Origin: Modicisalibacter tunisiensis
Lineage (GTDB): Bacteria > Pseudomonadota > Gammaproteobacteria > Pseudomonadales > Halomonadaceae
Reading direction: 5' to 3'
Assembly (NCBI RefSeq): GCF_020148005.1
Contig: NZ_JAGXFD010000001.1
Location: forward strand, 2,135,739-2,199,738
DNA: 64,000 bases
The notes under the pieces were generated by a model. The model was given only the letters and a program-made list of their open reading frames with translations. It did not search any database and was not told the origin of the DNA. Within the stretch, counting starts at the first letter, position 1. Every line of letters begins with the position of its first letter. The translations under genes were made by a program, and so were the position numbers. Shown here one piece after another: positions 1 to 64,000 of this stretch.

Positions 1-1761
1 AATGCCCACCCGTTGACCGGCTACGCGACCAACCTCAACGAGCAGGCGCGTCTCGGCAAGATCGACCCCCTGATCGGTCGCGATCACGAACTCGAGCGTA
101 CCGTGCAGATCCTGGCGCGGCGGCGCAAGAACAACCCGCTGCTGGTCGGCGAGGCCGGGGTCGGCAAGACGGCGATCGCCGAGGGGCTGGCCAAGCGCAT
201 CGTCGAGGAGGACGTGCCCGACGTCATCAGCGATGCCGTGGTCTATGCGCTGGACATGGGCGCGTTGCTGGCCGGCACCAAGTACCGTGGCGACTTCGAG
301 AAGCGCCTCAAGGCGCTGCTCGCCGAGCTCAAGAAGCAGCCCAATGCCATCCTGTTCATCGACGAGATTCATACGGTGATTGGCGCCGGCGCGGCCTCCG
401 GCGGCGTGATGGATGCCTCCAACCTGCTCAAGCCGCTGCTCTCCTCCGGCGAGCTGCGCTGCATCGGGTCGACCACCTTCCAGGAATTCCGCGGCATCTT
501 CGAGAAGGATCGCGCCCTGGCGCGGCGGTTCCAGAAGGTCGATGTGCTCGAGCCCACGGTCGAGGACACCATCCGTATCCTCAAGGGGCTGCGCGGGCGC
601 TTCGAGGAGCACCATCAGCTCAAGTACACCGACGGGGCGCTGGACAGCGCCGTGCGCCTGGCGGACCGCTACATCAACGATCGCCACCTGCCCGACAAGG
701 CGATCGACGTGATCGACGAGGCCGGCGCACATCAGCGCCTGCTGCCGCCCGAGATGCGGGTCGCGACCATCGACACCGAGCAGGTCGAGGCGGTGGTGGC
801 GTCGATCGCGCGGATTCCGCCGAAGAGCGTTTCCTCGTCGGATCGCAAGCTGCTCTCCAACCTGGACCGTGACCTGAAGATGCTGGTCTTCGGTCAGGAC
901 GAGGCCATCGACAGCCTGGCGGCGGCGATCAAGCTCTCGCGGGCGGGGCTCAAGTCTCCCGACAAGCCGGTGGGCAGCTTCCTGTTCGCCGGGCCGACCG
1001 GGGTCGGCAAGACCGAGGTGGCCCGCCAGCTTGCCCAGCTGATGGGTATCTCGCTGGTGCGCTTCGACATGTCGGAGTACATGGAACGGCACACCGTGTC
1101 GCGGCTGATCGGTGCCCCTCCCGGCTACGTCGGCTACGATCAGGGCGGCCTGCTGACCGAGGCGGTCACCAAGCAGCCGCACTGCGTGCTGCTGCTCGAC
1201 GAGATCGAGAAGGCGCATCCCGAGGTCTTCAACCTGCTGCTGCAGGTGATGGACCATGGCCGCCTGACCGACAACAATGGCCGCGAGGCGGACTTCCGCC
1301 ACGTGATCCTGATCATGACCTCGAATGCCGGTGCCGAGCAGATTGCCCGTCGCTCGATCGGCTTCCAGACCCAGGATCACTCCACGGACGGCATGGAGAT
1401 GATTCGCAAGACCTTCACGCCGGAGTTCCGCAACCGCCTGGACGGCATCATCCAGTTCCACGGCCTGGCCCCGGATATCGTGCGCAACGTGGTCGACAAG
1501 TTCCTGGTCGAACTGCAGGCCCAGCTCGACGAGAAGCGTGTCCAGCTGGACGTGGACGATGCCGCCAAGGCCTGGCTGGCCGACAAGGGCTACGATCCCG
1601 AGATGGGGGCACGGCCGATGGCGCGCGTGATTCAGGAGAAGCTCAAGAAGCCGCTGGCGGAACTCATCCTGTTCGGCGAGCTGGCCGAGCACGGCGGTCT
1701 GGTGCACGTCACCGTGGAAGGCGACGAGCTGCATCTGGCCACGGAAGCCGAGGTCGCCTGA
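1..1761 (+). CDS. clpA: ATP-dependent Clp protease ATP-binding subunit ClpA (5' end outside window)
   Basis: AAA+ unfoldase that feeds substrates, including N-degron proteins passed on by ClpS, to the ClpP peptidase. The first AAA module shows Walker A GEAGVGKT and Walker B LFIDEIH. The second shows GPTGVGKT and [11 protein letters not shown]. The IGF-type loop (SIGFQ) that docks on ClpP is present near nt 1350, which separates ClpA/X from ClpB. The frame is open from base 1, so roughly the first 170 residues (the N domain) lie outside the window. The two N-end-rule transferases bpt and aat follow on the opposite strand, a common gammaproteobacterial arrangement that fits ClpA's role in that pathway. 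Confidence 0.97.
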
Positions 1762-1834
1762 CGGCGTCGGCTTCCGGCTTCCGGCATCCGGACTAGGGGC
1801 CGGCCCTCGGCCCCGGGCCCGCCTTCACGATCCG

Positions 1835-1861
1835 CGCCTCGTCTTCGGACGGGGCGTTTTT
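1835..1861 (+). terminator. Intrinsic terminator after clpA
   Basis: Stem CGCCTCGTC / GACGGGGCG (one G-T pair) closed by a TTCG loop and followed by five T. It sits about 75 bp after the clpA stop. The remaining bases up to the infA 3' end show no gene I can support. Confidence 0.75.
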
Positions 1862-2012
1862 CATGGCGAGTCAGGCGGGGTCATGCATCGGTGTCGGAGA
1901 GAATGGCGTACACCGGGTCGCCAGTGCCGGCTGGCCGCGGTCGAGTGGAGTCAGACCACAGAGGCCTGTGGCGCCACGCTGCCGCGGCGACAAGGGGGCG
2001 GTGGAGGCGCGT

Positions 2013-2231
2013 TCAGCGAGAACGGTAGACGATGCGGCCCTTGGAGAGGTCGTAGGGCGTCAGTTCGACCTTGACCTTGTCACCGGTCAGGATACGGATG
2101 TAGTTCTTGCGCATCTTGCCGGAAATGTGTGCGGTGACGACATGGCCGTTTTCCAGCTCGACGCGAAACATGGTGTTGGGCAGCGTGTCGACGACGACAC
2201 CTTCCATTTCGATATGATCTTCTCGTGCCAT
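2013..2231 (-). CDS. infA: Translation initiation factor IF-1
   Basis: 72-residue single S1/OB-fold protein that binds the 30S A site during initiation. The product starts [11 protein letters not shown] and ends [12 protein letters not shown], essentially the canonical gammaproteobacterial IF-1 from end to end. The ATG was chosen because an upstream in-frame extension has no family counterpart. It is the last gene of the aat-bpt-infA run on this strand, 119 bp downstream of bpt, and converges on clpA. Confidence 0.97.
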
Positions 2232-2350
2232 ATAGGCGAACCCTCGATGGTGGACTAGGTCATCACGATGACGTCGTTGGCATGCTGCGACGCCGTCATC
2301 GATCAAGATAGCCCGATATTTTGCCGCATGCCGCGCGTCAAGGCAAAGAA

Positions 2351-3097
2351 TCAGCGCTGTCGCCGCGGAATCGCCCGGCGCCAGTGACGGCCATCAAGAA
2401 ACTCGAGCGGCTGGAAGGCCTGCTTGTAGTTCATCTTCGATGACTCGCGGATCCAGTACCCCAGGTAGACGTGCGCCAGGCCCAGGCGGCGGGCCAGCTC
2501 GATCTGGTAAAGGACGGCATGAGTGCCCAGCGAGCGCCGGGCGTATTCGGCATCGGGGTCGAAGAAGGTGTAGATCGCCGACAGGCCGTGACCGAGGGTG
2601 TCGATGGCGGCGACACCGAGCAGCTGCCCGTTCAGGCGGAACTCCAGCAGCCGCGCATAGGGATGATCCAGGGTCAGGAAGGTCCGATACTGCTCGTGGC
2701 TCGGCGGATACATGTCGCCGTCAGCATGGCGGGTGCGAATGTAGCGCGCATACAGGGCATAGTGTTCGGGGTCGAAGACGGCGGGGCGGTCGTGCCATTC
2801 CAGATCCGCGTTGCGCTGCCGGAGCTTGCGCTGCGTGCGGCTGGGGGTGAAGTCGGCCACCGGAATGCGTACCGAGATGCAGGCGCTGCAGCCCTCGCAG
2901 TGCGGGCGATAGAGATGGCGCCCGCTGCGCCGGAAGCCGAGCAGCGCCAGCGAATCGTAGACGCCTTGCCCGGGCGATTCCTGAGGATCGAGAAACAGCG
3001 TCGTCGCCTCGCGGCCGGGCAGGTAACTGCAGGCATGAGGGACGGTCAGGAAGAAGCGCAGATCCCTGGCCGGCTGTCGCGGCGTGCTACTGCTCAC
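2351..3097 (-). CDS. bpt: Aspartate/glutamate leucyltransferase Bpt
   Basis: Transfers leucine from Leu-tRNA to N-terminal Asp or Glu of target proteins, creating a ClpS/ClpAP degron. About 248 residues. The N-terminal cysteine region shows CSYL and a CEGCSAC cluster near residues 75-80, and the C-terminal acetyltransferase-like fold shows [13 protein letters not shown], both typical of the ATE/Bpt family. I place the start at a GTG giving [16 protein letters not shown]. This overlaps the end of aat by 11 bp and implies translational coupling. A longer ATG start at 3175 is possible but adds residues not usual for the family. Confidence 0.93.
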
Positions 3098-3809
3098 GAT
3101 CTCGGCCTCCCGAATGGCAGCGAAATGGCGGGGCCAGTGCCCAGGATTCCGCCGGCAGGGCGGCGTATTGCTCAAGATAGTCGATGAATGCTTCGCGGGC
3201 GATCTCCCGGGCGCCCAGGCTGGCCAGGTGGGCGGTGTGCATCTGGCAGTCGATCAGACCGCCGCCCTGGGCCTGCAGGTGGTGGGCCAGATGCACCAGG
3301 GCGATCTTGGAGGCATCGTTCTCGCGACTGAACATCGATTCGCCGAAGAACATGCGTCCCAGCGCCACCCCGTAGAGGCCGCCGACCAGCTGCCCGTCAC
3401 GCCAGACTTCCACCGAGTGCGCATGGCCCAGCGCGTGAAGGCGCTGGTAAGCGGCCTGCATGGCGGCGGTGATCCAGGTGCCGTCGGCATCCTCTCGCGG
3501 GGCGGCGCAGGCGGTGATGACGTCGGCGAAGCACTGGTCGCGACTGACCGTGAAGCCGCCGTTGCGCAGCCGCTTGGCAAGGCTGCGCCGCACCCGGATC
3601 TCCTCGGGAAACAGCACCAGGCGGGGGGTCGGGCACCACCAGAGGATCGGCTGGTCGTCGCTGAACCAGGGAAAGATACCGCGCCGGTAGGCGGCCAGCA
3701 GCCACTCGGGGGTGAGGGCGCCGCCGGCGGCCAGCAGACCCGGCGGCGCGTCGAAGGCGTCGGCGATGTCGGGAAACTGCACGGGGGACTCGGCTAGCCA
3801 GGGCAACAT
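3087..3809 (-). CDS. aat: Leucyl/phenylalanyl-tRNA--protein transferase
   Basis: Adds Leu or Phe to N-terminal Lys or Arg of proteins, making them N-end-rule substrates for ClpS/ClpAP. The 240-residue product has the family landmarks: FPDI near the start, GLLAAGGAL, YRRGIFPWF, PILWWCPTPR, GTWIT and GGLYGVALGRMFFGESMFS. First gene of the aat-bpt-infA run. Its stop overlaps the bpt start. Together with bpt and clpA this locus supplies most of the N-degron pathway; clpS is not visible and probably lies upstream of the window. Confidence 0.97.
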   Translation of the reverse strand: MLPWLAESPVQFPDIADAFDAPPGLLAAGGALTPEWLLAAYRRGIFPWFSDDQPILWWCPTPRLVLFPEEIRVRRSLAKRLRNGGFTVSRDQCFADVITACAAPREDADGTWITAAMQAAYQRLHALGHAHSVEVWRDGQLVGGLYGVALGRMFFGESMFSRENDASKIALVHLAHHLQAQGGGLIDCQMHTAHLASLGAREIAREAFIDYLEQYAALPAESWALAPPFRCHSGGRDREQ

Positions 3810-3987
3810 GAGGTGGCGGGTCTCGTGATCGGGGTGTCGGCGACAAGTGTGCCGCCGCTAACCGCTGCGCTCAATGCCCGGCCGGCCCCCTGTGACCGCC
3901 GGGTCTGGCTCGGTATGATGGCGGGCATGGAACGGGGCGGCGCCCGCGGGGCTCGCCGTTGCCGAGGACGGAAAGGGAGAAGGCCTT

Positions 3988-7224
<3,237 letters not shown>

Positions 7225-7245
7225 CAGCGCGCCCGCCACCGACGC

Positions 7246-7269
7246 GGGCGTCTCCCCTGGGAGACGCCC
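7246..7269 (+). terminator. Strong hairpin between ftsK and lolA
   Basis: Perfect 10-bp stem GGGCGTCTCC / GGAGACGCCC with a short loop, 22 bp after the ftsK stop. There is no clear T run after it, so it may stabilise or attenuate the transcript instead of ending it. Confidence 0.45.
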
Positions 7270-7381
7270 CCCTTCAACCATGCAACCAGCATGAAAGCGC
7301 CGGCAGGCCTGCAACCCGCCGGCGTCCATACAGTCCGAGTGACAGGATTCCAGTTGGAACCGTCCAGGGAGACAGAGCACC

Positions 7382-8011
7382 ATGATAGTGAAGAAGACCC
7401 TTGCCGTTATCACCATGACCCTGGCCATGCCGCTCGCGGCCCTGGCCAGCGAAGGGGCGGATCGCCTGACCCGCATGCTCGAGCCGCTGCAGACCTTCGA
7501 GGCGCGCTTCGAGCAGCAGATCCTCGACGCCAGCGGCGAGCGTCTCCAGGAAGCCCACGGCCAGATGTGGCTCGCGCGTCCCGGCAAGTTCCGCTGGGAG
7601 GTGGAGGCTCCCTACCAGCAGGAGGTGATCTCCGACGGCCAGGAGGTGATGCTGCACGACCCCGACCTGGAGCAGGCCACCATCCAGGCCCTGGATCATC
7701 GCGTCACCCATACCCCGGCCCTGCTGCTCTCCGGCAGTGCCAGCGACCTGGTCGACAGCTATGACGTGACTCGCCAGCAGCAGGGGGGCGCCGAGACCTT
7801 CACCCTGCTGCCCAAGTCGGCGGATACCCTGTTCGAGGAGCTGAAGATGACCTTCCGCGGTGAGCTGCTGACCACCCTGCAGATGACCGACAGCACCGGG
7901 CAGCGCACCGCCATCGAGTTTCGCGATGCCACCATGAACCAGGCCATCGACGACAGCCGCTTCGTCTTCGATATCCCCGAGGGCACCGATGTGATCCGCG
8001 ATACGCAGTAA
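7382..8011 (+). CDS. lolA: Outer-membrane lipoprotein carrier protein LolA
   Basis: Periplasmic chaperone that carries lipoproteins from LolCDE to LolB. 209 residues with a clear Sec signal peptide (KK, a hydrophobic core, then ALAS). Mature-region motifs fit LolA: FEARFEQ, GQMWLARPGKFRWE, PYQQEVISDG, a late IEFRDA segment and DSRFVFDIPEGTDVI at the end. It follows ftsK as in most gammaproteobacteria. The transposon-borne catabolic region begins 30 bp after its stop. Confidence 0.95.
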   Translation: MIVKKTLAVITMTLAMPLAALASEGADRLTRMLEPLQTFEARFEQQILDASGERLQEAHGQMWLARPGKFRWEVEAPYQQEVISDGQEVMLHDPDLEQATIQALDHRVTHTPALLLSGSASDLVDSYDVTRQQQGGAETFTLLPKSADTLFEELKMTFRGELLTTLQMTDSTGQRTAIEFRDATMNQAIDDSRFVFDIPEGTDVIRDTQ

Positions 8012-8040
8012 TCCCGGGCTACGCCCGGAGCTGTAAGCTA

Positions 8041-8048
8041 TAAGCTTT
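8041..8048. repeat. Target-site duplication, left copy (TAAGCTTT)
   Basis: Eight bases directly abutting the outer inverted repeat at 8049. The identical octamer abuts the opposite outer repeat 13.7 kb away. Eight bp is the established duplication length for IS1595-family transposition. Confidence 0.85.
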
Positions 8049-8247
8049 CCTGATTACGTACGACGCTCAGCTGTGCTACGAAAGCCATCGAAAAATCCTT
8101 AATTTTCAAAAATATATGATCATCACTGCATTGGAGGTGCCGGTCTGGGTCAAAATTCACGATGTGGGTTTTTCTCCGCATGAGCTTGAATCGTAGGCGT
8201 TTAGGTGGCAAATCCTCCAGCGTGGTTGAGTTTAATGCGTAATCAGG
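8049..8247. mobile_element. 199-bp MITE-like element related to IS1595
   Basis: Bounded by inverted repeats CCTGATTACGTACGACGCTC on the left and, on the right, the reverse complement of CCTGATTACGCATTAAACTC. Both match the ends of the IS1595-like element at 20711-21739. The AT-rich interior has no open frame of note. It looks like a deletion derivative, or a true MITE, mobilised in trans by an IS1595 transposase, and it supplies the left end of the composite transposon. Confidence 0.75.
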
Positions 8248-8250
8248 AAA

Positions 8251-8343
8251 ATGTTGGCACGTCTATCGCGTTCCGGTGAGCTGACGCCGGTATGGGTCCC
8301 CACGCCGGAGCAGGAGGCGGTGCGCGACCTGACGCGGGCTCGC
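8251..8343 (+). pseudogene. IS110-family transposase fragment
   Basis: About 31 codons read LARLSRSGELTPVWVPTPEQ followed by EAVRDLTRAR. This matches the internal segment of IS110-family DEDD transposases just before the conserved RxR region. Nothing upstream or downstream continues the protein: the MITE end lies 3 bp to the left and IS1380 sequence begins immediately to the right. It is a rearrangement scar with no function. Confidence 0.6.
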
Positions 8344-9379
8344 TGTGGAACTGCTCGTGAGTGGCATGCGCCTGGTAGCGCTGGATCACCGCCTGCGGTG
8401 CCTCGTCCAGGCTGGTCCACCAGCCTTCCAGTTCATAGTCCGGTTCGATCAGCAGCTGGCCATCGCGATCGGCGGTGCGCTCGACCAGGCGCATCACACG
8501 CTTGACGACGTATTCGACCTTGTCGTCATCGCGGATTGAGACGGTCTGCGTCCACAGCGCCTGGCGCTTACCCGGGCGCAGCTCCTCCCAGTAGTCCCCG
8601 GCCACGGCCAGCCAGGTGGCCAGGTCTTCCTTGGCCGAGCGGCGCGGGTTCCACTTGACGAGATAGTCCAGCACGCGCCCGTCCTCGGCGCAGGCCCGGC
8701 GTTGCTGTTCAAGCAGCGCCAGATGCGCCTGGCTGTCGAAGCCGCTGTCCTCACGCAGCAGGAGGGGCTGTTCGGTCAGGCCCTGGGCGCGGGGCAGCAC
8801 CCGCTCCAGGAAGGCGTTGCTCTCCTTCATGGTGTGCTGCTTGCCGGGACGCAGTTCCAGGCCCAGACACCAGCCTTCATTGCCCAGATAAGCGGCGATC
8901 GGGGTGTAGCCATCGACCTTCTGGTAGGTCCGCGAGACGCCTTCCTTCTTGGAGTTGCTGTTGTCCATGACGAAGGTGTCGATGTCCAGGCAGACGTGTG
9001 TCGTCTCGGCGGTGATCGGTGCCTTGGCCAGCGACAGCAGCGTCGTGGACCAGGACGCGGTACTCTCCTGAAGCCCTTGGGTGGCGAGCTTCTCCAGGCG
9101 TTGGCGCAGCGTCGCCGTGCTGGGCACCTTGTGCAGGTTGAGCAAGTGCTTGAACGATTTGTCCTGACGGAAGTTCTCGATGGCATCGAAGTCACTCATG
9201 CCCAGACACAGCAGCCCCAGATAGGCCTTGACGATGTCACTGTTACGCACTCCTTGCGAGATGGGGAAGCGACTGTCGAGGCTGTCGATACCGGCCATCT
9301 CGACGCACTGGCCGATGATCGAGAGGCCGGCATGGCTGGTGAGGGTACGACCACTGGCGCGGAACTGGATGTTGGGCAT
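8339..9379 (-). pseudogene. IS1380-family transposase, C-terminally truncated
   Basis: The N-terminal about 347 residues match IS1380 transposases: SHAGLSIIGQ, GLLCLGMSDFDAIENF, CLDIDTFVMDNSNSK, GYTPIAAYLGNEGWCLGLEL, LREDSGFDS and finally HATHEQFHSE. The normal continuation of roughly 80-100 residues after FHSE, which holds the last catalytic acidic residue, is missing. The frame instead runs antisense through the IS110 scrap to a stop at 8243. The element therefore cannot make an active transposase. Its 5' end faces the dioxygenase operon, divergently. Confidence 0.85.
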
Positions 9380-9417
9380 GGTACGCTACGGGTGAAGGGC
9401 TGATTTGACGATATTAC

Positions 9418-9471
9418 CATGCAGGTCAGCAGGTTAGGAGCGTTTTTTGGTGCCGGGTTCACGGATTCAGG
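9418..9471. repeat. 54-bp direct repeat, copy 1 (probable IS1380 end)
   Basis: Begins CATGCAGGTCAGCAGG and ends CACGGATTCAGG. It lies just upstream of the IS1380 transposase start, where the terminal repeat of that element should be. It differs from copy 2 at a single base (A/G at the fourteenth position). Confidence 0.8.
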
Positions 9472-9540
9472 ATTATCTCCAACTATCGTAGTAAAGATAA
9501 ACGCACAAAACAGTCTATATTGTTTGTTTAGATATTCGGA

Positions 9541-9594
9541 CATGCAGGTCAGCGGGTTAGGAGCGTTTTTTGGTGCCGGGTTCACGGATTCAGG
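9541..9594. repeat. 54-bp direct repeat, copy 2
   Basis: Second copy in the same orientation, 69 bp after the first and 58 bp before the dioxygenase alpha-subunit start. The AT-rich spacer (about 66% AT) and the sequence after copy 2 are the only places a promoter for the catabolic operon could lie. I see no regulator gene nearby. Confidence 0.8.
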
Positions 9595-9600
9595 TAGGGT

Positions 9601-9622
9601 AGATGCTTTCGTTGGAGCATCT
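9601..9622 (+). other. Leader stem-loop upstream of the dioxygenase operon
   Basis: Perfect 7-bp stem AGATGCT / AGCATCT with an 8-nt loop, 30 bp before the alpha-subunit ATG. It would lie in the 5' untranslated leader if transcription starts in or before the second 54-bp repeat. Its function is unknown; mRNA protection is possible. Confidence 0.4.
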
Positions 9623-9625
9623 TGA

Positions 9626-11023
<1,398 letters not shown>

Positions 11024-11050
11024 GCGATTGAGAACATCGAAGAAAGTAAT

Positions 11051-11085
11051 CGCATTCCCTGTGTCTACTGCGGCTGGGGAATGCG
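11051..11085 (+). other. Intercistronic hairpin between alpha and beta subunits
   Basis: Perfect 9-bp stem CGCATTCCC / GGGAATGCG with a 17-nt loop in an unusually long (214 bp) gap between the two dioxygenase subunit genes. No T run follows, so a processing or stability element is likelier than a terminator. The rest of the gap shows no gene. Confidence 0.6.
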
Positions 11086-11237
11086 AAAGGTGGCTGAGCC
11101 GGCGAAACAAGATCAACTCAGTCTTGGTGGCTATTAATCTGGCCGAATTCCAAAGGCATTGGTCCTAGGTCTGGAGTTGGCTTTGCTTAAACGCTCAATC
11201 TTATGTCAGCACCTAATGTAGATAGAAGGAATAAAAA

Positions 11238-11798
11238 ATGACATCTAGTGATCTTACTAAACCGATCGAATGGCCACTGAAGCCCATTGATCATGAGCTT
11301 CAACACGCCGTGGAACAATTCTATTACCGCGAGGCCCAGTTGCTTGATTATCAGAAATACGAGGACTGGCTGGCTTTGATGACCGAAGACGTTCGGTACT
11401 GGATGCCGATTCGAACCAGCCATATCTCCCGGGATAAGGCCCTGGAGTACATTCCCCCGGGAGGTAACGCCCACTTTGACGAAGACTATGAGAGCTTACG
11501 GGCAAGAATTCGTGGGAGACTGTCAGGCCTAAACTGGACCGAGGATCCGCCTTCCCGCAGCCGACACATTGTCAATAACGTGATCGTCCGTCAAACAGAG
11601 GATTCTGCCGTGTTGGAGGTTAGTTCCGCGTTCCTTTGTTACAGAAACCGGCTGGAGCGTATGACGGACATATATGTTGGTGAGCGCAGAGATATTTTGC
11701 ACCGTGTGACCAATGGACTCGGGTTCAAGATTTCCCAGCGAACCATATTACTCGATCAGAGCACGATTACTGCTAATAATCTCAGCCAGTTTTTCTGA
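11238..11798 (+). CDS. Ring-hydroxylating dioxygenase, small (beta) subunit
   Basis: Structural beta subunit of the alpha3-beta3 dioxygenase, in the NTF2-like (SnoaL-related) fold. 186 residues. It matches TodC2-type proteins: ELQHAVEQFYYREAQLLD, WLALMTEDVRYWMPIRT, HFDEDYESL, SRSRHIVNNVIV, FLCYRNRLERMTDIYVGERRD and RTILLDQSTITANNLSQFF at the C terminus. The beta subunit carries no metal; it shapes the trimer and in some enzymes affects specificity. It has its own Shine-Dalgarno (AAGGA) after a 214-bp gap holding a hairpin. Confidence 0.93.
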   Translation: MTSSDLTKPIEWPLKPIDHELQHAVEQFYYREAQLLDYQKYEDWLALMTEDVRYWMPIRTSHISRDKALEYIPPGGNAHFDEDYESLRARIRGRLSGLNWTEDPPSRSRHIVNNVIVRQTEDSAVLEVSSAFLCYRNRLERMTDIYVGERRDILHRVTNGLGFKISQRTILLDQSTITANNLSQFF

Positions 11799-11820
11799 TT
11801 GGTACAAAGCTCTTGTCGTT

Positions 11821-11866
11821 CACTTATAAAGTAAAGCTCTCATATATGGAGAAAGCTTTATAAGTG
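11821..11866 (+). other. Long intercistronic hairpin between beta subunit and ferredoxin
   Basis: Outer stem CACTTATAAAG / CTTTATAAGTG is a perfect 11 bp. An inner inverted repeat, AAAGCTCTC against GGAGAAAGCTTT, extends it. It sits 22 bp after the beta-subunit stop and about 70 bp before the ferredoxin start. Like the alpha-beta hairpin it lacks a terminator tail. Confidence 0.65.
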
Positions 11867-11888
11867 AACCTGATCAATTCCTGCCTAA

Positions 11889-14376
<2,488 letters not shown>

Positions 14377-14395
14377 ATCGAATAAGGAGATATAA

Positions 14396-15331
14396 ATGGG
14401 TATCAAAAGCCTGGGCTACATGGGGTTCTCTGTAAGCGATGTGCAAGCGTGGCGCTCCTATCTCACCAAGAAAATCGGATTGATGGAGGTTAATGGCTCT
14501 GATGAGAAAGCCTTATTTCGTATGGATTCAAGGGAGTGGCGAATAGCGATAGAAAAAGGTGACTCTGACGACCTCGAGTTTGCAGGCTATGAAGTGGCTG
14601 ATTCTAAGGCATTGAGGCTAATGACGGAACGGCTACGTGAAGCAGGGGTCCAGGTCAAGACTGGCGACACTGAACTGGCAGAAAAACGTGGCGTGATGGA
14701 TTTGATCTCATTCAATGATCCATTTGGGATGTCCTTGGAGCTTTACTATGGGGCCACAGAGTTATTTGAGCAGCCTTTTATCTCTAGCGCTGGTGTCAGC
14801 GGGTTCGTTACCGGAGAGCAAGGAGCGGGACATTATTTTTATGCGGTTCCAGATATTGAGAAAGGCCTGTCGTTTTACACGGAACTGTTAGGCTTTCAGT
14901 TATCCGACGTAATCGACATCGCGATAGGCCCGGATATTACTGTGCGAGGTTATTTCCTTCATTGCAATGGTCGCCACCACACCCTGGCTATCGCCGAGGC
15001 TCCGTTACCCAAGAGGGTTCACCATTTCTTGCTGCAAGCCTTGACGCTTGATGATGTAGGTTATGCCTACGACCGACTCGATGGTTCGTCAGACAAATTA
15101 ACCGACTCTAACCTTCAGGCAGAGGAAAGTGACAACAATACATCTAGCATGATCACTGCGACGATCGGACGTCACGTTAACGACCACATGGTCTCATTTT
15201 ATGCTGAAACACCATCCGGGTTTGAACTTGAATTTGGCTGGGGTGCTCGTGACGTCGATGATTGTTCCTGGGTGGTGACAAGACACAACCGAACTGCCAT
15301 GTGGGGGCATAAATCGGTACGAAGAAAATAA
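14396..15331 (+). CDS. Extradiol (meta-cleavage) catechol dioxygenase with an internal insertion
   Basis: Type I vicinal-oxygen-chelate dioxygenase that opens the catechol beside the hydroxyls. 311 residues in two duplicated domains. Iron ligands are H146 (GAGHYF), H210 (RVHHFL) and E279 (GFELEFGWG). Second-sphere histidines in GRHHTL and GRHVNDHM are also present. H146 and H210 fall at the same positions as in BphC/TodE, whereas the Glu is 19 positions later than E260. The shift is caused by an extra hydrophilic segment around residues 230-250 (DKLTDSNLQAEESDNNTSS). Shine-Dalgarno AAGGAG is close upstream. Confidence 0.92.
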   Translation: MGIKSLGYMGFSVSDVQAWRSYLTKKIGLMEVNGSDEKALFRMDSREWRIAIEKGDSDDLEFAGYEVADSKALRLMTERLREAGVQVKTGDTELAEKRGVMDLISFNDPFGMSLELYYGATELFEQPFISSAGVSGFVTGEQGAGHYFYAVPDIEKGLSFYTELLGFQLSDVIDIAIGPDITVRGYFLHCNGRHHTLAIAEAPLPKRVHHFLLQALTLDDVGYAYDRLDGSSDKLTDSNLQAEESDNNTSSMITATIGRHVNDHMVSFYAETPSGFELEFGWGARDVDDCSWVVTRHNRTAMWGHKSVRRK

Positions 15332-15370
15332 CAGCTTCTACTAACGGGAATTGGCAGAGATAAAATAAAA

Positions 15371-16762
15371 ATGAAGGAAAAAATAAAAATGAAGGAAAAA
15401 ATAAAAATAACATCTGTTATAGCTGGCTTGATGATTCCCGCCGGAAATGCCTTGGCGGTCAGCGACGTATTCAGATTTGTTGGGCATGGTCCAATTTCCA
15501 CGGCGATGGGCGGAGCTGCAACTGCTTATGATGTGGGCGCAGCAGGCATGATGACAAACCCCGCGACTCTCTCTTTGATGGAGCAGGGTTCTGAGATTCA
15601 TGTGGGTTTCGATGTTGTAATTGCTGACATCTCGGTTAAAGACCAAGCCACTGGGGAGGTCTCCTCCTCCAGAGATCACTCGAAAAACCGAGGCCCATAT
15701 GCTGCGCCGCAGCTGGCCTATACCTATCGCAATGGCTCCCTGGCGCTTGGTTTTGGTGCCTTTCCTCAAGGTGGGGTAGGGACAGAGTACGGTAATGACG
15801 GTTTTCTCTCCCGTGCCACCGGGGGGCTTGATACGGGGCTCGAGTCTTCCAGTCGGCTGCTTACCATGAATATCCCGTTTGCTGCCAGCTATGAGGTTAA
15901 TGACCAGCTTATAGTAGGGGCCAGCGTGGATGCCCTGTGGCAAGGCCTGAACCTTGAAATGTTGATGGGGGCGGACCAGGTAGGCTCGCTTATGGGGTCT
16001 GGTCGTGTGAGTGGGACTATTGTACCTGTGCTCGGAGGTTTGCCTGACTTTCGCGGCGCGCATTTCAGCTTTTCAAGAAACCACCCGGTTGCAAGCGGTG
16101 TAGATGCCTGGGGGTTTGGGGGGCGAGTGGGTATGATCTACAAGTACAGCCCGGACACCCGAATAGGGGTTGCTTATTCCATGAAGAGCAATATCGGGGA
16201 TATGAAGGGTGATGGAGTCCTGACTGCGGTCGATGCTGTTGCCGGACAAATCGCGCTACCTGGAACGGTTAAAATCCGCGATTTTCAAACACCCGCTCAA
16301 TTGAATCTGGGGATAAGCCACCAGGTTGGTAGCCAGTGGTTGCTGGCGGCTGACCTCTCCCGGATCTTCTGGGAGGATGCAATGAAAGATATCGATGTTG
16401 CTTTTGAGGCGGATACTGGCCAAAATATCGATATTCTCCTTCCGCAGAATTATAAAGATCAAACAGCGCTTTCGCTAGGTGCTGCCTATATGACGGGAAA
16501 GTGGACGCTGCGAGGCGGTGTCAGATTTGCGACTCAGGCGCTACGCTCAGATACATTACTTGCGGTTATTCCTGCTATTCCTAATACTTTCGGGTCTCTG
16601 GGGTTTTCTTATCAATGGTCAAAGGCAAGTAAAGTGGACTTTGCCTGGACCCACTCCTTTGAAGAGACGATGGAGAACTCTAGGCTGCCTAACACTTCTG
16701 ACCCAATAAGGGCTAAGCATTCCCAAGATAGTTTTGGTTTAGCTTACACTTATAGATTTTAA
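15371..16762 (+). CDS. FadL/TodX-family outer-membrane hydrocarbon transporter
   Basis: Outer-membrane beta-barrel that admits hydrophobic aromatics, in the FadL/TodX family. 463 residues from the first ATG. There is a signal peptide ending near GNALA, then the FadL-type hatch region SDVFRFVGHGPISTAMGGAA. Glycine- and aromatic-rich strands follow, with a terminal aromatic residue (YTYRF) as expected for BAM recognition. The first codons repeat: an 18-bp unit containing ATGAAGGAAAAA occurs twice, giving ATGs at 15371 and 15389. The second has AAGGA at good spacing and is probably the main start. It lies between ring-cleavage genes, as todX does in toluene clusters. Confidence 0.88.
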   Translation: MKEKIKMKEKIKITSVIAGLMIPAGNALAVSDVFRFVGHGPISTAMGGAATAYDVGAAGMMTNPATLSLMEQGSEIHVGFDVVIADISVKDQATGEVSSSRDHSKNRGPYAAPQLAYTYRNGSLALGFGAFPQGGVGTEYGNDGFLSRATGGLDTGLESSSRLLTMNIPFAASYEVNDQLIVGASVDALWQGLNLEMLMGADQVGSLMGSGRVSGTIVPVLGGLPDFRGAHFSFSRNHPVASGVDAWGFGGRVGMIYKYSPDTRIGVAYSMKSNIGDMKGDGVLTAVDAVAGQIALPGTVKIRDFQTPAQLNLGISHQVGSQWLLAADLSRIFWEDAMKDIDVAFEADTGQNIDILLPQNYKDQTALSLGAAYMTGKWTLRGGVRFATQALRSDTLLAVIPAIPNTFGSLGFSYQWSKASKVDFAWTHSFEETMENSRLPNTSDPIRAKHSQDSFGLAYTYRF

Positions 16763-16933
16763 ATTTCCCTCGGCTTGGATAAGAACAAGGAGGTTCTATC
16801 GATAGTGTATGTAATTTACTCGAGATACTCCGGATCGAGTTGCATATATCTTCTTTGGGATAGCGGTTGTAAGAATCTATGTGCGCCTTCTGAAACCTAG
16901 TGACCCAATATTTCGAAAAATGAGGAATGAGAG

Positions 16934-17761
16934 ATGACGAACCCTGAAATCGGTAAGAGCGTTGTAGCGGCAGGTATCCAAACCAATTACCACGACGTTG
17001 GAGAAGGATACCCGGTAATACTGGTTCACGGCTCTGGACCGGGTGTGACGGCATACGCTAATTGGCGACTTAATATTCCCTATCTAAGCCAGTTCTATCG
17101 TGTTATTGCGCCCGATATGGTTGGATTTGGCTATACCGAACAACCTGAAGGCTATGAGTTTTCCCTGGATAATTGGGTCCAGCACATCATCGGTGTTATG
17201 GACGCTCTGGATATTCAAAAGGCTCACATCGTAGGTAATTCTTTTGGGGGGGGGCTCGCGATTGCTACCGCTCTGAGGTATCCGGAGCGAGTGGGTCGTT
17301 TGGTCCTGATGGGCGCAGCTGGCACTAAGTTCAAGCTCACAGAGGGCCTGGATGCAGTCTGGGGTTACCAACCGTCTATAGAGAATATGCGCAAGCTTCT
17401 CGATCTCTTCGCTTATGACCGTTCCCTGGTGAGCGATGAATTAGCAGAGGTGCGATATAAAGCAAGTATTCGCCCTGGGGTTCAGGAGTCATTCGCAAGT
17501 ATGTTCCCTGCCCCACGCCAGCAGTGGCTAGACTCGTTAGCCAGCTCTGACGAAGAGCTTAAAAGTCTTTCCAATGAGGCATTGATTATTCATGGAAGAG
17601 AGGATCGGGTTGTCCCGTTATCCAGCAGCTTGCACTTGGCTGAAGTCATAGATCGTGCGCAGTTGCATGTTTTCGGTCGCTGTGGGCATTGGACACAAAT
17701 TGAACATACAGATCGATTCAACCGTCTCGTAGCTGACTTCTTTAATGAGATCAACGAGTAG
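16934..17761 (+). CDS. meta-Cleavage product hydrolase (alpha/beta hydrolase)
   Basis: C-C bond hydrolase acting on the 2-hydroxy-6-oxo-dienoate formed by the extradiol dioxygenase, releasing 2-hydroxypenta-2,4-dienoate and an acid. 275 residues. The oxyanion region is HGSGPGVTA, the nucleophile is in GNSFGGG (about residue 102), Asp in HGREDRVVP (about 223) and His in GRCGHWTQIE (about 252). It matches TodF/BphD/DmpD enzymes. A 171-bp AT-rich gap separates it from the porin gene and contains nothing I can call. Confidence 0.92.
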   Translation: MTNPEIGKSVVAAGIQTNYHDVGEGYPVILVHGSGPGVTAYANWRLNIPYLSQFYRVIAPDMVGFGYTEQPEGYEFSLDNWVQHIIGVMDALDIQKAHIVGNSFGGGLAIATALRYPERVGRLVLMGAAGTKFKLTEGLDAVWGYQPSIENMRKLLDLFAYDRSLVSDELAEVRYKASIRPGVQESFASMFPAPRQQWLDSLASSDEELKSLSNEALIIHGREDRVVPLSSSLHLAEVIDRAQLHVFGRCGHWTQIEHTDRFNRLVADFFNEINE

Positions 17762-17907
17762 TATGCTGAATTTTGTGGGTAGATAGAATCGGGTGCCTTT
17801 AATGCAAGCGTTAATAATAATTCGGATTTGTATTGATGCAGTTATTGAAGGCGCCGATTTGAAATCAAATTTCTTCAGGCGAGGAAATGGGGGGGTGAGG
17901 AATAAAT

Positions 17908-18690
17908 ATGTGTTCTAGTGCCAGTGACAGGATTGCAAAGGAACTTTTTTCTGCGTACCAGAGCTCTACGCCGATACAGAGTATTACGGATCGATATCCA
18001 GAGCTAACTGTCCAAGATGCATACCAAATACAGAAACTATTTCTTGCTAAGAGGTTAGCGCTAGGTGAGCGAGTTATTGGAAAAAAAATAGGCGTTACCA
18101 GTCAGGCTGTCATGGACATGCTGGGTGTGAATCAACCCGATTTTGGCCAGCTGACGGACCGCATGGTGATCAACCAGGGCGAGTCGATTGCCATGAAATC
18201 TCTGATCCAACCGAAAGCGGAAGGTGAAATCGCCTTTGTTCTGAAGCGGGATCTGAACGGTCCCGGTGTCACCGTCGCTGATGTGCTTAGGGCCACCGAA
18301 GGTGTGATGGCGTGTTTTGAGATTGTCGATTCACGAATTCGCGACTGGAAGATTCGGATTCAGGACACGATCGCGGATAACGCGTCGTGTGGCGTGTTCG
18401 TACTTGGTGATCGCCTGGTGGATCCCCGTAATCTGGACCTGTTCACAACCGGTATGGTGCTGGAAAAAAACGGCCGGATCGTGGGTACGGGCGCAGGTGC
18501 AGCCACCATGGGGTCTCCGGCGATTGCGGTTGCCTGGTTGGCCAACACCCTTGGCCAGCTGGGAATGTCGCTGAAGGCCGGTGATGTCATTTTGTCCGGC
18601 GCTTTGTCCGCCATGGTGCCGGTCAATGCGGGTGACAATTTGCGGATGACGCTGGCGGGTATTGGAAGCTGCTCCGTGCGATTCGAGTAA
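17908..18690 (+). CDS. 2-Hydroxypenta-2,4-dienoate hydratase
   Basis: Adds water to 2-hydroxypentadienoate to give 4-hydroxy-2-oxovalerate. 260 residues of the TodG/MhpD/DmpE type. Landmarks are [34 protein letters not shown] and the late [15 protein letters not shown]. The first third of the gene is about 45% GC with A/T-ending codons. After about nt 18180 composition rises to about 60% and stays high through the next two genes, as if the gene were assembled from two sources. A 146-bp intergenic gap without features precedes it. Confidence 0.92.
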
Positions 18691-18712
18691 CTATAAGCAA
18701 CAGGAAAAATTC

Positions 18713-19648
18713 ATGAGCAAGAAAATCAAGGCAGCGATCATCGGCTCGGGCAACATTGGCAGCGACCTGATGATCAAAATCCTGCGCAATGGCAAGCATA
18801 TTGAAATGGGCGCCATGGTCGGTATCGACCCGGAATCCGACGGCCTGGCCCGCGCCGCACGTATGGGTGTCGCCATCACCGCCGAAGGCGTGGACGGCCT
18901 GGTGAAAATGCCGGAATTTGCCGACATCGACATTGTGTTTGATGCCACCTCCGCCGGCGCCCACCGCCACAACGAAGTGTTCCTGCGGGGCCACAAGGAA
19001 AACATCAAGATCATCGACCTGACGCCGGCGGCCATCGGCCCCTACTGCGTACCGGTGGTGAACCTGGAGCAGAACCTGCACGAAGGCAACGTCAACATGG
19101 TCACCTGCGGTGGCCAGGCGACAATTCCCATGGTTGCAGCGGTCTCCCGGGTCGCCAAGGTGCACTACGCCGAAATCGTGGCGTCCATTTCATCGAAATC
19201 CGCCGGCCCCGGCACCCGCGCCAACATCGATGAGTTCACCGAAACCACCTCCAAGGCCATCGAAGTGGTCGGTGGTGCCCAGAAGGGCAAGGCCATCATC
19301 ATCCTGAACCCGGCCGAGCCGCCCCTGCTGATGCGCGACACCGTCTACGTGCTCTCCGATGCCGCCGACCAGGCGGAAGTGGAAGCCTCGGTGGAAGAAA
19401 TGGTCAAGGCCGTCAACAGCTACGTGCCCGGTTATCGCCTCAAGCAGAAAGTGCAGTTCGACGACATCCCCGAAGACCAGCCCATGAACGTCCCGGGCCT
19501 GGGCCGCTTCAGCGGTCTAAAGACCTCGATCTTCCTGGAAGTAGAGGGCGCCGCCCATTACCTGCCGGCCTATGCCGGCAATCTGGACATCATGACCTCC
19601 GCGGCTCTCGCCACCGCCGAGCGCATCGCCGAATCGCTGGTCAACTGA
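18713..19648 (+). CDS. Acetaldehyde dehydrogenase (acylating)
   Basis: Converts acetaldehyde, channelled from the partner aldolase, to acetyl-CoA with NAD and CoA. 311 residues. Rossmann motif [10 protein letters not shown] is at the N terminus and the catalytic cysteine is in [10 protein letters not shown] (about residue 131). It is the TodI/DmpF/MhpF type. The ATG was chosen at [11 protein letters not shown]; a longer in-frame extension overlaps the hydratase and is not conserved. GC-rich codon use contrasts with the dioxygenase genes. Forms a complex with the product of the next gene. Confidence 0.94.
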
Positions 19649-19661
19649 GGAGGAACGAACA

Positions 19662-20699
19662 ATGACATTCAATCCCGGCAAGAAACTCTACATCTCCGAC
19701 GTGACCCTGCGGGACGGCAGCCACGCCATCCGTCACCAGTACTCCATCAAGAACGTGCAGGACATTGCACGGGCCCTGGACAAGGCCAAGGTGGATTCCA
19801 TCGAAGTGGCCCACGGTGACGGCCTGCAGGGCTCCAGCTTCAACTACGGCTTCGGCGCCCACACCGACCTGGAGTGGATCGAAGCGGTATCTGAAGTGAT
19901 TGAACACGCCAAGATCGCCACCCTGCTGCTGCCCGGCATCGGCACCGTCCACGACCTGGACAACGCCTATAACGCGGGCGCCAGAATCGTACGGGTTGCC
20001 ACCCATTGCACCGAAGCGGATGTCTCGAAGCAGCACATCGAACACGCAAGAAAGCTGGGCATGGACACCGTGGGCTTTCTGATGATGAGCCACATGCAGA
20101 CCCCGCAGGGCCTGGCGGAGCAGGCCAAGCTGATGGAAGATTACGGTGCTACCTGCCTCTATGTCGTCGACTCCGGCGGCGCCATGAACATGAACGACAT
20201 CCGTGACCGCTTCCGGGCGCTAAAAGACGTGCTCAAGCCGGAAACCGAAACCGGCATTCACGCCCACCACAACCTGGCGTTGGGTGTGGCCAACTCCATC
20301 GTGGCGGTGGAAGAGGGCTGTGACCGCGTTGACGCCTCCCTGGCCGGCATGGGCGCAGGCGCCGGCAACGCGCCGCTGGAAGTCTGTGTGGCTGCCTTCG
20401 ACAAGATGGGCTGGGAGCACGGTACCGACCTGTACGCCCTGATGGATGCTGCTGACGACATCGTGCGCCCACTGCAGGACCGCCCGGTGCGCGTTGACCG
20501 CGAAACCCTGGCCCTGGGCTACGCCGGTGTGTACTCCAGCTTCCTGCGCCACTCCGAAGTGGCGGCGCAGAAGTACGGCCTGAAGCCCGTGGACATTCTG
20601 GTGGAGCTGGGCAAACGCCGCATGGTGGGGGGGCAGGAAGACATGATCGTGGATGTGGCGCTGGATCTGCTGGCCGCCCAAAAGAAGCAGAATGCATGA
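19662..20699 (+). CDS. 4-Hydroxy-2-oxovalerate aldolase
   Basis: Splits 4-hydroxy-2-oxovalerate into pyruvate and acetaldehyde, passing the aldehyde to the acylating dehydrogenase. 345 residues of the DmpG/TodH/MhpE type. The N-terminal TIM barrel shows [11 protein letters not shown] with the metal-binding Asp, and [14 protein letters not shown] carries the His pair. The C-terminal communication domain continues to the end. Last gene of the operon. The inverted repeat of the IS1595-like element starts only 11 bp after the stop, so any native terminator has been lost. Confidence 0.94.
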
Positions 20700-20710
20700 G
20701 CAAGACATTA

Positions 20711-21739
20711 CCTGATTACGCATAAAGCTCAGCCATCCTCAGGAACCGGTACGGCATCGGCGGCGTTCGGGCGGTGGCCGTGAGAAAGCGCGGGATCATG
20801 GCCTTGAGGTCATAGCGCCGATTGAAGCGATACTCGAGCTCGGCGGCCAGGTAGTGCGGGGCGTGCTGCCCGCATATGGCATGATAGGTACCGGTGATCG
20901 CGTTCTTGAGGTTACCGAGCAGCGTGTTGACCCAGTTGAACTCCGGGTTCGCCACGCTGGCACGCCCACCGCCGGTGATATGGCGCACATGAGGATAGGG
21001 AGGCGCATCGAAGGCCCGGAAGCTCCCGAGTCCGTCGCTGCTCACCTGACTGCCAGGCACAACGGCATGTCGGGCATGCGACGGATCCCGGTCAGGGTAA
21101 AACCACTCGCTCGGCGCAGCTGAACCCGCTGTGGGTGGCCCTCCTCATTGGTTTGCAAGGCGGCGATGAAGGGGAACTTGTGATCAGCGCCGCGCCCGCG
21201 CTTTTCCGGCCGCTCACCGCCCAGGTAGGCGTCATCGATCTCAATCCGCCCTGAGAGCCGCTCACCCTGGTTGCGCTCGTACATGACCTGCAGCAGCTTG
21301 TGCTTGAGCTTCCAGGCCGTGTTGTAGCTGACACCGAGCTCCCGGGACAGCTGCAGCGCCGAGATGCCGCTCTTGCGCTGGGTGAGCAGGTAGATCGCCA
21401 GGAACCAGGTGGTCAGCGGCAGATGCGTGCCATGGAAGATGGTACCGGCGGTCAGCGAGGTTTGATGATGGCAGCGATGGCATTGGTAGAGCCCACGCGA
21501 GAGTTGGCAGAAGGTCGTGTTGCCGCAGTCAGGACAGACGAAGCCCCTCGGCCAGCGATGCCGAAAGAGCGCCTCCCGGCATTGCCCTTCCGTGCCGTAC
21601 TGACCCAGGAAGGCCGGCAGTGACAGGCCGGGCTGGAACTGGATGGGATTGCGAGCCATGGCATTATCTCCTTGACTGTCCGTATGATTCCAGGATAGAC
21701 CTAAGCCGGGACAATGGCTGAATAACGTGTGTAATCAGG
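20711..21739 (-). mobile_element. IS1595-family insertion sequence, right end of the composite transposon
   Basis: 1029 bp bounded by inverted repeats CCTGATTACGCATAAAGCTC on the left and the reverse complement of CCTGATTACACACGTTATTC on the right. The 8 bp on its two immediate sides differ (AGACATTA and TAAGCTTT). The right octamer instead pairs with the one left of the MITE, which is why I treat this element as one arm of a larger unit. Confidence 0.85.
20716..21659 (-). pseudogene. IS1595-family transposase, frameshifted
   Basis: The first part (205 residues in one frame) has the family's N-terminal zinc ribbon (CPDCGNTTF, CHRCHHQ), then LTTWFLAIYLLTQRKSGISA and the first catalytic region EIDDAYLGGERPEKRGRG. 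After FTLTGIR the homologous protein continues in another frame (SHARHAVVPGSQVSSDGLG, then NTLLGNLKNAITGTYHA). The change of frame falls near 21080-21084 and fits loss of one base. As written no full-length transposase can be made unless ribosomes slip there. Confidence 0.85.
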
Positions 21740-21747
21740 TAAGCTTT
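21740..21747. repeat. Target-site duplication, right copy (TAAGCTTT)
   Basis: Immediately follows the right terminal repeat of the IS1595-like element and is identical to the octamer at 8041-8048. Confidence 0.85.
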
Positions 21748-21807
21748 AAGCTGTAAGAGGATCGCCTCCGTGATCTTGCCACGGGGGCGATTCGTTTCAG
21801 GCTGTTG

Positions 21808-23191
<1,384 letters not shown>

Positions 23192-23368
23192 GGCAGGTTC
23201 CTTACGTTGATCTCGACAGAGGCAGGTCGTGGGACTGGCTGCTAGAGTGGGGAGGTATCATCGCTGGCCAGGCAGTCGATGAACCTCGTCCCCGATGGCG
23301 CATCCAATGAAAGCGTGTGCCTACTCCCTACGTCCCTGCAATGATGTCACTACACAGGAGGGCCCGAC

Positions 23369-23917
23369 ATGCCCGTGCTGACCCAACTGCGTCTGGATCA
23401 TGCCAACATGGCTCGCATGTTGCACGTTCTGCAGCTGAAGCATAAGACCCTCGCGGCAGGCGAGCGCCCCAACTTCCAACTGGTGCGCGAGGTGGTGGAC
23501 TACATCCTGGACTACATGGAAGGCTTCACCCTGCCCCTGGAGCGGCTGTTCAGCGAGCGCCTGGCAGAGCTCGACCCCGGCAGCCGGCCGATGACCGAGC
23601 GTCTCGCCGCCGACTATCAGGCGCTGAAGGTCCAGCTGGGCCGCCTCTCCAGCGATATCGACATGATCCTGATGGATGCGGTGATCCCCATGGATCGCTT
23701 CGCGGACGACCTCAAGGCGTACCTGGATGCCCACCGCGCCTACCTGCGCGACGAGCGGGAGCTGCTCTTCCCGATGATTCGCGAGCACTTCAACGAACAG
23801 GATCTCGATCGCCTCGCCCAGGCGCTTCCCGAGGGTGCCGCGGCCGAGCTGGAGCGCCTCCAGGAGGCCTATCCGGAGCTCTACGCCGAGCTGCGCGAGA
23901 CGCCCGAACCCGCCTGA
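23369..23917 (+). CDS. Hemerythrin-like helical-bundle protein with incomplete metal ligands
   Basis: 182 residues, all-helical, opening with the hemerythrin-like signature LRLDHANMARMLHVL, with DAHRAYLRDERELLFPM near residue 125. Family members normally carry a further His pair in the second helix (HHPKE-type). Here that position reads FTLPLERLF, so the full diiron site seems not to be present. I infer a regulator or a degenerate oxygen/iron sensor; no function can be assigned. It stands alone between rarA (divergent) and murI. The 177 bp between rarA and this gene holds their promoters and nothing else I can identify. Confidence 0.6.
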   Translation: MPVLTQLRLDHANMARMLHVLQLKHKTLAAGERPNFQLVREVVDYILDYMEGFTLPLERLFSERLAELDPGSRPMTERLAADYQALKVQLGRLSSDIDMILMDAVIPMDRFADDLKAYLDAHRAYLRDERELLFPMIREHFNEQDLDRLAQALPEGAAAELERLQEAYPELYAELRETPEPA

Positions 23918-24059
23918 CCCGGGCTGCCAGCGCGCGCCGGCTGGGGTAGAATGTCGCCTCTCCCAGCCGGTGCCTCGTGATGCCAGACCCCCGACACTCG
24001 TCGACGCTCTCCCACCGCCCCGACCGTGATGCCGCCTGCGGCATGGCCGGGGTGTGCCC

Positions 24060-24839
24060 ATGAGCGGCGGACCGATCCTGGTCTTCGACTCCGGGGTGGG
24101 GGGGCTCTCCGTGGTGACGGCCCTGCGTCACCAGTTGCCGGAGGCCGCGCTGGCCTACGCCTGCGACAATGCCATGCTCCCCTACGGCCTGCGCGAGGAC
24201 GACTGGCTGGTGGCGCGCATCCTGCGCGTATGCGAGACCGCCGTTTCGGCCAGCCGCTGCGTGACCCTGGTGGTGGCCTGCAACACCGCCAGCACCCTGG
24301 CGCTGGATGCCCTGCGCAGCCGGCTGGCGATCCCCGTGGTCGGCACCGTACCGGCCATCAAGCCCGCCGCGGCCTCCTCGCGCAGCGGCCACTTCGGCGT
24401 GCTGGCCACCTCCGCCACGGTGGCGCGTCCCTATACCCTGGGCCTGATCGAGGCCTTCGCCGCCCACTGCCGGGTGACCCGGGTGGCCGCCGATGAGCTG
24501 GTCCGCGAGGCCGAACGCTGGCTGGCCGGCGAGGCCCCGGACCCCGCGGTGATCCGCCGGGCCCTGGCGCCGCTGTGGGAGGATCCGCTGCTGGATACCG
24601 TGGTGCTCGGCTGCACCCACTTTCCCCTGCTGCGGGACTTCCTGGCCGCCGCTGCCCCCCGCGAGATTGCGTGGATCGACTCCAGCGAGGCCATCGCCCG
24701 GCGCACCGCCCAGGTGGCGCGCGGCGTGGCCCCCCGGCGCGGTCCGGGAGAGAGCCATGTCACCGCCCTGGACCCCCGGCTGACCGCGGGCCTTGCCCGC
24801 TTCGGCTTTGCCGAGCCGCGACTTCTGGTGCTGGACTGA
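24060..24839 (+). CDS. murI: Glutamate racemase
   Basis: Interconverts L- and D-glutamate to supply peptidoglycan synthesis. About 259 residues. The N-terminal FDSGVGGLSVV loop holds the catalytic Asp/Ser. The first catalytic Cys is in VVACNTAST and the second in VLGCTHFPLL. I chose the ATG at MSGGPILVFD; a GTG two codons earlier is equally possible. The usual ENTPY-like region is less clear: DNAMLPYGLR replaces the common DSARFPYG. trmA follows after 45 bp on the same strand. Confidence 0.9.
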   Translation: MSGGPILVFDSGVGGLSVVTALRHQLPEAALAYACDNAMLPYGLREDDWLVARILRVCETAVSASRCVTLVVACNTASTLALDALRSRLAIPVVGTVPAIKPAAASSRSGHFGVLATSATVARPYTLGLIEAFAAHCRVTRVAADELVREAERWLAGEAPDPAVIRRALAPLWEDPLLDTVVLGCTHFPLLRDFLAAAAPREIAWIDSSEAIARRTAQVARGVAPRRGPGESHVTALDPRLTAGLARFGFAEPRLLVLD

Positions 24840-24884
24840 GCGCAGTCCCCCATCCGTTTCCTGCCATTCCCCGAAGGAGGCTTC

Positions 24885-26012
24885 TTGGCCATTCCTGTTG
24901 TCGACCCCGCCCGCTATGACCAGCAGCTCGAGGCCAAGCGCGAGCGCATCACCCGCGACTTTGCGCGCTTCTCGCCGCCGACCCTCGAGGTCTATCCCTC
25001 GCCGCCCAGTCACTACCGCCAGCGCTGCGAGTTCCGGATCTGGCACGAGGGTGACGACCTCTTCTATGCCATGTTCGAGATACAGGAGTCCGAGGCGGGC
25101 CCCGAGGAGCCGAAGAAAAAGACGAAGAGGGTGATTCGCCTCGACGAGTACCCGGTGGCCAGCCGTCGTATCAATGAGCTGATGCCGGCCCTGCTCGACG
25201 CCATCCGTGACGTTCCCCTGCTGCGCCGCAAGCTCTTCCAGGTGGAGTTCCTCACCACCCTCTCGGGCGAGGCGCTGGTGACCCTGGTCTACCACCGCCC
25301 GCTGGACGAGGCCTGGGAGGCCGAGGCGCGCCGCCTCCAGGAGACGCTCGGGGTGATGATCATCGGGCGTGCCCGCAAGCAGCGCCTGGTGCTCGAGCGT
25401 GACCACGTCTGGGAGCGCCTGACGGTGGAGGGGCGCGAGTTCGTCTACCAGCAGGTGGAGAACAGCTTCACCCAGCCCAATGCCGAGATCTGCCGCTCGA
25501 TGCTCGCCTGGGCGCGGGAGGTGACCCGGGGCAGCCAGGCCGGCGACCTGGTGGAGCTCTACTGCGGCAACGGCAACTTCACCGTGGCGCTGGCCGAGAA
25601 CTTCCGCCGCGTGCTGGCGACCGAGATCTCGCGTACCTCGGTGGCCAGCGCCCGCGAGAACCTCGCCGCCAACGGCCTCGATAACGTCACCGTGGGACGC
25701 ATGTCGGCCGAGGAGTTCGCCGCGGCCCTCCAGGGCGAGAAGGGCGGCCGGCGGGTGGCCGAGTGGGCCCTGGACGGCTACGACTTCACCACCGTGCTGG
25801 TCGACCCGCCCCGCGCCGGACTGGACGAGGCCAGCTGCCGCCAGCTCAGCGGCTATGAGCGCATCGTCTATATTTCATGTAATCCGGATACGCTGGCGGA
25901 CAACCTGGAGCGACTGACCGAGACTCACGCTATCACCCGTTTCGCGCTGTTCGACCAGTTTCCCTGGACCCACCACTGCGAGTGCGGGGTGCTGCTGGAG
26001 CGGCGCGGTTGA
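24885..26012 (+). CDS. trmA: tRNA (uracil(54)-C(5))-methyltransferase TrmA
   Basis: SAM-dependent formation of 5-methyluridine (T54) in tRNAs. 375 residues. The RNA-contacting N-terminal part includes HYRQRCEFRIWHEG. The SAM loop is ELYCGNGNFTVAL, then DPPRAGLD. The catalytic nucleophile is in VYISCNPDTL and the general base at the C terminus in HHCECGVLLER. The start is TTG with a GAAGGAGG Shine-Dalgarno. It lacks the N-terminal TRAM domain and iron-sulfur cysteines of RlmD, which separates it from that paralogue. Confidence 0.95.
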   Translation: MAIPVVDPARYDQQLEAKRERITRDFARFSPPTLEVYPSPPSHYRQRCEFRIWHEGDDLFYAMFEIQESEAGPEEPKKKTKRVIRLDEYPVASRRINELMPALLDAIRDVPLLRRKLFQVEFLTTLSGEALVTLVYHRPLDEAWEAEARRLQETLGVMIIGRARKQRLVLERDHVWERLTVEGREFVYQQVENSFTQPNAEICRSMLAWAREVTRGSQAGDLVELYCGNGNFTVALAENFRRVLATEISRTSVASARENLAANGLDNVTVGRMSAEEFAAALQGEKGGRRVAEWALDGYDFTTVLVDPPRAGLDEASCRQLSGYERIVYISCNPDTLADNLERLTETHAITRFALFDQFPWTHHCECGVLLERRG

Positions 26013-26189
26013 CCGGGTCGCGGGGCGCGCCTGTCAAGTGGCGATGCCCAACTGTCATGCTCCATGAGCATGTTGGTATCCCGGTGGGGCCGGTGCGGAG
26101 AGTGGCGTAAGCTGGCGACACGGCACCCGGGGCGGGCGCCATGTCGAACACTTCCGGTCGCTGTCGCGGCCCAAGGCACGAGGTGAAGG

Positions 26190-29100
26190 ATGCTGAATGT
26201 TGCGAACGACGACGCCAGACAGGACTTTCTCAAGCAGCTCTCCGAGCGGTTGAACGCCCGACTCGAGGAGCGCAAGGCGGCGGAGGTGGGCGCCTTCGCT
26301 CGCTACTTCTACGCCTCCGTGCCCTTTGATGACCTCGAGGATCGCTGCCTGGACGACCTCTACGGGGCCACCCTGTCGGTCTGGCACTTCCTCCAGCAGT
26401 TCGACGCTGCCTCCCCCAAGGTGCGGGTCTTCAATCCCGACTACGAGGAGCACGGCTGGCAGTCGCCCCACACCTTCGTGATGGTGCTGCATGAGGACAT
26501 GCCCTTCCTGGTCGACTCGGTGCGCATCGAGCTCAACCGGCGCGGCATCACCGTGCATGCCATTCACAATGCCGTGATGGCCGTCGAGCGCGACTCTCAT
26601 CACGACCTGAAGCGCATCACCGGGACGCGCGCCAAGGATGCCCCGGAATCGCGCGAGTCGATCATGGTCATCGAGATCGATCGGCATTCCGACCCCGAGG
26701 TGCTCGCCAGCCTGGAAGACAGCCTGCATGACGTGCTGGGCGACGTGCGTACCGCGGTCGAGGACTTCGAGCCGATGTGCGCCAAGGTCCACGATACGCT
26801 CGAGGAGCTCAAGTCGACGCGGCCGAGCCAGGTCGACGCGGCCGACCATGGCGAGGCGATCGCCTTTCTGGAGTGGCTGCTCGAGGACAACTTCACCTTC
26901 CTGGGCTACGACGAATACGAGATCGTCGAGACCAAGAAGGGGCAGGACGAGCTGCGCCAGGTCAAGAACAGCGAACTGGGGGTCTTCAAGCTCGACAACC
27001 CGCGCTATCGCGAGCGAATCCGCAGCGATCAGGGGGTCGAGGGCGATCACTACGTGCTGATTCCCGAGCTCCTGTCGTTCGCCAAGAGCGCCTACCATTC
27101 GCGGGTCCACCGGCCGGCGTACCCCGACTACATCTCCATCGATCGCTACGACGAGTCAGGCAATGTCATCGGCGAGCGGCGCTTCATCGGGCTGTATGCC
27201 GCCGTGGTCTACAACGATTCGCCGCGGCACATCCCCGTGCTGCGCCGCAAGATCGATGCGGTGATGGAGGCCTCCGGGGTCAATCCCAAGGGGCACAACG
27301 GCAAGCACCTGCTGCAGATTCTCGAGGTCTATCCGCGCGATGACCTCTTCCAGATCGGCACCGACGAGCTGACCCGCACGGCGCTGGGGATCCTCAATAT
27401 CCGCGAGCGCCGCCGTGTCCGCCTGTTCATCCGCGAGGACCGCTTCGGGCGCTTCTACTCGTGCCTGGTATTCGTGCCCCGCGATGTCTTCTCCACCGAT
27501 CTTCGCGTGCGCATCCAGGAGCTGCTGTGCGAGGAGCTCGACGCCAGCTTCGGCGACTTCAACACCTACCTGTCGGAGTCGGTGCTGGCACGCATCCAGT
27601 TCATCCTGCGCTTCAATGGCGAGTCCGCGGTGGACTACGATCTGCGCAAGCTCGAGCACAAGATCGCGCAGCTGGCGCGCAGCTGGAGCGACGATCTCCA
27701 CAACGCCCTGATCGAGGGGGTGGGCGAGGAACGTGCCAATCACCTGATGAATCGCTATCGCGATGCCTTCCCCACCAGTTATCGCGATGACTTCACGGCA
27801 CGCACGGCGGTCTACGATATCCAGCATCTCGACGAGGTCGAGGAGGGCGAGCCGATCTCGGTGAGCCTCTACCGGCTGGTCGAGGAGGACGAGGAGGGCG
27901 TCAATCTCAAGCTCTTCCACGGCGACGCGCCGATTCCGCTCTCGGATGTCCTGCCGGTCATGGAGAACCTGGGGCTGCGGGTGCTGGGCGAGCGCCCCTA
28001 CGGGGTGCACTGCGAGGATCGCGCCTTCTGGATCCACGACTTCACCCTGGAGCACCACGGCCGTGAAGTGGTCAACCTGCAGGACATGCGGGAGACCTTC
28101 ATCGACGCGCTGCGACGGATCTGGACCGGCGAGGCGGAAAACGACCCGTTCAACCGCCTGGTGATCGGTGCCGGGCTGAACTGGCGCGAGGTGGCGCTGC
28201 TGCGGGCCTACGCGCGCTATCTCAAGCAGATTCGTTTCGGCCTGTCGCAGCTCTACATTGCCACCACCCTGGCCAGCTACCCGGCCATCACCCGGGAGCT
28301 GGTGCAGCTGTTCGCGCTGCGCTTCGCCCCGCGCCGGCAGGGCAAGGACCTCGACGCCACCATCGACAAGAGCATCGAGCGCCTTAACGGCCTGCTCGAC
28401 CAGGTGGGCAGCCTCAACGATGACTTGCTGCTGCGCCGCTACATCGAGCTGATCCAGGCGACCCTGCGCACCAACTACTATCAGCGCGACGCCGAGGACG
28501 GCTTCAAGGACTACATCTCCTTCAAGCTCGATCCCACGCGGGTGCCGCTGATGCCCAAGCCGCGCCCCCGCTACGAGATCTTCGTCTACTCGCCGCGGGT
28601 CGAGGGGGTGCACCTGCGCGGCGGCAAGGTGGCGCGCGGCGGCCTGCGCTGGTCGGATCGCCACGAGGACTTCCGTACCGAGATTCTCGGCCTGGTCAAG
28701 GCCCAGCAGGTCAAGAACGCGGTCATCGTGCCGGTGGGCGCCAAGGGGGGCTTCGTCTGCAAGCGCATGCCCGAGAACGCCGACCGGGACGCCGTGCAGA
28801 AGGAAGGCATCGCCTGCTACCAGATCTTCATCCGCGCCCTGCTGGATCTGACCGACAACCTCGAGGGCGGCGAGGTGGTACCGCCGAAGGACGTGGTGCG
28901 CCACGACGAGGACGATCCCTACCTGGTGGTGGCGGCCGACAAGGGCACGGCGACCTTTTCCGATATCGCCAACGAGATCTCGCTGGAGTACGGCCACTGG
29001 CTGGGCGATGCCTTTGCCTCGGGCGGGGCCCACGGCTACGACCACAAGAAGATGGCGATCACCGCCCGCGGGGCCTGGGAGTCGGTCAAGCGCCACTTCC

Positions 29101-31040
29101 GCGAAATGGGCCTGGATACCCAGAAGGACCCGTTCTCGGTGGTCGGTGTCGGTGACATGGCCGGCGACGTGTTCGGCAACGGCATGCTGCTGTCCGACAG
29201 GATTCGCCTGTTGGGCGCCTTCAACCACCTGCATATCTTCGTCGATCCCGATCCCGATCCGACGGCCTCGTTCGCCGAGCGCAAGCGGCTCTTCGAGCAG
29301 CCGCGCTCGAGCTGGGAGGACTACGACAGTTCGGTGATCTCCGAGGGGGGCGGTGTCTTCAAGCGCAGCGCCAAGTCGATTCCCATCAGCGATGCGATGA
29401 AGCAGGCCTTCGGCATCGAGGCGGACAAGCTCTCGCCCAACGAACTGATCCAGGCGATGCTGCGTGCCCGCGTGGATCTGATCTGGAACGGCGGGATCGG
29501 CACCTACGTCAAGTCCAGTGCGGAAACCCACGCCGATGTGGGCGACAAGGCCAACGACGCCCTGCGCATCGACGGCAACGAACTGCACTGCCGGGTCGTC
29601 GGCGAGGGCGGCAACCTGGGGCTGACCCAGCGCGGGCGCATGGAGGCGGCGCGGCGCGGGGTCAGGGTCAACACCGACTTCATCGACAACGCCGGCGGGG
29701 TCAACTGCTCCGACCACGAGGTCAACATCAAGATCCTGCTCGATGACATCGTGTCCAGCGGCGACATGACCGACAAGCAGCGCAATCAGCTGCTGGCCGA
29801 CATGACCGAGGAGGTCGCCGGCCTGGTGCTGCGCGACAACTATCGTCAGACCCAGGCGCTGTCGCTCAGCGAGCAGCTGTCCCACGAGGGCCTGGGGCCG
29901 TACCGGCGCTTCATCAACGAGCTCGAGGCCGGCGGCCAGCTGGATCGCGAGCTGGAGTTCCTGCCCGACGACGAGTCCCTGCTCGAGCGTTCCAACAACA
30001 ACGAGGGGCTGACCCTGCCCGAGCTGTCGGTGCTGATCTCCTATGCCAAGAGCACGCTCAAGGGGGACCTGATCGCCTCCGAGGTGCCGGACGATCCCTA
30101 TATCCAGGCCCACCTGGAGCGTGCCTTCCCGCGGGTGCTGGTCGAGCGTTTCGGCACCGAGATGTATCGCCACCGCCTCAAGCGGGAAATCGTCGCCACC
30201 CAGATCGCCAACGACCTGGTCGATCACATGGGCATCGTCTTCGTGCGCCGGCTGATCGACACCACCGGCGCCAGCCGCGCCGAGATCGCCCGGGCCTACG
30301 TGATCGCGCGCGACAGCTTCAATCTCGACGGCCTGTGGCAGCAGATCGAGGCGCTCGACAACCGCGTCGACAGCCGCGTGCAGTACCAGATGATGCTCGA
30401 CCTGATGCGGCTGATGCGGCGTGCCACCCGCTGGTTCCTGCGGCAGCGCAGCTCGCTGTCGGTCACCGAAAGCATCGAGCACTTCGCGCCGCGTCTCACG
30501 CAGCTGCAGGAAAGCATCGGCAAGCGCCTGCGCGGCCAGGAGCGCGAGACCTGGGAGGCCCGCCGCGACGAACTGACCGAAGCGCGCGTTCCCAAGGCGC
30601 TGGCCAGTATCGTGGCGGCGACCGGCAACCTCTACGCGGGGCTGGGCATCATCGAGGCCGCCAAGCAGACCGGCGAGAAGATCCAGCGGGTCGCCGAACT
30701 CTACTACGAGATCGGTCATCGCCTGGAGCTGCCGTGGATGAGCGAGCAGATCGACGCGCTCGACGTGCGCGACAGCTGGCAGGCGCAGGCCCGCGAGACC
30801 TTCCGTGACGATCTCGATCGCCAGCAGCTGGCGCTGACGGTCAGCGTGGTCAAGATGGAGGAAGCGCCGCGCGACATCGAGCCCCGCGTCGACCAGTGGC
30901 TGACGCGTCATGCCGACCTCCATGATCGCTGGTGCCGCCTGATCAGCGAGGTGCGCAGCGGCAACCAGGGTGGCTATCCGCTGTTTGCCGTGGCGATCCG
31001 CGAGCTGGTCGACCTGGCCGACAGTGGTGGCGAAGGCTGA
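26190..31040 (+). CDS. gdhB: NAD-specific glutamate dehydrogenase, large (about 180 kDa) type
   Basis: Catabolic oxidative deamination of glutamate to 2-oxoglutarate and ammonia. 1616 residues, close to Pseudomonas GdhB (about 1620). The long N-terminal regulatory region has ACT-like parts (for example VLHEDMPFLVDSVRIEL). The central catalytic part shows GGLRWSDRHEDFRTE, NAVIVPVGAKGGFVCK with the active-site Lys, and the NAD fold GVGDMAGDVFGNGML. A helical C-terminal region follows. In Pseudomonas this enzyme is arginine-responsive, which is of interest given the arginine-catabolism operon at the other end of the window. A 177-bp leader region precedes it. Confidence 0.96.
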   Translation: MLNVANDDARQDFLKQLSERLNARLEERKAAEVGAFARYFYASVPFDDLEDRCLDDLYGATLSVWHFLQQFDAASPKVRVFNPDYEEHGWQSPHTFVMVLHEDMPFLVDSVRIELNRRGITVHAIHNAVMAVERDSHHDLKRITGTRAKDAPESRESIMVIEIDRHSDPEVLASLEDSLHDVLGDVRTAVEDFEPMCAKVHDTLEELKSTRPSQVDAADHGEAIAFLEWLLEDNFTFLGYDEYEIVETKKGQDELRQVKNSELGVFKLDNPRYRERIRSDQGVEGDHYVLIPELLSFAKSAYHSRVHRPAYPDYISIDRYDESGNVIGERRFIGLYAAVVYNDSPRHIPVLRRKIDAVMEASGVNPKGHNGKHLLQILEVYPRDDLFQIGTDELTRTALGILNIRERRRVRLFIREDRFGRFYSCLVFVPRDVFSTDLRVRIQELLCEELDASFGDFNTYLSESVLARIQFILRFNGESAVDYDLRKLEHKIAQLARSWSDDLHNALIEGVGEERANHLMNRYRDAFPTSYRDDFTARTAVYDIQHLDEVEEGEPISVSLYRLVEEDEEGVNLKLFHGDAPIPLSDVLPVMENLGLRVLGERPYGVHCEDRAFWIHDFTLEHHGREVVNLQDMRETFIDALRRIWTGEAENDPFNRLVIGAGLNWREVALLRAYARYLKQIRFGLSQLYIATTLASYPAITRELVQLFALRFAPRRQGKDLDATIDKSIERLNGLLDQVGSLNDDLLLRRYIELIQATLRTNYYQRDAEDGFKDYISFKLDPTRVPLMPKPRPRYEIFVYSPRVEGVHLRGGKVARGGLRWSDRHEDFRTEILGLVKAQQVKNAVIVPVGAKGGFVCKRMPENADRDAVQKEGIACYQIFIRALLDLTDNLEGGEVVPPKDVVRHDEDDPYLVVAADKGTATFSDIANEISLEYGHWLGDAFASGGAHGYDHKKMAITARGAWESVKRHFREMGLDTQKDPFSVVGVGDMAGDVFGNGMLLSDRIRLLGAFNHLHIFVDPDPDPTASFAERKRLFEQPRSSWEDYDSSVISEGGGVFKRSAKSIPISDAMKQAFGIEADKLSPNELIQAMLRARVDLIWNGGIGTYVKSSAETHADVGDKANDALRIDGNELHCRVVGEGGNLGLTQRGRMEAARRGVRVNTDFIDNAGGVNCSDHEVNIKILLDDIVSSGDMTDKQRNQLLADMTEEVAGLVLRDNYRQTQALSLSEQLSHEGLGPYRRFINELEAGGQLDRELEFLPDDESLLERSNNNEGLTLPELSVLISYAKSTLKGDLIASEVPDDPYIQAHLERAFPRVLVERFGTEMYRHRLKREIVATQIANDLVDHMGIVFVRRLIDTTGASRAEIARAYVIARDSFNLDGLWQQIEALDNRVDSRVQYQMMLDLMRLMRRATRWFLRQRSSLSVTESIEHFAPRLTQLQESIGKRLRGQERETWEARRDELTEARVPKALASIVAATGNLYAGLGIIEAAKQTGEKIQRVAELYYEIGHRLELPWMSEQIDALDVRDSWQAQARETFRDDLDRQQLALTVSVVKMEEAPRDIEPRVDQWLTRHADLHDRWCRLISEVRSGNQGGYPLFAVAIRELVDLADSGGEG

Positions 31041-31063
31041 CGGCTGAGTCAACCCGCCGACTT

Positions 31064-31092
31064 GACGAAACCCCGCTCGACGGGGTTTCGTC
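31064..31092 (+). terminator. Terminator-like hairpin after gdhB
   Basis: Near-perfect 12-bp inverted repeat GACGAAACCCCG / CGGGGTTTCGTC with a 5-nt loop, 23 bp after the gdhB stop. The T residues fall within the distal arm instead of following it. Confidence 0.6.
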
Positions 31093-31146
31093 ATGTATGG
31101 GGCCGCTCGACGGTCCCCTCATTCCAACCGATGTCAGGAGGCAAGC

Positions 31147-31431
31147 ATGGCCAGCGAGGGATATCACGAGCCGGTGGAAGAACTGAGCGGCGAGACACGC
31201 GACTATCATCGCGCCATCGTCTCGCTCATGGAGGAGCTGGAGGCCGTCGACTGGTACAACCAGCGCATCGACGCCTGCCAGGACGCGTCGCTGAAGGCGA
31301 TCCTGGCGCACAATCGCGACGAGGAGAAGGAGCACGCCGCGATGACGCTCGAGTGGCTGCGGCGGCGCGACAAGACGCTCGATGCCCACCTGCGGGAATT
31401 CCTGTTCACCGAGGGCGACATCGCGCACTGA
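31147..31431 (+). CDS. Encapsulated-ferritin-like (EncFtn) protein without cargo tag
   Basis: 94-residue two-helix protein matching the EncFtn family, which builds ferroxidase decamers from half-ferritin subunits. The iron-site residues are visible in the first helix (SLMEELEAVDWYNQR) and second helix (AHNRDEEKEHAAMTLEWLRR). Encapsulin-associated members carry a C-terminal extension ending in a cargo-loading peptide. This one stops at EGDIAH, and no encapsulin gene lies nearby, so it probably works free in the cytoplasm. ATG chosen for its GGAGG Shine-Dalgarno. It stands alone between gdhB and pyrD. Confidence 0.82.
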   Translation: MASEGYHEPVEELSGETRDYHRAIVSLMEELEAVDWYNQRIDACQDASLKAILAHNRDEEKEHAAMTLEWLRRRDKTLDAHLREFLFTEGDIAH

Positions 31432-31545
31432 ACCCGCTCCGGCCGGTGGCGTTCGACACCGGCCGACGGCGCCGTCCGCGTCGTCGCCCCGGTGGATTTG
31501 CGCTATACTCGCGGCCGCTTTTCATGCCGCCCGCCGAGGAGTCCG

Positions 31546-32607
31546 ATGTACCCGCTCGCCCGTCAGATCCTGTTTCGTCTCGACCCGGAAACCGCCCACG
31601 GGGTGAGCCTGGCGGCGCTCGATGCGCTGCATCGCTGCCATCTGGACGGCCTGCTGGGCGTCGCCGAGCCGCGGGTCGAGGATCCCGTCACGCTGATGGG
31701 GCTGCGCTTTCCCAACCGGGTCGGCCTGGCCGCGGGGCTCGACAAGAACGCCGATCACCTCGAGGCCCTGGGAGCACTGGGCTTCGGCTTCGTCGAGGTG
31801 GGCACCGTGACGCCGCGACCGCAGCCGGGCAATCCGCGGCCGCGCCTGTTCCGCCTGCCGAAGGCGGGCGCGATCATCAATCGCATGGGCTTCAACAATG
31901 CCGGTGTCGATCACCTGATCGCCAATGTCCGCAGGAGCCGTTACGACGGCGTGATCGGCATCAACATCGGCAAGAACCTCTCCACGCCGGTGGAGCAGGC
32001 CGTCGATGATTACCTGACCTGCCTCGAGCGGGTGCACCCCTTCGCGGACTACGTGACCGTCAACATTTCCTCGCCCAACACGCCGGGGCTGCGCGATCTG
32101 CAGTTCGGCGAGCATCTCGACGCCCTGCTGGGCAGGCTGCGGGAGGCCGCCACGCGCCAGGACCAGGCGGCAGGGCGGCGGGTGCCGCTGGCCGTGAAGA
32201 TCGCGCCGGACATGGACGACACCGCCATCGGCCTGGTGGCCGAGGCGCTGGGGCGCAACGGCATCGATGCCGTGGTGGCCACCAACACCACCCTGGCGAG
32301 AGAGGCCGTGCAGGGGCTGGCCCATGCCGACGAGGCCGGCGGGCTCTCCGGCGCGCCGGTGCGCGGGATGTCGGATCATGTGGTGCGGGCCCTGCGCCGG
32401 CATCTGCCGGAAATGCCGATCATCGGGGTCGGCGGCATCGACAGCGGGGCGGCTGCCCGAGACAAGTGCAAGGCCGGGGCGGACCTGATTCAGCTCTATT
32501 CGGGCTTCATCTACCGGGGGCCGGCGCTGATCGGCGAGTGCGCCCGGGCGTTGCGCGACGTTCCGGCGCGGGCGACCGGTGCCGTCGAAATGCCGGCGGG
32601 CTCGTGA
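31546..32607 (+). CDS. pyrD: Dihydroorotate dehydrogenase (quinone), class 2
   Basis: Membrane-associated flavoprotein of pyrimidine synthesis that passes electrons to quinone. 353 residues. The N-terminal quinone-tunnel helices read [21 protein letters not shown] contacts are in [10 protein letters not shown] and the catalytic Ser in [20 protein letters not shown] is near the C terminus. The start follows GAGGAGTCC; a -10-like TATACT lies about 45 bp upstream. rmf converges from the other side. Confidence 0.95.
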
Positions 32608-32631
32608 CATACAAGTTCGTGACACACAAAA

Positions 32632-32654
32632 AGGCCCGCAGGGTTTGCGGGCCT
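32632..32654 (-). terminator. Intrinsic terminator of rmf (possibly shared with pyrD)
   Basis: Stem AGGCCCGCA / TGCGGGCCT. On the minus strand it is followed by a run of T (TTTTTGTG), so it most clearly ends rmf transcription. Confidence 0.8.
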
Positions 32655-32682
32655 CGGCAGGTAACCGACTGTCTCGGGTGCG

Positions 32683-32892
32683 CTACTGCATGACCATGGG
32701 GTTCTTGTGGATGCCGGCGACACCCGTCATGCCGTCCCATTGATCACCGCGACCCTCACGCCAACCGCTCATCCAGTATTCGCGTAGATTGATGTCCTGG
32801 CTGGGGCAATCGTCCCGGGAGCGCCCGGAGAGGCCGGCCTTGTAGCCATGGACATAGGCACGCTGAAAGCGATCACGTTTCTGTCGTTTCAT
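32683..32892 (-). CDS. rmf: Ribosome modulation factor
   Basis: Small basic protein that dimerises 70S ribosomes into inactive 100S particles in stationary phase. 69 residues. It opens MKRQKRDRFQRAYVHGYKAG and continues with SRDDCPSQD and REYWMSGWREGRGDQW, the full RMF signature. It has its own promoter region of 220 bp shared with rlmKL, which is divergent; rmf converges on pyrD. Confidence 0.96.
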   Translation of the reverse strand: MKRQKRDRFQRAYVHGYKAGLSGRSRDDCPSQDINLREYWMSGWREGRGDQWDGMTGVAGIHKNPMVMQ

Positions 32893-33038
32893 CGGGTAAC
32901 CTCTTGCATGAGAACCGGATTGTTATTGCGAGTCACTACGCCGGCAGTGGGCCCCGGGCCGACACTGCCGCTGCTCTGGAGACCGCGGACAGAACGCATG
33001 CGTTGTCTTAGTAGCTACTAACCTTCTTTCTAGTTGAA

Positions 33039-33073
33039 CAGTGACAAGACTGTCGAGTCGCGTTTTGTCACTG
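33039..33073 (+). other. Hairpin in the rlmKL leader
   Basis: Perfect 9-bp inverted repeat CAGTGACAA / TTGTCACTG with a 17-nt loop, 39 bp before the rlmKL start and inside the rmf-rlmKL divergent region. It could be an operator or an RNA leader structure. I cannot assign it. Confidence 0.4.
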
Positions 33074-33112
33074 AAATGTTATCGCATTGAAATACAAGGA
33101 CCCTTCGCACCC

Positions 33113-35296
33113 ATGAGCGATGATCGAGCGGCGTCGTCCCACTCTCGGGGCACCGAACAGGCCGGTTTTGCCAGCTGCCCCTGGGGCATCGAATCCCTGC
33201 TGGCGGAGGAATTGAGCGGGCTGGGCGCCACCGTCGCCCGGCAGACCGTGGCCGGCGTCCATTTCACGGCCGACCTGGCCACACTCTATCGCGCCTGTCT
33301 GTGGTCGCGGCTGGCCAACCGGGTCGTGCTGCTGCTGGCGCAGGCCACCGAGATCGAGACGCCCGAGGCGCTGCGGGCCTGCATCGCCGAGGTCGACTGG
33401 GCGGCACACCTGCCCCCCGGGACGTCGCTGGTGGTGGACTTCCAGGGCCAGTCGCGGGCGATCCGGCATACCCGCTTCGGCGCCCAGACCGTCAAGGACG
33501 GCATCGTCGATGCGCTGCAGGCGGCGGGGCGCGAGCGTCCCCGCGTCGAGCATCGCGATCCCGACCTGCGCATCCATGCCCACCTGCATCGCGGTCGCCT
33601 GACGGCGGGCATCGACCTGTCGGGGGGCAGCCTGCACCAGCGCGGCTACCGCCGGGATCCGGGGCATGCGCCGCTCAAGGAAAACCTCGCCGCCGCGCTG
33701 TTGATCCGCGCCGGCTGGCCGGCCCGTGCCCGCCGCGGCGAGTCGCTGGTCGATCCGATGTGCGGGGCCGGCACGTTGCTGATCGAGGCGGCCATGATCG
33801 CTGTCGACCGGGCGCCGGGGCTGGGGCGCTCGCGTTTCGGCTTCGAGCGCTGGGCCGGGCACGATGCCGCGCTGTGGCGCGAGCTCCGACGTGAAGCCGA
33901 GGTGCGCGACCGGCTGGGCCGCCGGCGCGTCACGGCGAAACTGTTCGGCAGCGACCGCAGTCCGCCCGCTCTGGCCGCCGCCAGGGCCAATGCCATGCGT
34001 GCCGGCATTCCGGCACTCATCGAGTTCAGCGGGGCGGATGCCCGGCACTGGCAGCGCCCGGCGGCCGCCGAGGGGTCGGGCCTGGTGCTCACCAACCCGC
34101 CCTACGGCGAGCGCCTCGGCGAACTGCCGGAGCTGGTCACGCTCTACGCCGGGCTGGGCGAGCGGGTCCGCGAGCAGTGCCCGGGCTGGACGCTGGCGCT
34201 GTTCACCGGCAACCCCGATCTCGGCCATCGCGTCGGGCTGCGCGCCGAGAAGCAGTATGCCTTCAAGAACGGGCCGCTGGACTGCAAGCTGCTGCTGATG
34301 CCGGTGCCCGAGCACGTCGAGGAGGCCGCACCGCCGGCCCGCTCGGCGGGGGCGACGATGTTCGCCAATCGCCTGACCAAGAACCGCAAGCGCCTGGCCA
34401 GGTGGCTCAAGCGCAGCGGCGAGTCCTGCTATCGCCTCTACGATGCCGACATGCCGGAGTACGCCCTGGCGGTGGATGTCTACGGCGACCGCGTGCACGT
34501 CCAGGAATATGCCCCGCCGCGCTCGGTGGACACCGCCCAGGCCCAGCGGCGACTGATGGAGGCGCTGACCGTGATTCCCGAGGTGCTCGAGGTGTCGCCC
34601 GGGGCGGTGTACGTCAAGCAGCGCAGCCGCCAGAGCGGCAAGGCCCAGTACGAGAAGCGCGACGCCAGCGGCGAGCGCTTCCAGGTCAGCGAGGGGCCGG
34701 CGCGGCTATGGGTCAACCTGCGCGACTACCTGGATACCGGGCTGTTTCTCGACCACCGGCCGGTGCGCCGGCGGCTGCGCGAGATGGCCGCGGGCCAGCG
34801 CTTCCTCAACCTGTTCTGCTACACCGGGGCGGCCACGGTGCAGGCCGCGCTCGGCGGTGCCAGTGAAACCCTGAGCGTGGACCTGTCCAATACCTACCTG
34901 GACTGGGCGCGCGACAACCTGGCGCTCAACCGGCTCGATCCGGCCCGTCACCGGGTGGTGCGTGACGACTGCCTGCACTGGCTGGAGACGGCGCAGGGGA
35001 TGTTCGACCTGATCTTCCTCGACCCGCCGACCTTCTCCAACTCCAAGCGCATGGAGGGCACGCTGGACATCCAGCGCGATCATGCGCGGCTGGTAGAATT
35101 GGCCATGGCACGCCTGGCTCCGGGGGGCACGCTGGTATTCTCGAACAATCAGCGCCGCTTCCGGCTCGACGAGGGGCTTGTCGAGCGCCATGCCGTCACC
35201 GACATCACCCGGGAGACCTTCGATCCGGACTTTCAGCGCCGCGGCGATCTGCACCATTGTTTCCTGATCCGCCATGCGGCGGCGCCGGCAACCTGA
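33113..35296 (+). CDS. rlmL: Bifunctional 23S rRNA methyltransferase RlmKL
   Basis: Fused enzyme: the N-terminal RlmL part makes m2G2445 and the C-terminal RlmK part m7G2069. About 727 residues. A THUMP domain comes first (FASCPWGIESLLAEEL). The first methyltransferase shows DPMCGAGTLLIEAA and LTNPPYGERLGE; the second shows FLNLFCYTGAATVQAALGG and LIFLDPPTFSNSKRMEGT. The ATG at MSDDRAASS was chosen; a longer GTG frame is unlike the family. Length matches E. coli RlmKL (about 702). Confidence 0.95.
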   Translation: MSDDRAASSHSRGTEQAGFASCPWGIESLLAEELSGLGATVARQTVAGVHFTADLATLYRACLWSRLANRVVLLLAQATEIETPEALRACIAEVDWAAHLPPGTSLVVDFQGQSRAIRHTRFGAQTVKDGIVDALQAAGRERPRVEHRDPDLRIHAHLHRGRLTAGIDLSGGSLHQRGYRRDPGHAPLKENLAAALLIRAGWPARARRGESLVDPMCGAGTLLIEAAMIAVDRAPGLGRSRFGFERWAGHDAALWRELRREAEVRDRLGRRRVTAKLFGSDRSPPALAAARANAMRAGIPALIEFSGADARHWQRPAAAEGSGLVLTNPPYGERLGELPELVTLYAGLGERVREQCPGWTLALFTGNPDLGHRVGLRAEKQYAFKNGPLDCKLLLMPVPEHVEEAAPPARSAGATMFANRLTKNRKRLARWLKRSGESCYRLYDADMPEYALAVDVYGDRVHVQEYAPPRSVDTAQAQRRLMEALTVIPEVLEVSPGAVYVKQRSRQSGKAQYEKRDASGERFQVSEGPARLWVNLRDYLDTGLFLDHRPVRRRLREMAAGQRFLNLFCYTGAATVQAALGGASETLSVDLSNTYLDWARDNLALNRLDPARHRVVRDDCLHWLETAQGMFDLIFLDPPTFSNSKRMEGTLDIQRDHARLVELAMARLAPGGTLVFSNNQRRFRLDEGLVERHAVTDITRETFDPDFQRRGDLHHCFLIRHAAAPAT

Positions 35297-35354
35297 CGGG
35301 CGTTCGTCGGCAAGCGGGAAGGAGAAGGGGCGGGCCGGCGGGGAAGCGGGTCGA

Positions 35355-35630
35355 TCACTCCAGCAGCGACAGCTGGCGTACGGCGTCGCGGCCCTCGGGG
35401 CTGTCGGCGCTGGCCTTCAGCACCTGGCGAAAGCCGCGAGAGCGCTGGATGTGATCGACGTCCTCGAGCCACATCATGGCCTGGTCGTAGCCGTCGGCCA
35501 GCTGGTGCCTGAGGCCGCCGAACTGGGTGCCGATCTGGCCCCAGGCGCGGCTGAATATCCAGTCGCCGAACATGTCCTGATGGACATGCACCAGCACGTA
35601 GTCATGATGGCTTTCCCAGCGGACGATCAC
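35355..35630 (-). CDS. Small WGR-domain protein
   Basis: About 91 residues from a GTG start. The sequence VIVRWES...GDWIFSRAWGQIG...GYDQAMMWLEDVDHIQRSRGFRQV has the spacing of the WGR fold, with the W-G-x-I-G core intact and the trailing RGF/RGY motif. WGR domains occur in PARPs and in small bacterial stand-alone proteins that may bind nucleic acid; the role of the latter is unknown. It lies between rlmKL (convergent) and pdxB (divergent). A longer ATG frame to 35705 is possible but its first 25 residues look non-coding. Confidence 0.7.
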   Translation of the reverse strand: MIVRWESHHDYVLVHVHQDMFGDWIFSRAWGQIGTQFGGLRHQLADGYDQAMMWLEDVDHIQRSRGFRQVLKASADSPEGRDAVRQLSLLE

Positions 35631-35743
35631 GTTGGCTCCTGCGTCGATGGCGGCTTGTCGCGCTCGGCCGCGCGGCCTAAGATGGCGGGCGGCCCGGGGA
35701 GCCATTGTAGCCGCCCGGTGGACGCGAACAAGGAGTCTTCCCC

Positions 35744-36895
35744 ATGCGTATACTCGCCGACCAGAACATTCCGCTCGTCGAGGCCTTCTTCGGCGAGCTG
35801 GGCGAGATCACGCGACTCCCGGGGCGGCGGATCGATGCTGCGGCGGTGCGCGATCACGACATCCTGCTGGTGCGCTCCATCACCCGGGTCGACGCCGGCC
35901 TGCTGGATGGCTCGCGGGTGAAGTTCGTGGGCACCTGCACGATCGGGACCGACCACGTGGATCAGGCGTACCTGAAGGCGCACGACATCGGCTTCGCCAG
36001 TGCGCCCGGCTGCAACGCCGAGTCGGTGGTGGATTACGTGCTCTCGAGCCTGCTGCTGCTGGCCGAGGAGGCCGGCGAAGCGCTCGACGAGCGCACCGTG
36101 GGCATCGTCGGGGCCGGCAATGTCGGCAGCCGCCTGGCCAAGCGCCTGAGCGGCATGGACGTTCCTCATCTGATCTGTGATCCGCCGCGAGCCCGTGACG
36201 AGGGGCGGGACGATTTCGTCGACCTCGATACCTTGATCGAGCGCTGCGACGTGATCTGCCTGCACACCCCGCTGGTCGACACCGGCGATCATCCCACCCG
36301 TCATCTGATGGACGCCCGGCGCATCCGGGCGCTGCGCCCCGGCAGCGTGCTGCTCAACGCCGGGCGAGGCGCCTGTCTGGACAACGCGGCCCTGCACGAG
36401 CGGCTGGCGGCCGGCGGTGACCTGCGCTGCGTGCTGGATGTCTGGGAGGACGAGCCGGGCATCGACGAGGCGCTGTTTCCGCTGGTGGACATCGCCACGC
36501 CGCACATCGCCGGCCACAGCCTGGACGGCAAGATGCGCGGGACCGAACTGGTCTACCAGGCGGTGATGCACCACTACGGGCTGCCGGTGCGCTGCAAGCT
36601 CGGGCAGCTCAAGCCGGACCCGTGGCTGCGCAAGCTGGTGCTGACCGAGTGGGCACCGCCCCGGGAGGCCCTGGCCCTGTGCGTGCGTGCCTGCTACGAC
36701 GTGCGTCGGGACATGGTGGGCTTCGAGCGCTACCGTCGCCGCTTCGGCATGGCCGAGGGGTTCGACCGCTATCGGGCCGAGTATCCGGTGCGCCGCGAGT
36801 TCTCCACCCTGCGGGTCGATCTCAAGAAGAACAACAACGACCTGCGCGAGGCGATCGCCGGTTTCGGCTTCAAGGTCAAGCTGGCCGGCAAGTGA
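35744..36895 (+). CDS. pdxB: Erythronate-4-phosphate dehydrogenase
   Basis: NAD-dependent step of the DXP-dependent pyridoxal phosphate pathway. 383 residues. The N terminus is MRILADQNIPLVEAFFGELG. NAD-binding motif is GIVGAGNVGSRLAKRL, substrate region CNAESVVDYVL, catalytic region LNAGRGACLDNAAL, and His in ATPHIAGHSLDGK. The PdxB-specific C-terminal dimerisation domain is complete, separating it from SerA-like dehydrogenases. AAGGAG Shine-Dalgarno is present. Confidence 0.96.
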   Translation: MRILADQNIPLVEAFFGELGEITRLPGRRIDAAAVRDHDILLVRSITRVDAGLLDGSRVKFVGTCTIGTDHVDQAYLKAHDIGFASAPGCNAESVVDYVLSSLLLLAEEAGEALDERTVGIVGAGNVGSRLAKRLSGMDVPHLICDPPRARDEGRDDFVDLDTLIERCDVICLHTPLVDTGDHPTRHLMDARRIRALRPGSVLLNAGRGACLDNAALHERLAAGGDLRCVLDVWEDEPGIDEALFPLVDIATPHIAGHSLDGKMRGTELVYQAVMHHYGLPVRCKLGQLKPDPWLRKLVLTEWAPPREALALCVRACYDVRRDMVGFERYRRRFGMAEGFDRYRAEYPVRREFSTLRVDLKKNNNDLREAIAGFGFKVKLAGK

Positions 36896-36944
36896 TGCCC
36901 GCCGGCGCATGAAGGCGTCGCTGGAGTCTGCCCGGACCCGCCAC

Positions 36945-36971
36945 GAAAAGGCCCGCCGACGCGGCGGGCCT
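36945..36971 (-). terminator. Intrinsic terminator of htpX (shared with pdxB)
   Basis: Stem AGGCCCGCCG / CGGCGGGCCT, with a TTTT run on the minus-strand side, 23 bp after the htpX stop. Confidence 0.75.
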
Positions 36972-36993
36972 GATCCTTCCGATATTCCAGCGC

Positions 36994-37893
36994 CTACTGC
37001 CGGTAGGCGGATTCCTTGAGGGCGCGAATGCGGTCATCCAGTGGCGGATGGCTGGCGAACAGCCGCTCCATCAGCTTGCGGGTCTGGCCGGTGGTGATGG
37101 CGAAGGCGGTCAGGGTGTCCGGCATCTGGTCCGGCATCTGGGTCTCGGCCTTGAGTCGTGCCAGAGCGTTGATCATCGCGCCGCTGCCGGCCAGCCGGGC
37201 TCCCGCGGCGTCGGCGCGGTATTCGCGGAAGCGCGAGAACCAGGCGACGATCACCGAGGCCACCAGCCCGAAGACGATCTCGGCGACGATCACTACCGCG
37301 AAATAGCCGAAGAAGCCCAGTCCCTCGTTGTCGTCACGGCGCAGGAAGCTGTCGATCAACTGGGCGACCACACGGGCGAAGAACATCACGAAGGTGTTGA
37401 GCACCCCCTGGATCAGCGCCAGGGTGACCATGTCGCCGTTGGCGACGTGGCCGATCTCGTGGCCCAGCACGGCGCGGACTTCTTCCGGGCGCATGCGGTT
37501 GAGCAACCCGCTGGAGACGGCGACCAGCGCGTCGTCCTTGTTCCAGCCGGTGGCGAAGGCGTTGGACTGCTGGGCGGGGAAGATGGCGACGTCGGGCATC
37601 TTGATGCCCGCATCCCGGGCCAGTTCGGCGACCGTGTCGAGCAGCCACTTCTCGTTGGCGTCCCGGGGCTGGTCGATGATCTGGGCGCCGGTGCTCATCT
37701 TGGCCATCGGCTTGGAGAGAAACAGCGAGATCAGCGAGCCGGCCATGCCGAACACGAAACAGAAGATCAGCAGGCTGTTCATGTTCAGCCCGTTGGCCTG
37801 CAGGTAGGGCTCCACGCCCAGCAGGCGCAGGGTGATACTGGCGACCAGCACCACGGCCAGGTTGGTCGCCAGGAACAACAGGATACGCATCAT
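36994..37893 (-). CDS. htpX: Membrane zinc metalloprotease HtpX
   Basis: Inner-membrane M48 protease for quality control of membrane proteins. 299 residues. Two N-terminal transmembrane helices (about residues 4-22 and 38-58), two more after the active site (about 158-178 and 195-215), zinc motif [11 protein letters not shown] and a downstream Glu in [15 protein letters not shown]. Matches E. coli HtpX in length. Downstream of alaA on the same strand but 140 bp away, so probably independently transcribed. Confidence 0.96.
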
Positions 37894-38034
37894 GAGTGTG
37901 ACCTCGGTCGTCGGAAAGCCGGAAAATTCAGTGTGTTGTCTGGCTCTTAGATACGCGCCGGGGGGCCGGGTTTCAAGCCCTGGCCGAGGAAATTTGTCGA
38001 CGCGGCGAGCACCATGGTGGCGCTCGCCGGGGCC

Positions 38035-39270
38035 TCACTGGCGGTAGCGGCCGAGGAAGCGGGCGAAGCGGTCGAGCGCGTCGTCGAGCTGGTCGGCCCA
38101 GGGCAGGGTGACGATGCGCACGTGGTCGGGGTCCGGCCAGTTGAAGGCGGTGCCCTGGACCAGCAGGATCTTCTCCTGCAGCAGCAGGTCGAGCACCAGC
38201 TGCTGGTCGTCCTGGATGTTGAACACCTCGGGGTCGAGCCGCGGGAAGGCGTAGAGCGCTCCCCTGGGCTTGGTGCAGGACACCCCGGGAATGGCGTTGA
38301 GCTTCTCGTAGGTGATGTCGCGCTGGGCCCGCAGGCGGCCGCCGGGCAGCACCAGGTCGTTGATCGACTGGTAGCCGCCGAGCGCGGTCTGGATGGCGTG
38401 CTGGGCCGGGACGTTGGCGCACAGGCGCATCGAGGCCAGCATGTTCAGGCCCTGGATGAAGTCCTCGGCGCGCTGCTTGCCCACCTTGCCGGAGAGGATC
38501 ATCCAGCCGCTGCGAAAGCCCGCGCAGCGGTAGCTCTTCGACAGGCCGTTCATGGTCACCACCAACTGGTCGTCACCGGCCAGCGCGCCGGTGGAGACAT
38601 GCTCGACGTCGTCGTAGAGGATCTTGTCGTAGATCTCGTCGGAGAACACCACCAGGTCATGGGCGCGGGCGATCGTCAGCAGTTCCTTGACCACCTCGGG
38701 CGGGTAGACGGCCCCGGTGGGGTTGTTGGGGTTGATCAGCACGATCGCCCGGGTGTGGCTGGTGACCTTGTCGCGGATGTCGGCCAGGTCCGGCGCCCAG
38801 TCGGCCTGCTCGTCGCAACGGTAGTGCACCGGCCGGCCGCCCGAGAGATTGGCCGCCGCCGTCCACAGCGGGTAGTCGGGTGCGGGAATCAGCACCTCAT
38901 CGCCGTCGTTGAGCAGGGCCTGCATGGCCATCACGATCAGCTCGGAGACCCCGTTGCCGATGAAGATGTCCTCGACGCCGACGCCGGGAATCCCCTTGCG
39001 CTGACACTCCTGCATGATCGCCTTGCGCGCCGAATACAGTCCCTTGGAGTCGCAGTAGCCCTGGGCGGTGGGCAGGTTGCGCATCACGTCCTGGAGGATT
39101 TCCTCGGGCGCCTCGAAGCCGAACGGGGCGGGGTTGCCGATGTTGAGCTTGAGGATGCGCTGGCCTTCGTCCTCGAGTCGCTTGGCATGATCGAGAACCG
39201 GGCCGCGGATGTCGTAGCAGACGTTGTCGAGCTTGTGGGACTTGCGAATCGGGCGGGGCGTGGTGTCCAT
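38035..39270 (-). CDS. alaA: Glutamate-pyruvate aminotransferase AlaA
   Basis: PLP-dependent alanine synthesis from pyruvate and glutamate. 411 residues. It opens with RPIRKSHKLDNVCYDIRGPV as in AlaA/YfbQ. Cofactor and substrate motifs are LNIGNPAPFGF, LINPNNPTGAVY, FSDEIYDKILYDD and the PLP lysine in MNGLSKSYRCAGFRSGWM. Start chosen at MDTTPRPIRK; a longer in-frame extension lacks family similarity. Confidence 0.93.
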   Translation of the reverse strand: MDTTPRPIRKSHKLDNVCYDIRGPVLDHAKRLEDEGQRILKLNIGNPAPFGFEAPEEILQDVMRNLPTAQGYCDSKGLYSARKAIMQECQRKGIPGVGVEDIFIGNGVSELIVMAMQALLNDGDEVLIPAPDYPLWTAAANLSGGRPVHYRCDEQADWAPDLADIRDKVTSHTRAIVLINPNNPTGAVYPPEVVKELLTIARAHDLVVFSDEIYDKILYDDVEHVSTGALAGDDQLVVTMNGLSKSYRCAGFRSGWMILSGKVGKQRAEDFIQGLNMLASMRLCANVPAQHAIQTALGGYQSINDLVLPGGRLRAQRDITYEKLNAIPGVSCTKPRGALYAFPRLDPEVFNIQDDQQLVLDLLLQEKILLVQGTAFNWPDPDHVRIVTLPWADQLDDALDRFARFLGRYRQ

Positions 39271-39395
39271 GAGGCGCGATGATTCCTTGGCGTTGCTGTC
39301 TTGGGCGCCGTGGTCCGGTGCGGTTGCGCCGGGGCGGGCGGCGTCGAACAGCATACCCCGGCGTCGCGAACGTGCAAATGGCCGGGGAGAGCGGT

Positions 39396-40331
39396 TCAGG
39401 CCTCGTCAACGGCCTCGATCGGCGGCGGAATATCGTCCGGGGTTTCCAGGGTCAGCCGGCCCAGCTTGCCGTGGCGCAATTCGTGAAGAAGCACTTCGGC
39501 GCCGCGGTGCAGGTCGACCTCGCCGCCGGGGCGCAGGCCGCCACGCTTGCGGGCGATCTCGGTGACGATGGCCTGGCCGTCGAAGCCGGCGCGGGCCAGC
39601 AGGTCGGGCTGTGGCTCGCCATCGGCCTGGACCGCCTCGGCGCCCTCGGCCGGCGTGTAGGCGGGCAGGGTCTTCAGCTTGAAGCGCTGCGACAGGGCCT
39701 CCGGGTAGCGCCGGGCGAGTTCCGCCGCGGCGACGATGGCCACGTCGGTGTACTCGATCGCCGTGTCGCGGATCGCGCCGCTGGCGGCGAGCCGGTAGGC
39801 GCTGGCCTGATCCTCGATCTTCGGCCACAGCACGCCCGGCGTATCGGTCAGCGCGATGCGCCCGTCGATGCGGATCTTCTGCTGGCGCTTGGTCACCGCG
39901 GGTTCGTTGCCGGTCTTGGCGAGCTTGCGGCCGGCCAGCCCGTTGATCAACGTCGACTTGCCGACGTTGGGGATGCCCATGACCATGACCCGCACGTCAC
40001 GATCGGCACGCACCTGACCGGCCAGCTCGTGGCAAAGGGCGGGAATGCGCTTGAGCTCGCGGGCCAGGGTGGTGGTTACCGCCAGTGCGCGGGTGTCGGC
40101 CTGAGCGTCGAAGTGGGCGACCCATTCGCGGGTGCGCTCGGGGTCGGCCAGGTCGGCGCGCGAGAGGATCTTCAGCACCGGCTTGTGTTCGGTGAGCTCG
40201 GCCAGCATGGGATTGGCGCTGGAGTAGGGCAGCCGCGCATCCAGAACCTCGATCACCACGTCGATCTCCGGCAGGGCTTCCTTGATCTGGCGCCGTGCCT
40301 TGTTCATGTGTCCCGGATACCAGCCGAGCAT
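39396..40331 (-). CDS. Circularly permuted ribosome-biogenesis GTPase, YlqF/RbgA type
   Basis: About 311 residues in the YlqF/RbgA family, which assists late 50S assembly. The GTPase motifs are permuted: G4-like SRADL comes first, then G5, then G1 GIPNVGKST and G3 DTPG. It begins MLGWYPGHMNKARRQIKEAL, the family start. A C-terminal ANTAR-like RNA-binding region is present but acidic at the end. It follows msrB by 78 bp on the same strand and ends 125 bp upstream of alaA. Confidence 0.9.
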   Translation of the reverse strand: MLGWYPGHMNKARRQIKEALPEIDVVIEVLDARLPYSSANPMLAELTEHKPVLKILSRADLADPERTREWVAHFDAQADTRALAVTTTLARELKRIPALCHELAGQVRADRDVRVMVMGIPNVGKSTLINGLAGRKLAKTGNEPAVTKRQQKIRIDGRIALTDTPGVLWPKIEDQASAYRLAASGAIRDTAIEYTDVAIVAAAELARRYPEALSQRFKLKTLPAYTPAEGAEAVQADGEPQPDLLARAGFDGQAIVTEIARKRGGLRPGGEVDLHRGAEVLLHELRHGKLGRLTLETPDDIPPPIEAVDEA

Positions 40332-40409
40332 CGTTCCCCCTGGAAGGTGTGCATAGAAAACGGGCACCAATCTTAGCAGATCGGCGCCCGGTGCGGGGTT
40401 GGTTGCGGT

Positions 40410-40817
40410 TCATTCGCCGGGGTGGAAGGTCAGCGCCACCGAGTTGATGCAGTAACGCAGCCCGGTGGTTTCCGGCGGACCGTCGGGAAAGACGTGGCCC
40501 AGGTGGGCATCGCAGTGGGCGCAGACGATCTCGGTCCGGCGCATGCCGTGGGAGTCGTCGAAATGCTCCTCGACCGAGCCCTTGCCCAGCGGACGATCGA
40601 AGCTCGGCCAGCCGCAGCCGGCGTCGAACTTGTGCTCGTTCTCGAACAGGGCGGCGCCGCAGCACACGCAGTGATAGATGCCCTGCTCGTCACTGACCCG
40701 GTAGTCGCCGCTGAACGGCGGCTCGGTGCCCTTCTCGCGAGCGACCCGGTACTGCTCGGGCGTCAGCTGGTCGCGCCATTCGGCATCGCTTTTCTGCAGC
40801 TTGTTGCGCATCGGCAT
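40410..40817 (-). CDS. msrB: Peptide-methionine (R)-S-oxide reductase MsrB
   Basis: Repairs R-methionine sulfoxide in proteins. 135 residues. Structural zinc is held by CVCCG and CAHCD. Conserved GCGWPSF and GHVFPDGP are present and the catalytic cysteine is in RYCINS near the C terminus. Two possible ATGs are two codons apart. First gene of an apparent msrB-ylqF unit. Confidence 0.95.
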
Positions 40818-40964
40818 GCTCCTCTTGCGGTCGGGCGTTACTGCGTCATGAGACTACGAAATGGCGGCTCGGGCCAACCCGGTGAATATCGTGTGCCTGT
40901 ACCTGCAGGATAGACGCTGCCGTCCGCCCGTGGCGTCAGGGGGGCAACAGGAATCAGCGGAGAG

Positions 40965-40993
40965 TTGACAGCGGCAGGCGGTCTATTTACTAT
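40965..40993 (+). promoter_or_regulatory. Sigma-70 promoter of the Glu/Gly tRNA array
   Basis: TTGACA, 17-bp spacer, TACTAT, then a GC-rich discriminator (ACGCGCC). This architecture is typical of stringently controlled stable RNA promoters. It lies 31 bp before the first tRNA. Confidence 0.85.
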
Positions 40994-41023
40994 ACGCGCC
41001 ACCTCGACGAGGCAAGGCACTGC

Positions 41024-41099
41024 GTCCCATTCGTCTAGTGGTCCAGGACACCGCCCTTTCACGGCGGTAACAGGGGTTCGAACCCCCTATGGGACGCCA
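41024..41099 (+). tRNA. tRNA-Glu (UUC), copy 1
   Basis: 76 nt with encoded CCA. The acceptor stem GTCCCAT pairs with the 3' ATGGGAC. Anticodon loop CTTTCAC gives anticodon UUC. T-arm GGGGTTCGAACCCC. Confidence 0.97.
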
Positions 41100-41128
41100 C
41101 TTCCTCTTCGGGTGACAGGCTGGAAATT

Positions 41129-41203
41129 GCGGGAATAGCTCAGTGGTAGAGCATCGCCTTGCCAAGGCGAGGGTCGCGAGTTCGAATCTCGTTTCCCGCT
41201 CCA
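41129..41203 (+). tRNA. tRNA-Gly (GCC), copy 1
   Basis: 75 nt with encoded CCA. Acceptor GCGGGAA / TTCCCGC, anticodon loop TTGCCAA (GCC), T-arm CGAGTTCGAATCTCG. Confidence 0.97.
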
Positions 41204-41210
41204 GAATTGC

Positions 41211-41286
41211 GTCCCATTCGTCTAGTGGTCCAGGACACCGCCCTTTCACGGCGGTAACAGGGGTTCGAACCCCCTATGGGACGCCA
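41211..41286 (+). tRNA. tRNA-Glu (UUC), copy 2
   Basis: Identical in sequence to copy 1, only 7 nt after the preceding tRNA-Gly. Confidence 0.97.
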
Positions 41287-41314
41287 CTTCCGGTCTTGTC
41301 AGCGGTTGCAGGCT

Positions 41315-41389
41315 GCGGGAATAGCTCAGTGGTAGAGCATCGCCTTGCCAAGGCGAGGGTCGCGAGTTCGAATCTCGTTTCCCGCTCCA
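41315..41389 (+). tRNA. tRNA-Gly (GCC), copy 2
   Basis: Identical to tRNA-Gly copy 1, including the encoded CCA. Confidence 0.97.
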
Positions 41390-41418
41390 GTTTTTGGGGC
41401 AGCAGAAAGTGTGACGAA

Positions 41419-41465
41419 GGTCGCGAGCCGGAACGCCGGTCCGATCGAATCTCGTTTCCCGCTCC
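41419..41465 (+). pseudogene. tRNA-Gly 3' relic
   Basis: Begins GGTCGCGAG as in tRNA-Gly, then has 17 extra bases in the T-arm, then resumes TCGAATCTCG and TTTCCCGCTCCA to the CCA end. The 5' half is missing, so it cannot fold as a tRNA. It sits between the second Gly and third Glu genes. Confidence 0.8.
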
Positions 41466-41472
41466 AGATTGC

Positions 41473-41548
41473 GTCCCATTCGTCTAGTGGTCCAGGACAC
41501 CGCCCTTTCACGGCGGTAACAGGGGTTCGAACCCCCTATGGGACGCCA
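41473..41548 (+). tRNA. tRNA-Glu (UUC), copy 3
   Basis: Identical to copies 1 and 2. It follows 7 bp after the tRNA-Gly relic, the same spacing as between Gly copy 1 and Glu copy 2. Confidence 0.97.
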
Positions 41549-41576
41549 CCTGCTTGCATCCGACCTTCCTTGAAAA

Positions 41577-41651
41577 GCGGGAATAGCTCAGTGGTAGAGC
41601 ATCGCCTTGCCAAGGCGAGGGTCGCGAGTTCGAATCTCGTTTCCCGCTCCA
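41577..41651 (+). tRNA. tRNA-Gly (GCC), copy 3
   Basis: Identical to the other two copies. Last gene of the array; no clear intrinsic terminator follows in the 219 bp before yadG, where I see no other gene. Confidence 0.97.
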
Positions 41652-41870
41652 GGATTAATCCTTTCTCGATCCCCGATTCTTCTGCACTTGGCGCCCGGGT
41701 GTTTTCCCAGTGGCCCTTGCTCGTGCTCGCCTCGAGTCGAGCGTATGCGCCTGTGCGGCCCATGATATTTCGTTGGCTATTGATTTTTCCCGCAATGGCC
41801 GCATGTCAGTAGTTCTTTGTCGCGCCCATGGCGAGGCGTGTTCGTTGATCGTCCGAAACAGGGGTGTTTG

Positions 41871-42839
41871 ATGACAACACCGGCACTGTCCATCCGTGGC
41901 CTGACCAAGGTCTATGGCAATGGCTTTCACGCCTTGAAGGGCATCGATCTCGATGTGCCGCAAGGCGATTTCTTCGCCCTGCTGGGCCCGAACGGGGCCG
42001 GTAAGTCGACCACGCTGGGCATTGTCTGCTCGCTGGTCCAGAAGACGGCGGGCGAGGTATCCATCTACGGCATCGACATCGACCGGGATTTCGCCAAGGC
42101 GAAGTATCATCTCGGCGTGGTGCCCCAGGAGTTCAACTTCTCGCAGTTCGAGAAGGTCGAAGACATCGTGCTGGCCCAGGCCGGCTACTACGGCATGTCG
42201 CTGCGCGAGGCCAGGCCACGCTGCGCGCAGCTGCTCAAGGATCTCGGCCTGTGGGACAAGCGCAACGGCCCCGCGCGCATGCTGTCCGGCGGCATGAAGC
42301 GGCGGCTGATGATCGCCCGCGCCCTGGTCCATCGCCCGCGCCTGCTGATCCTCGACGAACCGACCGCCGGGGTGGACATCGAGCTGCGGCGCAGCATGTG
42401 GGAGTACATGCGGCGCATCAACCGGGAGGAGGGGACCACCATCATCCTCACCACCCACTATCTCGAGGAAGCCGAGAGCCTGTGCCGCAACATCGCCATC
42501 ATCAATCATGGCGAGATCGTCAAGAACACCTCGGTGCGCGAGCTGCTGACCGAGCTGGACACCGAGACCTTCCTGCTCGACCTGGCCGAGCCGGTGGATC
42601 GCGCGCCGGTGATCGAGGGCTTCGAGGTGGAGCGGGTAGAGCGTGCCCAGCTGGCGCTGTCGCTGCGCAAGGGGCAGCAGCTCAATGAGGCCTTCCGGCA
42701 GCTGTCCGAGCAGGGCATGAACGTGGTGTCGATGCGCAACCGCGCCAACCGGCTCGAGGAGCTGTTCGTGTCGATGGTGGAGGGCGACAATGCGCGTGCT
42801 CGCCAGGCCGAGGCCGGCAACAAGGAGGCCCAGTCATGA
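41871..42839 (+). CDS. yadG: ABC-2 type exporter, ATP-binding protein (YadG-like)
   Basis: ATPase of a simple ABC-2 exporter. 322 residues: Walker A GPNGAGKST near residue 40, signature LSGGMKRRL, Walker B LLILDEPTAGVD and switch His in LTTHYLEEAE. A C-terminal extension of about 90 residues follows the nucleotide-binding domain. The ATG was chosen at MTTPALSIRGLTKVYGN. The stop overlaps the permease start by four bases, so the pair is co-translated. Orthologous in layout to E. coli yadGH, whose substrate is unknown. Confidence 0.88.
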   Translation: MTTPALSIRGLTKVYGNGFHALKGIDLDVPQGDFFALLGPNGAGKSTTLGIVCSLVQKTAGEVSIYGIDIDRDFAKAKYHLGVVPQEFNFSQFEKVEDIVLAQAGYYGMSLREARPRCAQLLKDLGLWDKRNGPARMLSGGMKRRLMIARALVHRPRLLILDEPTAGVDIELRRSMWEYMRRINREEGTTIILTTHYLEEAESLCRNIAIINHGEIVKNTSVRELLTELDTETFLLDLAEPVDRAPVIEGFEVERVERAQLALSLRKGQQLNEAFRQLSEQGMNVVSMRNRANRLEELFVSMVEGDNARARQAEAGNKEAQS

Positions 42840-43609
42840 ATCCGCGTCAGATACTGATTGCGCTGTGGACGCTGGTGGTCAAGGAGGTGCGTCGCTTCAC
42901 CCGCATCTGGCCGCAGACCCTGCTGCCGCCGTCGATCACCATGACCATGTACTTCATCATCTTCGGCAACCTGATCGGCTCCCGGGTCGGCGAGATGGAC
43001 GGCTTCAGCTACATGGCCTACATCGTGCCGGGGCTGATCATGATGTCGGTGATCACCAACAGCTATTCCAACGTGGCCTCCTCGTTCTTTTCCAACAAGT
43101 TCCAGCGCAGCGTCGAGGAGATGATGGTCTCGCCGATGCCCAGCTGGGTCATACTCGGTGGCTTCGTGCTGGGCGGCATGTCGCGCGGACTGGGCGTCGG
43201 CCTGATCGTGACCCTGGTGTCGCTGTTCTTCACCGACCTGACCATCCACCATCCGCTGGTGACGATCGGGGTGGTGACCATGACCGCCGCGCTGTTTTCC
43301 ATCGGCGGCTTCATCAACGCCCTGCTGGCCAACAAGTTCGACGACATCTCGATCGTGCCGATCTTCGTGCTGACACCGCTGACCTATCTCGGCGGGGTCT
43401 TCTACTCGATCGACATGCTGCCCGACTTCTGGCAGGGGGTGTCGATGGTCAACCCCATCCTCTACATGGTGAACGCCTTCCGCTACGGTATCCTCGGGGT
43501 CTCCGACATCCCGGTCGGTGGGGCGCTGGTCGCCGTGGCCCTGTTCATCGTGGCCTTCTTTGCCGTGGCGTTGTGGATGCTGGAGCGCGGCAAGGGCATT
43601 CGGAGCTGA
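42836..43609 (+). CDS. yadH: ABC-2 type exporter, permease (YadH-like)
   Basis: 257-residue membrane subunit partnering the ATPase just upstream. Six hydrophobic segments spread over the protein, with the ABC-2 signature region LTPLTYLGGVFYSIDMLP near residue 180 and a C-terminal helix ending WMLERGKGIRS. Starts inside the yadG stop (ATGA). queF begins 1 bp after its stop, suggesting one transcript through queF. Substrate unknown. Confidence 0.88.
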   Translation: MNPRQILIALWTLVVKEVRRFTRIWPQTLLPPSITMTMYFIIFGNLIGSRVGEMDGFSYMAYIVPGLIMMSVITNSYSNVASSFFSNKFQRSVEEMMVSPMPSWVILGGFVLGGMSRGLGVGLIVTLVSLFFTDLTIHHPLVTIGVVTMTAALFSIGGFINALLANKFDDISIVPIFVLTPLTYLGGVFYSIDMLPDFWQGVSMVNPILYMVNAFRYGILGVSDIPVGGALVAVALFIVAFFAVALWMLERGKGIRS

Positions 43610-43610
43610 C

Positions 43611-44441
43611 ATGAACCGTCCCGATACCTTGAAGGATGCCCCGCTGGGGCGCGAGTCGGATTATCCCGAGCGCTATGACCCGGGCTTGCTCTACCCGATT
43701 CCGCGTGCCGCCAATCGCGCGCCACTGGGGATCGAGAAGGGCGGTCTGCCGTTCGTCGGCGAGGACGAGTGGCACGCCTTCGAGCTTTCCTGGCTCAATG
43801 CCAGGGGCAAGCCCAGCGTGGCCGTGGCGCGCTTTCGCCTGCCGGCGGACTCGCCGAACCTGATCGAGTCCAAGTCCTGGAAGCTCTATCTCAACGGCTT
43901 CAACCAGACCCGCTTCGCCGGCCGTGACCAGGTGGCCGAGACGCTGGCGAGGGATCTCGGCGAGGCGGCGGGCGCGACCCCGGATGTGGCGCTGCTAGAC
44001 GTGGATGCTCCCGAGCTGATGCCTCGCGCGTTGCCCGGCGAATGCATCGACGGGCTCGATATCGCCGTCGACCGCTACACGCCGAATCCGGATTGCCTGC
44101 GTGCCGAGGGGGAGGTCGTCGAGGAGACCCTGCACTCGCACCTGCTCAAGTCCAACTGCCCGGTGACCGGCCAGCCCGACTGGGGCAGCGTGCTTATCCG
44201 CTATCGCGGGCCGCGCCTCGACCGTGAAGGCCTGCTGCGCTACCTGATCGGCTTCCGCCAGCATCAGGATTTCCACGAGCACTGCGTCGAGCATATCTTC
44301 ACCGACCTCATGGCCCGGGCGCGGCCCGAACGCCTGCTGGTGATGGCGCGTTACGTGCGCCGCGGCGGGCTGGACATCAGCCCCTGGCGGGCGACCCCGG
44401 GCGAACGGCCGCCGCAGCCGCTGCGGCTGGCACGACAGTGA
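43611..44441 (+). CDS. queF: NADPH-dependent 7-cyano-7-deazaguanine reductase QueF
   Basis: Reduces preQ0 to preQ1 in queuosine synthesis. 276 residues, the long bimodular (YqcD/proteobacterial) form. Catalytic Cys is in LLKSNCPVTGQPDWG; the QueF NADPH motif ESKSWKLYLNGF is in the N-terminal half and HEHCVEHIF near the end. The ATG lies 2 bp from the yadH stop. An in-frame upstream extension was rejected because it runs through yadH. Confidence 0.95.
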   Translation: MNRPDTLKDAPLGRESDYPERYDPGLLYPIPRAANRAPLGIEKGGLPFVGEDEWHAFELSWLNARGKPSVAVARFRLPADSPNLIESKSWKLYLNGFNQTRFAGRDQVAETLARDLGEAAGATPDVALLDVDAPELMPRALPGECIDGLDIAVDRYTPNPDCLRAEGEVVEETLHSHLLKSNCPVTGQPDWGSVLIRYRGPRLDREGLLRYLIGFRQHQDFHEHCVEHIFTDLMARARPERLLVMARYVRRGGLDISPWRATPGERPPQPLRLARQ

Positions 44442-44493
44442 GCGAATGGGGTACATTGACGAGAAATATTCTTGTTTGTAGAGAGGTTGCGCC

Positions 44494-45054
44494 ATGGATG
44501 CACTCACGCTGCTTCACCAACGTAGCTCGATAGGCAAGCTGGCCGGCCCTGCGCCGAGCCGGGAACAGCTCGATGGCCTCTACCGGGCGGCCCTGCGTGC
44601 GCCGGATCACAAGGGCCTGACCCCCTGGCGTTTCATCGAGTTCAGCGGCGCGGGCATCGACCGCCTGGGCGAGCTGTTCGCCGAGGCGGAGTACCAGGCC
44701 AACCCGCACATCGACGATGCCACGCTCGACGCCGTGCGCAAGAAGCCCAAGCGCGCCCCGCTGATCATCGCCGTGATCGCCAAGGTGACCCCCGACCAGC
44801 CCAAGGTGCCGCCAGTGGAGCAGGTGCTGTCCGCCGGTTGTGCCGCGCATGCCATCCTGCTTGCCGCCCAGGCGATGGGGCTCGGCGCCATGTGGCGCAC
44901 CGGCAGCTTCGCCTTCGACAGGACGGTGCGGCGCGGCCTGGGGCTGGGCGAGCACGACGAACTGGTCGGCTTCCTCTACCTGGGGCAGCCCGGCGGTCGC
45001 CTGCCGACGCCACCCCGGCGCGACCCGGCGGACTTCGTCGAGCGCTGGGACTGA
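44494..45054 (+). CDS. Nitroreductase family protein, YdjA-like
   Basis: FMN-dependent NAD(P)H oxidoreductase of the small YdjA subgroup. 186 residues. FMN-binding Arg/Ser are in LHQRSSIGKL, APDHKGLTPWRF contacts cofactor, and the C-terminal GLGAMWRTGSFAFD and EHDELVGFLYLG are typical. Natural substrate unknown; these enzymes reduce nitroaromatics and quinones in vitro. The next gene begins 4 bp after its stop, so they are probably co-expressed. Confidence 0.88.
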   Translation: MDALTLLHQRSSIGKLAGPAPSREQLDGLYRAALRAPDHKGLTPWRFIEFSGAGIDRLGELFAEAEYQANPHIDDATLDAVRKKPKRAPLIIAVIAKVTPDQPKVPPVEQVLSAGCAAHAILLAAQAMGLGAMWRTGSFAFDRTVRRGLGLGEHDELVGFLYLGQPGGRLPTPPRRDPADFVERWD

Positions 45055-45058
45055 TCGT

Positions 45059-45565
45059 ATGCGCGAAATCGGCCAACCCTACCCCCGACTGCCGCTGCCC
45101 GAGACGGCGCAGGCCGAAGACCTGGACGCCTTCCAGGACTGGCTGCAACAGGCCATCCCGCTGGTGGCGCACCTGGGGCTCAAGCGCATGACGTGGCAGG
45201 GCGACACCCTGCTCTGGCAGCTCTCTCTGGCGCCCAATCTCAACGACAAGGGCAGCGGTTTCGGCGGCTCGCTGGCGGCGCAGACCACGCTGATCGGCTG
45301 GTGCTGGACGACCCTCTGGCTGCGAGGCCAGGGCCGGGCGCAGGACGTGGTCGTCGCCAGCGCGGAGCAGCGCTACCTGGCACCGGTGACCGGCGATTAC
45401 CGGCTCGAATGCCGTCCCGCTACAGCGGATGCCGTGGATGGTTTGCAGGCTCGTCTGGCCGAGCGCGGCAAGGGGCGGCTGCCCCTGGTGCAACGGCTGA
45501 GTGTCGGCGATACCTGCTGCCTGGAAGCGCAGGGCGACTACGCCATACTCCCGCTGCGGGATTGA
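45059..45565 (+). CDS. Thioesterase-fold protein related to the YiiD C-terminal domain
   Basis: 168 residues. The stretch LSLAPNLNDKGSGFGGSLAA followed by LIGWCWTTLWL is the pattern of the YiiD C-terminal (putative thioesterase, hot-dog fold) family, where N-D-K-G-x-x-F-G-G-S is the recognisable core. No other domain is attached. ATG lies 4 bp after the nitroreductase stop. Biochemical role not known; acyl-CoA thioester hydrolysis is an inference from fold. Confidence 0.75.
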   Translation: MREIGQPYPRLPLPETAQAEDLDAFQDWLQQAIPLVAHLGLKRMTWQGDTLLWQLSLAPNLNDKGSGFGGSLAAQTTLIGWCWTTLWLRGQGRAQDVVVASAEQRYLAPVTGDYRLECRPATADAVDGLQARLAERGKGRLPLVQRLSVGDTCCLEAQGDYAILPLRD

Positions 45566-45578
45566 TCCAGAAAACCGC

Positions 45579-45607
45579 TTGCAATCGCGGGGTTAGCTCG
45601 TTACTAT
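45579..45607 (+). promoter_or_regulatory. Sigma-70 promoter of tRNA-Ser
   Basis: TTGCAA, 17-bp spacer, TACTAT, about 50 bp before the tRNA. The -10 hexamer is identical to that of the Glu/Gly array. Confidence 0.75.
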
Positions 45608-45658
45608 ATGCGCCGTTCTGACGCCGAAACCAAGCCGGCGCGCAGGGCGACAATTTGC

Positions 45659-45746
45659 GGAGGGGTGTCCGAGTGGTCGAAGGAGCACGCCTGGAAAGTG
45701 TGTAAGTCGAAAGGCTTCGAGGGTTCGAATCCCTCCCCCTCCGCCA
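45659..45746 (+). tRNA. tRNA-Ser (GGA)
   Basis: 88 nt with long variable arm and encoded CCA. Acceptor GGAGGGG / CCCCTCC, anticodon loop CTGGAAA (GGA), T-arm GAGGGTTCGAATCCCTC. Confidence 0.97.
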
Positions 45747-45758
45747 TAGAATATCGAG

Positions 45759-45790
45759 AAGGCCGCTGATTCCAGCGGCCTTTTCTTTTT
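45759..45790 (+). terminator. Intrinsic terminator of tRNA-Ser
   Basis: Stem AAGGCCGCTG / CAGCGGCCTT with a 4-nt loop, followed by TTTTCTTTTT. Confidence 0.9.
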
Positions 45791-45822
45791 CCGTACCTGC
45801 AACTCTACCCACAATAAAGAAA

Positions 45823-45850
45823 GCCCGGACCCCTGAGGCAGGGGCCGGGC
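45823..45850 (-). terminator. Minus-strand intrinsic terminator
   Basis: Stem GCCCGGACCCCT / AGGGGCCGGGC (one bulged base). Read on the minus strand it is followed by TTTCTTTATT. It lies 12 bp downstream of the stop of a degenerate minus-strand frame, so a real gene once ended here. Confidence 0.8.
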
Positions 45851-45862
45851 CAGTCCAGGCTT

Positions 45863-46036
45863 TCATCGGGCTTTCTTGAGCGCTTCGAGCGCCGTCTTCC
45901 TTGATGCTCTTTCGCGGGCGTCCTGCCCGCGCATCCCTGGCAACCTGAGCCATCCTGGCTCGTTCTTCCCTGAGCTGGGCTTCCTGCCCAACGAGGGTGA
46001 TATTGCCGAATTTAAACTCGGTGATGAATAACCCAT
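45863..46036 (-). pseudogene. Probable remnant of a small minus-strand gene
   Basis: Between tRNA-Ser and the CZB chemoreceptor lie about 430 bp without an intact gene. On the minus strand one frame reads FKFGNITLVGQEAQLREERA then RMAQVARDARAGRPRKS. A second frame carries on RERASRKTALEALKKAR to a stop directly before an intrinsic terminator. The two look like one helical, charged protein split by a frameshift. I do not recognise the family. The remaining bases (46037-46178) show nothing I can support. Confidence 0.35.
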
Positions 46037-46178
46037 GTTATGAAGATCTGTAGGATTTTGCCTACAAGAATGAGAGGCGTCGCGTTCCAGCGCCGTGTCC
46101 CTGAGTATATGCCGCCGGACCTCCACAGATGACGAGGGTGCGAATGGCATGCGCCCGGAACCGACCGACTGGGGGCAT

Positions 46179-47318
46179 TCATGCGCCTGCCGGCAATGCG
46201 TCGGGGACCGGGGTGGCCGACGTCGGTTCGGCCGTGGCGAGGCTGGTTTGGTGCATATCCGGACGATACTTGCGCATGATGTAGCGCAGCCGTTTCATGA
46301 CATCCAGATTCGCGGACTCCATCGTCGCCAGGGCGTCCATTGCCGCATCCATGCGCCCCTCCTGGTAAAGGGTCACGGCTTCGATGGCGCGCTGGTGTAC
46401 TTCACGGTGCCGTGCCTCCAGCGCCTGAAAGTCCGTGTCACTATAGAATTGCTGGCTTGCCGTTCCCGAATAGTACCAGCGGCCCAGGGCGCACTGGGTT
46501 TCGTCGGGTAGATCCGCGGCCGTCTTGTCCGAGAGACCCATGAGGATACGATAGACCTCCAGCTTGATTTCCAGCTCTTCCAGGTTGGCCAGCTCGACTT
46601 CGCTGAGCATGGCCGAGAAGGCCAGCGCCTGGCTGCTTTCGTCGCTCAGTTCCAGCAATTGGTCGGTGCGCTGCATCACGCGGCTGGCCTCGGCGCTCAG
46701 ACGCTCAGCCTTGCGGGCATTGTCGTCCATCACGCCGTCGACCTGATCGGCCTGGTCCAGAATGCTGCCGTTGAACCCGCCGATCTCGTCGGTGGCGTCG
46801 TTGGTGCGCCGGGCGAGCTGACGAACCTCGGTGGCCACCACCGCGAAACCACGGCCGGCATCGCCGGCCCGGGCCGCTTCGATGCTGGCGTTGAAGGCCA
46901 GCAGGGTGGTCTGCATGGAGATGTCGTTGATGACGGTGACAAAGTTGTCGATGCGACCTGCATCGCAGCGCAGCGAGGTGACCTGTTCGGCGGCCTGACC
47001 GATGCGGGCATTGAGAGCGCGCAGCTCATCGACCATGGCATTCAGGGCGTCCTGGCTGCGCTTCGATTCGCTGGTCGTGAAGTCGGTGACCTGCCGGTTG
47101 CCCTTCAGCAGCTCCGAGAGGTCCGAGAAGGACTCGCGCAGGGCGACCACGGAGTCGCCGAACCCGGTGAGGTTGGTGAACAGGTGCTGGTGCAACCGCT
47201 GTTCGGACTCCAGGGTGTCGATGCGGGCTTGAAGATGATCGCGCTCGGCGCGCAGCGCGTCGGTGGTGGCATTCGTGGCATCTCGAGCAGACGATGGGCT
47301 ACGTCGAAAGAATCGCAT
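46179..47318 (-). CDS. Soluble methyl-accepting chemotaxis-type receptor with CZB domain
   Basis: 379 residues, no transmembrane segments. An N-terminal coiled coil (about 25-60) leads to an MCP signalling hairpin with the tip [20 protein letters not shown] near residue 150 and [15 protein letters not shown]. The C-terminal zinc-binding CZB domain shows [10 protein letters not shown] and [10 protein letters not shown]. The His normally preceding in the first CZB helix reads [11 protein letters not shown] here, so one ligand seems replaced. It lies 78 bp downstream of ric and may share its NorR/sigma-54 promoter. CZB receptors sense zinc or hypochlorous acid in other species. Confidence 0.88.
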
Positions 47319-47396
47319 GCGGTCTCCGGATGGGGCTGAGGCAGGGGGCACGGCTTCCCGACAGGGGGCGCGGGGCCCCCGTCGGTGGAGGATGTG

Positions 47397-48053
47397 TCAG
47401 CCGGCGCGTTCGAACAGCAGGTTGTTCTCCAGGTGGATGTGCTGCATCAAGTCGTCGCGGAACTCGCGCAGTCCGGCATAGAGCGCTCGCCAGGTGGTGC
47501 AGGCGCCCTTCGGGACGGTGATGTCGTCGGTCAGTGCCATCAGCCGCTCGAGGTGTTCGCCGTGGTCGCCGTGTTCCTGGCGCATCACCGCGATGGGGCC
47601 CCGGGCCTGTGCGCCCATGCCCTGGCGCAGCATGGGGAAGAGGATTTGCTCCTCCTTCTGCATGTGGCTCTCCATCTCCTGATGGAGCTCGGTGAGCAAG
47701 TCGGCCAGGCCGTCAGGGCAGGTATCACGGCTACCGTGAACGTGTTCGACGCGGCGTGCCATGCGGATCAGCTCGGGCAGCTGCTGGCGGTGAACGTCGT
47801 GATAGCGGCTCAGGATATGGTCGATCAGCTCGTCGTTGCTGGCCGACTGCCAGTCGCGCTCGTCGCTCTCGCCCTTCGCCAGCGTTTCGAGCTCGGCGAC
47901 CAGAGCCTCGGGGGCCAGGCCCGCCCGCTCGGCGGCCTCGCGCAGGCTGATGCGACCGCCGCAGCAGAAGTCGATGTTGTGGTCGTGGAATATCCGGGTC
48001 GCGCCGGGCAGGGTGAGGGCGGTGCGGCCGACGCTCTGTTCGATCAGGTTCAT
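47397..48053 (-). CDS. ytfE: Iron-sulfur cluster repair di-iron protein (RIC/YtfE/DnrN)
   Basis: Repairs iron-sulfur clusters damaged by nitric oxide. 218 residues. The N-terminal ScdA-like domain includes FHDHNIDFCCGGRISLREAA with the CC pair. The hemerythrin-like C-terminal domain has diiron histidines and glutamates in ILSRYHDVHRQQL, MESHMQKEEQILFPML, MRQEHGDHGEHL and HIHLENNLLF. The ATG was chosen at MNLIEQSVG. Divergent from norR, with three NorR-type boxes and a sigma-54 promoter between them, so NO induction through NorR is the likely control. Confidence 0.95.
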   Translation of the reverse strand: MNLIEQSVGRTALTLPGATRIFHDHNIDFCCGGRISLREAAERAGLAPEALVAELETLAKGESDERDWQSASNDELIDHILSRYHDVHRQQLPELIRMARRVEHVHGSRDTCPDGLADLLTELHQEMESHMQKEEQILFPMLRQGMGAQARGPIAVMRQEHGDHGEHLERLMALTDDITVPKGACTTWRALYAGLREFRDDLMQHIHLENNLLFERAG

Positions 48054-48105
48054 GGCGGTCGTTCCTTGGCTGGGTGTGTGGCAGGGAAGGCATGTACTCT
48101 TTATT

Positions 48106-48121
48106 AGCAATCGGCATGCCA
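48106..48121 (-). promoter_or_regulatory. Sigma-54 (-24/-12) promoter of ytfE
   Basis: On the minus strand TGGCATGCCGATTGCT: GG and GC dinucleotides separated by 10 bp in the TGGCA...TTGC context, 52 bp before the ytfE ATG. Confidence 0.85.
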
Positions 48122-48161
48122 GTTCGCGGAGGCCCATTTTGTGGGGCCTCGAGGCCGGGAT

Positions 48162-48174
48162 GGTGAAATATACC
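48162..48174. promoter_or_regulatory. NorR-type enhancer site 3
   Basis: GGT-N7-ACC pattern (GGTGAAATATACC), 41 bp upstream of the sigma-54 promoter. GT-N7-AC is the NorR core established in E. coli. Confidence 0.7.
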
Positions 48175-48186
48175 CAGATCGATTAG

Positions 48187-48199
48187 GGTAGATTGAACC
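48187..48199. promoter_or_regulatory. NorR-type enhancer site 2
   Basis: GGTAGATTGAACC, the same GGT-N7-ACC pattern, 12 bp from site 3. Confidence 0.7.
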
Positions 48200-48205
48200 C
48201 TTAAA

Positions 48206-48218
48206 GGTATCGATCACC
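48206..48218. promoter_or_regulatory. NorR-type enhancer site 1, abutting the norR start
   Basis: GGTATCGATCACC, 6 bp from site 2 and touching the norR ATG, so NorR bound here could also repress its own gene. Confidence 0.7.
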
Positions 48219-49742
48219 ATGCTCGATGAGACCCTGCTGGCGGACCTGGTTGCCGATCTGCCCAGCGCCGTGCGGCTGCAGCGTCTGGTGCGAACCCTGC
48301 GCGAGGGATTTTGCTGCGGCGCCGTCTGTCTGCTGCGCCTGGAGGAGGGCAGACTGGTGCCGGTGGCCGTGGATGGCCTGGTGCGCGAGGCGCTGGGGCG
48401 ACGCTTCGAGGTGGCCCAGCATCCGCGCCTCGCCACCATCCTGGCCAGCCGGCGCCCCACCCTCTTTCCGTCCGATGCCGGCCTGCCCGACCCCTACGAT
48501 GGCCTGGTGGAGCAGCAGCCCGGCCAGCCGCTGCATGTCCATGACTGCATGGGGGTCAGCCTGCACGTCGAGGGCGAGCCCTGGGGGGCACTGACGCTGG
48601 ATGCCCTGGAGGCCGGGACCTTCGATGCCGCCGATCGGATGGCCCTGGAGCGCTATGCGTTGCTGATCGAGGCGGCGGTGCGGGTCAGTCGCCTGGAGCG
48701 TGACCTGCGAGCCCTGCGCATGGCCCAGCCGGAGAGTGGCCTGCCGCTGGCGGTACCCGACGCCCGGGACATCCTCGGCCATAGCGCCGTCTTGAAGCGG
48801 CTGTTGCGAGAGCTCGATGTGGTGGCCGCTTCGGACCTTGCGGTGCTGTTGCATGGCGAGACCGGTGTCGGCAAGGAGCTCTTCGCCCGACGCCTTCACC
48901 GCCGCTCCGCGCGTCACGCCGCGCCGCTGGTCCAGGTCAACTGCGCCGCGCTGCCGGAGTCGCTGGCCGAGAGCGAGCTGTTTGGCCATGTGAAGGGCGC
49001 CTTCTCCGGTGCCACGGCCGAGCGCGCCGGGCGCTTCGAAGCGGCCGACGGCGGTACCCTGCTGCTCGACGAGGTGGGCGAACTGTTGTTGCCGGTCCAG
49101 GCCAAGCTGTTGCGTGCCCTGCAGGAGGGGGAGGTCCAGCGACTGGGAGAGGACGTTCCGCGGCGTGTCGATGTGCGCATCATCGCCGCCACCAACCGGC
49201 ACCTGGGCGAGGCGGTGCGCGAGGGCAGCTTCCGTGCCGATCTCTATCACCGGCTGTCGGTCTATCCGGTGGCGATCCCGCCCCTGCGCGAACGAGGCAG
49301 CGACGTGCTGATACTGGCCGGCCACTTCCTGGAGATCAATCGTACCCGGCTCGGGGTACGCAGCCTGCGTCTCTCGCCTGAATCGGAGGCGGCGCTGTCG
49401 CGCTATGACTGGCCCGGCAATGTACGTGAACTGGAGCACGTGATCAGCCGTGCGGCGATCAAGGCCTTGAGCCAGGGCGCTCGGCGTGACGACATCGTGA
49501 CGCTGGAGCCGGAGTGGCTCGATCTGCCCTTGATGGAAAACGGGAGAGGCGTTCTCGAAGACCCGGAGCGCACGGAGGAATCCGTTCCGGCCACCCTGCG
49601 CGAGCGCGTGGAGCATGCCCAGCGACGGGCCATTCGCGAGGCTCTCGGGGACTGCCAGGGGCGCTGGGCAGCGGCCGCCCGCCGCCTGGAGGTCGATCCC
49701 AGCAATCTGCACAAGCTGGCCCGGCGTCTGGGGTTGAAATAG
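48219..49742 (+). CDS. norR: NO-responsive sigma-54 activator NorR
   Basis: Enhancer-binding protein that activates NO-detoxification genes. 507 residues. The N-terminal GAF domain (about 15-160) holds the non-haem iron NO sensor in E. coli. The AAA+ domain has Walker A GETGVGKE, GAFSGA in place of GAFTGA for sigma-54 contact, and Walker B GTLLLDEVGEL. A C-terminal Fis-type HTH reads RWAAAARRLEVDPSNLHKLA. The target beside it is ytfE instead of the norVW flavorubredoxin. The start touches an enhancer box. Confidence 0.93.
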   Translation: MLDETLLADLVADLPSAVRLQRLVRTLREGFCCGAVCLLRLEEGRLVPVAVDGLVREALGRRFEVAQHPRLATILASRRPTLFPSDAGLPDPYDGLVEQQPGQPLHVHDCMGVSLHVEGEPWGALTLDALEAGTFDAADRMALERYALLIEAAVRVSRLERDLRALRMAQPESGLPLAVPDARDILGHSAVLKRLLRELDVVAASDLAVLLHGETGVGKELFARRLHRRSARHAAPLVQVNCAALPESLAESELFGHVKGAFSGATAERAGRFEAADGGTLLLDEVGELLLPVQAKLLRALQEGEVQRLGEDVPRRVDVRIIAATNRHLGEAVREGSFRADLYHRLSVYPVAIPPLRERGSDVLILAGHFLEINRTRLGVRSLRLSPESEAALSRYDWPGNVRELEHVISRAAIKALSQGARRDDIVTLEPEWLDLPLMENGRGVLEDPERTEESVPATLRERVEHAQRRAIREALGDCQGRWAAAARRLEVDPSNLHKLARRLGLK

Positions 49743-49861
49743 AAGGTTCTTCGACAACCGACCGATGGGATCGTCCGTGCCCCCGATCATGCCGGCATTG
49801 CCGTTCGCGCCGATGCCCGTTGGCGAGCCGAGCCGACGGGCGGCGGCGTTTTACGACTGCG

Positions 49862-50302
49862 TCACAGCGTCATGAAGGGGGAGGCCTCCTGATTCTGGAA
49901 CTGGTAGACCTTGTAGGGTTCCTGCTGCGGCCCCGGCATGCCGGGAGTGCCGTTCGGCATACCGGCCAGTCCGATGCCGTCGATTTCGGGCTGCTGCTCG
50001 AATAGGGCCTTTACCGCCGCCAGCGGCACATGGCCTTCGATGGTGTAGTCGCCCATCTTGACGGTGTGACAGGCGCCCAGGCCATAGGGGACGCCGGCGG
50101 CCTTCTTGATTCCGGCGAGTTCTCGGTCGTCGACGATGGTGACGTCGACCCCCATGTCTTCCAGGTGACGGGCGTAGCCGTCGCAGCAACCGCATTGCGG
50201 GTTCTTGTACAGAGTGGCTTCGTGCGGCAGGGCGGCATTGGCACTGGTGGCGCCCATCAGCAGGCCGGTAGTGATCAGAAGGCGAGACAGAGTGATTTTC
50301 AT
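49862..50302 (-). CDS. DUF411 periplasmic metal-binding protein
   Basis: 146 residues with a Sec signal peptide ending ANA. The DUF411 core is YKNPQCGCCDGYARHLEDMG, with a CxCC cluster, followed by GVPYGLGACHTVKMGDYTIEGHVP, giving Cys/His candidates for copper. Family members are often found with copper-resistance genes; direct function is unproven. A small cysteine-containing secreted protein is encoded about 200 bp upstream on the same strand, which may be linked. The C-terminal tail is long and Pro/Gln-rich. Confidence 0.85.
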   Translation of the reverse strand: MKITLSRLLITTGLLMGATSANAALPHEATLYKNPQCGCCDGYARHLEDMGVDVTIVDDRELAGIKKAAGVPYGLGACHTVKMGDYTIEGHVPLAAVKALFEQQPEIDGIGLAGMPNGTPGMPGPQQEPYKVYQFQNQEASPFMTL

Positions 50303-50509
50303 GCGGGATAACCCTCGTTGACGATAAACAAGTCTGTGATGTGGGGTTCGAGACGCCGCAGGGCGGCACGGAGCATCAGTTCATCCGACCGCCATGGGGC
50401 ACGGCACGACAGGAGATCGTGAGCGGAGCCTGGCGCTCGCGACACGGCTGCCGGTGAGCGGATGACAGTTGGCCTTGCCCGGCCGCCAGAGGCTGTCGGG
50501 CGGGGGAAC

Positions 50510-50836
50510 TCAGGCTCTGGGAGGGCGACGCGGGGGCTCGGGGACATGTTCGCTCACGGTGACGGCGGCCATGAGCGGGCGAGCGAACGGGGGAGTGACC
50601 GCGGGCTGTAACGAGGCCACGGGAGGCGCACAAGCCGAGCCGCAGTCCGCCTGCATGTCCGGCGTCTGTCCCTGGGCGAGCATCTTGCCCTGAAGCGGGG
50701 AACAGTCGTTCCGGCAGGTAAGCGTGGCTGCGTGGCTCGTGGGGAGCGTGACCAGGACCAGCAGCAGGACCAGCGGCAGCGCCAGCAGGCGTGGCCGGGT
50801 CTGTCGGTTCGGCAATGTCCAGGTCCGCAATGGCAT
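50510..50836 (-). CDS. Small secreted cysteine-containing protein, unknown family
   Basis: About 108 residues. A clear signal peptide (RLLALPLVLLLVLVTLPTSHA) is followed by a short mature part with four cysteines in two pairs (CRNDC and CGSAC) and a Pro/Arg-rich tail. I do not recognise the family. It sits upstream of the DUF411 gene on the same strand, and the cysteine pattern would suit metal or disulfide chemistry. The 207 bp between the two genes contain no gene I can support. Confidence 0.5.
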   Translation of the reverse strand: MPLRTWTLPNRQTRPRLLALPLVLLLVLVTLPTSHAATLTCRNDCSPLQGKMLAQGQTPDMQADCGSACAPPVASLQPAVTPPFARPLMAAVTVSEHVPEPPRRPPRA

Positions 50837-51015
50837 GGTGGGCTCCCCCGAGGCGTCGAGATTCATTGAACCCGAGACGCCCGGACGATGCAATCCTCGG
50901 CAACCAGGGGCGCGGGCGGCGGCAGTCGTAATCCAGTCGGACGGAGGAGTGGCAAATTCCCTAAGACGAATTAACCATTTTTCGATGTTCTTAACATGGG
51001 TTATCTATAAGCGCC

Positions 51016-51178
51016 CGGGCAGGGCATGTAGGGTAGGACTGGACAGGGATGCCGGCCAGGGAAGAATGGGCACAGGACGCTCGCAATGCCAGGGATGCAC
51101 GAGCAGGACGCTTGTGGTGAGCTTGCAGGGAGGCGCGACGATTGAAGGCCTGCTCCGAGAGGGGCAGGCCTTTTCTTT
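51016..51178 (+). ncRNA. CsrB/RsmZ-type regulatory RNA (CsrA/RsmA decoy)
   Basis: Eight GGA motifs within about 100 nt (including AGGAC, TGGAC, two CAGGACG-like, several AGGGAT/AGGGAG). They alternate with short stems that place GGA in loops, for example CGAGC-AGGAC-GCTTG and TGC-CAGGGAT-GCA. The unit ends in an intrinsic terminator. This is the architecture of RNAs that titrate CsrA/RsmA. A -10-like CTATAA at 51005 suggests a start near 51016. No protein frame on this strand explains the terminator. I find no convincing GacA box upstream, so GacA control is open. Confidence 0.75.
51145..51178 (+). terminator. Intrinsic terminator of the Csr/Rsm-type RNA
   Basis: Perfect 9-bp stem AAGGCCTGC / GCAGGCCTT, 10-nt loop, then TTCTTT. 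It ends 15 bp before the 3' end of umuC, which lies on the other strand. Confidence 0.88.
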
Positions 51179-51193
51179 GCTCATGCATGACGC

Positions 51194-52471
51194 TCAGTGG
51201 ACCTTCGCCACGGGCAGTTCCGCCCAGCGGGTCGTCCAGCGGTGGCTGCGGTTCGCGCAGCGCAGCGGCCAGGCGGCGCCGGGGCGGGGCATGCCGAAGG
51301 CCACGGTATCACGTCCCAGGTGCCGGTTGAGGCGGTCCAGCGTGGCCATCAGCGCTTCACTGCGTCGCCGCTCGGAATCGCCCTGCGGCGCATCGAGCAG
51401 CGACAGCTGGTAATGGTCGGCATCGATCAGGTCGAACAGCATCACGCCGCCCTTCAGGAACCGATACCCCCGACGGTGAATGCGCTCGAGCGCAGCCAGC
51501 GCCGCCTGCAGGATCAAGCGGCTGTCATCGGTGGGACGATCCATCTCGATGACGAGGCTTGGTGCGTACTGAGGCAGATCAACCCGATGGGGAGGTGTGC
51601 GGAGAAACACCTGCACCGCACGGCACAGGCTGCGCTGCTGCCGCAGCTTTTCCGCACCCCGCTGGGCGTGCTGTCGAATCGCCTCGCGCAGCTCCCCGAG
51701 TTCATGGATCAGCTGCCCGAAGCTGCGCGAGGTCATGATGCGCTGTCTGGTTGCAGCGGTGTCGTTCATCTCGATTGCCGCAATGCCGCGCAATTCCAGC
51801 ACGGTACGCGAGAGCGGGGCGCCGAAGCGCCGGCGAATCGCGCGGGAGGCGGCATGGCGCAGCTGCGCGGCGGTGCGGATGCCCGCCAGGAACAGGCGTT
51901 CCGCCAGCCGTCGGCCGACACCCCAGATCTCCTTCAGGTCGGTGCGCGAAAGCAGCGCCCGGGTTTCGGGGCCGTCGGCGGTGAGCACGCAGACGCCGTC
52001 ATGCTCCTCCTTCTTGGCCGCGCGGTTGGCCAGCTTGGCCAGGGTACGCGTGGGCGCGACTCCCACGGACACCGGAATGCCGGTGTACTGGCGCACCCGT
52101 CGATGCAGCCTGCGCGCCAGGGCGAGCGTGCCGTCGGCATCGAGACCGTCGAAGCGCACGAACATCTCGTCGATCGAGTAGGGCTCGACCCCCGGGGCAA
52201 GCTCCTCGAGCACCGCCTGAACCCGGGCGGACATGTCGCCGTAGAGCTCGTAGTTGGACGAGAGCAATACCGCGCCGTGGCGTGTCGTCAGGTCGCGCAA
52301 CCGAAAGGCCGGGACGCCCATCCCCACGCCCAGCGCCTTGAGTTCCTCCGAGCGGGCGATGACACAGCCGTCGTTGTTGGAAAGCACGCCCACCGGGGTG
52401 CCTTCCAGGCGTGGCTGGAAGACGCGCTCGCAGCTGACGTAGAAGTTGTTGCAGTCGACCAGGCCGAACAT
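51194..52471 (-). CDS. umuC: Y-family DNA polymerase V catalytic subunit UmuC
   Basis: Error-prone translesion polymerase. 425 residues. It starts MFGLVDCNNFYVSCERVFQP with the first catalytic Asp. YSIDEMFVRFDG holds the second acidic pair. GVAPTRTLAKLANRAAKK and the helix-hairpin-helix IWGVGRRLAERL follow, and the little-finger and C-terminal regions are complete. It lies 7 bp downstream of umuD, under the same LexA box. Confidence 0.95.
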   Translation of the reverse strand: MFGLVDCNNFYVSCERVFQPRLEGTPVGVLSNNDGCVIARSEELKALGVGMGVPAFRLRDLTTRHGAVLLSSNYELYGDMSARVQAVLEELAPGVEPYSIDEMFVRFDGLDADGTLALARRLHRRVRQYTGIPVSVGVAPTRTLAKLANRAAKKEEHDGVCVLTADGPETRALLSRTDLKEIWGVGRRLAERLFLAGIRTAAQLRHAASRAIRRRFGAPLSRTVLELRGIAAIEMNDTAATRQRIMTSRSFGQLIHELGELREAIRQHAQRGAEKLRQQRSLCRAVQVFLRTPPHRVDLPQYAPSLVIEMDRPTDDSRLILQAALAALERIHRRGYRFLKGGVMLFDLIDADHYQLSLLDAPQGDSERRRSEALMATLDRLNRHLGRDTVAFGMPRPGAAWPLRCANRSHRWTTRWAELPVAKVH

Positions 52472-52478
52472 GACCGCC

Positions 52479-52919
52479 TCACACCGGGTACTGGTGAATC
52501 ACGGCGCGGACCACGCCCCAGATCTGGCAGTCGTGCTCGACAAGGGGGATCGGGGCATAGCGCGGATTGCCGGAGACGAGACAGGGGCGGCCGTGATGCA
52601 TCTCGTAGCGCTTGACGATGATTTCGCCGTCGACGAGGGCGGCCACCATGTGCCCGGGGCGCGGGTCCAGCGAGCGATCGATGATCAGCAGGTCGTCCTC
52701 GTGCATGCCGAAGCCGTCCATGCTGTCGCCGCTCACGCGCATGAAGAAGGTGGCACTGGGGCGCTTGACCAGGTGTGCGTTGAGGTCGAGCCGGTCGCTC
52801 GCGTAGTCCTGGGCCGGCGAGGGAAAGCCGCTGAGGCCGGCGCGGATGCGGATCGTGGAGACGGGCAGGGCAAGCGGCATGGCCGGTTGCCGGGGGCGAT
52901 AGAGAGCGTGTCGCGACAT
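52479..52919 (-). CDS. umuD: UmuD, LexA-like self-cleaving subunit of polymerase V
   Basis: Pol V subunit activated by RecA-stimulated self-cleavage. 146 residues. The cleavage region reads LSGFPSPAQDY with Ser-Gly at the usual Cys-Gly/Ala-Gly bond. The catalytic Ser is in ASGDSMDG-like VSGDSMDGFGM and Lys in EIIVKRYE. ATG chosen at MSRHALYRPR, 25 bp downstream of a consensus LexA box; a longer frame upstream would run through that box. Confidence 0.94.
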   Translation of the reverse strand: MSRHALYRPRQPAMPLALPVSTIRIRAGLSGFPSPAQDYASDRLDLNAHLVKRPSATFFMRVSGDSMDGFGMHEDDLLIIDRSLDPRPGHMVAALVDGEIIVKRYEMHHGRPCLVSGNPRYAPIPLVEHDCQIWGVVRAVIHQYPV

Positions 52920-52944
52920 GGCCGAATCCCTGTCGTTTCGAAAG

Positions 52945-52960
52945 CTGTATTTATATACAG
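52945..52960. promoter_or_regulatory. LexA (SOS) box of umuDC
   Basis: CTGTATTTATATACAG matches the gammaproteobacterial CTGT-N8-ACAG consensus exactly and lies 25 bp upstream of the umuD ATG. Confidence 0.95.
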
Positions 52961-53138
52961 TATTCGGCGGAATTCCTGTCATGGCAACCCTGGCGTGCCG
53001 GGTCATCCCCCCGCTGCTCGAGCGACGTATTGTCGGCGGTGACGGACATTTTGCATGGGCCCCACCGGCGGTGGGGCTATTGAGAGTAGTCGTGAGAGTA
53101 CCCGGTGGATCGCCTGCGCGGCTTCGAGCGGGCCGCGT

Positions 53139-54596
53139 TCAGGCGGGCCCTGTGCCGGGCCAATAAAGCTGCTGGACTTCCTGAAAGGCGGCCAGCCCCA
53201 GAGGGCCCAGCTCGCGGCCGAGGCCGCTGCGCTTGACGCCCCCCCAGGCGCCCTGGGGCGGGGCGAGCTGGTCGGTGTTGATCCACACATTGCCGGCCTC
53301 GAGCCGCCGGGCGACCGAGGCGGCGCGGTCGGCGTCACCGCCGACCACGCTGGCGGCGAGGCCGAAATCGCTGTCGTTGGCCAGCGCGATCGCCTTGGCG
53401 TCGTCGTCCACCGATCGCGTGCAGAGCACCGGACCGAAGATCTCCTCGCGCCAGAGCCGGCTGGTGACGGGGACGTCGCGATAGAGCGTCGGCGCGATGA
53501 AGTAGCCGTGCCCGGGCAGGTCACGATGGCGGGGATCGCGTACCGCCGTGAGGCCTTCCTCCCGGGCGATGGCCAGATACTGCATGACCCGTGCCCGCTG
53601 ACGGTCGTTGACCTGGGGGCCGAGCGTGGTCGCGCTCTCCAGCGGGTCGCCGAGTACCAGGGCGTCGATGCGGCTCGCCAGGGCGTCGTGAAGCGGCTCG
53701 GCGAGCGAGCGATGGACCAGCAGGCGCGAGGTGGCCGAGCACATCTGCCCGGCATTGAAGAACAGGCCGTTCATCACCAGCTCGGCGGCCTGGTCGACAT
53801 CGGCGTCGTCGAGCACCAGGATCGGCGACTTGCCGCCCAGTTCCAGGGACAGGTTGCGGGTGCCCGCGGCGGCGGCGCGCATGACGGCCTCGCCGGCACG
53901 GTTGCTGCCGGTGAAGGAGAGCTTGTCGATGCCGGGATGACGGCTCAACGGGATGCCCACCCCCTCGGCATCGCCGTTGACCAGGTTGAGCACGCCGGGC
54001 GGCAGGGCGATCGCCGCGGCGATCTCGGCGATCGCCTGCTCGGGCAGCGGCACGACCTCGGAAGGCTTGAAGACCACCGTGCAGCCGGCGGCCAGCGCCG
54101 GGGCGAGCTTCCAGGCGCCGGTCACCAGGGGGAAGTTCCAGGGCGTGATCAGCCCCGCCACGCCCACCGGGTTGCGATAGCCGCGAGCCCGGATGCCGTC
54201 GGCCTCGATCGGCACGACCTCGCCCTGGCGGGCATCCAGGTCTCGCGCCTGCGTGGCGTAGTAGCGGTAGCAGGCGACGGCATCGTCGACGTCGATGGCG
54301 GCTTCGCCGAGGGGCTTGCCGCCGTTGCGGGCGATGGTTTCCACGAGGCCGGCATGGCGGCCGGCCAGCGCATCGGCCATGGCGTCGAGATAGGCGGCGC
54401 GCTCGCTGCCGGGCCGCTCCCGCCAGGCGGGCAGGGCACGACGGGCCGCGGCGACCGCGGCCTCGACGTCACGGGCATCGCCGGCGGTGACATGTCCCAG
54501 GAGGGTCTCGCGATAGGGGTCGATGATCGCCAGGCGGCGGGTGGCCCGGCTGGTCACCCAGCGGCCATCGATGAACTGATGAAGGGAGTCGGACAT
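53139..54596 (-). CDS. NAD(P)-dependent aminoaldehyde / betaine-aldehyde-type dehydrogenase
   Basis: 485-residue aldehyde dehydrogenase. Substrate/cofactor landmarks are TPWNFPLV, KPSEVVPLPEQ and FTGSNRAGEAV. General-base Glu is in LELGGKSPILV and the catalytic Cys in FFNAGQMCSATSRLLVH, a form common among omega-aminoaldehyde and betaine aldehyde dehydrogenases. Last gene of the long minus-strand operon, 15 bp after a permease gene. With AruH/AruI upstream the best guess is oxidation of 4-guanidinobutanal to 4-guanidinobutanoate. Betaine aldehyde is the alternative, given the TmpAB-like genes. The 219 bp on its 3' side up to umuD hold a GC hairpin and no gene. Confidence 0.85.
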   Translation of the reverse strand: MSDSLHQFIDGRWVTSRATRRLAIIDPYRETLLGHVTAGDARDVEAAVAAARRALPAWRERPGSERAAYLDAMADALAGRHAGLVETIARNGGKPLGEAAIDVDDAVACYRYYATQARDLDARQGEVVPIEADGIRARGYRNPVGVAGLITPWNFPLVTGAWKLAPALAAGCTVVFKPSEVVPLPEQAIAEIAAAIALPPGVLNLVNGDAEGVGIPLSRHPGIDKLSFTGSNRAGEAVMRAAAAGTRNLSLELGGKSPILVLDDADVDQAAELVMNGLFFNAGQMCSATSRLLVHRSLAEPLHDALASRIDALVLGDPLESATTLGPQVNDRQRARVMQYLAIAREEGLTAVRDPRHRDLPGHGYFIAPTLYRDVPVTSRLWREEIFGPVLCTRSVDDDAKAIALANDSDFGLAASVVGGDADRAASVARRLEAGNVWINTDQLAPPQGAWGGVKRSGLGRELGPLGLAAFQEVQQLYWPGTGPA

Positions 54597-54611
54597 TCTG
54601 GGGTCCTCAGG

Positions 54612-55343
54612 CTAGCCGGGCAGCAGGCGCCGGCGGCGTATCGCCGCCGGTCGCGCGCCCGGGAATCGATGTTCGATGAGGCGCATCGCGCCGGTGAGGA
54701 TCAGCGTCAGGGCGATGTAGATGCCGGCGATCAGCAGCAGCGGTTCGTAGACCAGAAACGTCTCGTCGCGCACCAGATTGGCCGCCTTGAGCAGATCCAT
54801 CATGGCGATGGTCGAGACCAGCGGCACTGACTTGAGCAGCAGGATCGCCTCGCCGGTCAGCGTCGGCAGGCACAGCTGGAAGGCGCGGGGCAGCCACAGG
54901 CGATGGAGAATCTGCCAGCGGCTCAGGCCGAAGGCGCGCCCGGCGGCCAGTTCGCCGTCGGGCACGCTGAGCAGGGCGCCGCGGATCACCTCGCCGGTAT
55001 AGGCGCCGACGCTGATGGTGAAGATCAGCGCGCCGTAGAAGAAGGGATCGCGCAGCATCGGCCAGATCAGGCTGTCGCGCACGCCGGGGATTTCCGGCAG
55101 CAGGCGGCCGACGCCGTCGTAGAAGAAGAACAGCTGGACCAGCAGCGGCGTGCCGCGGATCACCGTGGTGAAGCCGTGCACCAGCATCGCCAGCGGGCGC
55201 GGCCCCTGAATCCGGGCCAGGGCCAGGGCGACGGCCAGCGCCAGGCCCAGCGTGCCGGAGACCGCCACCAGCCACAGGGTGTTGACGAAGCCCGTCCACA
55301 GGTACCGCTGGTAGAAGGGGTCGGAAAGCCAGGAAAAGTCCAT
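54612..55343 (-). CDS. Polar amino acid ABC transporter permease (HisM/ArtM type)
   Basis: 243-residue inner-membrane permease with about five transmembrane helices. The cytoplasmic coupling loop GRAFGLSRWQILHRLWLPRAF is the EAA motif of amino acid importers, preceded by VIRGTPLLVQLFFFY. Pairs with the permease encoded 10 bp upstream. Probably imports a cationic amino acid such as arginine, inferred from the catabolic genes in the same operon. Confidence 0.88.
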   Translation of the reverse strand: MDFSWLSDPFYQRYLWTGFVNTLWLVAVSGTLGLALAVALALARIQGPRPLAMLVHGFTTVIRGTPLLVQLFFFYDGVGRLLPEIPGVRDSLIWPMLRDPFFYGALIFTISVGAYTGEVIRGALLSVPDGELAAGRAFGLSRWQILHRLWLPRAFQLCLPTLTGEAILLLKSVPLVSTIAMMDLLKAANLVRDETFLVYEPLLLIAGIYIALTLILTGAMRLIEHRFPGARPAAIRRRRLLPG

Positions 55344-55353
55344 CGTTGCCCTC

Positions 55354-56061
55354 CTAGAGGCCCGGCTGGCCGCGGCGCACGTGGCGCTCCGCCCGGGCGA
55401 AGAGGGCGTTGGAGCCCAGCGTCATCACCAGATAGAGCGCGCCGGCGGCGGCGTAGAAGAGAAAGTAGTCGCGGGTGCTGGCCGCCGCCTGTTGGGCGGT
55501 GAAGAACAGCTCCTCGAAGCCCACCACGCTGATCAGCGCGGTGTCCTTCACGAGGATCAGCCACAGGTTGGACATGCCCGGCAGGGCATTGGGCAGCATG
55601 GCGGGCACCACGATGCGGTGAAAGCGCGTCCAGCGGGTGAAACCGTAGGCATCGGCGGCCTCCAGCTGACCGCGGGGGATGGCCAGGATGGCGCCCCGGA
55701 ACACCTCGGTCATGTAGGCGCCCTGGACGAAGGCCAGCACGCCGACCGCACAGACGAAGCCGCCGATCTCGACATGGGTGTCGTCACCCAGTGCATTCAG
55801 CAGGGCATTGAGTGCCTGGGTGCCGGCGTAGTAGAGCAGGATGATCAGCAGCAGTTCGGGCACGGCGCGAACCAGCGTGGAGTAGAGCGTCCCCAGGGCA
55901 CGCAGTGGCGGCCAGGCGCTGAGTCGGGCGCCGGCGCCCAGCAGCCCCAGGCCGAGGCCGATGGCGTAGGCCAGCAGGGCGATCTCGAGGGTCACCAGGG
56001 CGCCGTGCAGGATCGGGGCCGCCCAGTCGAGCAGCCCGGCATTCTGATAGCTAGACATGGT
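55354..56061 (-). CDS. Polar amino acid ABC transporter permease (HisQ/ArtQ type)
   Basis: About 235 residues, five predicted helices. YSTLVRAVPELLLIILLYY and the EAA loop ADAYGFTRWTRFHRIVVPAML identify the HisMQ family. The start was taken at MSSYQNAGLLDW; an in-frame ATG 12 codons earlier is less likely. Forms the heterodimeric channel with the neighbouring permease and precedes it by 10 bp. Confidence 0.87.
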   Translation of the reverse strand, partial: TMSSYQNAGLLDWAAPILHGALVTLEIALLAYAIGLGLGLLGAGARLSAWPPLRALGTLYSTLVRAVPELLLIILLYYAGTQALNALLNALGDDTHVEIGGFVCAVGVLAFVQGAYMTEVFRGAILAIPRGQLEAADAYGFTRWTRFHRIVVPAMLPNALPGMSNLWLILVKDTALISVVGFEELFFTAQQAAASTRDYFLFYAAAGALYLVMTLGSNALFARAERHVRRGQPGL

Positions 56062-56147
56062 TGCAGCCTTGGTCGATGAAGAGGGGCCCGCCGCCATTCA
56101 CTGGCGGGCGGGCCGTTCGCCGGGGAGCGCGGCTCCGGCGGCGATCT

Positions 56148-56936
56148 TCAGTCGCTGCAGATGTCGGTATTGAAATATTTCTGCGAAAGTTCGGCACACT
56201 GGCCGCTTTCCAGCACGCTGGCGATGGCGGTGTTGAGCTTCTTGCGCAGGGCGTCGTCCTCCTGGCGCAGGCCGATGCCCACCCCCTCGCCGAAGGCCGG
56301 GTCGTGGGGCGCGGTGGCACGGATCTCGTAGCCCTGTGCCTCGTCGCGCTTGACGAATTCGGTCATGGCGATCTTGTCGGCGAGAATGGCATCGACGCGG
56401 CCGGCCAGCAGGTCGCGGTTGGCCTGCTCCTGGCGGTCGTAGATCTTCAGCTCGACGCCGGTGTCGGCCAGCTTGCGACGCGCGAAGGTGGCGTTGGTGG
56501 TCGAGCCCTGCACGCCGAGGATCTTGCCGTCGAGCCCGTCGGGAATCTGCAGGTCACTGTCCTTGGCGGTGACGTAGGCCGCCGGCGTGTAGTAGTACGG
56601 GTCGGTGAAGTCGATGACCCGCTTGCGCTTGTCGGTGATCGACAGCGAATTCATGATCATGTCGATCTTGCCGCTGGCGAGTGCCGGGAAGATGCCGCTC
56701 CAGCCGGTCGGCGTGATCGCGCAGTCGGCCTGCATCTGATCGCACAGGGCCTGGCCGAGCTCTACCTCGAAGCCGGTCCAGCTGCCGTCGGCGTCCTTGT
56801 AGGTGAACGGCGGGTAGGGCTCCGCCGAGATGCCGATCTTGAGCGGCTCGGCGGCCGGGGCCGTGGTGGCGGACAGCGCCAGGGCGGCGATGCCGGCGGT
56901 ATGGATCAGGCTTCGGGTCAGGGTCTTGGTCATCAT
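56148..56936 (-). CDS. Periplasmic amino acid-binding protein of the ABC transporter
   Basis: 262 residues with signal peptide ending APAAE. It is a type II (SBP family 3) fold: IGISAEPYPPFTYKDADGSW, a conserved Asp/Glu pair in GFEVELGQAL, MIMNSLSITDKRKRVIDFTD and LGVQGSTTNATF, resembling lysine/arginine/ornithine-binding proteins. Two Cys pairs (CDQMQADC, CAELSQKYFNTDIC) could form disulfides. Encoded between the ATPase and permease genes. Confidence 0.88.
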   Translation of the reverse strand: MMTKTLTRSLIHTAGIAALALSATTAPAAEPLKIGISAEPYPPFTYKDADGSWTGFEVELGQALCDQMQADCAITPTGWSGIFPALASGKIDMIMNSLSITDKRKRVIDFTDPYYYTPAAYVTAKDSDLQIPDGLDGKILGVQGSTTNATFARRKLADTGVELKIYDRQEQANRDLLAGRVDAILADKIAMTEFVKRDEAQGYEIRATAPHDPAFGEGVGIGLRQEDDALRKKLNTAIASVLESGQCAELSQKYFNTDICSD

Positions 56937-57007
56937 GGTTTCCCCATCATTGTTGTCGCGGGCCCTCGGGCCCGAAGAAAGGCAATGCCGTCGGGCATTG
57001 CGCGAAG

Positions 57008-57787
57008 TCATGCCGCGCCGGCGACGAACTGCCGGCAGCGCTCGCTGGCGGCGTTCTCGAACACCTCGCGCGATGTGCCGGTCTCCTCGACGAGCCCCTG
57101 GTGGAGGAACACCACCTGATGGGAGACGTCGCGTGCGAAGCGCATCTCGTGGGTGACCAGCAGCATGGTGCGGCCCTCGTCGGCGAGCCCGCGGATCACG
57201 CCGAGCACCTCGCTGACCAGCTCCGGGTCGAGGGCCGAGGTTGGCTCGTCGAACAGCAGCACGCGCGGCTCCATGGCCAGCGCCCGGGCGATCGCCACGC
57301 GCTGCTGCTGGCCGCCGGAGAGGTAGGCGGGGTACTGGTCGCGCTTGTCGGCGAGTCCCACCCGTTCCAGGTAGTGCTCGCCGATCGCCACGGCCTCGCG
57401 GCGGCGCAGGCCGCGCACGCGCAGCGGGGCCTCGATGACGTTGCCGAGCACGGTGAGGTGGGGCCAGAGGTTGAACTGCTGGAAGACCATGCTCACCCGG
57501 GCGCGCAGGTGCTGCAGCCGGCGCCGATCGAGGCCGGCGTCGCGCCCCCCGCTGCCGAAGTCCAGGGTCTCCCCGGCGATGGTCAGCCGGCCGCCGTCGG
57601 GGCGCTCGAGCAAGTTCATGCAGCGCAGCAGGGTGCTCTTGCCGGAACCGCTGGAGCCGATGATCGAGACCACGCTGCCTTCGTTCACGGTCAGCGAGAT
57701 GTCCTTGAGCACTTCCAGCTCGCCGTAGCGCTTGACCAGATGGCGCGCCTCGACGGCCGGAGCGTTGTTGTCGATGTGATGGGTCAT
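57008..57787 (-). CDS. Amino acid ABC transporter ATP-binding protein (HisP/ArtP type)
   Basis: 259-residue ATPase: Walker A GSSGSGKST, Q-loop VFQQFNLWPH, signature LSGGQQQR, Walker B VLLFDEPTSALDPE and switch His in LLVTHEMRFARD. This is the HisP/GlnQ form that energises the adjacent permease pair and binding protein. It lies between aruH and the binding-protein gene on the same strand. Confidence 0.92.
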   Translation of the reverse strand: MTHHIDNNAPAVEARHLVKRYGELEVLKDISLTVNEGSVVSIIGSSGSGKSTLLRCMNLLERPDGGRLTIAGETLDFGSGGRDAGLDRRRLQHLRARVSMVFQQFNLWPHLTVLGNVIEAPLRVRGLRRREAVAIGEHYLERVGLADKRDQYPAYLSGGQQQRVAIARALAMEPRVLLFDEPTSALDPELVSEVLGVIRGLADEGRTMLLVTHEMRFARDVSHQVVFLHQGLVEETGTSREVFENAASERCRQFVAGAA

Positions 57788-57898
57788 GGGCGATGTCGGG
57801 GGTGGAGTGTCGTGCTGGCCATACCCCTCCTGAATTCCGGTGGAAAGATCGCGGCCCCGGGCGCATGGCGCTCGAGGGGCCGCCCGTGTCGTTGTGGT

Positions 57899-59095
57899 TC
57901 AGTCCGGCGCGGCCACTGTCGCCAGGCAGGACGCGGCGCAGTGTTCCAGGCGCCGGCAGGCCTCGCGCAGGCGCTCGGCGTCGACCGTCAGGCTGAGTCG
58001 CACGAAGCCGGCGGCCGAGGGGCCGAAGGCCTCGCCCGAGAGCACCGAGACGCCGTGTTCCTCGAGCAGGCGGTCGGCGAAGTCCGCCGCGGACAGGCCG
58101 GTACGGCGGATGTCGATCATCATGAACATGCCGGCTTCGGGGCGCAGCACATCGAGTGTGGCGCTGTCGGCGAGGGCCGCGAAGACGGTATCGCGCCGGC
58201 TCCGGTAGGTCTCGCGCATGGCGGCGAGTTCCGCCGGCGGGTGGGCCAGCGCCTCGCAGGCGGCATCCTGGATGAAGTCCGGGCTGCCGTAGAGCATGCA
58301 CAGCGCCAGGTTGGACAGGTGGCCGACCAGTGTCTCGGGGCCGATCACCCACCCCAGCCGCCAGCCGGTCATGGCATGGGACTTCGACAGGCTGCTGATC
58401 ACCGCGGTGCGCTCGGCCATGCCGGGCAGCGCATCGGGGCAGTGGTGAGCCTCGTCGAAGATCAGCGAGGCGTAGACCTCGTCGGACAGCAGCCACAGGT
58501 CGTGTTCGCGGCACAGCGCGGCCAGGGCCGCCCAATGCTCGCGGCCGAGGATCTGCCCGGTGGGGTTGTGGGGGCTGTTGAGCAGCATCGCCCGGGTACG
58601 CGGCGTCACCGCCGCGGCGAACTCGGCCGGGTCCGGCTGGAAGGCGTTCCCGGCACGCAGCGGTACGCGCACCAGGCGGGCGCCGGCGGCCTGCAGTGCC
58701 GCCTCGTAGGTGACGTACATCGGCTCGGGGACCAGCACCTCGTCGCCCGGCTCGAGCACGCACTGGGCCACGGCGTAGAGGCCGCACTGGGCGCCGGCCA
58801 TCACCGCGACGTTGGCGGCGGTGGTCGTCGCCGCGCCGCCCTGACGGCGGTGGGTGTCGGCGATCAGTTCACGAAGGCGCTGCTTGCCCTGCACGTCGGC
58901 ATAGTGGGTGGCCCCGCCGCGCAGGCTGGCCACGGCGCTCTCGACGATCGGCTCGGGCGTGGTGAAGTCCGGGTCGCCCACCGAGAGGATGATGACGTCG
59001 TCGCCGCGCGCCTGGCGTTCGAGCGCCCGGTAGTGGATGTTCCAGGCGGCGGCGCCGTCGCCGGCGATGCGTTCGGTGAGTCGGGAGTAGTGCAT
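57899..59095 (-). CDS. aruH: Arginine--pyruvate transaminase AruH
   Basis: PLP-dependent conversion of L-arginine and pyruvate to 2-ketoarginine and alanine, first step of the arginine transaminase pathway. 398 residues. It follows Pseudomonas AruH closely from the start (RIAGDGAAAWNIHYRALER). LSVGDPDF, THYADVQGKQ, LNSPHNPTGQ, the PLP lysine in SLSKSHAMTGWRLGW and ALCMLYGSPDFIQDAA are present. Start chosen at MHYSRL. Encoded 31 bp downstream of aruI. Confidence 0.9.
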   Translation of the reverse strand: MHYSRLTERIAGDGAAAWNIHYRALERQARGDDVIILSVGDPDFTTPEPIVESAVASLRGGATHYADVQGKQRLRELIADTHRRQGGAATTTAANVAVMAGAQCGLYAVAQCVLEPGDEVLVPEPMYVTYEAALQAAGARLVRVPLRAGNAFQPDPAEFAAAVTPRTRAMLLNSPHNPTGQILGREHWAALAALCREHDLWLLSDEVYASLIFDEAHHCPDALPGMAERTAVISSLSKSHAMTGWRLGWVIGPETLVGHLSNLALCMLYGSPDFIQDAACEALAHPPAELAAMRETYRSRRDTVFAALADSATLDVLRPEAGMFMMIDIRRTGLSAADFADRLLEEHGVSVLSGEAFGPSAAGFVRLSLTVDAERLREACRRLEHCAASCLATVAAPD

Positions 59096-59126
59096 GTCGG
59101 CTCCTTGAGGAAAGCGGGCGAATCCG

Positions 59127-60722
59127 TCAGACGCCCTGCCAGGCGTCGGCATCGATCTCGATCAGCGTGGGCCGGTCGGCATGCCGGGCGGTGATCAGGG
59201 CGTCATGCAGCGCCGCCGGTGTGGTCAGGCGCCGGCCATGGCAGCCGAAGCTCTCGGCCAGGCCGACCAGGTCCGGCGCCGGCAGGTCGACCCCCAGCCG
59301 GGGCACGGCGCTGGCGTCCATGTAGCGGCGAATCTCGCCGTAGCCGTCATTGTTCCAGACCACCACGATCAGCGGCACGCCGGCGTCACGGGCGGTGGCC
59401 AGCTCGCCGAGGGTGAACATCAGCCCGCCGTCGCCGACCAGCGCGACCACCGGACGCTCGGGCACGGCCAGCGCGGCACCCAGCGCCGCGGGCAGGCCGT
59501 AACCGAGGGTGCCGTAGCCGGTGGCGGCATTGAACCAGCGGCGTGGTGCGGGCATGTCGACCATGAAGTTACCGGCGTAGACCGCCCCGGTGGAGTCGCC
59601 GACGAGGGTGGCGTCGGGCAGCGCCTCGCGCAGGGTGTCGAGCAGCGCGGTGTAGGGCGCCACGTCCGCCGCATCGCGCAGCGCCAGGGCCGACCTGACG
59701 CGGGCGGCACGCTCGGCGCCCCGGCGCGCTGCCGGGGCGGGCAGGCGCGCGCACAGCTCACGGGCCACCTCGCCGGCGTCGGCGAGCAGCGCGAGGTCGG
59801 GGGCCTGGTTGCGGGCCAGCTGCTGGGCGTCGATGTCGACCCGGATCAGCCGCCCGGTGAGCCGGAAGCCCTCGTCGAAGACCAGGTCGTAGTCGGTCTC
59901 GCCGAGCTCGGTGCCCAGCGCCAGGATCACGTCGGCGTCGCGGGCTAGTTCGCGCCCCGCCGGCAGGCTGGCGCAGGCGCCGAGATCCAGCGGGTGGGCG
60001 AGCCCCAGCACGCCCCGGGCGTTGATGGTGGTCATGGCCGGGGCGTCGAGGCGCTCGACCAGCTCGCGCAGCGGCTCGGCGGCGTCCGCGCAGCCGCCGC
60101 CGAGCAGCACCAGGGGCCGCTCGGCGGCGGTCAGCCAGTCCGCGGCGCGGGCCAGTGCGGCGTCCGGCGCGGCGGGGGCGAAGACCTCGGCGACGCGGGG
60201 TGGGTGGTCGGGCGCCGGCAGGGCCATCACGTCGAGCGGGATCTCGATATGCACCGGGCCGGGGCGGGCGCCGGCGAAGATCGCGAAGGCGCGTCCCAGC
60301 ACCTCGGGCAGGGCCTCCGGCGTCTGCAGGGTGTGGCTGAACACGCTCACCCCGGCGAGAGTGGCCCGCTGATCGGGCAGTTCGTGCAGGCGCCCCTGGC
60401 CGCGACCCAGGGTGTCGCGGCGGTTGACGCTGGAGATCACCAGCATGGGCACCGAGTCGGCCAGGGCCTGGGCCATGGCGGTGGCGATGTTGGTCATCCC
60501 CGGGCCGCTGATGATGAAGCAGGCCGCGGGCCGGCCGGTGGCGCGGGCGTAGCCGTCGGCCATGAACCCGGCGCCCTGCTCGTGGCGCGGGGTGACGTGG
60601 CGCAGCGGGCTGTCCGGCAGGCCGCGGTAGAGTTCCACGGTATGCACGCCGGGAATGCCGAACACGGTGTCGATGCCGTGGGCCACGAGTCGGTCGATCA
60701 GGTACTGGGCACAGGTGGTCAT
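59127..60722 (-). CDS. aruI: 5-Guanidino-2-oxopentanoate (2-ketoarginine) decarboxylase AruI
   Basis: ThDP enzyme decarboxylating 2-ketoarginine to 4-guanidinobutanal. 531 residues in the acetolactate-synthase-like fold. The ThDP-activating Glu is in RHEQGAGFMADGYAR (about residue 48) and the ThDP/Mg motif is GDGGLMFTLGELATARDAGV ending in NND. The central domain lacks convincing FAD-binding features. Start ATG overlaps the stop of the HD-oxygenase gene by four bases, so the two are translationally coupled, an unusual pairing. Specificity is inferred mainly from aruH next door. Confidence 0.85.
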   Translation of the reverse strand: MTTCAQYLIDRLVAHGIDTVFGIPGVHTVELYRGLPDSPLRHVTPRHEQGAGFMADGYARATGRPAACFIISGPGMTNIATAMAQALADSVPMLVISSVNRRDTLGRGQGRLHELPDQRATLAGVSVFSHTLQTPEALPEVLGRAFAIFAGARPGPVHIEIPLDVMALPAPDHPPRVAEVFAPAAPDAALARAADWLTAAERPLVLLGGGCADAAEPLRELVERLDAPAMTTINARGVLGLAHPLDLGACASLPAGRELARDADVILALGTELGETDYDLVFDEGFRLTGRLIRVDIDAQQLARNQAPDLALLADAGEVARELCARLPAPAARRGAERAARVRSALALRDAADVAPYTALLDTLREALPDATLVGDSTGAVYAGNFMVDMPAPRRWFNAATGYGTLGYGLPAALGAALAVPERPVVALVGDGGLMFTLGELATARDAGVPLIVVVWNNDGYGEIRRYMDASAVPRLGVDLPAPDLVGLAESFGCHGRRLTTPAALHDALITARHADRPTLIEIDADAWQGV

Positions 60723-61300
60723 GCGTCGGGGGCCTTGACGGTCAGGGTTTCGCCGAAGGGCGTGCGCGCGAAGAGGCGCTCGACCATCGGCACGAAGTCC
60801 TCGAGCGGCCGCGTCGGGTAGTCGGGATCGAAGGCGCGCTGGTCCCACTCGTCGCAGAAGCGCACGGTGCGCGCATAGGCCGGGTGATCGCGATACGCCT
60901 CGCGGGCCTGCGGGTCGAGGCCGTAGAAGGCGCGGTAATGATACCCCTGAAACAGCTCGTGGTGGCGGATCATCCACACGTTGAGCGGATCGACGTAGGG
61001 CGCGAGGATCGCCGCGGCGATCTCGGCGTGGTTGGCCGGGGCCAGGTCGTCGCCGATGTCATGGAGCAGCGCACAGACCACGGTCTCCTCGTCGGCGCCG
61101 GCGTCGAGCGCGCGGGTCGCGGTCTGCAGGCTGTGGGTATAACGGTCGACGGGATAGCCGTGGGTATCCCCCTCGAGTCGTCGCAGGTGCTCGAGCACCC
61201 GGCGGGCGACATCGTTCTGGTAACGCTGGAAGTGGGCGTCGATGATCGCCCAGTCGGCGTGGGTGCTCTCCGCGAAACGGGTGAAGCGGGCCTGGTTCAT
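60719..61300 (-). CDS. HD-domain mixed-valence diiron oxygenase, TmpB/PhnZ-like
   Basis: 193 residues of the small HD-domain oxygenase group whose characterised members cleave C-P bonds of 1-hydroxyphosphonates. Candidate ligands are H56 (YTHSLQ), H80-D81 (LLHDIGD), H91 (NHAE), H113/H114 (IRHHELFQ) and D150 (FCDEWDQ). The spacing H56-H80 is the same as in PhnZ; later spacings differ. Tyr49 stands seven residues before H56, where PhnZ has a regulatory Glu. It starts inside the stop of a TmpA-like gene (ATGA) and its own stop overlaps aruI. A phosphonate role is inferred from the TmpA-like partner. Confidence 0.72.
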   Translation of the reverse strand: MNQARFTRFAESTHADWAIIDAHFQRYQNDVARRVLEHLRRLEGDTHGYPVDRYTHSLQTATRALDAGADEETVVCALLHDIGDDLAPANHAEIAAAILAPYVDPLNVWMIRHHELFQGYHYRAFYGLDPQAREAYRDHPAYARTVRFCDEWDQRAFDPDYPTRPLEDFVPMVERLFARTPFGETLTVKAPDA

Positions 61301-62457
61301 GAGATGGCTCCCCGGGTGGTGGCGGTCGGCGTCTCGGCGGTGCCGGCAGTCAGCCGGGCACGCAGGACACGGCGGCGGCTGGCAGTGCTGTCGCGGTCGA
61401 CGTAGCCCTGGCGAAGGTGACGTGTCCCGCCGTCCAGCTGGTAGGCGGTCCGCCCGTGAAGCAGGCGGTAGTTGTCCATGATCAGCATCTCGCCGGGCGC
61501 CAGCTTGAGGTGCACGGTCAAGGCATCCGAGGTGATCAGCCGGTAGAAGTGCTGGCGCGCGGCGTAGTAGCGCGCCAGCAGCTCGGGGGCGTGGGCGTCG
61601 ATGCGTTCGGTGCGGTTGGAGTAGCGCACCCGGGCCAGGCGGCCATGGCTGTCGAGCTCGATCAGCGGGCCTTCGCTCTCCAGATCGGTGGTGGCATCGG
61701 TGTAGCGAAAGGTCGGTGACAGCCGGGTCAGGCACTCGAAGTGCTCGGGCGCCTCGTCGCGCAGGCGTCGTGCCGCCATGAAGCCGTCGGCGAGCGTGCT
61801 GTCGCCGCCCTCGGCGGCGTTGCTCAGGCAGTGCAGCCAGATGTAGCCGGGGATCGGGTCGCGATAGGGGTTGTCGGTATGCGGCTCGAGCCCGCGCCGG
61901 GTCATGGTCAGGTCGTAGGCGTCGGCCACCGACTTGACGTCGGCGATGCCGCCCCAGTTGGTGCGACGCAGCGGACCGATGCGGTCGATCAGCGGCTGCA
62001 TGCCATCCTCGGTGAGCGGTACACCCTGGACCTTGACGAAGCCATGGCGGTGCAGGGCCTCGAGCATGGCGAGCAGCGCGCCGTCGTCATCGCGGGCGGC
62101 CGCGAAATCGGCCTGTGGCAGCGTCTCGAGCGTCGCATCCCACAGCGTCAGGCCGTCGTCGATGTCGCGATCGGGAGTCGCCTGCGCGAGCAGGCCGTCG
62201 AGCGAAAAGGTGGCGCGATGGCCGTCGCTGAACTGCACTTCGAGGCGGTCGCCGTCGATACGGGCCCGGGTCGCGTGGAGATCCAGCGGCAACCGGGCGG
62301 CCTCGATCAGGCGCTGCCCCGTGCGCGGGTCGAGGGTGTCGGCATCCGGTGCCCGTTCGCGCAGCCAGAGCGCGGCAAGCTGCTGTTCGCGGCCCGCCAG
62401 GCGCAGGGCCAGCTGTCGGCCGTCATCCTTGAGTTCGATCTCGGCTGCTGGGGACAT
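61297..62457 (-). CDS. 2-Oxoglutarate/Fe(II) dioxygenase, TmpA / gamma-butyrobetaine hydroxylase-like
   Basis: 386 residues. The N-terminal small domain (about 1-90, zinc-type in some relatives, here without a clear cysteine cluster) is followed by the TauD-like jelly roll. Iron ligands are His and Asp in LEPHTDNPYRDP and the distal His in RLLHGRTAY; the 2-oxoglutarate Arg is in HLRQGYVDRD. LHCLSNAAEGGDSTLADGF is the family signature. Relatives hydroxylate gamma-butyrobetaine or 2-trimethylaminoethylphosphonate (TmpA). The coupled HD oxygenase favours the TmpA-type role. First gene of the operon, divergent from a GlxA-type regulator. Confidence 0.75.
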   Translation of the reverse strand: MSPAAEIELKDDGRQLALRLAGREQQLAALWLRERAPDADTLDPRTGQRLIEAARLPLDLHATRARIDGDRLEVQFSDGHRATFSLDGLLAQATPDRDIDDGLTLWDATLETLPQADFAAARDDDGALLAMLEALHRHGFVKVQGVPLTEDGMQPLIDRIGPLRRTNWGGIADVKSVADAYDLTMTRRGLEPHTDNPYRDPIPGYIWLHCLSNAAEGGDSTLADGFMAARRLRDEAPEHFECLTRLSPTFRYTDATTDLESEGPLIELDSHGRLARVRYSNRTERIDAHAPELLARYYAARQHFYRLITSDALTVHLKLAPGEMLIMDNYRLLHGRTAYQLDGGTRHLRQGYVDRDSTASRRRVLRARLTAGTAETPTATTRGAIS

Positions 62458-62582
62458 GGACGATTCTCTCTACGACAATGAAGTGACGAACGAGCGCCAC
62501 CGGGCGCCGTCGCTTTTCTACCCTAGGGGGTCGGGACGCAGCGGATTTGCAATAAATGGCCTTTTGATTGATTTTTATAGCC

Positions 62583-63626
62583 ATGAGCGAATCCCTGATT
62601 CCGGAGTGGCCCTATCCACGCCCCGACCAGCCGCCGGTTCCACGGCCCGGCGAGGCGGCCCATACGGTGAGCGTGTGGCTGGTGCCCAAGTTTTCCATGC
62701 TGACCCTGTTCTGCCTGCTCGAGCCGCTGCGGGTCGCCAATCGTTTCGGTCGCGAGCTGTTCGCCTGGCAGCTGCTCTCGGCGGACGGCGACGCGGTGGT
62801 GGCCAGCAACGGGGTACGCATCGATGTCGACGCCGCGCTGGGCGAGGCGGAGGCGGGCGAGCTGCTGATGGTCATCTCGTCCTACGAGGCCGAGGCCACG
62901 GTGACTGCCGCCGACCGTGCCGTGCTGCGTCAGGCGGCGGCGCACGGCGCCCGGGTCGGCGGGCTGGACACCGCGCCCTTCATTCTGGCGCGCGCCGGCC
63001 TGCTGGAGCAGCAGCGGGTGGCGCTGCACTGGGAGAGCGTGCCGGCGTTTCGCGAGGAGTTTCCGCACATCGCGGTGAGCGAGGCCCGCTTCGAGTTTGC
63101 CGACCGGCGGCTGACCGGGTCCGGCGGTGCGGCGGGCATCGACATGATGCTGCAGTGGATCGAGCACGACTACGGGCCGGCCCTGGCCAATGCAGTGGGT
63201 CGCCAGCTGGTCCATCAGCGGGTCAGTGACGAGGAGGCGCGGGAGGCGGCGAGCGCGCGGGCCATGGACAACCTGCCCCGGGTGGTGGTGCGGGCCCTGG
63301 CCATCATGGAGGCCCATCTCGACCAGGCGCTGCCGATTCCGGAGATCTGCCGGCTGGTCGGGCAGTCGCAGCGCCAGCTGACGCGACTGTTCACCGCCGC
63401 GTTCGGCGAGACGCCCAAGCAGTGCTACCTGGGGATGCGGCTTGACCAGGCGCGATGCATCCTCGCCGACAGCCGCTGCCGGGTGACCGAGGCGGCGCTG
63501 GCCTGCGGCTTTACCCAGCTGGCGCACTTCTCCCGCGCCTATCAGGCGCGCTTCGGCGAGCCGCCCAGCCGCACGGCCGAGCGTGGCACGACCGAGCGCG
63601 GCCCGACCGAGCGCGGCCCGACCTGA
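62583..63626 (+). CDS. GlxA-family regulator (DJ-1/PfpI domain plus AraC HTH)
   Basis: About 347 residues. An N-terminal DJ-1/PfpI-like sensor domain (about 25-190: FSMLTLFCLLEPLRVANRF, then GARVGGLDTAPFILARAGLL) lacks enzymatic function in this family. The C-terminal AraC pair of HTH motifs (ICRLVGQSQRQLTRLFTAAF and AALACGFTQLAHFSRAYQARF) binds DNA. Relatives include ArgR of Pseudomonas and the glycine betaine and carnitine regulators GbdR and CdhR, all apt here. It is divergent from the TmpA-like gene with 125 bp between. Its last codons carry a TERGP repeat. Confidence 0.85.
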   Translation: MSESLIPEWPYPRPDQPPVPRPGEAAHTVSVWLVPKFSMLTLFCLLEPLRVANRFGRELFAWQLLSADGDAVVASNGVRIDVDAALGEAEAGELLMVISSYEAEATVTAADRAVLRQAAAHGARVGGLDTAPFILARAGLLEQQRVALHWESVPAFREEFPHIAVSEARFEFADRRLTGSGGAAGIDMMLQWIEHDYGPALANAVGRQLVHQRVSDEEAREAASARAMDNLPRVVVRALAIMEAHLDQALPIPEICRLVGQSQRQLTRLFTAAFGETPKQCYLGMRLDQARCILADSRCRVTEAALACGFTQLAHFSRAYQARFGEPPSRTAERGTTERGPTERGPT

Positions 63627-63643
63627 GCCGCCGGGGCGAGGGC

Positions 63644-64000
63644 TCAGGAATCCGGGGCACCGCCCGTTTCCAGCGCCGCGGCACGCCGCTGCCGCTCGGC
63701 CCGGTGCAGCATGCGCAGCCGCGACCGCACCTCGTCGCGCTCCAGATAGCAGCCCTGCAGCCAGCGCTGCCCCGAGTCGCCCGCGAAGGCGTCACGGGCA
63801 TGCAGCAGGCGGCGGTTGTCGAAGATCACCAGGTCGCCCGGCCGGTAGGTGAAGCGCATGGCGAAGTGCGGTTCATGCAGCATCCGTTGCAGCGTCATCA
63901 GCGCCGCGTAGGCGGGCTCCACCGCGTCAAACGGGGCCATCAGGGGGCCGCGCAGGAAGTCGGCGATGCGCACCTCGTCCAGCCGCCCGGCCTCGTCGAG
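63644..64000 (-). CDS. Gamma-butyrobetaine hydroxylase-like dioxygenase (5' part outside window)
   Basis: C-terminal 118 codons of a second TauD-fold hydroxylase. RPGDLVIFDNRRLLHARDAF carries the distal iron His, and WLQGCYLERDEVRSRLRML carries the 2-oxoglutarate Arg. The match to bona fide gamma-butyrobetaine hydroxylases is closer than that of the TmpA-like paralogue nearby. The frame is open to the end of the window, so the start is not seen. Converges on the GlxA-type regulator with 17 bp between stops. Confidence 0.8.
   Translation of the reverse strand, partial: LDEAGRLDEVRIADFLRGPLMAPFDAVEPAYAALMTLQRMLHEPHFAMRFTYRPGDLVIFDNRRLLHARDAFAGDSGQRWLQGCYLERDEVRSRLRMLHRAERQRRAAALETGGAPDS

Follow-up and report, generated by a model that had tools for sequence, protein, structure and literature searches.

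An intergenic element of Modicisalibacter tunisiensis is predicted, with a probability of roughly 90%, to specify a Csr/Rsm antagonist small RNA. The prediction draws on sequence comparison, which shows a conserved and structured element between genes that carries a terminator of its own and repeated CsrA-type sites and has several paralogues, in a genome that encodes one csrA together with gacA. On the same basis we infer that these predicted RNAs are transcribed, bind CsrA and act in regulation. The wider family, its expansion and a promoter element near -42 are a more interesting result than the single locus. The initial annotation had presented the locus as a global post-transcriptional hub; instead, it is one of several putative decoys, with seven candidates in the genome, two of which fall within the window (the whole 64,000-nt stretch of DNA that was analysed).

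Anatomy of the focal RNA

The features of the focal RNA and of a sibling copy in the same window are collected in Table 1. Eight GGA motifs had been reported ahead of the terminator, and all eight were located on the plus strand at 51036, 51041, 51047, 51060, 51075, 51093, 51106 and 51129. The bare count is weak when set against chance, with eight or more reached by 8% of 2000 dinucleotide shuffles and by two more plus-strand places in the 64-kb window; the GGA count alone was dropped as evidence because it is too common in shuffles. The extended, CsrA-like motif CA(R)GGANG, which was picked post hoc once the sequence had been seen, is decisive in this respect: it occurs six times in the focal RNA as compared to a mean of 0.32 in shuffles, and none of 2000 dinucleotide shuffles reached six. 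When both strands of the window were scanned for 130-nt segments with at least four such motifs, only two runs were obtained, the focal locus and 45957-46061 on the minus strand.

Table 1. Coordinates of predicted features in the window (positions of the whole stretch)
Feature	Position	Strand	Basis or remark
Predicted Csr/Rsm decoy sRNA (focal)	51040-51178	+	about 139 nt, 5' end predicted; R1 match 51033-51142
Hairpin 1 with loop GGA (GGGC-ACAGGAC-GCTC)	51068-51082	+	conserved helix 1; weak fold by itself
Hairpin 2 with AGGAC loop, 7-bp stem	51098-51116	+	conserved helix 2; fold prediction
Intrinsic terminator	51144-51178	+	terminator scan and fold
GGCAAATT element	50951-50958	+	common to T82-2 orthologue (alignment)
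TAACATGGGTTA inverted-repeat-like promoter element	50992-51003	+	conserved; centre about -42 of predicted start
Likely -10 hexamer TAGGGT, predicted	51029-51034	+	aligned to TATGGT of T82-2
umuC-like translesion polymerase gene, convergent with focal RNA	51194-52471	-	NCBIfam NF002955, Pfam IMS
127-aa ORF flanking focal RNA	50510-50893	-	ORF list
Sibling decoy RNA core (predicted)	45888-45996	-	R1 82.7 bits, E 4.7e-22; R1 training member
Sibling TAACATGGGTTA element, identical to focal one	46029-46040	-	promoter comparison
Sibling GacA-box-like TGTAGGCAAAATCCTACA	46049-46066	-	10/12 arm positions
Sibling intrinsic terminator	45815-45850	-	terminator scan

Two hairpins present GGA in their loops. 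The short stem CGAGC-AGGAC-GCTTG with one G-U pair, noted at the outset, is part of hairpin 2, whose arms CACGAGC (51098-51104) and GCTTGTG (51110-51116) form seven pairs including the G-U. Structure prediction, one of the checks proposed initially, came out strongly for the terminator, with a stem at 51144-51173 of 13 pairs (-25.5 kcal/mol, z -4.7), and only modestly for the whole fold, which is more stable than shuffles by a z of about -1.8 to -2.0; hairpin 1 folded singly is no better than shuffles (z 0.3).

The focal RNA is an intergenic unit with its own intrinsic terminator, and both flanking genes are on the minus strand. As described initially, no plus-strand gene was recognised ahead of the terminator, where longer mechanical plus-strand ORFs are present. 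The product of the umuC-like gene matched Pfam IMS and scored 417 bits against NF002955, slightly below the cut-off of 431, while the 127-aa ORF had no match in NCBIfam or Pfam.

Conservation of the family in Halomonadaceae

A blastn comparison with 250 genomes of Halomonadaceae, to which named relatives assign the window, gave matches in 21 of them. From these 21 genomes 29 cores of about 110 nt were taken, which in nearly all rows stop short of the terminator; their alignment (A1) was used to train a covariance model, R1. RNAalifold applied to A1 yields two hairpins, each with a GGA loop, and two-sided compensatory changes were found at 8 of the 11 pairs. The covariation score of A1 is 0.401 as compared to 0.239 in shuffles, and neither any of 500 shuffles nor any slid version reached it; paired cells account for 96.2% in A1 versus at most 40.2% in the slid versions. 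The count of further pair types in A1 is not above that in shuffles (262 of 500). The invariant columns are mainly the GGA loops, the linkers and the stems of these loops. Conservation of the GGA motifs in relatives had been set initially as one of two tests that could refute the proposal, and it was passed: their positions and spacing are kept, as are the two loop hairpins with their compensatory changes. Each family core of about 110 nt contains 5-10 GGA, and a terminator is located 3' of 97 of the 112 copies examined.

These observations bear on two other explanations of the locus. One is that the terminator belongs to umuC, or is bidirectional, and that the GGA-rich stretch is incidental. 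The end of umuC does lie some 20 nt from the terminator hairpin on the opposite strand; however, the terminator scan calls this hairpin on the plus strand only, the core is conserved with compensatory changes in an alignment that leaves out the terminator in nearly all rows, and the six other candidates in the same genome are located elsewhere than umuC. This explanation is highly improbable and was rejected. The other is that one of the two strands encodes a short protein. The plus-strand frame from the core start has no stop over 150 nt in six of the eight copies examined, all three minus-strand frames are open in the focal copy, and minus-strand ORFs of 59 and 65 aa as well as a plus-strand ORF of 229 aa span the focal RNA. 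Nevertheless, no single frame is open across all eight copies, the indels among orthologues are not multiples of three, and the substitutions preserve base pairs, so that the coding explanation, with a practically negligible probability, was also rejected.

The focal RNA itself, a training member of R1, scores 93.5 bits (E 3.6e-25) against this model. Under strict filters, and with scoring limited to 15 candidates per genome, R1 matched 126 of the 250 family genomes at E<=0.001, the remaining 124 giving no match. In a sample of 293 genomes from the order, 11 were matched, nine from Halomonadaceae and two from outside the family (E about 7e-4 to 8e-4). One of the outside matches (L160, 1360-1620 on the minus strand, E 7e-4) appears by eye to be a longer GGA-rich RNA of CsrB type with its own terminator, and RsmZ gives a match below threshold (24 bits, E 0.05) directly downstream of the R1 match on the same strand. 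The second (L161) is GGA-rich and unproven.

The neighbourhood of umuC is shared by a part of the family. R1 was run on 67 of 80 named umuC loci and gave 12 matches in eight of them, while 59 loci, some of which come from outside Halomonadaceae, had no nearby copy. At six loci the arrangement of the window recurs, the copy lying just beyond the 3' end of umuC and convergent with that gene: T82-2, Billgrantia montanilacus, Halomonas sp. McH1-25, Halomonas sp. DQ26W, H. korlensis and B. kenyensis.

Relation to known Csr/Rsm RNAs

The initial annotation had named CsrB, RsmY and RsmZ and suggested a covariance search with these families. The search was negative for the focal RNA, which was missed by the Rfam Csr/Rsm models at the gathering score and, even as a sub-threshold match, at permissive thresholds; it is thus formally outside those families. 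Rfam detected only tRNAs in the 64-kb window, including, at 41024-41648, six tRNA genes that make up three repeated pairs with two alternating scores. At 20 loci of the family no Csr/Rsm match reached the gathering score, and only tRNAs and a pair of guanidine-II riboswitches were hit. Below threshold, RsmY or RsmZ matched the copy itself, on its own strand, at five of seven Halomonadaceae loci, with E values from 0.0015 for the best to 0.36 for the weakest. The sub-threshold RsmY match at the sibling was not counted, since it overlaps the core by only 14 nt and extends beyond the terminator. Other Rfam families also gave sub-threshold matches in the loci tested for RsmY/RsmZ, presumably by chance. 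The proposal of a Csr/Rsm-type decoy therefore stands on the motifs, the hairpins, their conservation and the presence of CsrA and GacA genes, and falls as far as membership in the Rfam CsrB, RsmY or RsmZ families is concerned. By its anatomy the focal RNA fits the functional class of Csr/Rsm decoys, outside any named Rfam family.

The closest resemblance is to RsmY and RsmZ of Pseudomonas (RF00195, RF00166), which have a similar size, GGA motifs recurring in loops of hairpins and in linkers, and an intrinsic terminator; rsmY and rsmZ fragments of 126 and 132 bp, respectively, have been described (PMC6715622). The likeness extends to the promoters, 63 of the 112 family copies having a GacA-box-like site, and to the sub-threshold matches at five of the seven loci. 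In contrast to RsmY/RsmZ, the family stays below the Rfam gathering scores, the focal copy has neither a match nor a GacA box, a conserved TAACCYRGGTTA is found near -42 (a feature compared on the family side only), and some relatives carry far more copies. CsrB/CsrC of Enterobacteria and CsrB-D of Vibrio are likewise multi-copy CsrA decoys under a GacA homologue; csrB1 of V. tasmaniensis is given as independent of VarS/VarA (PMC6262261). The focal RNA matches none of their Rfam models, and the family core has fewer CsrA-type sites, with 5-10 GGA per about 110 nt versus the 18 sites of CsrB quoted in a review (PMC7366521). Multiplication of decoy RNAs in one lineage is also known from RsmX-1/RsmX-2 of P. 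brassicacearum (PMC7911923) and from P. syringae DC3000, with five rsmX in addition to rsmY and rsmZ (PMC6715622). Two to three copies of csrB genes are described as usual, and four are given for V. tasmaniensis and putatively for Photobacterium profundum (PMC6262261). The rsmX systems differ from the present family in copy number, which reaches 18 loci in one relative (G118) and 12 in each of two others (G110 and G122).

It is also conceivable that a small RNA of the same anatomy acts by base pairing or through a protein other than CsrA. Binding of CsrA by the focal RNA is a prediction, which leaves room for such a role; on the other hand, what is invariant in the alignment is chiefly the GGA loops and linkers along with the stems, and RsmY/RsmZ matches, albeit sub-threshold, occur at five of seven copies. 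We assign this alternative a very small probability and retain the Csr/Rsm decoy as the preferred reading.

CsrB-like RNAs were also predicted in a paper of 2006, which might list a Halomonadaceae genome. No description of the present RNAs was found among the matches listed from the open-licence literature on Halomonadaceae Csr/Gac/Rsm, on CsrB prediction and on Halomonas RNA mapping, nor in the accessible parts of PMC7366521, PMC13414033 and PMC12889724. In the table of a 2020 review (PMC7366521), the decoy sRNA that would act on CsrA of Halomonas anticariensis is entered as unknown, and the table of a 2026 preprint gives the CsrA-regulated pathways of H. hydrothermalis as uncharacterized (PMC12889724).

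Promoters, regulators and multiplication of the putative decoys

The promoter set comprised 112 copies with enough upstream sequence; copy-rich genomes supplied most of them, and the copies are not independent observations. The TAACATGGGTTA element of the focal copy has a family consensus of about TAACCYRGGTTA and occupies a near-fixed spot around 43 nt ahead of the model core, where at least 8 of its 12 positions match in the 77 copies that could be anchored. An element score of at least 10 anywhere in 250 nt was reached by 30 of the 112 copies versus about 0.9% of shuffles. The position around -43 is that expected of a class II activator site. Among anchored copies, 78-79% carry an A 36 nt and a T 40 nt past the element start, in a sample whose base frequencies are skewed to the consensus because anchoring selects for the element. 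The conserved A and T resemble the second and sixth bases of a -10 hexamer, and their spacing suggests that transcription starts close to the model start. Relative to such a start the TAACCYRGGTTA element would be centred around -42 and the GacA box around -64 or -88. For the focal copy, the start would fall near 51040; the locus indicated initially is correct, whereas the start given there, 51004, would lie within the promoter.

GacA-box-like sites with at least 9 of 12 arm positions occur at two fixed distances in the 63 copies mentioned above, with 48 sites around -69 and 15 around -92 relative to the model start, as compared to 0, 4 and 3 of 112 copies in control windows of equal width. 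No GacA box is recognisable in the focal promoter, the best site having 7 of 12 positions in 250 nt and 6 of 12 at the expected distances. The focal RNA therefore need not be under Gac control as RsmY and RsmZ are, and may be a Gac-independent sibling. The GGCAAATT element is common to the focal copy and its T82-2 orthologue, and in the form GGCAAA it was seen by eye upstream of these two, the gacA-linked copies L117 and L169, and an ftsH-linked copy of the same genome (L120), all of which lack a GacA box. Clear GacA boxes are present in the umuC-linked copies of B. montanilacus and DQ26W and absent from the focal one, which suggests promoter turnover.

The sibling RNA, at 45815-45996 on the minus strand and with a start predicted around 45993, is absent from the initial annotation and was found both by blastn and by motif density. 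It is flanked by a tRNA gene (45659-45743) on one side and a CZB chemoreceptor-like gene (46179-47351) on the other. Apart from the focal RNA and this sibling, both of them training members, R1 found nothing in the 64-kb window up to E 10. The sibling promoter combines a GacA-box-like site with the TAACATGGGTTA element. The focal copy has no GacA box yet keeps TAACATGGGTTA near -42, and would thus probably be switched on by another input than the sibling.

As for the regulators, one csrA was found in the genome, and its product matches solved CsrA over residues 1-59. GacA is encoded at L114:6821-7519, directly before uvrC (NF007018, 286 bits versus a cut-off of 280). The BarA sensor domain PF09984 had no match in the genome, and GacS was not identified by that search. 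In the proposed mechanism the focal RNA would be transcribed from about 51040, the GGA sites in the hairpin loops and linkers of each RNA would bind several CsrA dimers, and the resulting drop in free CsrA would release CsrA-repressed mRNAs.

Six copies in the genome were detected by R1 at E <1e-4. A second model, R2, was built from 116 matches, including all copies from this genome and three that repeat a place already included; it gave seven candidates at E<=0.01, the weakest at 1.1e-4, all seven being training rows of R2. A third strong copy (L114, 3995-4215, minus strand) is situated 2.7 kb away from gacA, beside a regulator gene of Crp/Fnr type that runs divergently to it, and the weak seventh candidate sits between this regulator gene and gacA. 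A further R1 match (L122, 19.8 bits, E 0.03) was set aside as probably within coding sequence, judged by eye, and two more had E values of 1.2 and 5.0.

With permissive filters, R1 matched 14 of 20 chosen genomes, which were copy-rich picks together with genomes of the same genus (six without a match) and do not form a random sample. The largest numbers of matches were 19 in G118, 13 in G110 and 12 in G122, which reduce to 18, 12 and 12 loci when matches on one strand that lie closer together than 250 nt are counted as one. The 19 matches of G118 are diverged, with pairwise identities of 53-91% (median 65%), and 12 of them have a GacA-box-like site of at least 9/12 at the two expected distances. 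R2 at E<=0.01 matched 14 of 30 chosen genomes; among the six same-genus genomes that R1 left without a match, R2 detected nothing in two and no more than one or two weak matches (E between 2.4e-5 and 0.004) in each of the other four. Expansion of another kind was found in G098 (contig C35, L029 1430-1727), where a Csr/Rsm-like RNA contains 4.4 copies of a 68-bp tandem unit with 94% matches. The upstream flank of this repeat-array copy resembles by eye that of L120.

Such multiplicity might also be expected of a dispersed repeat, either of the REP kind or travelling with insertion sequences, that spreads GGA hairpins without any decoy role. Besides the multiple copies, the tandem clusters in relatives and the tandem-repeat expansion in one of them, one copy in this genome (L119) is in a locus with an ORF named by eye as IS30-type transposase-like. 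However, many copies have promoter elements at fixed distances and terminators, the copies in this genome are just 55-87% identical to one another and nonetheless keep loops and stems, and the umuC-linked copy is present in several named genera. A repeat element is accordingly very unlikely and was rejected in favour of a family of decoy RNAs.

We tentatively propose, with somewhat less than even confidence, that some Halomonadaceae possess hyper-expanded decoys, either as up to 18 diverged loci or as a tandem-repeat array. Each promoter would be tied to a different input, through a GacA box at either distance, a shared activator site around -42, or a GacA-free arrangement with GGCAAA like that of the focal copy, and CsrA activity would sum many signals instead of one Gac signal. 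The family Halomonadaceae includes industrial producers of polyhydroxyalkanoate and ectoine. The present analysis supplies decoy candidates for this family along with a covariance model able to annotate them, and since the present genome has seven candidates and a relative as many as 18 loci, the need for many decoys becomes directly testable.

Two minor observations concern the surroundings of copies in relatives. Downstream of the repeat-array copy in G098, a second GGA-rich stretch is followed by a hairpin and a T run, as judged by eye. The two guanidine-II riboswitches above the Rfam cut-off (L217, 3062-3112, and L220, 784-834) are located inside clusters of decoy copies in two relatives.
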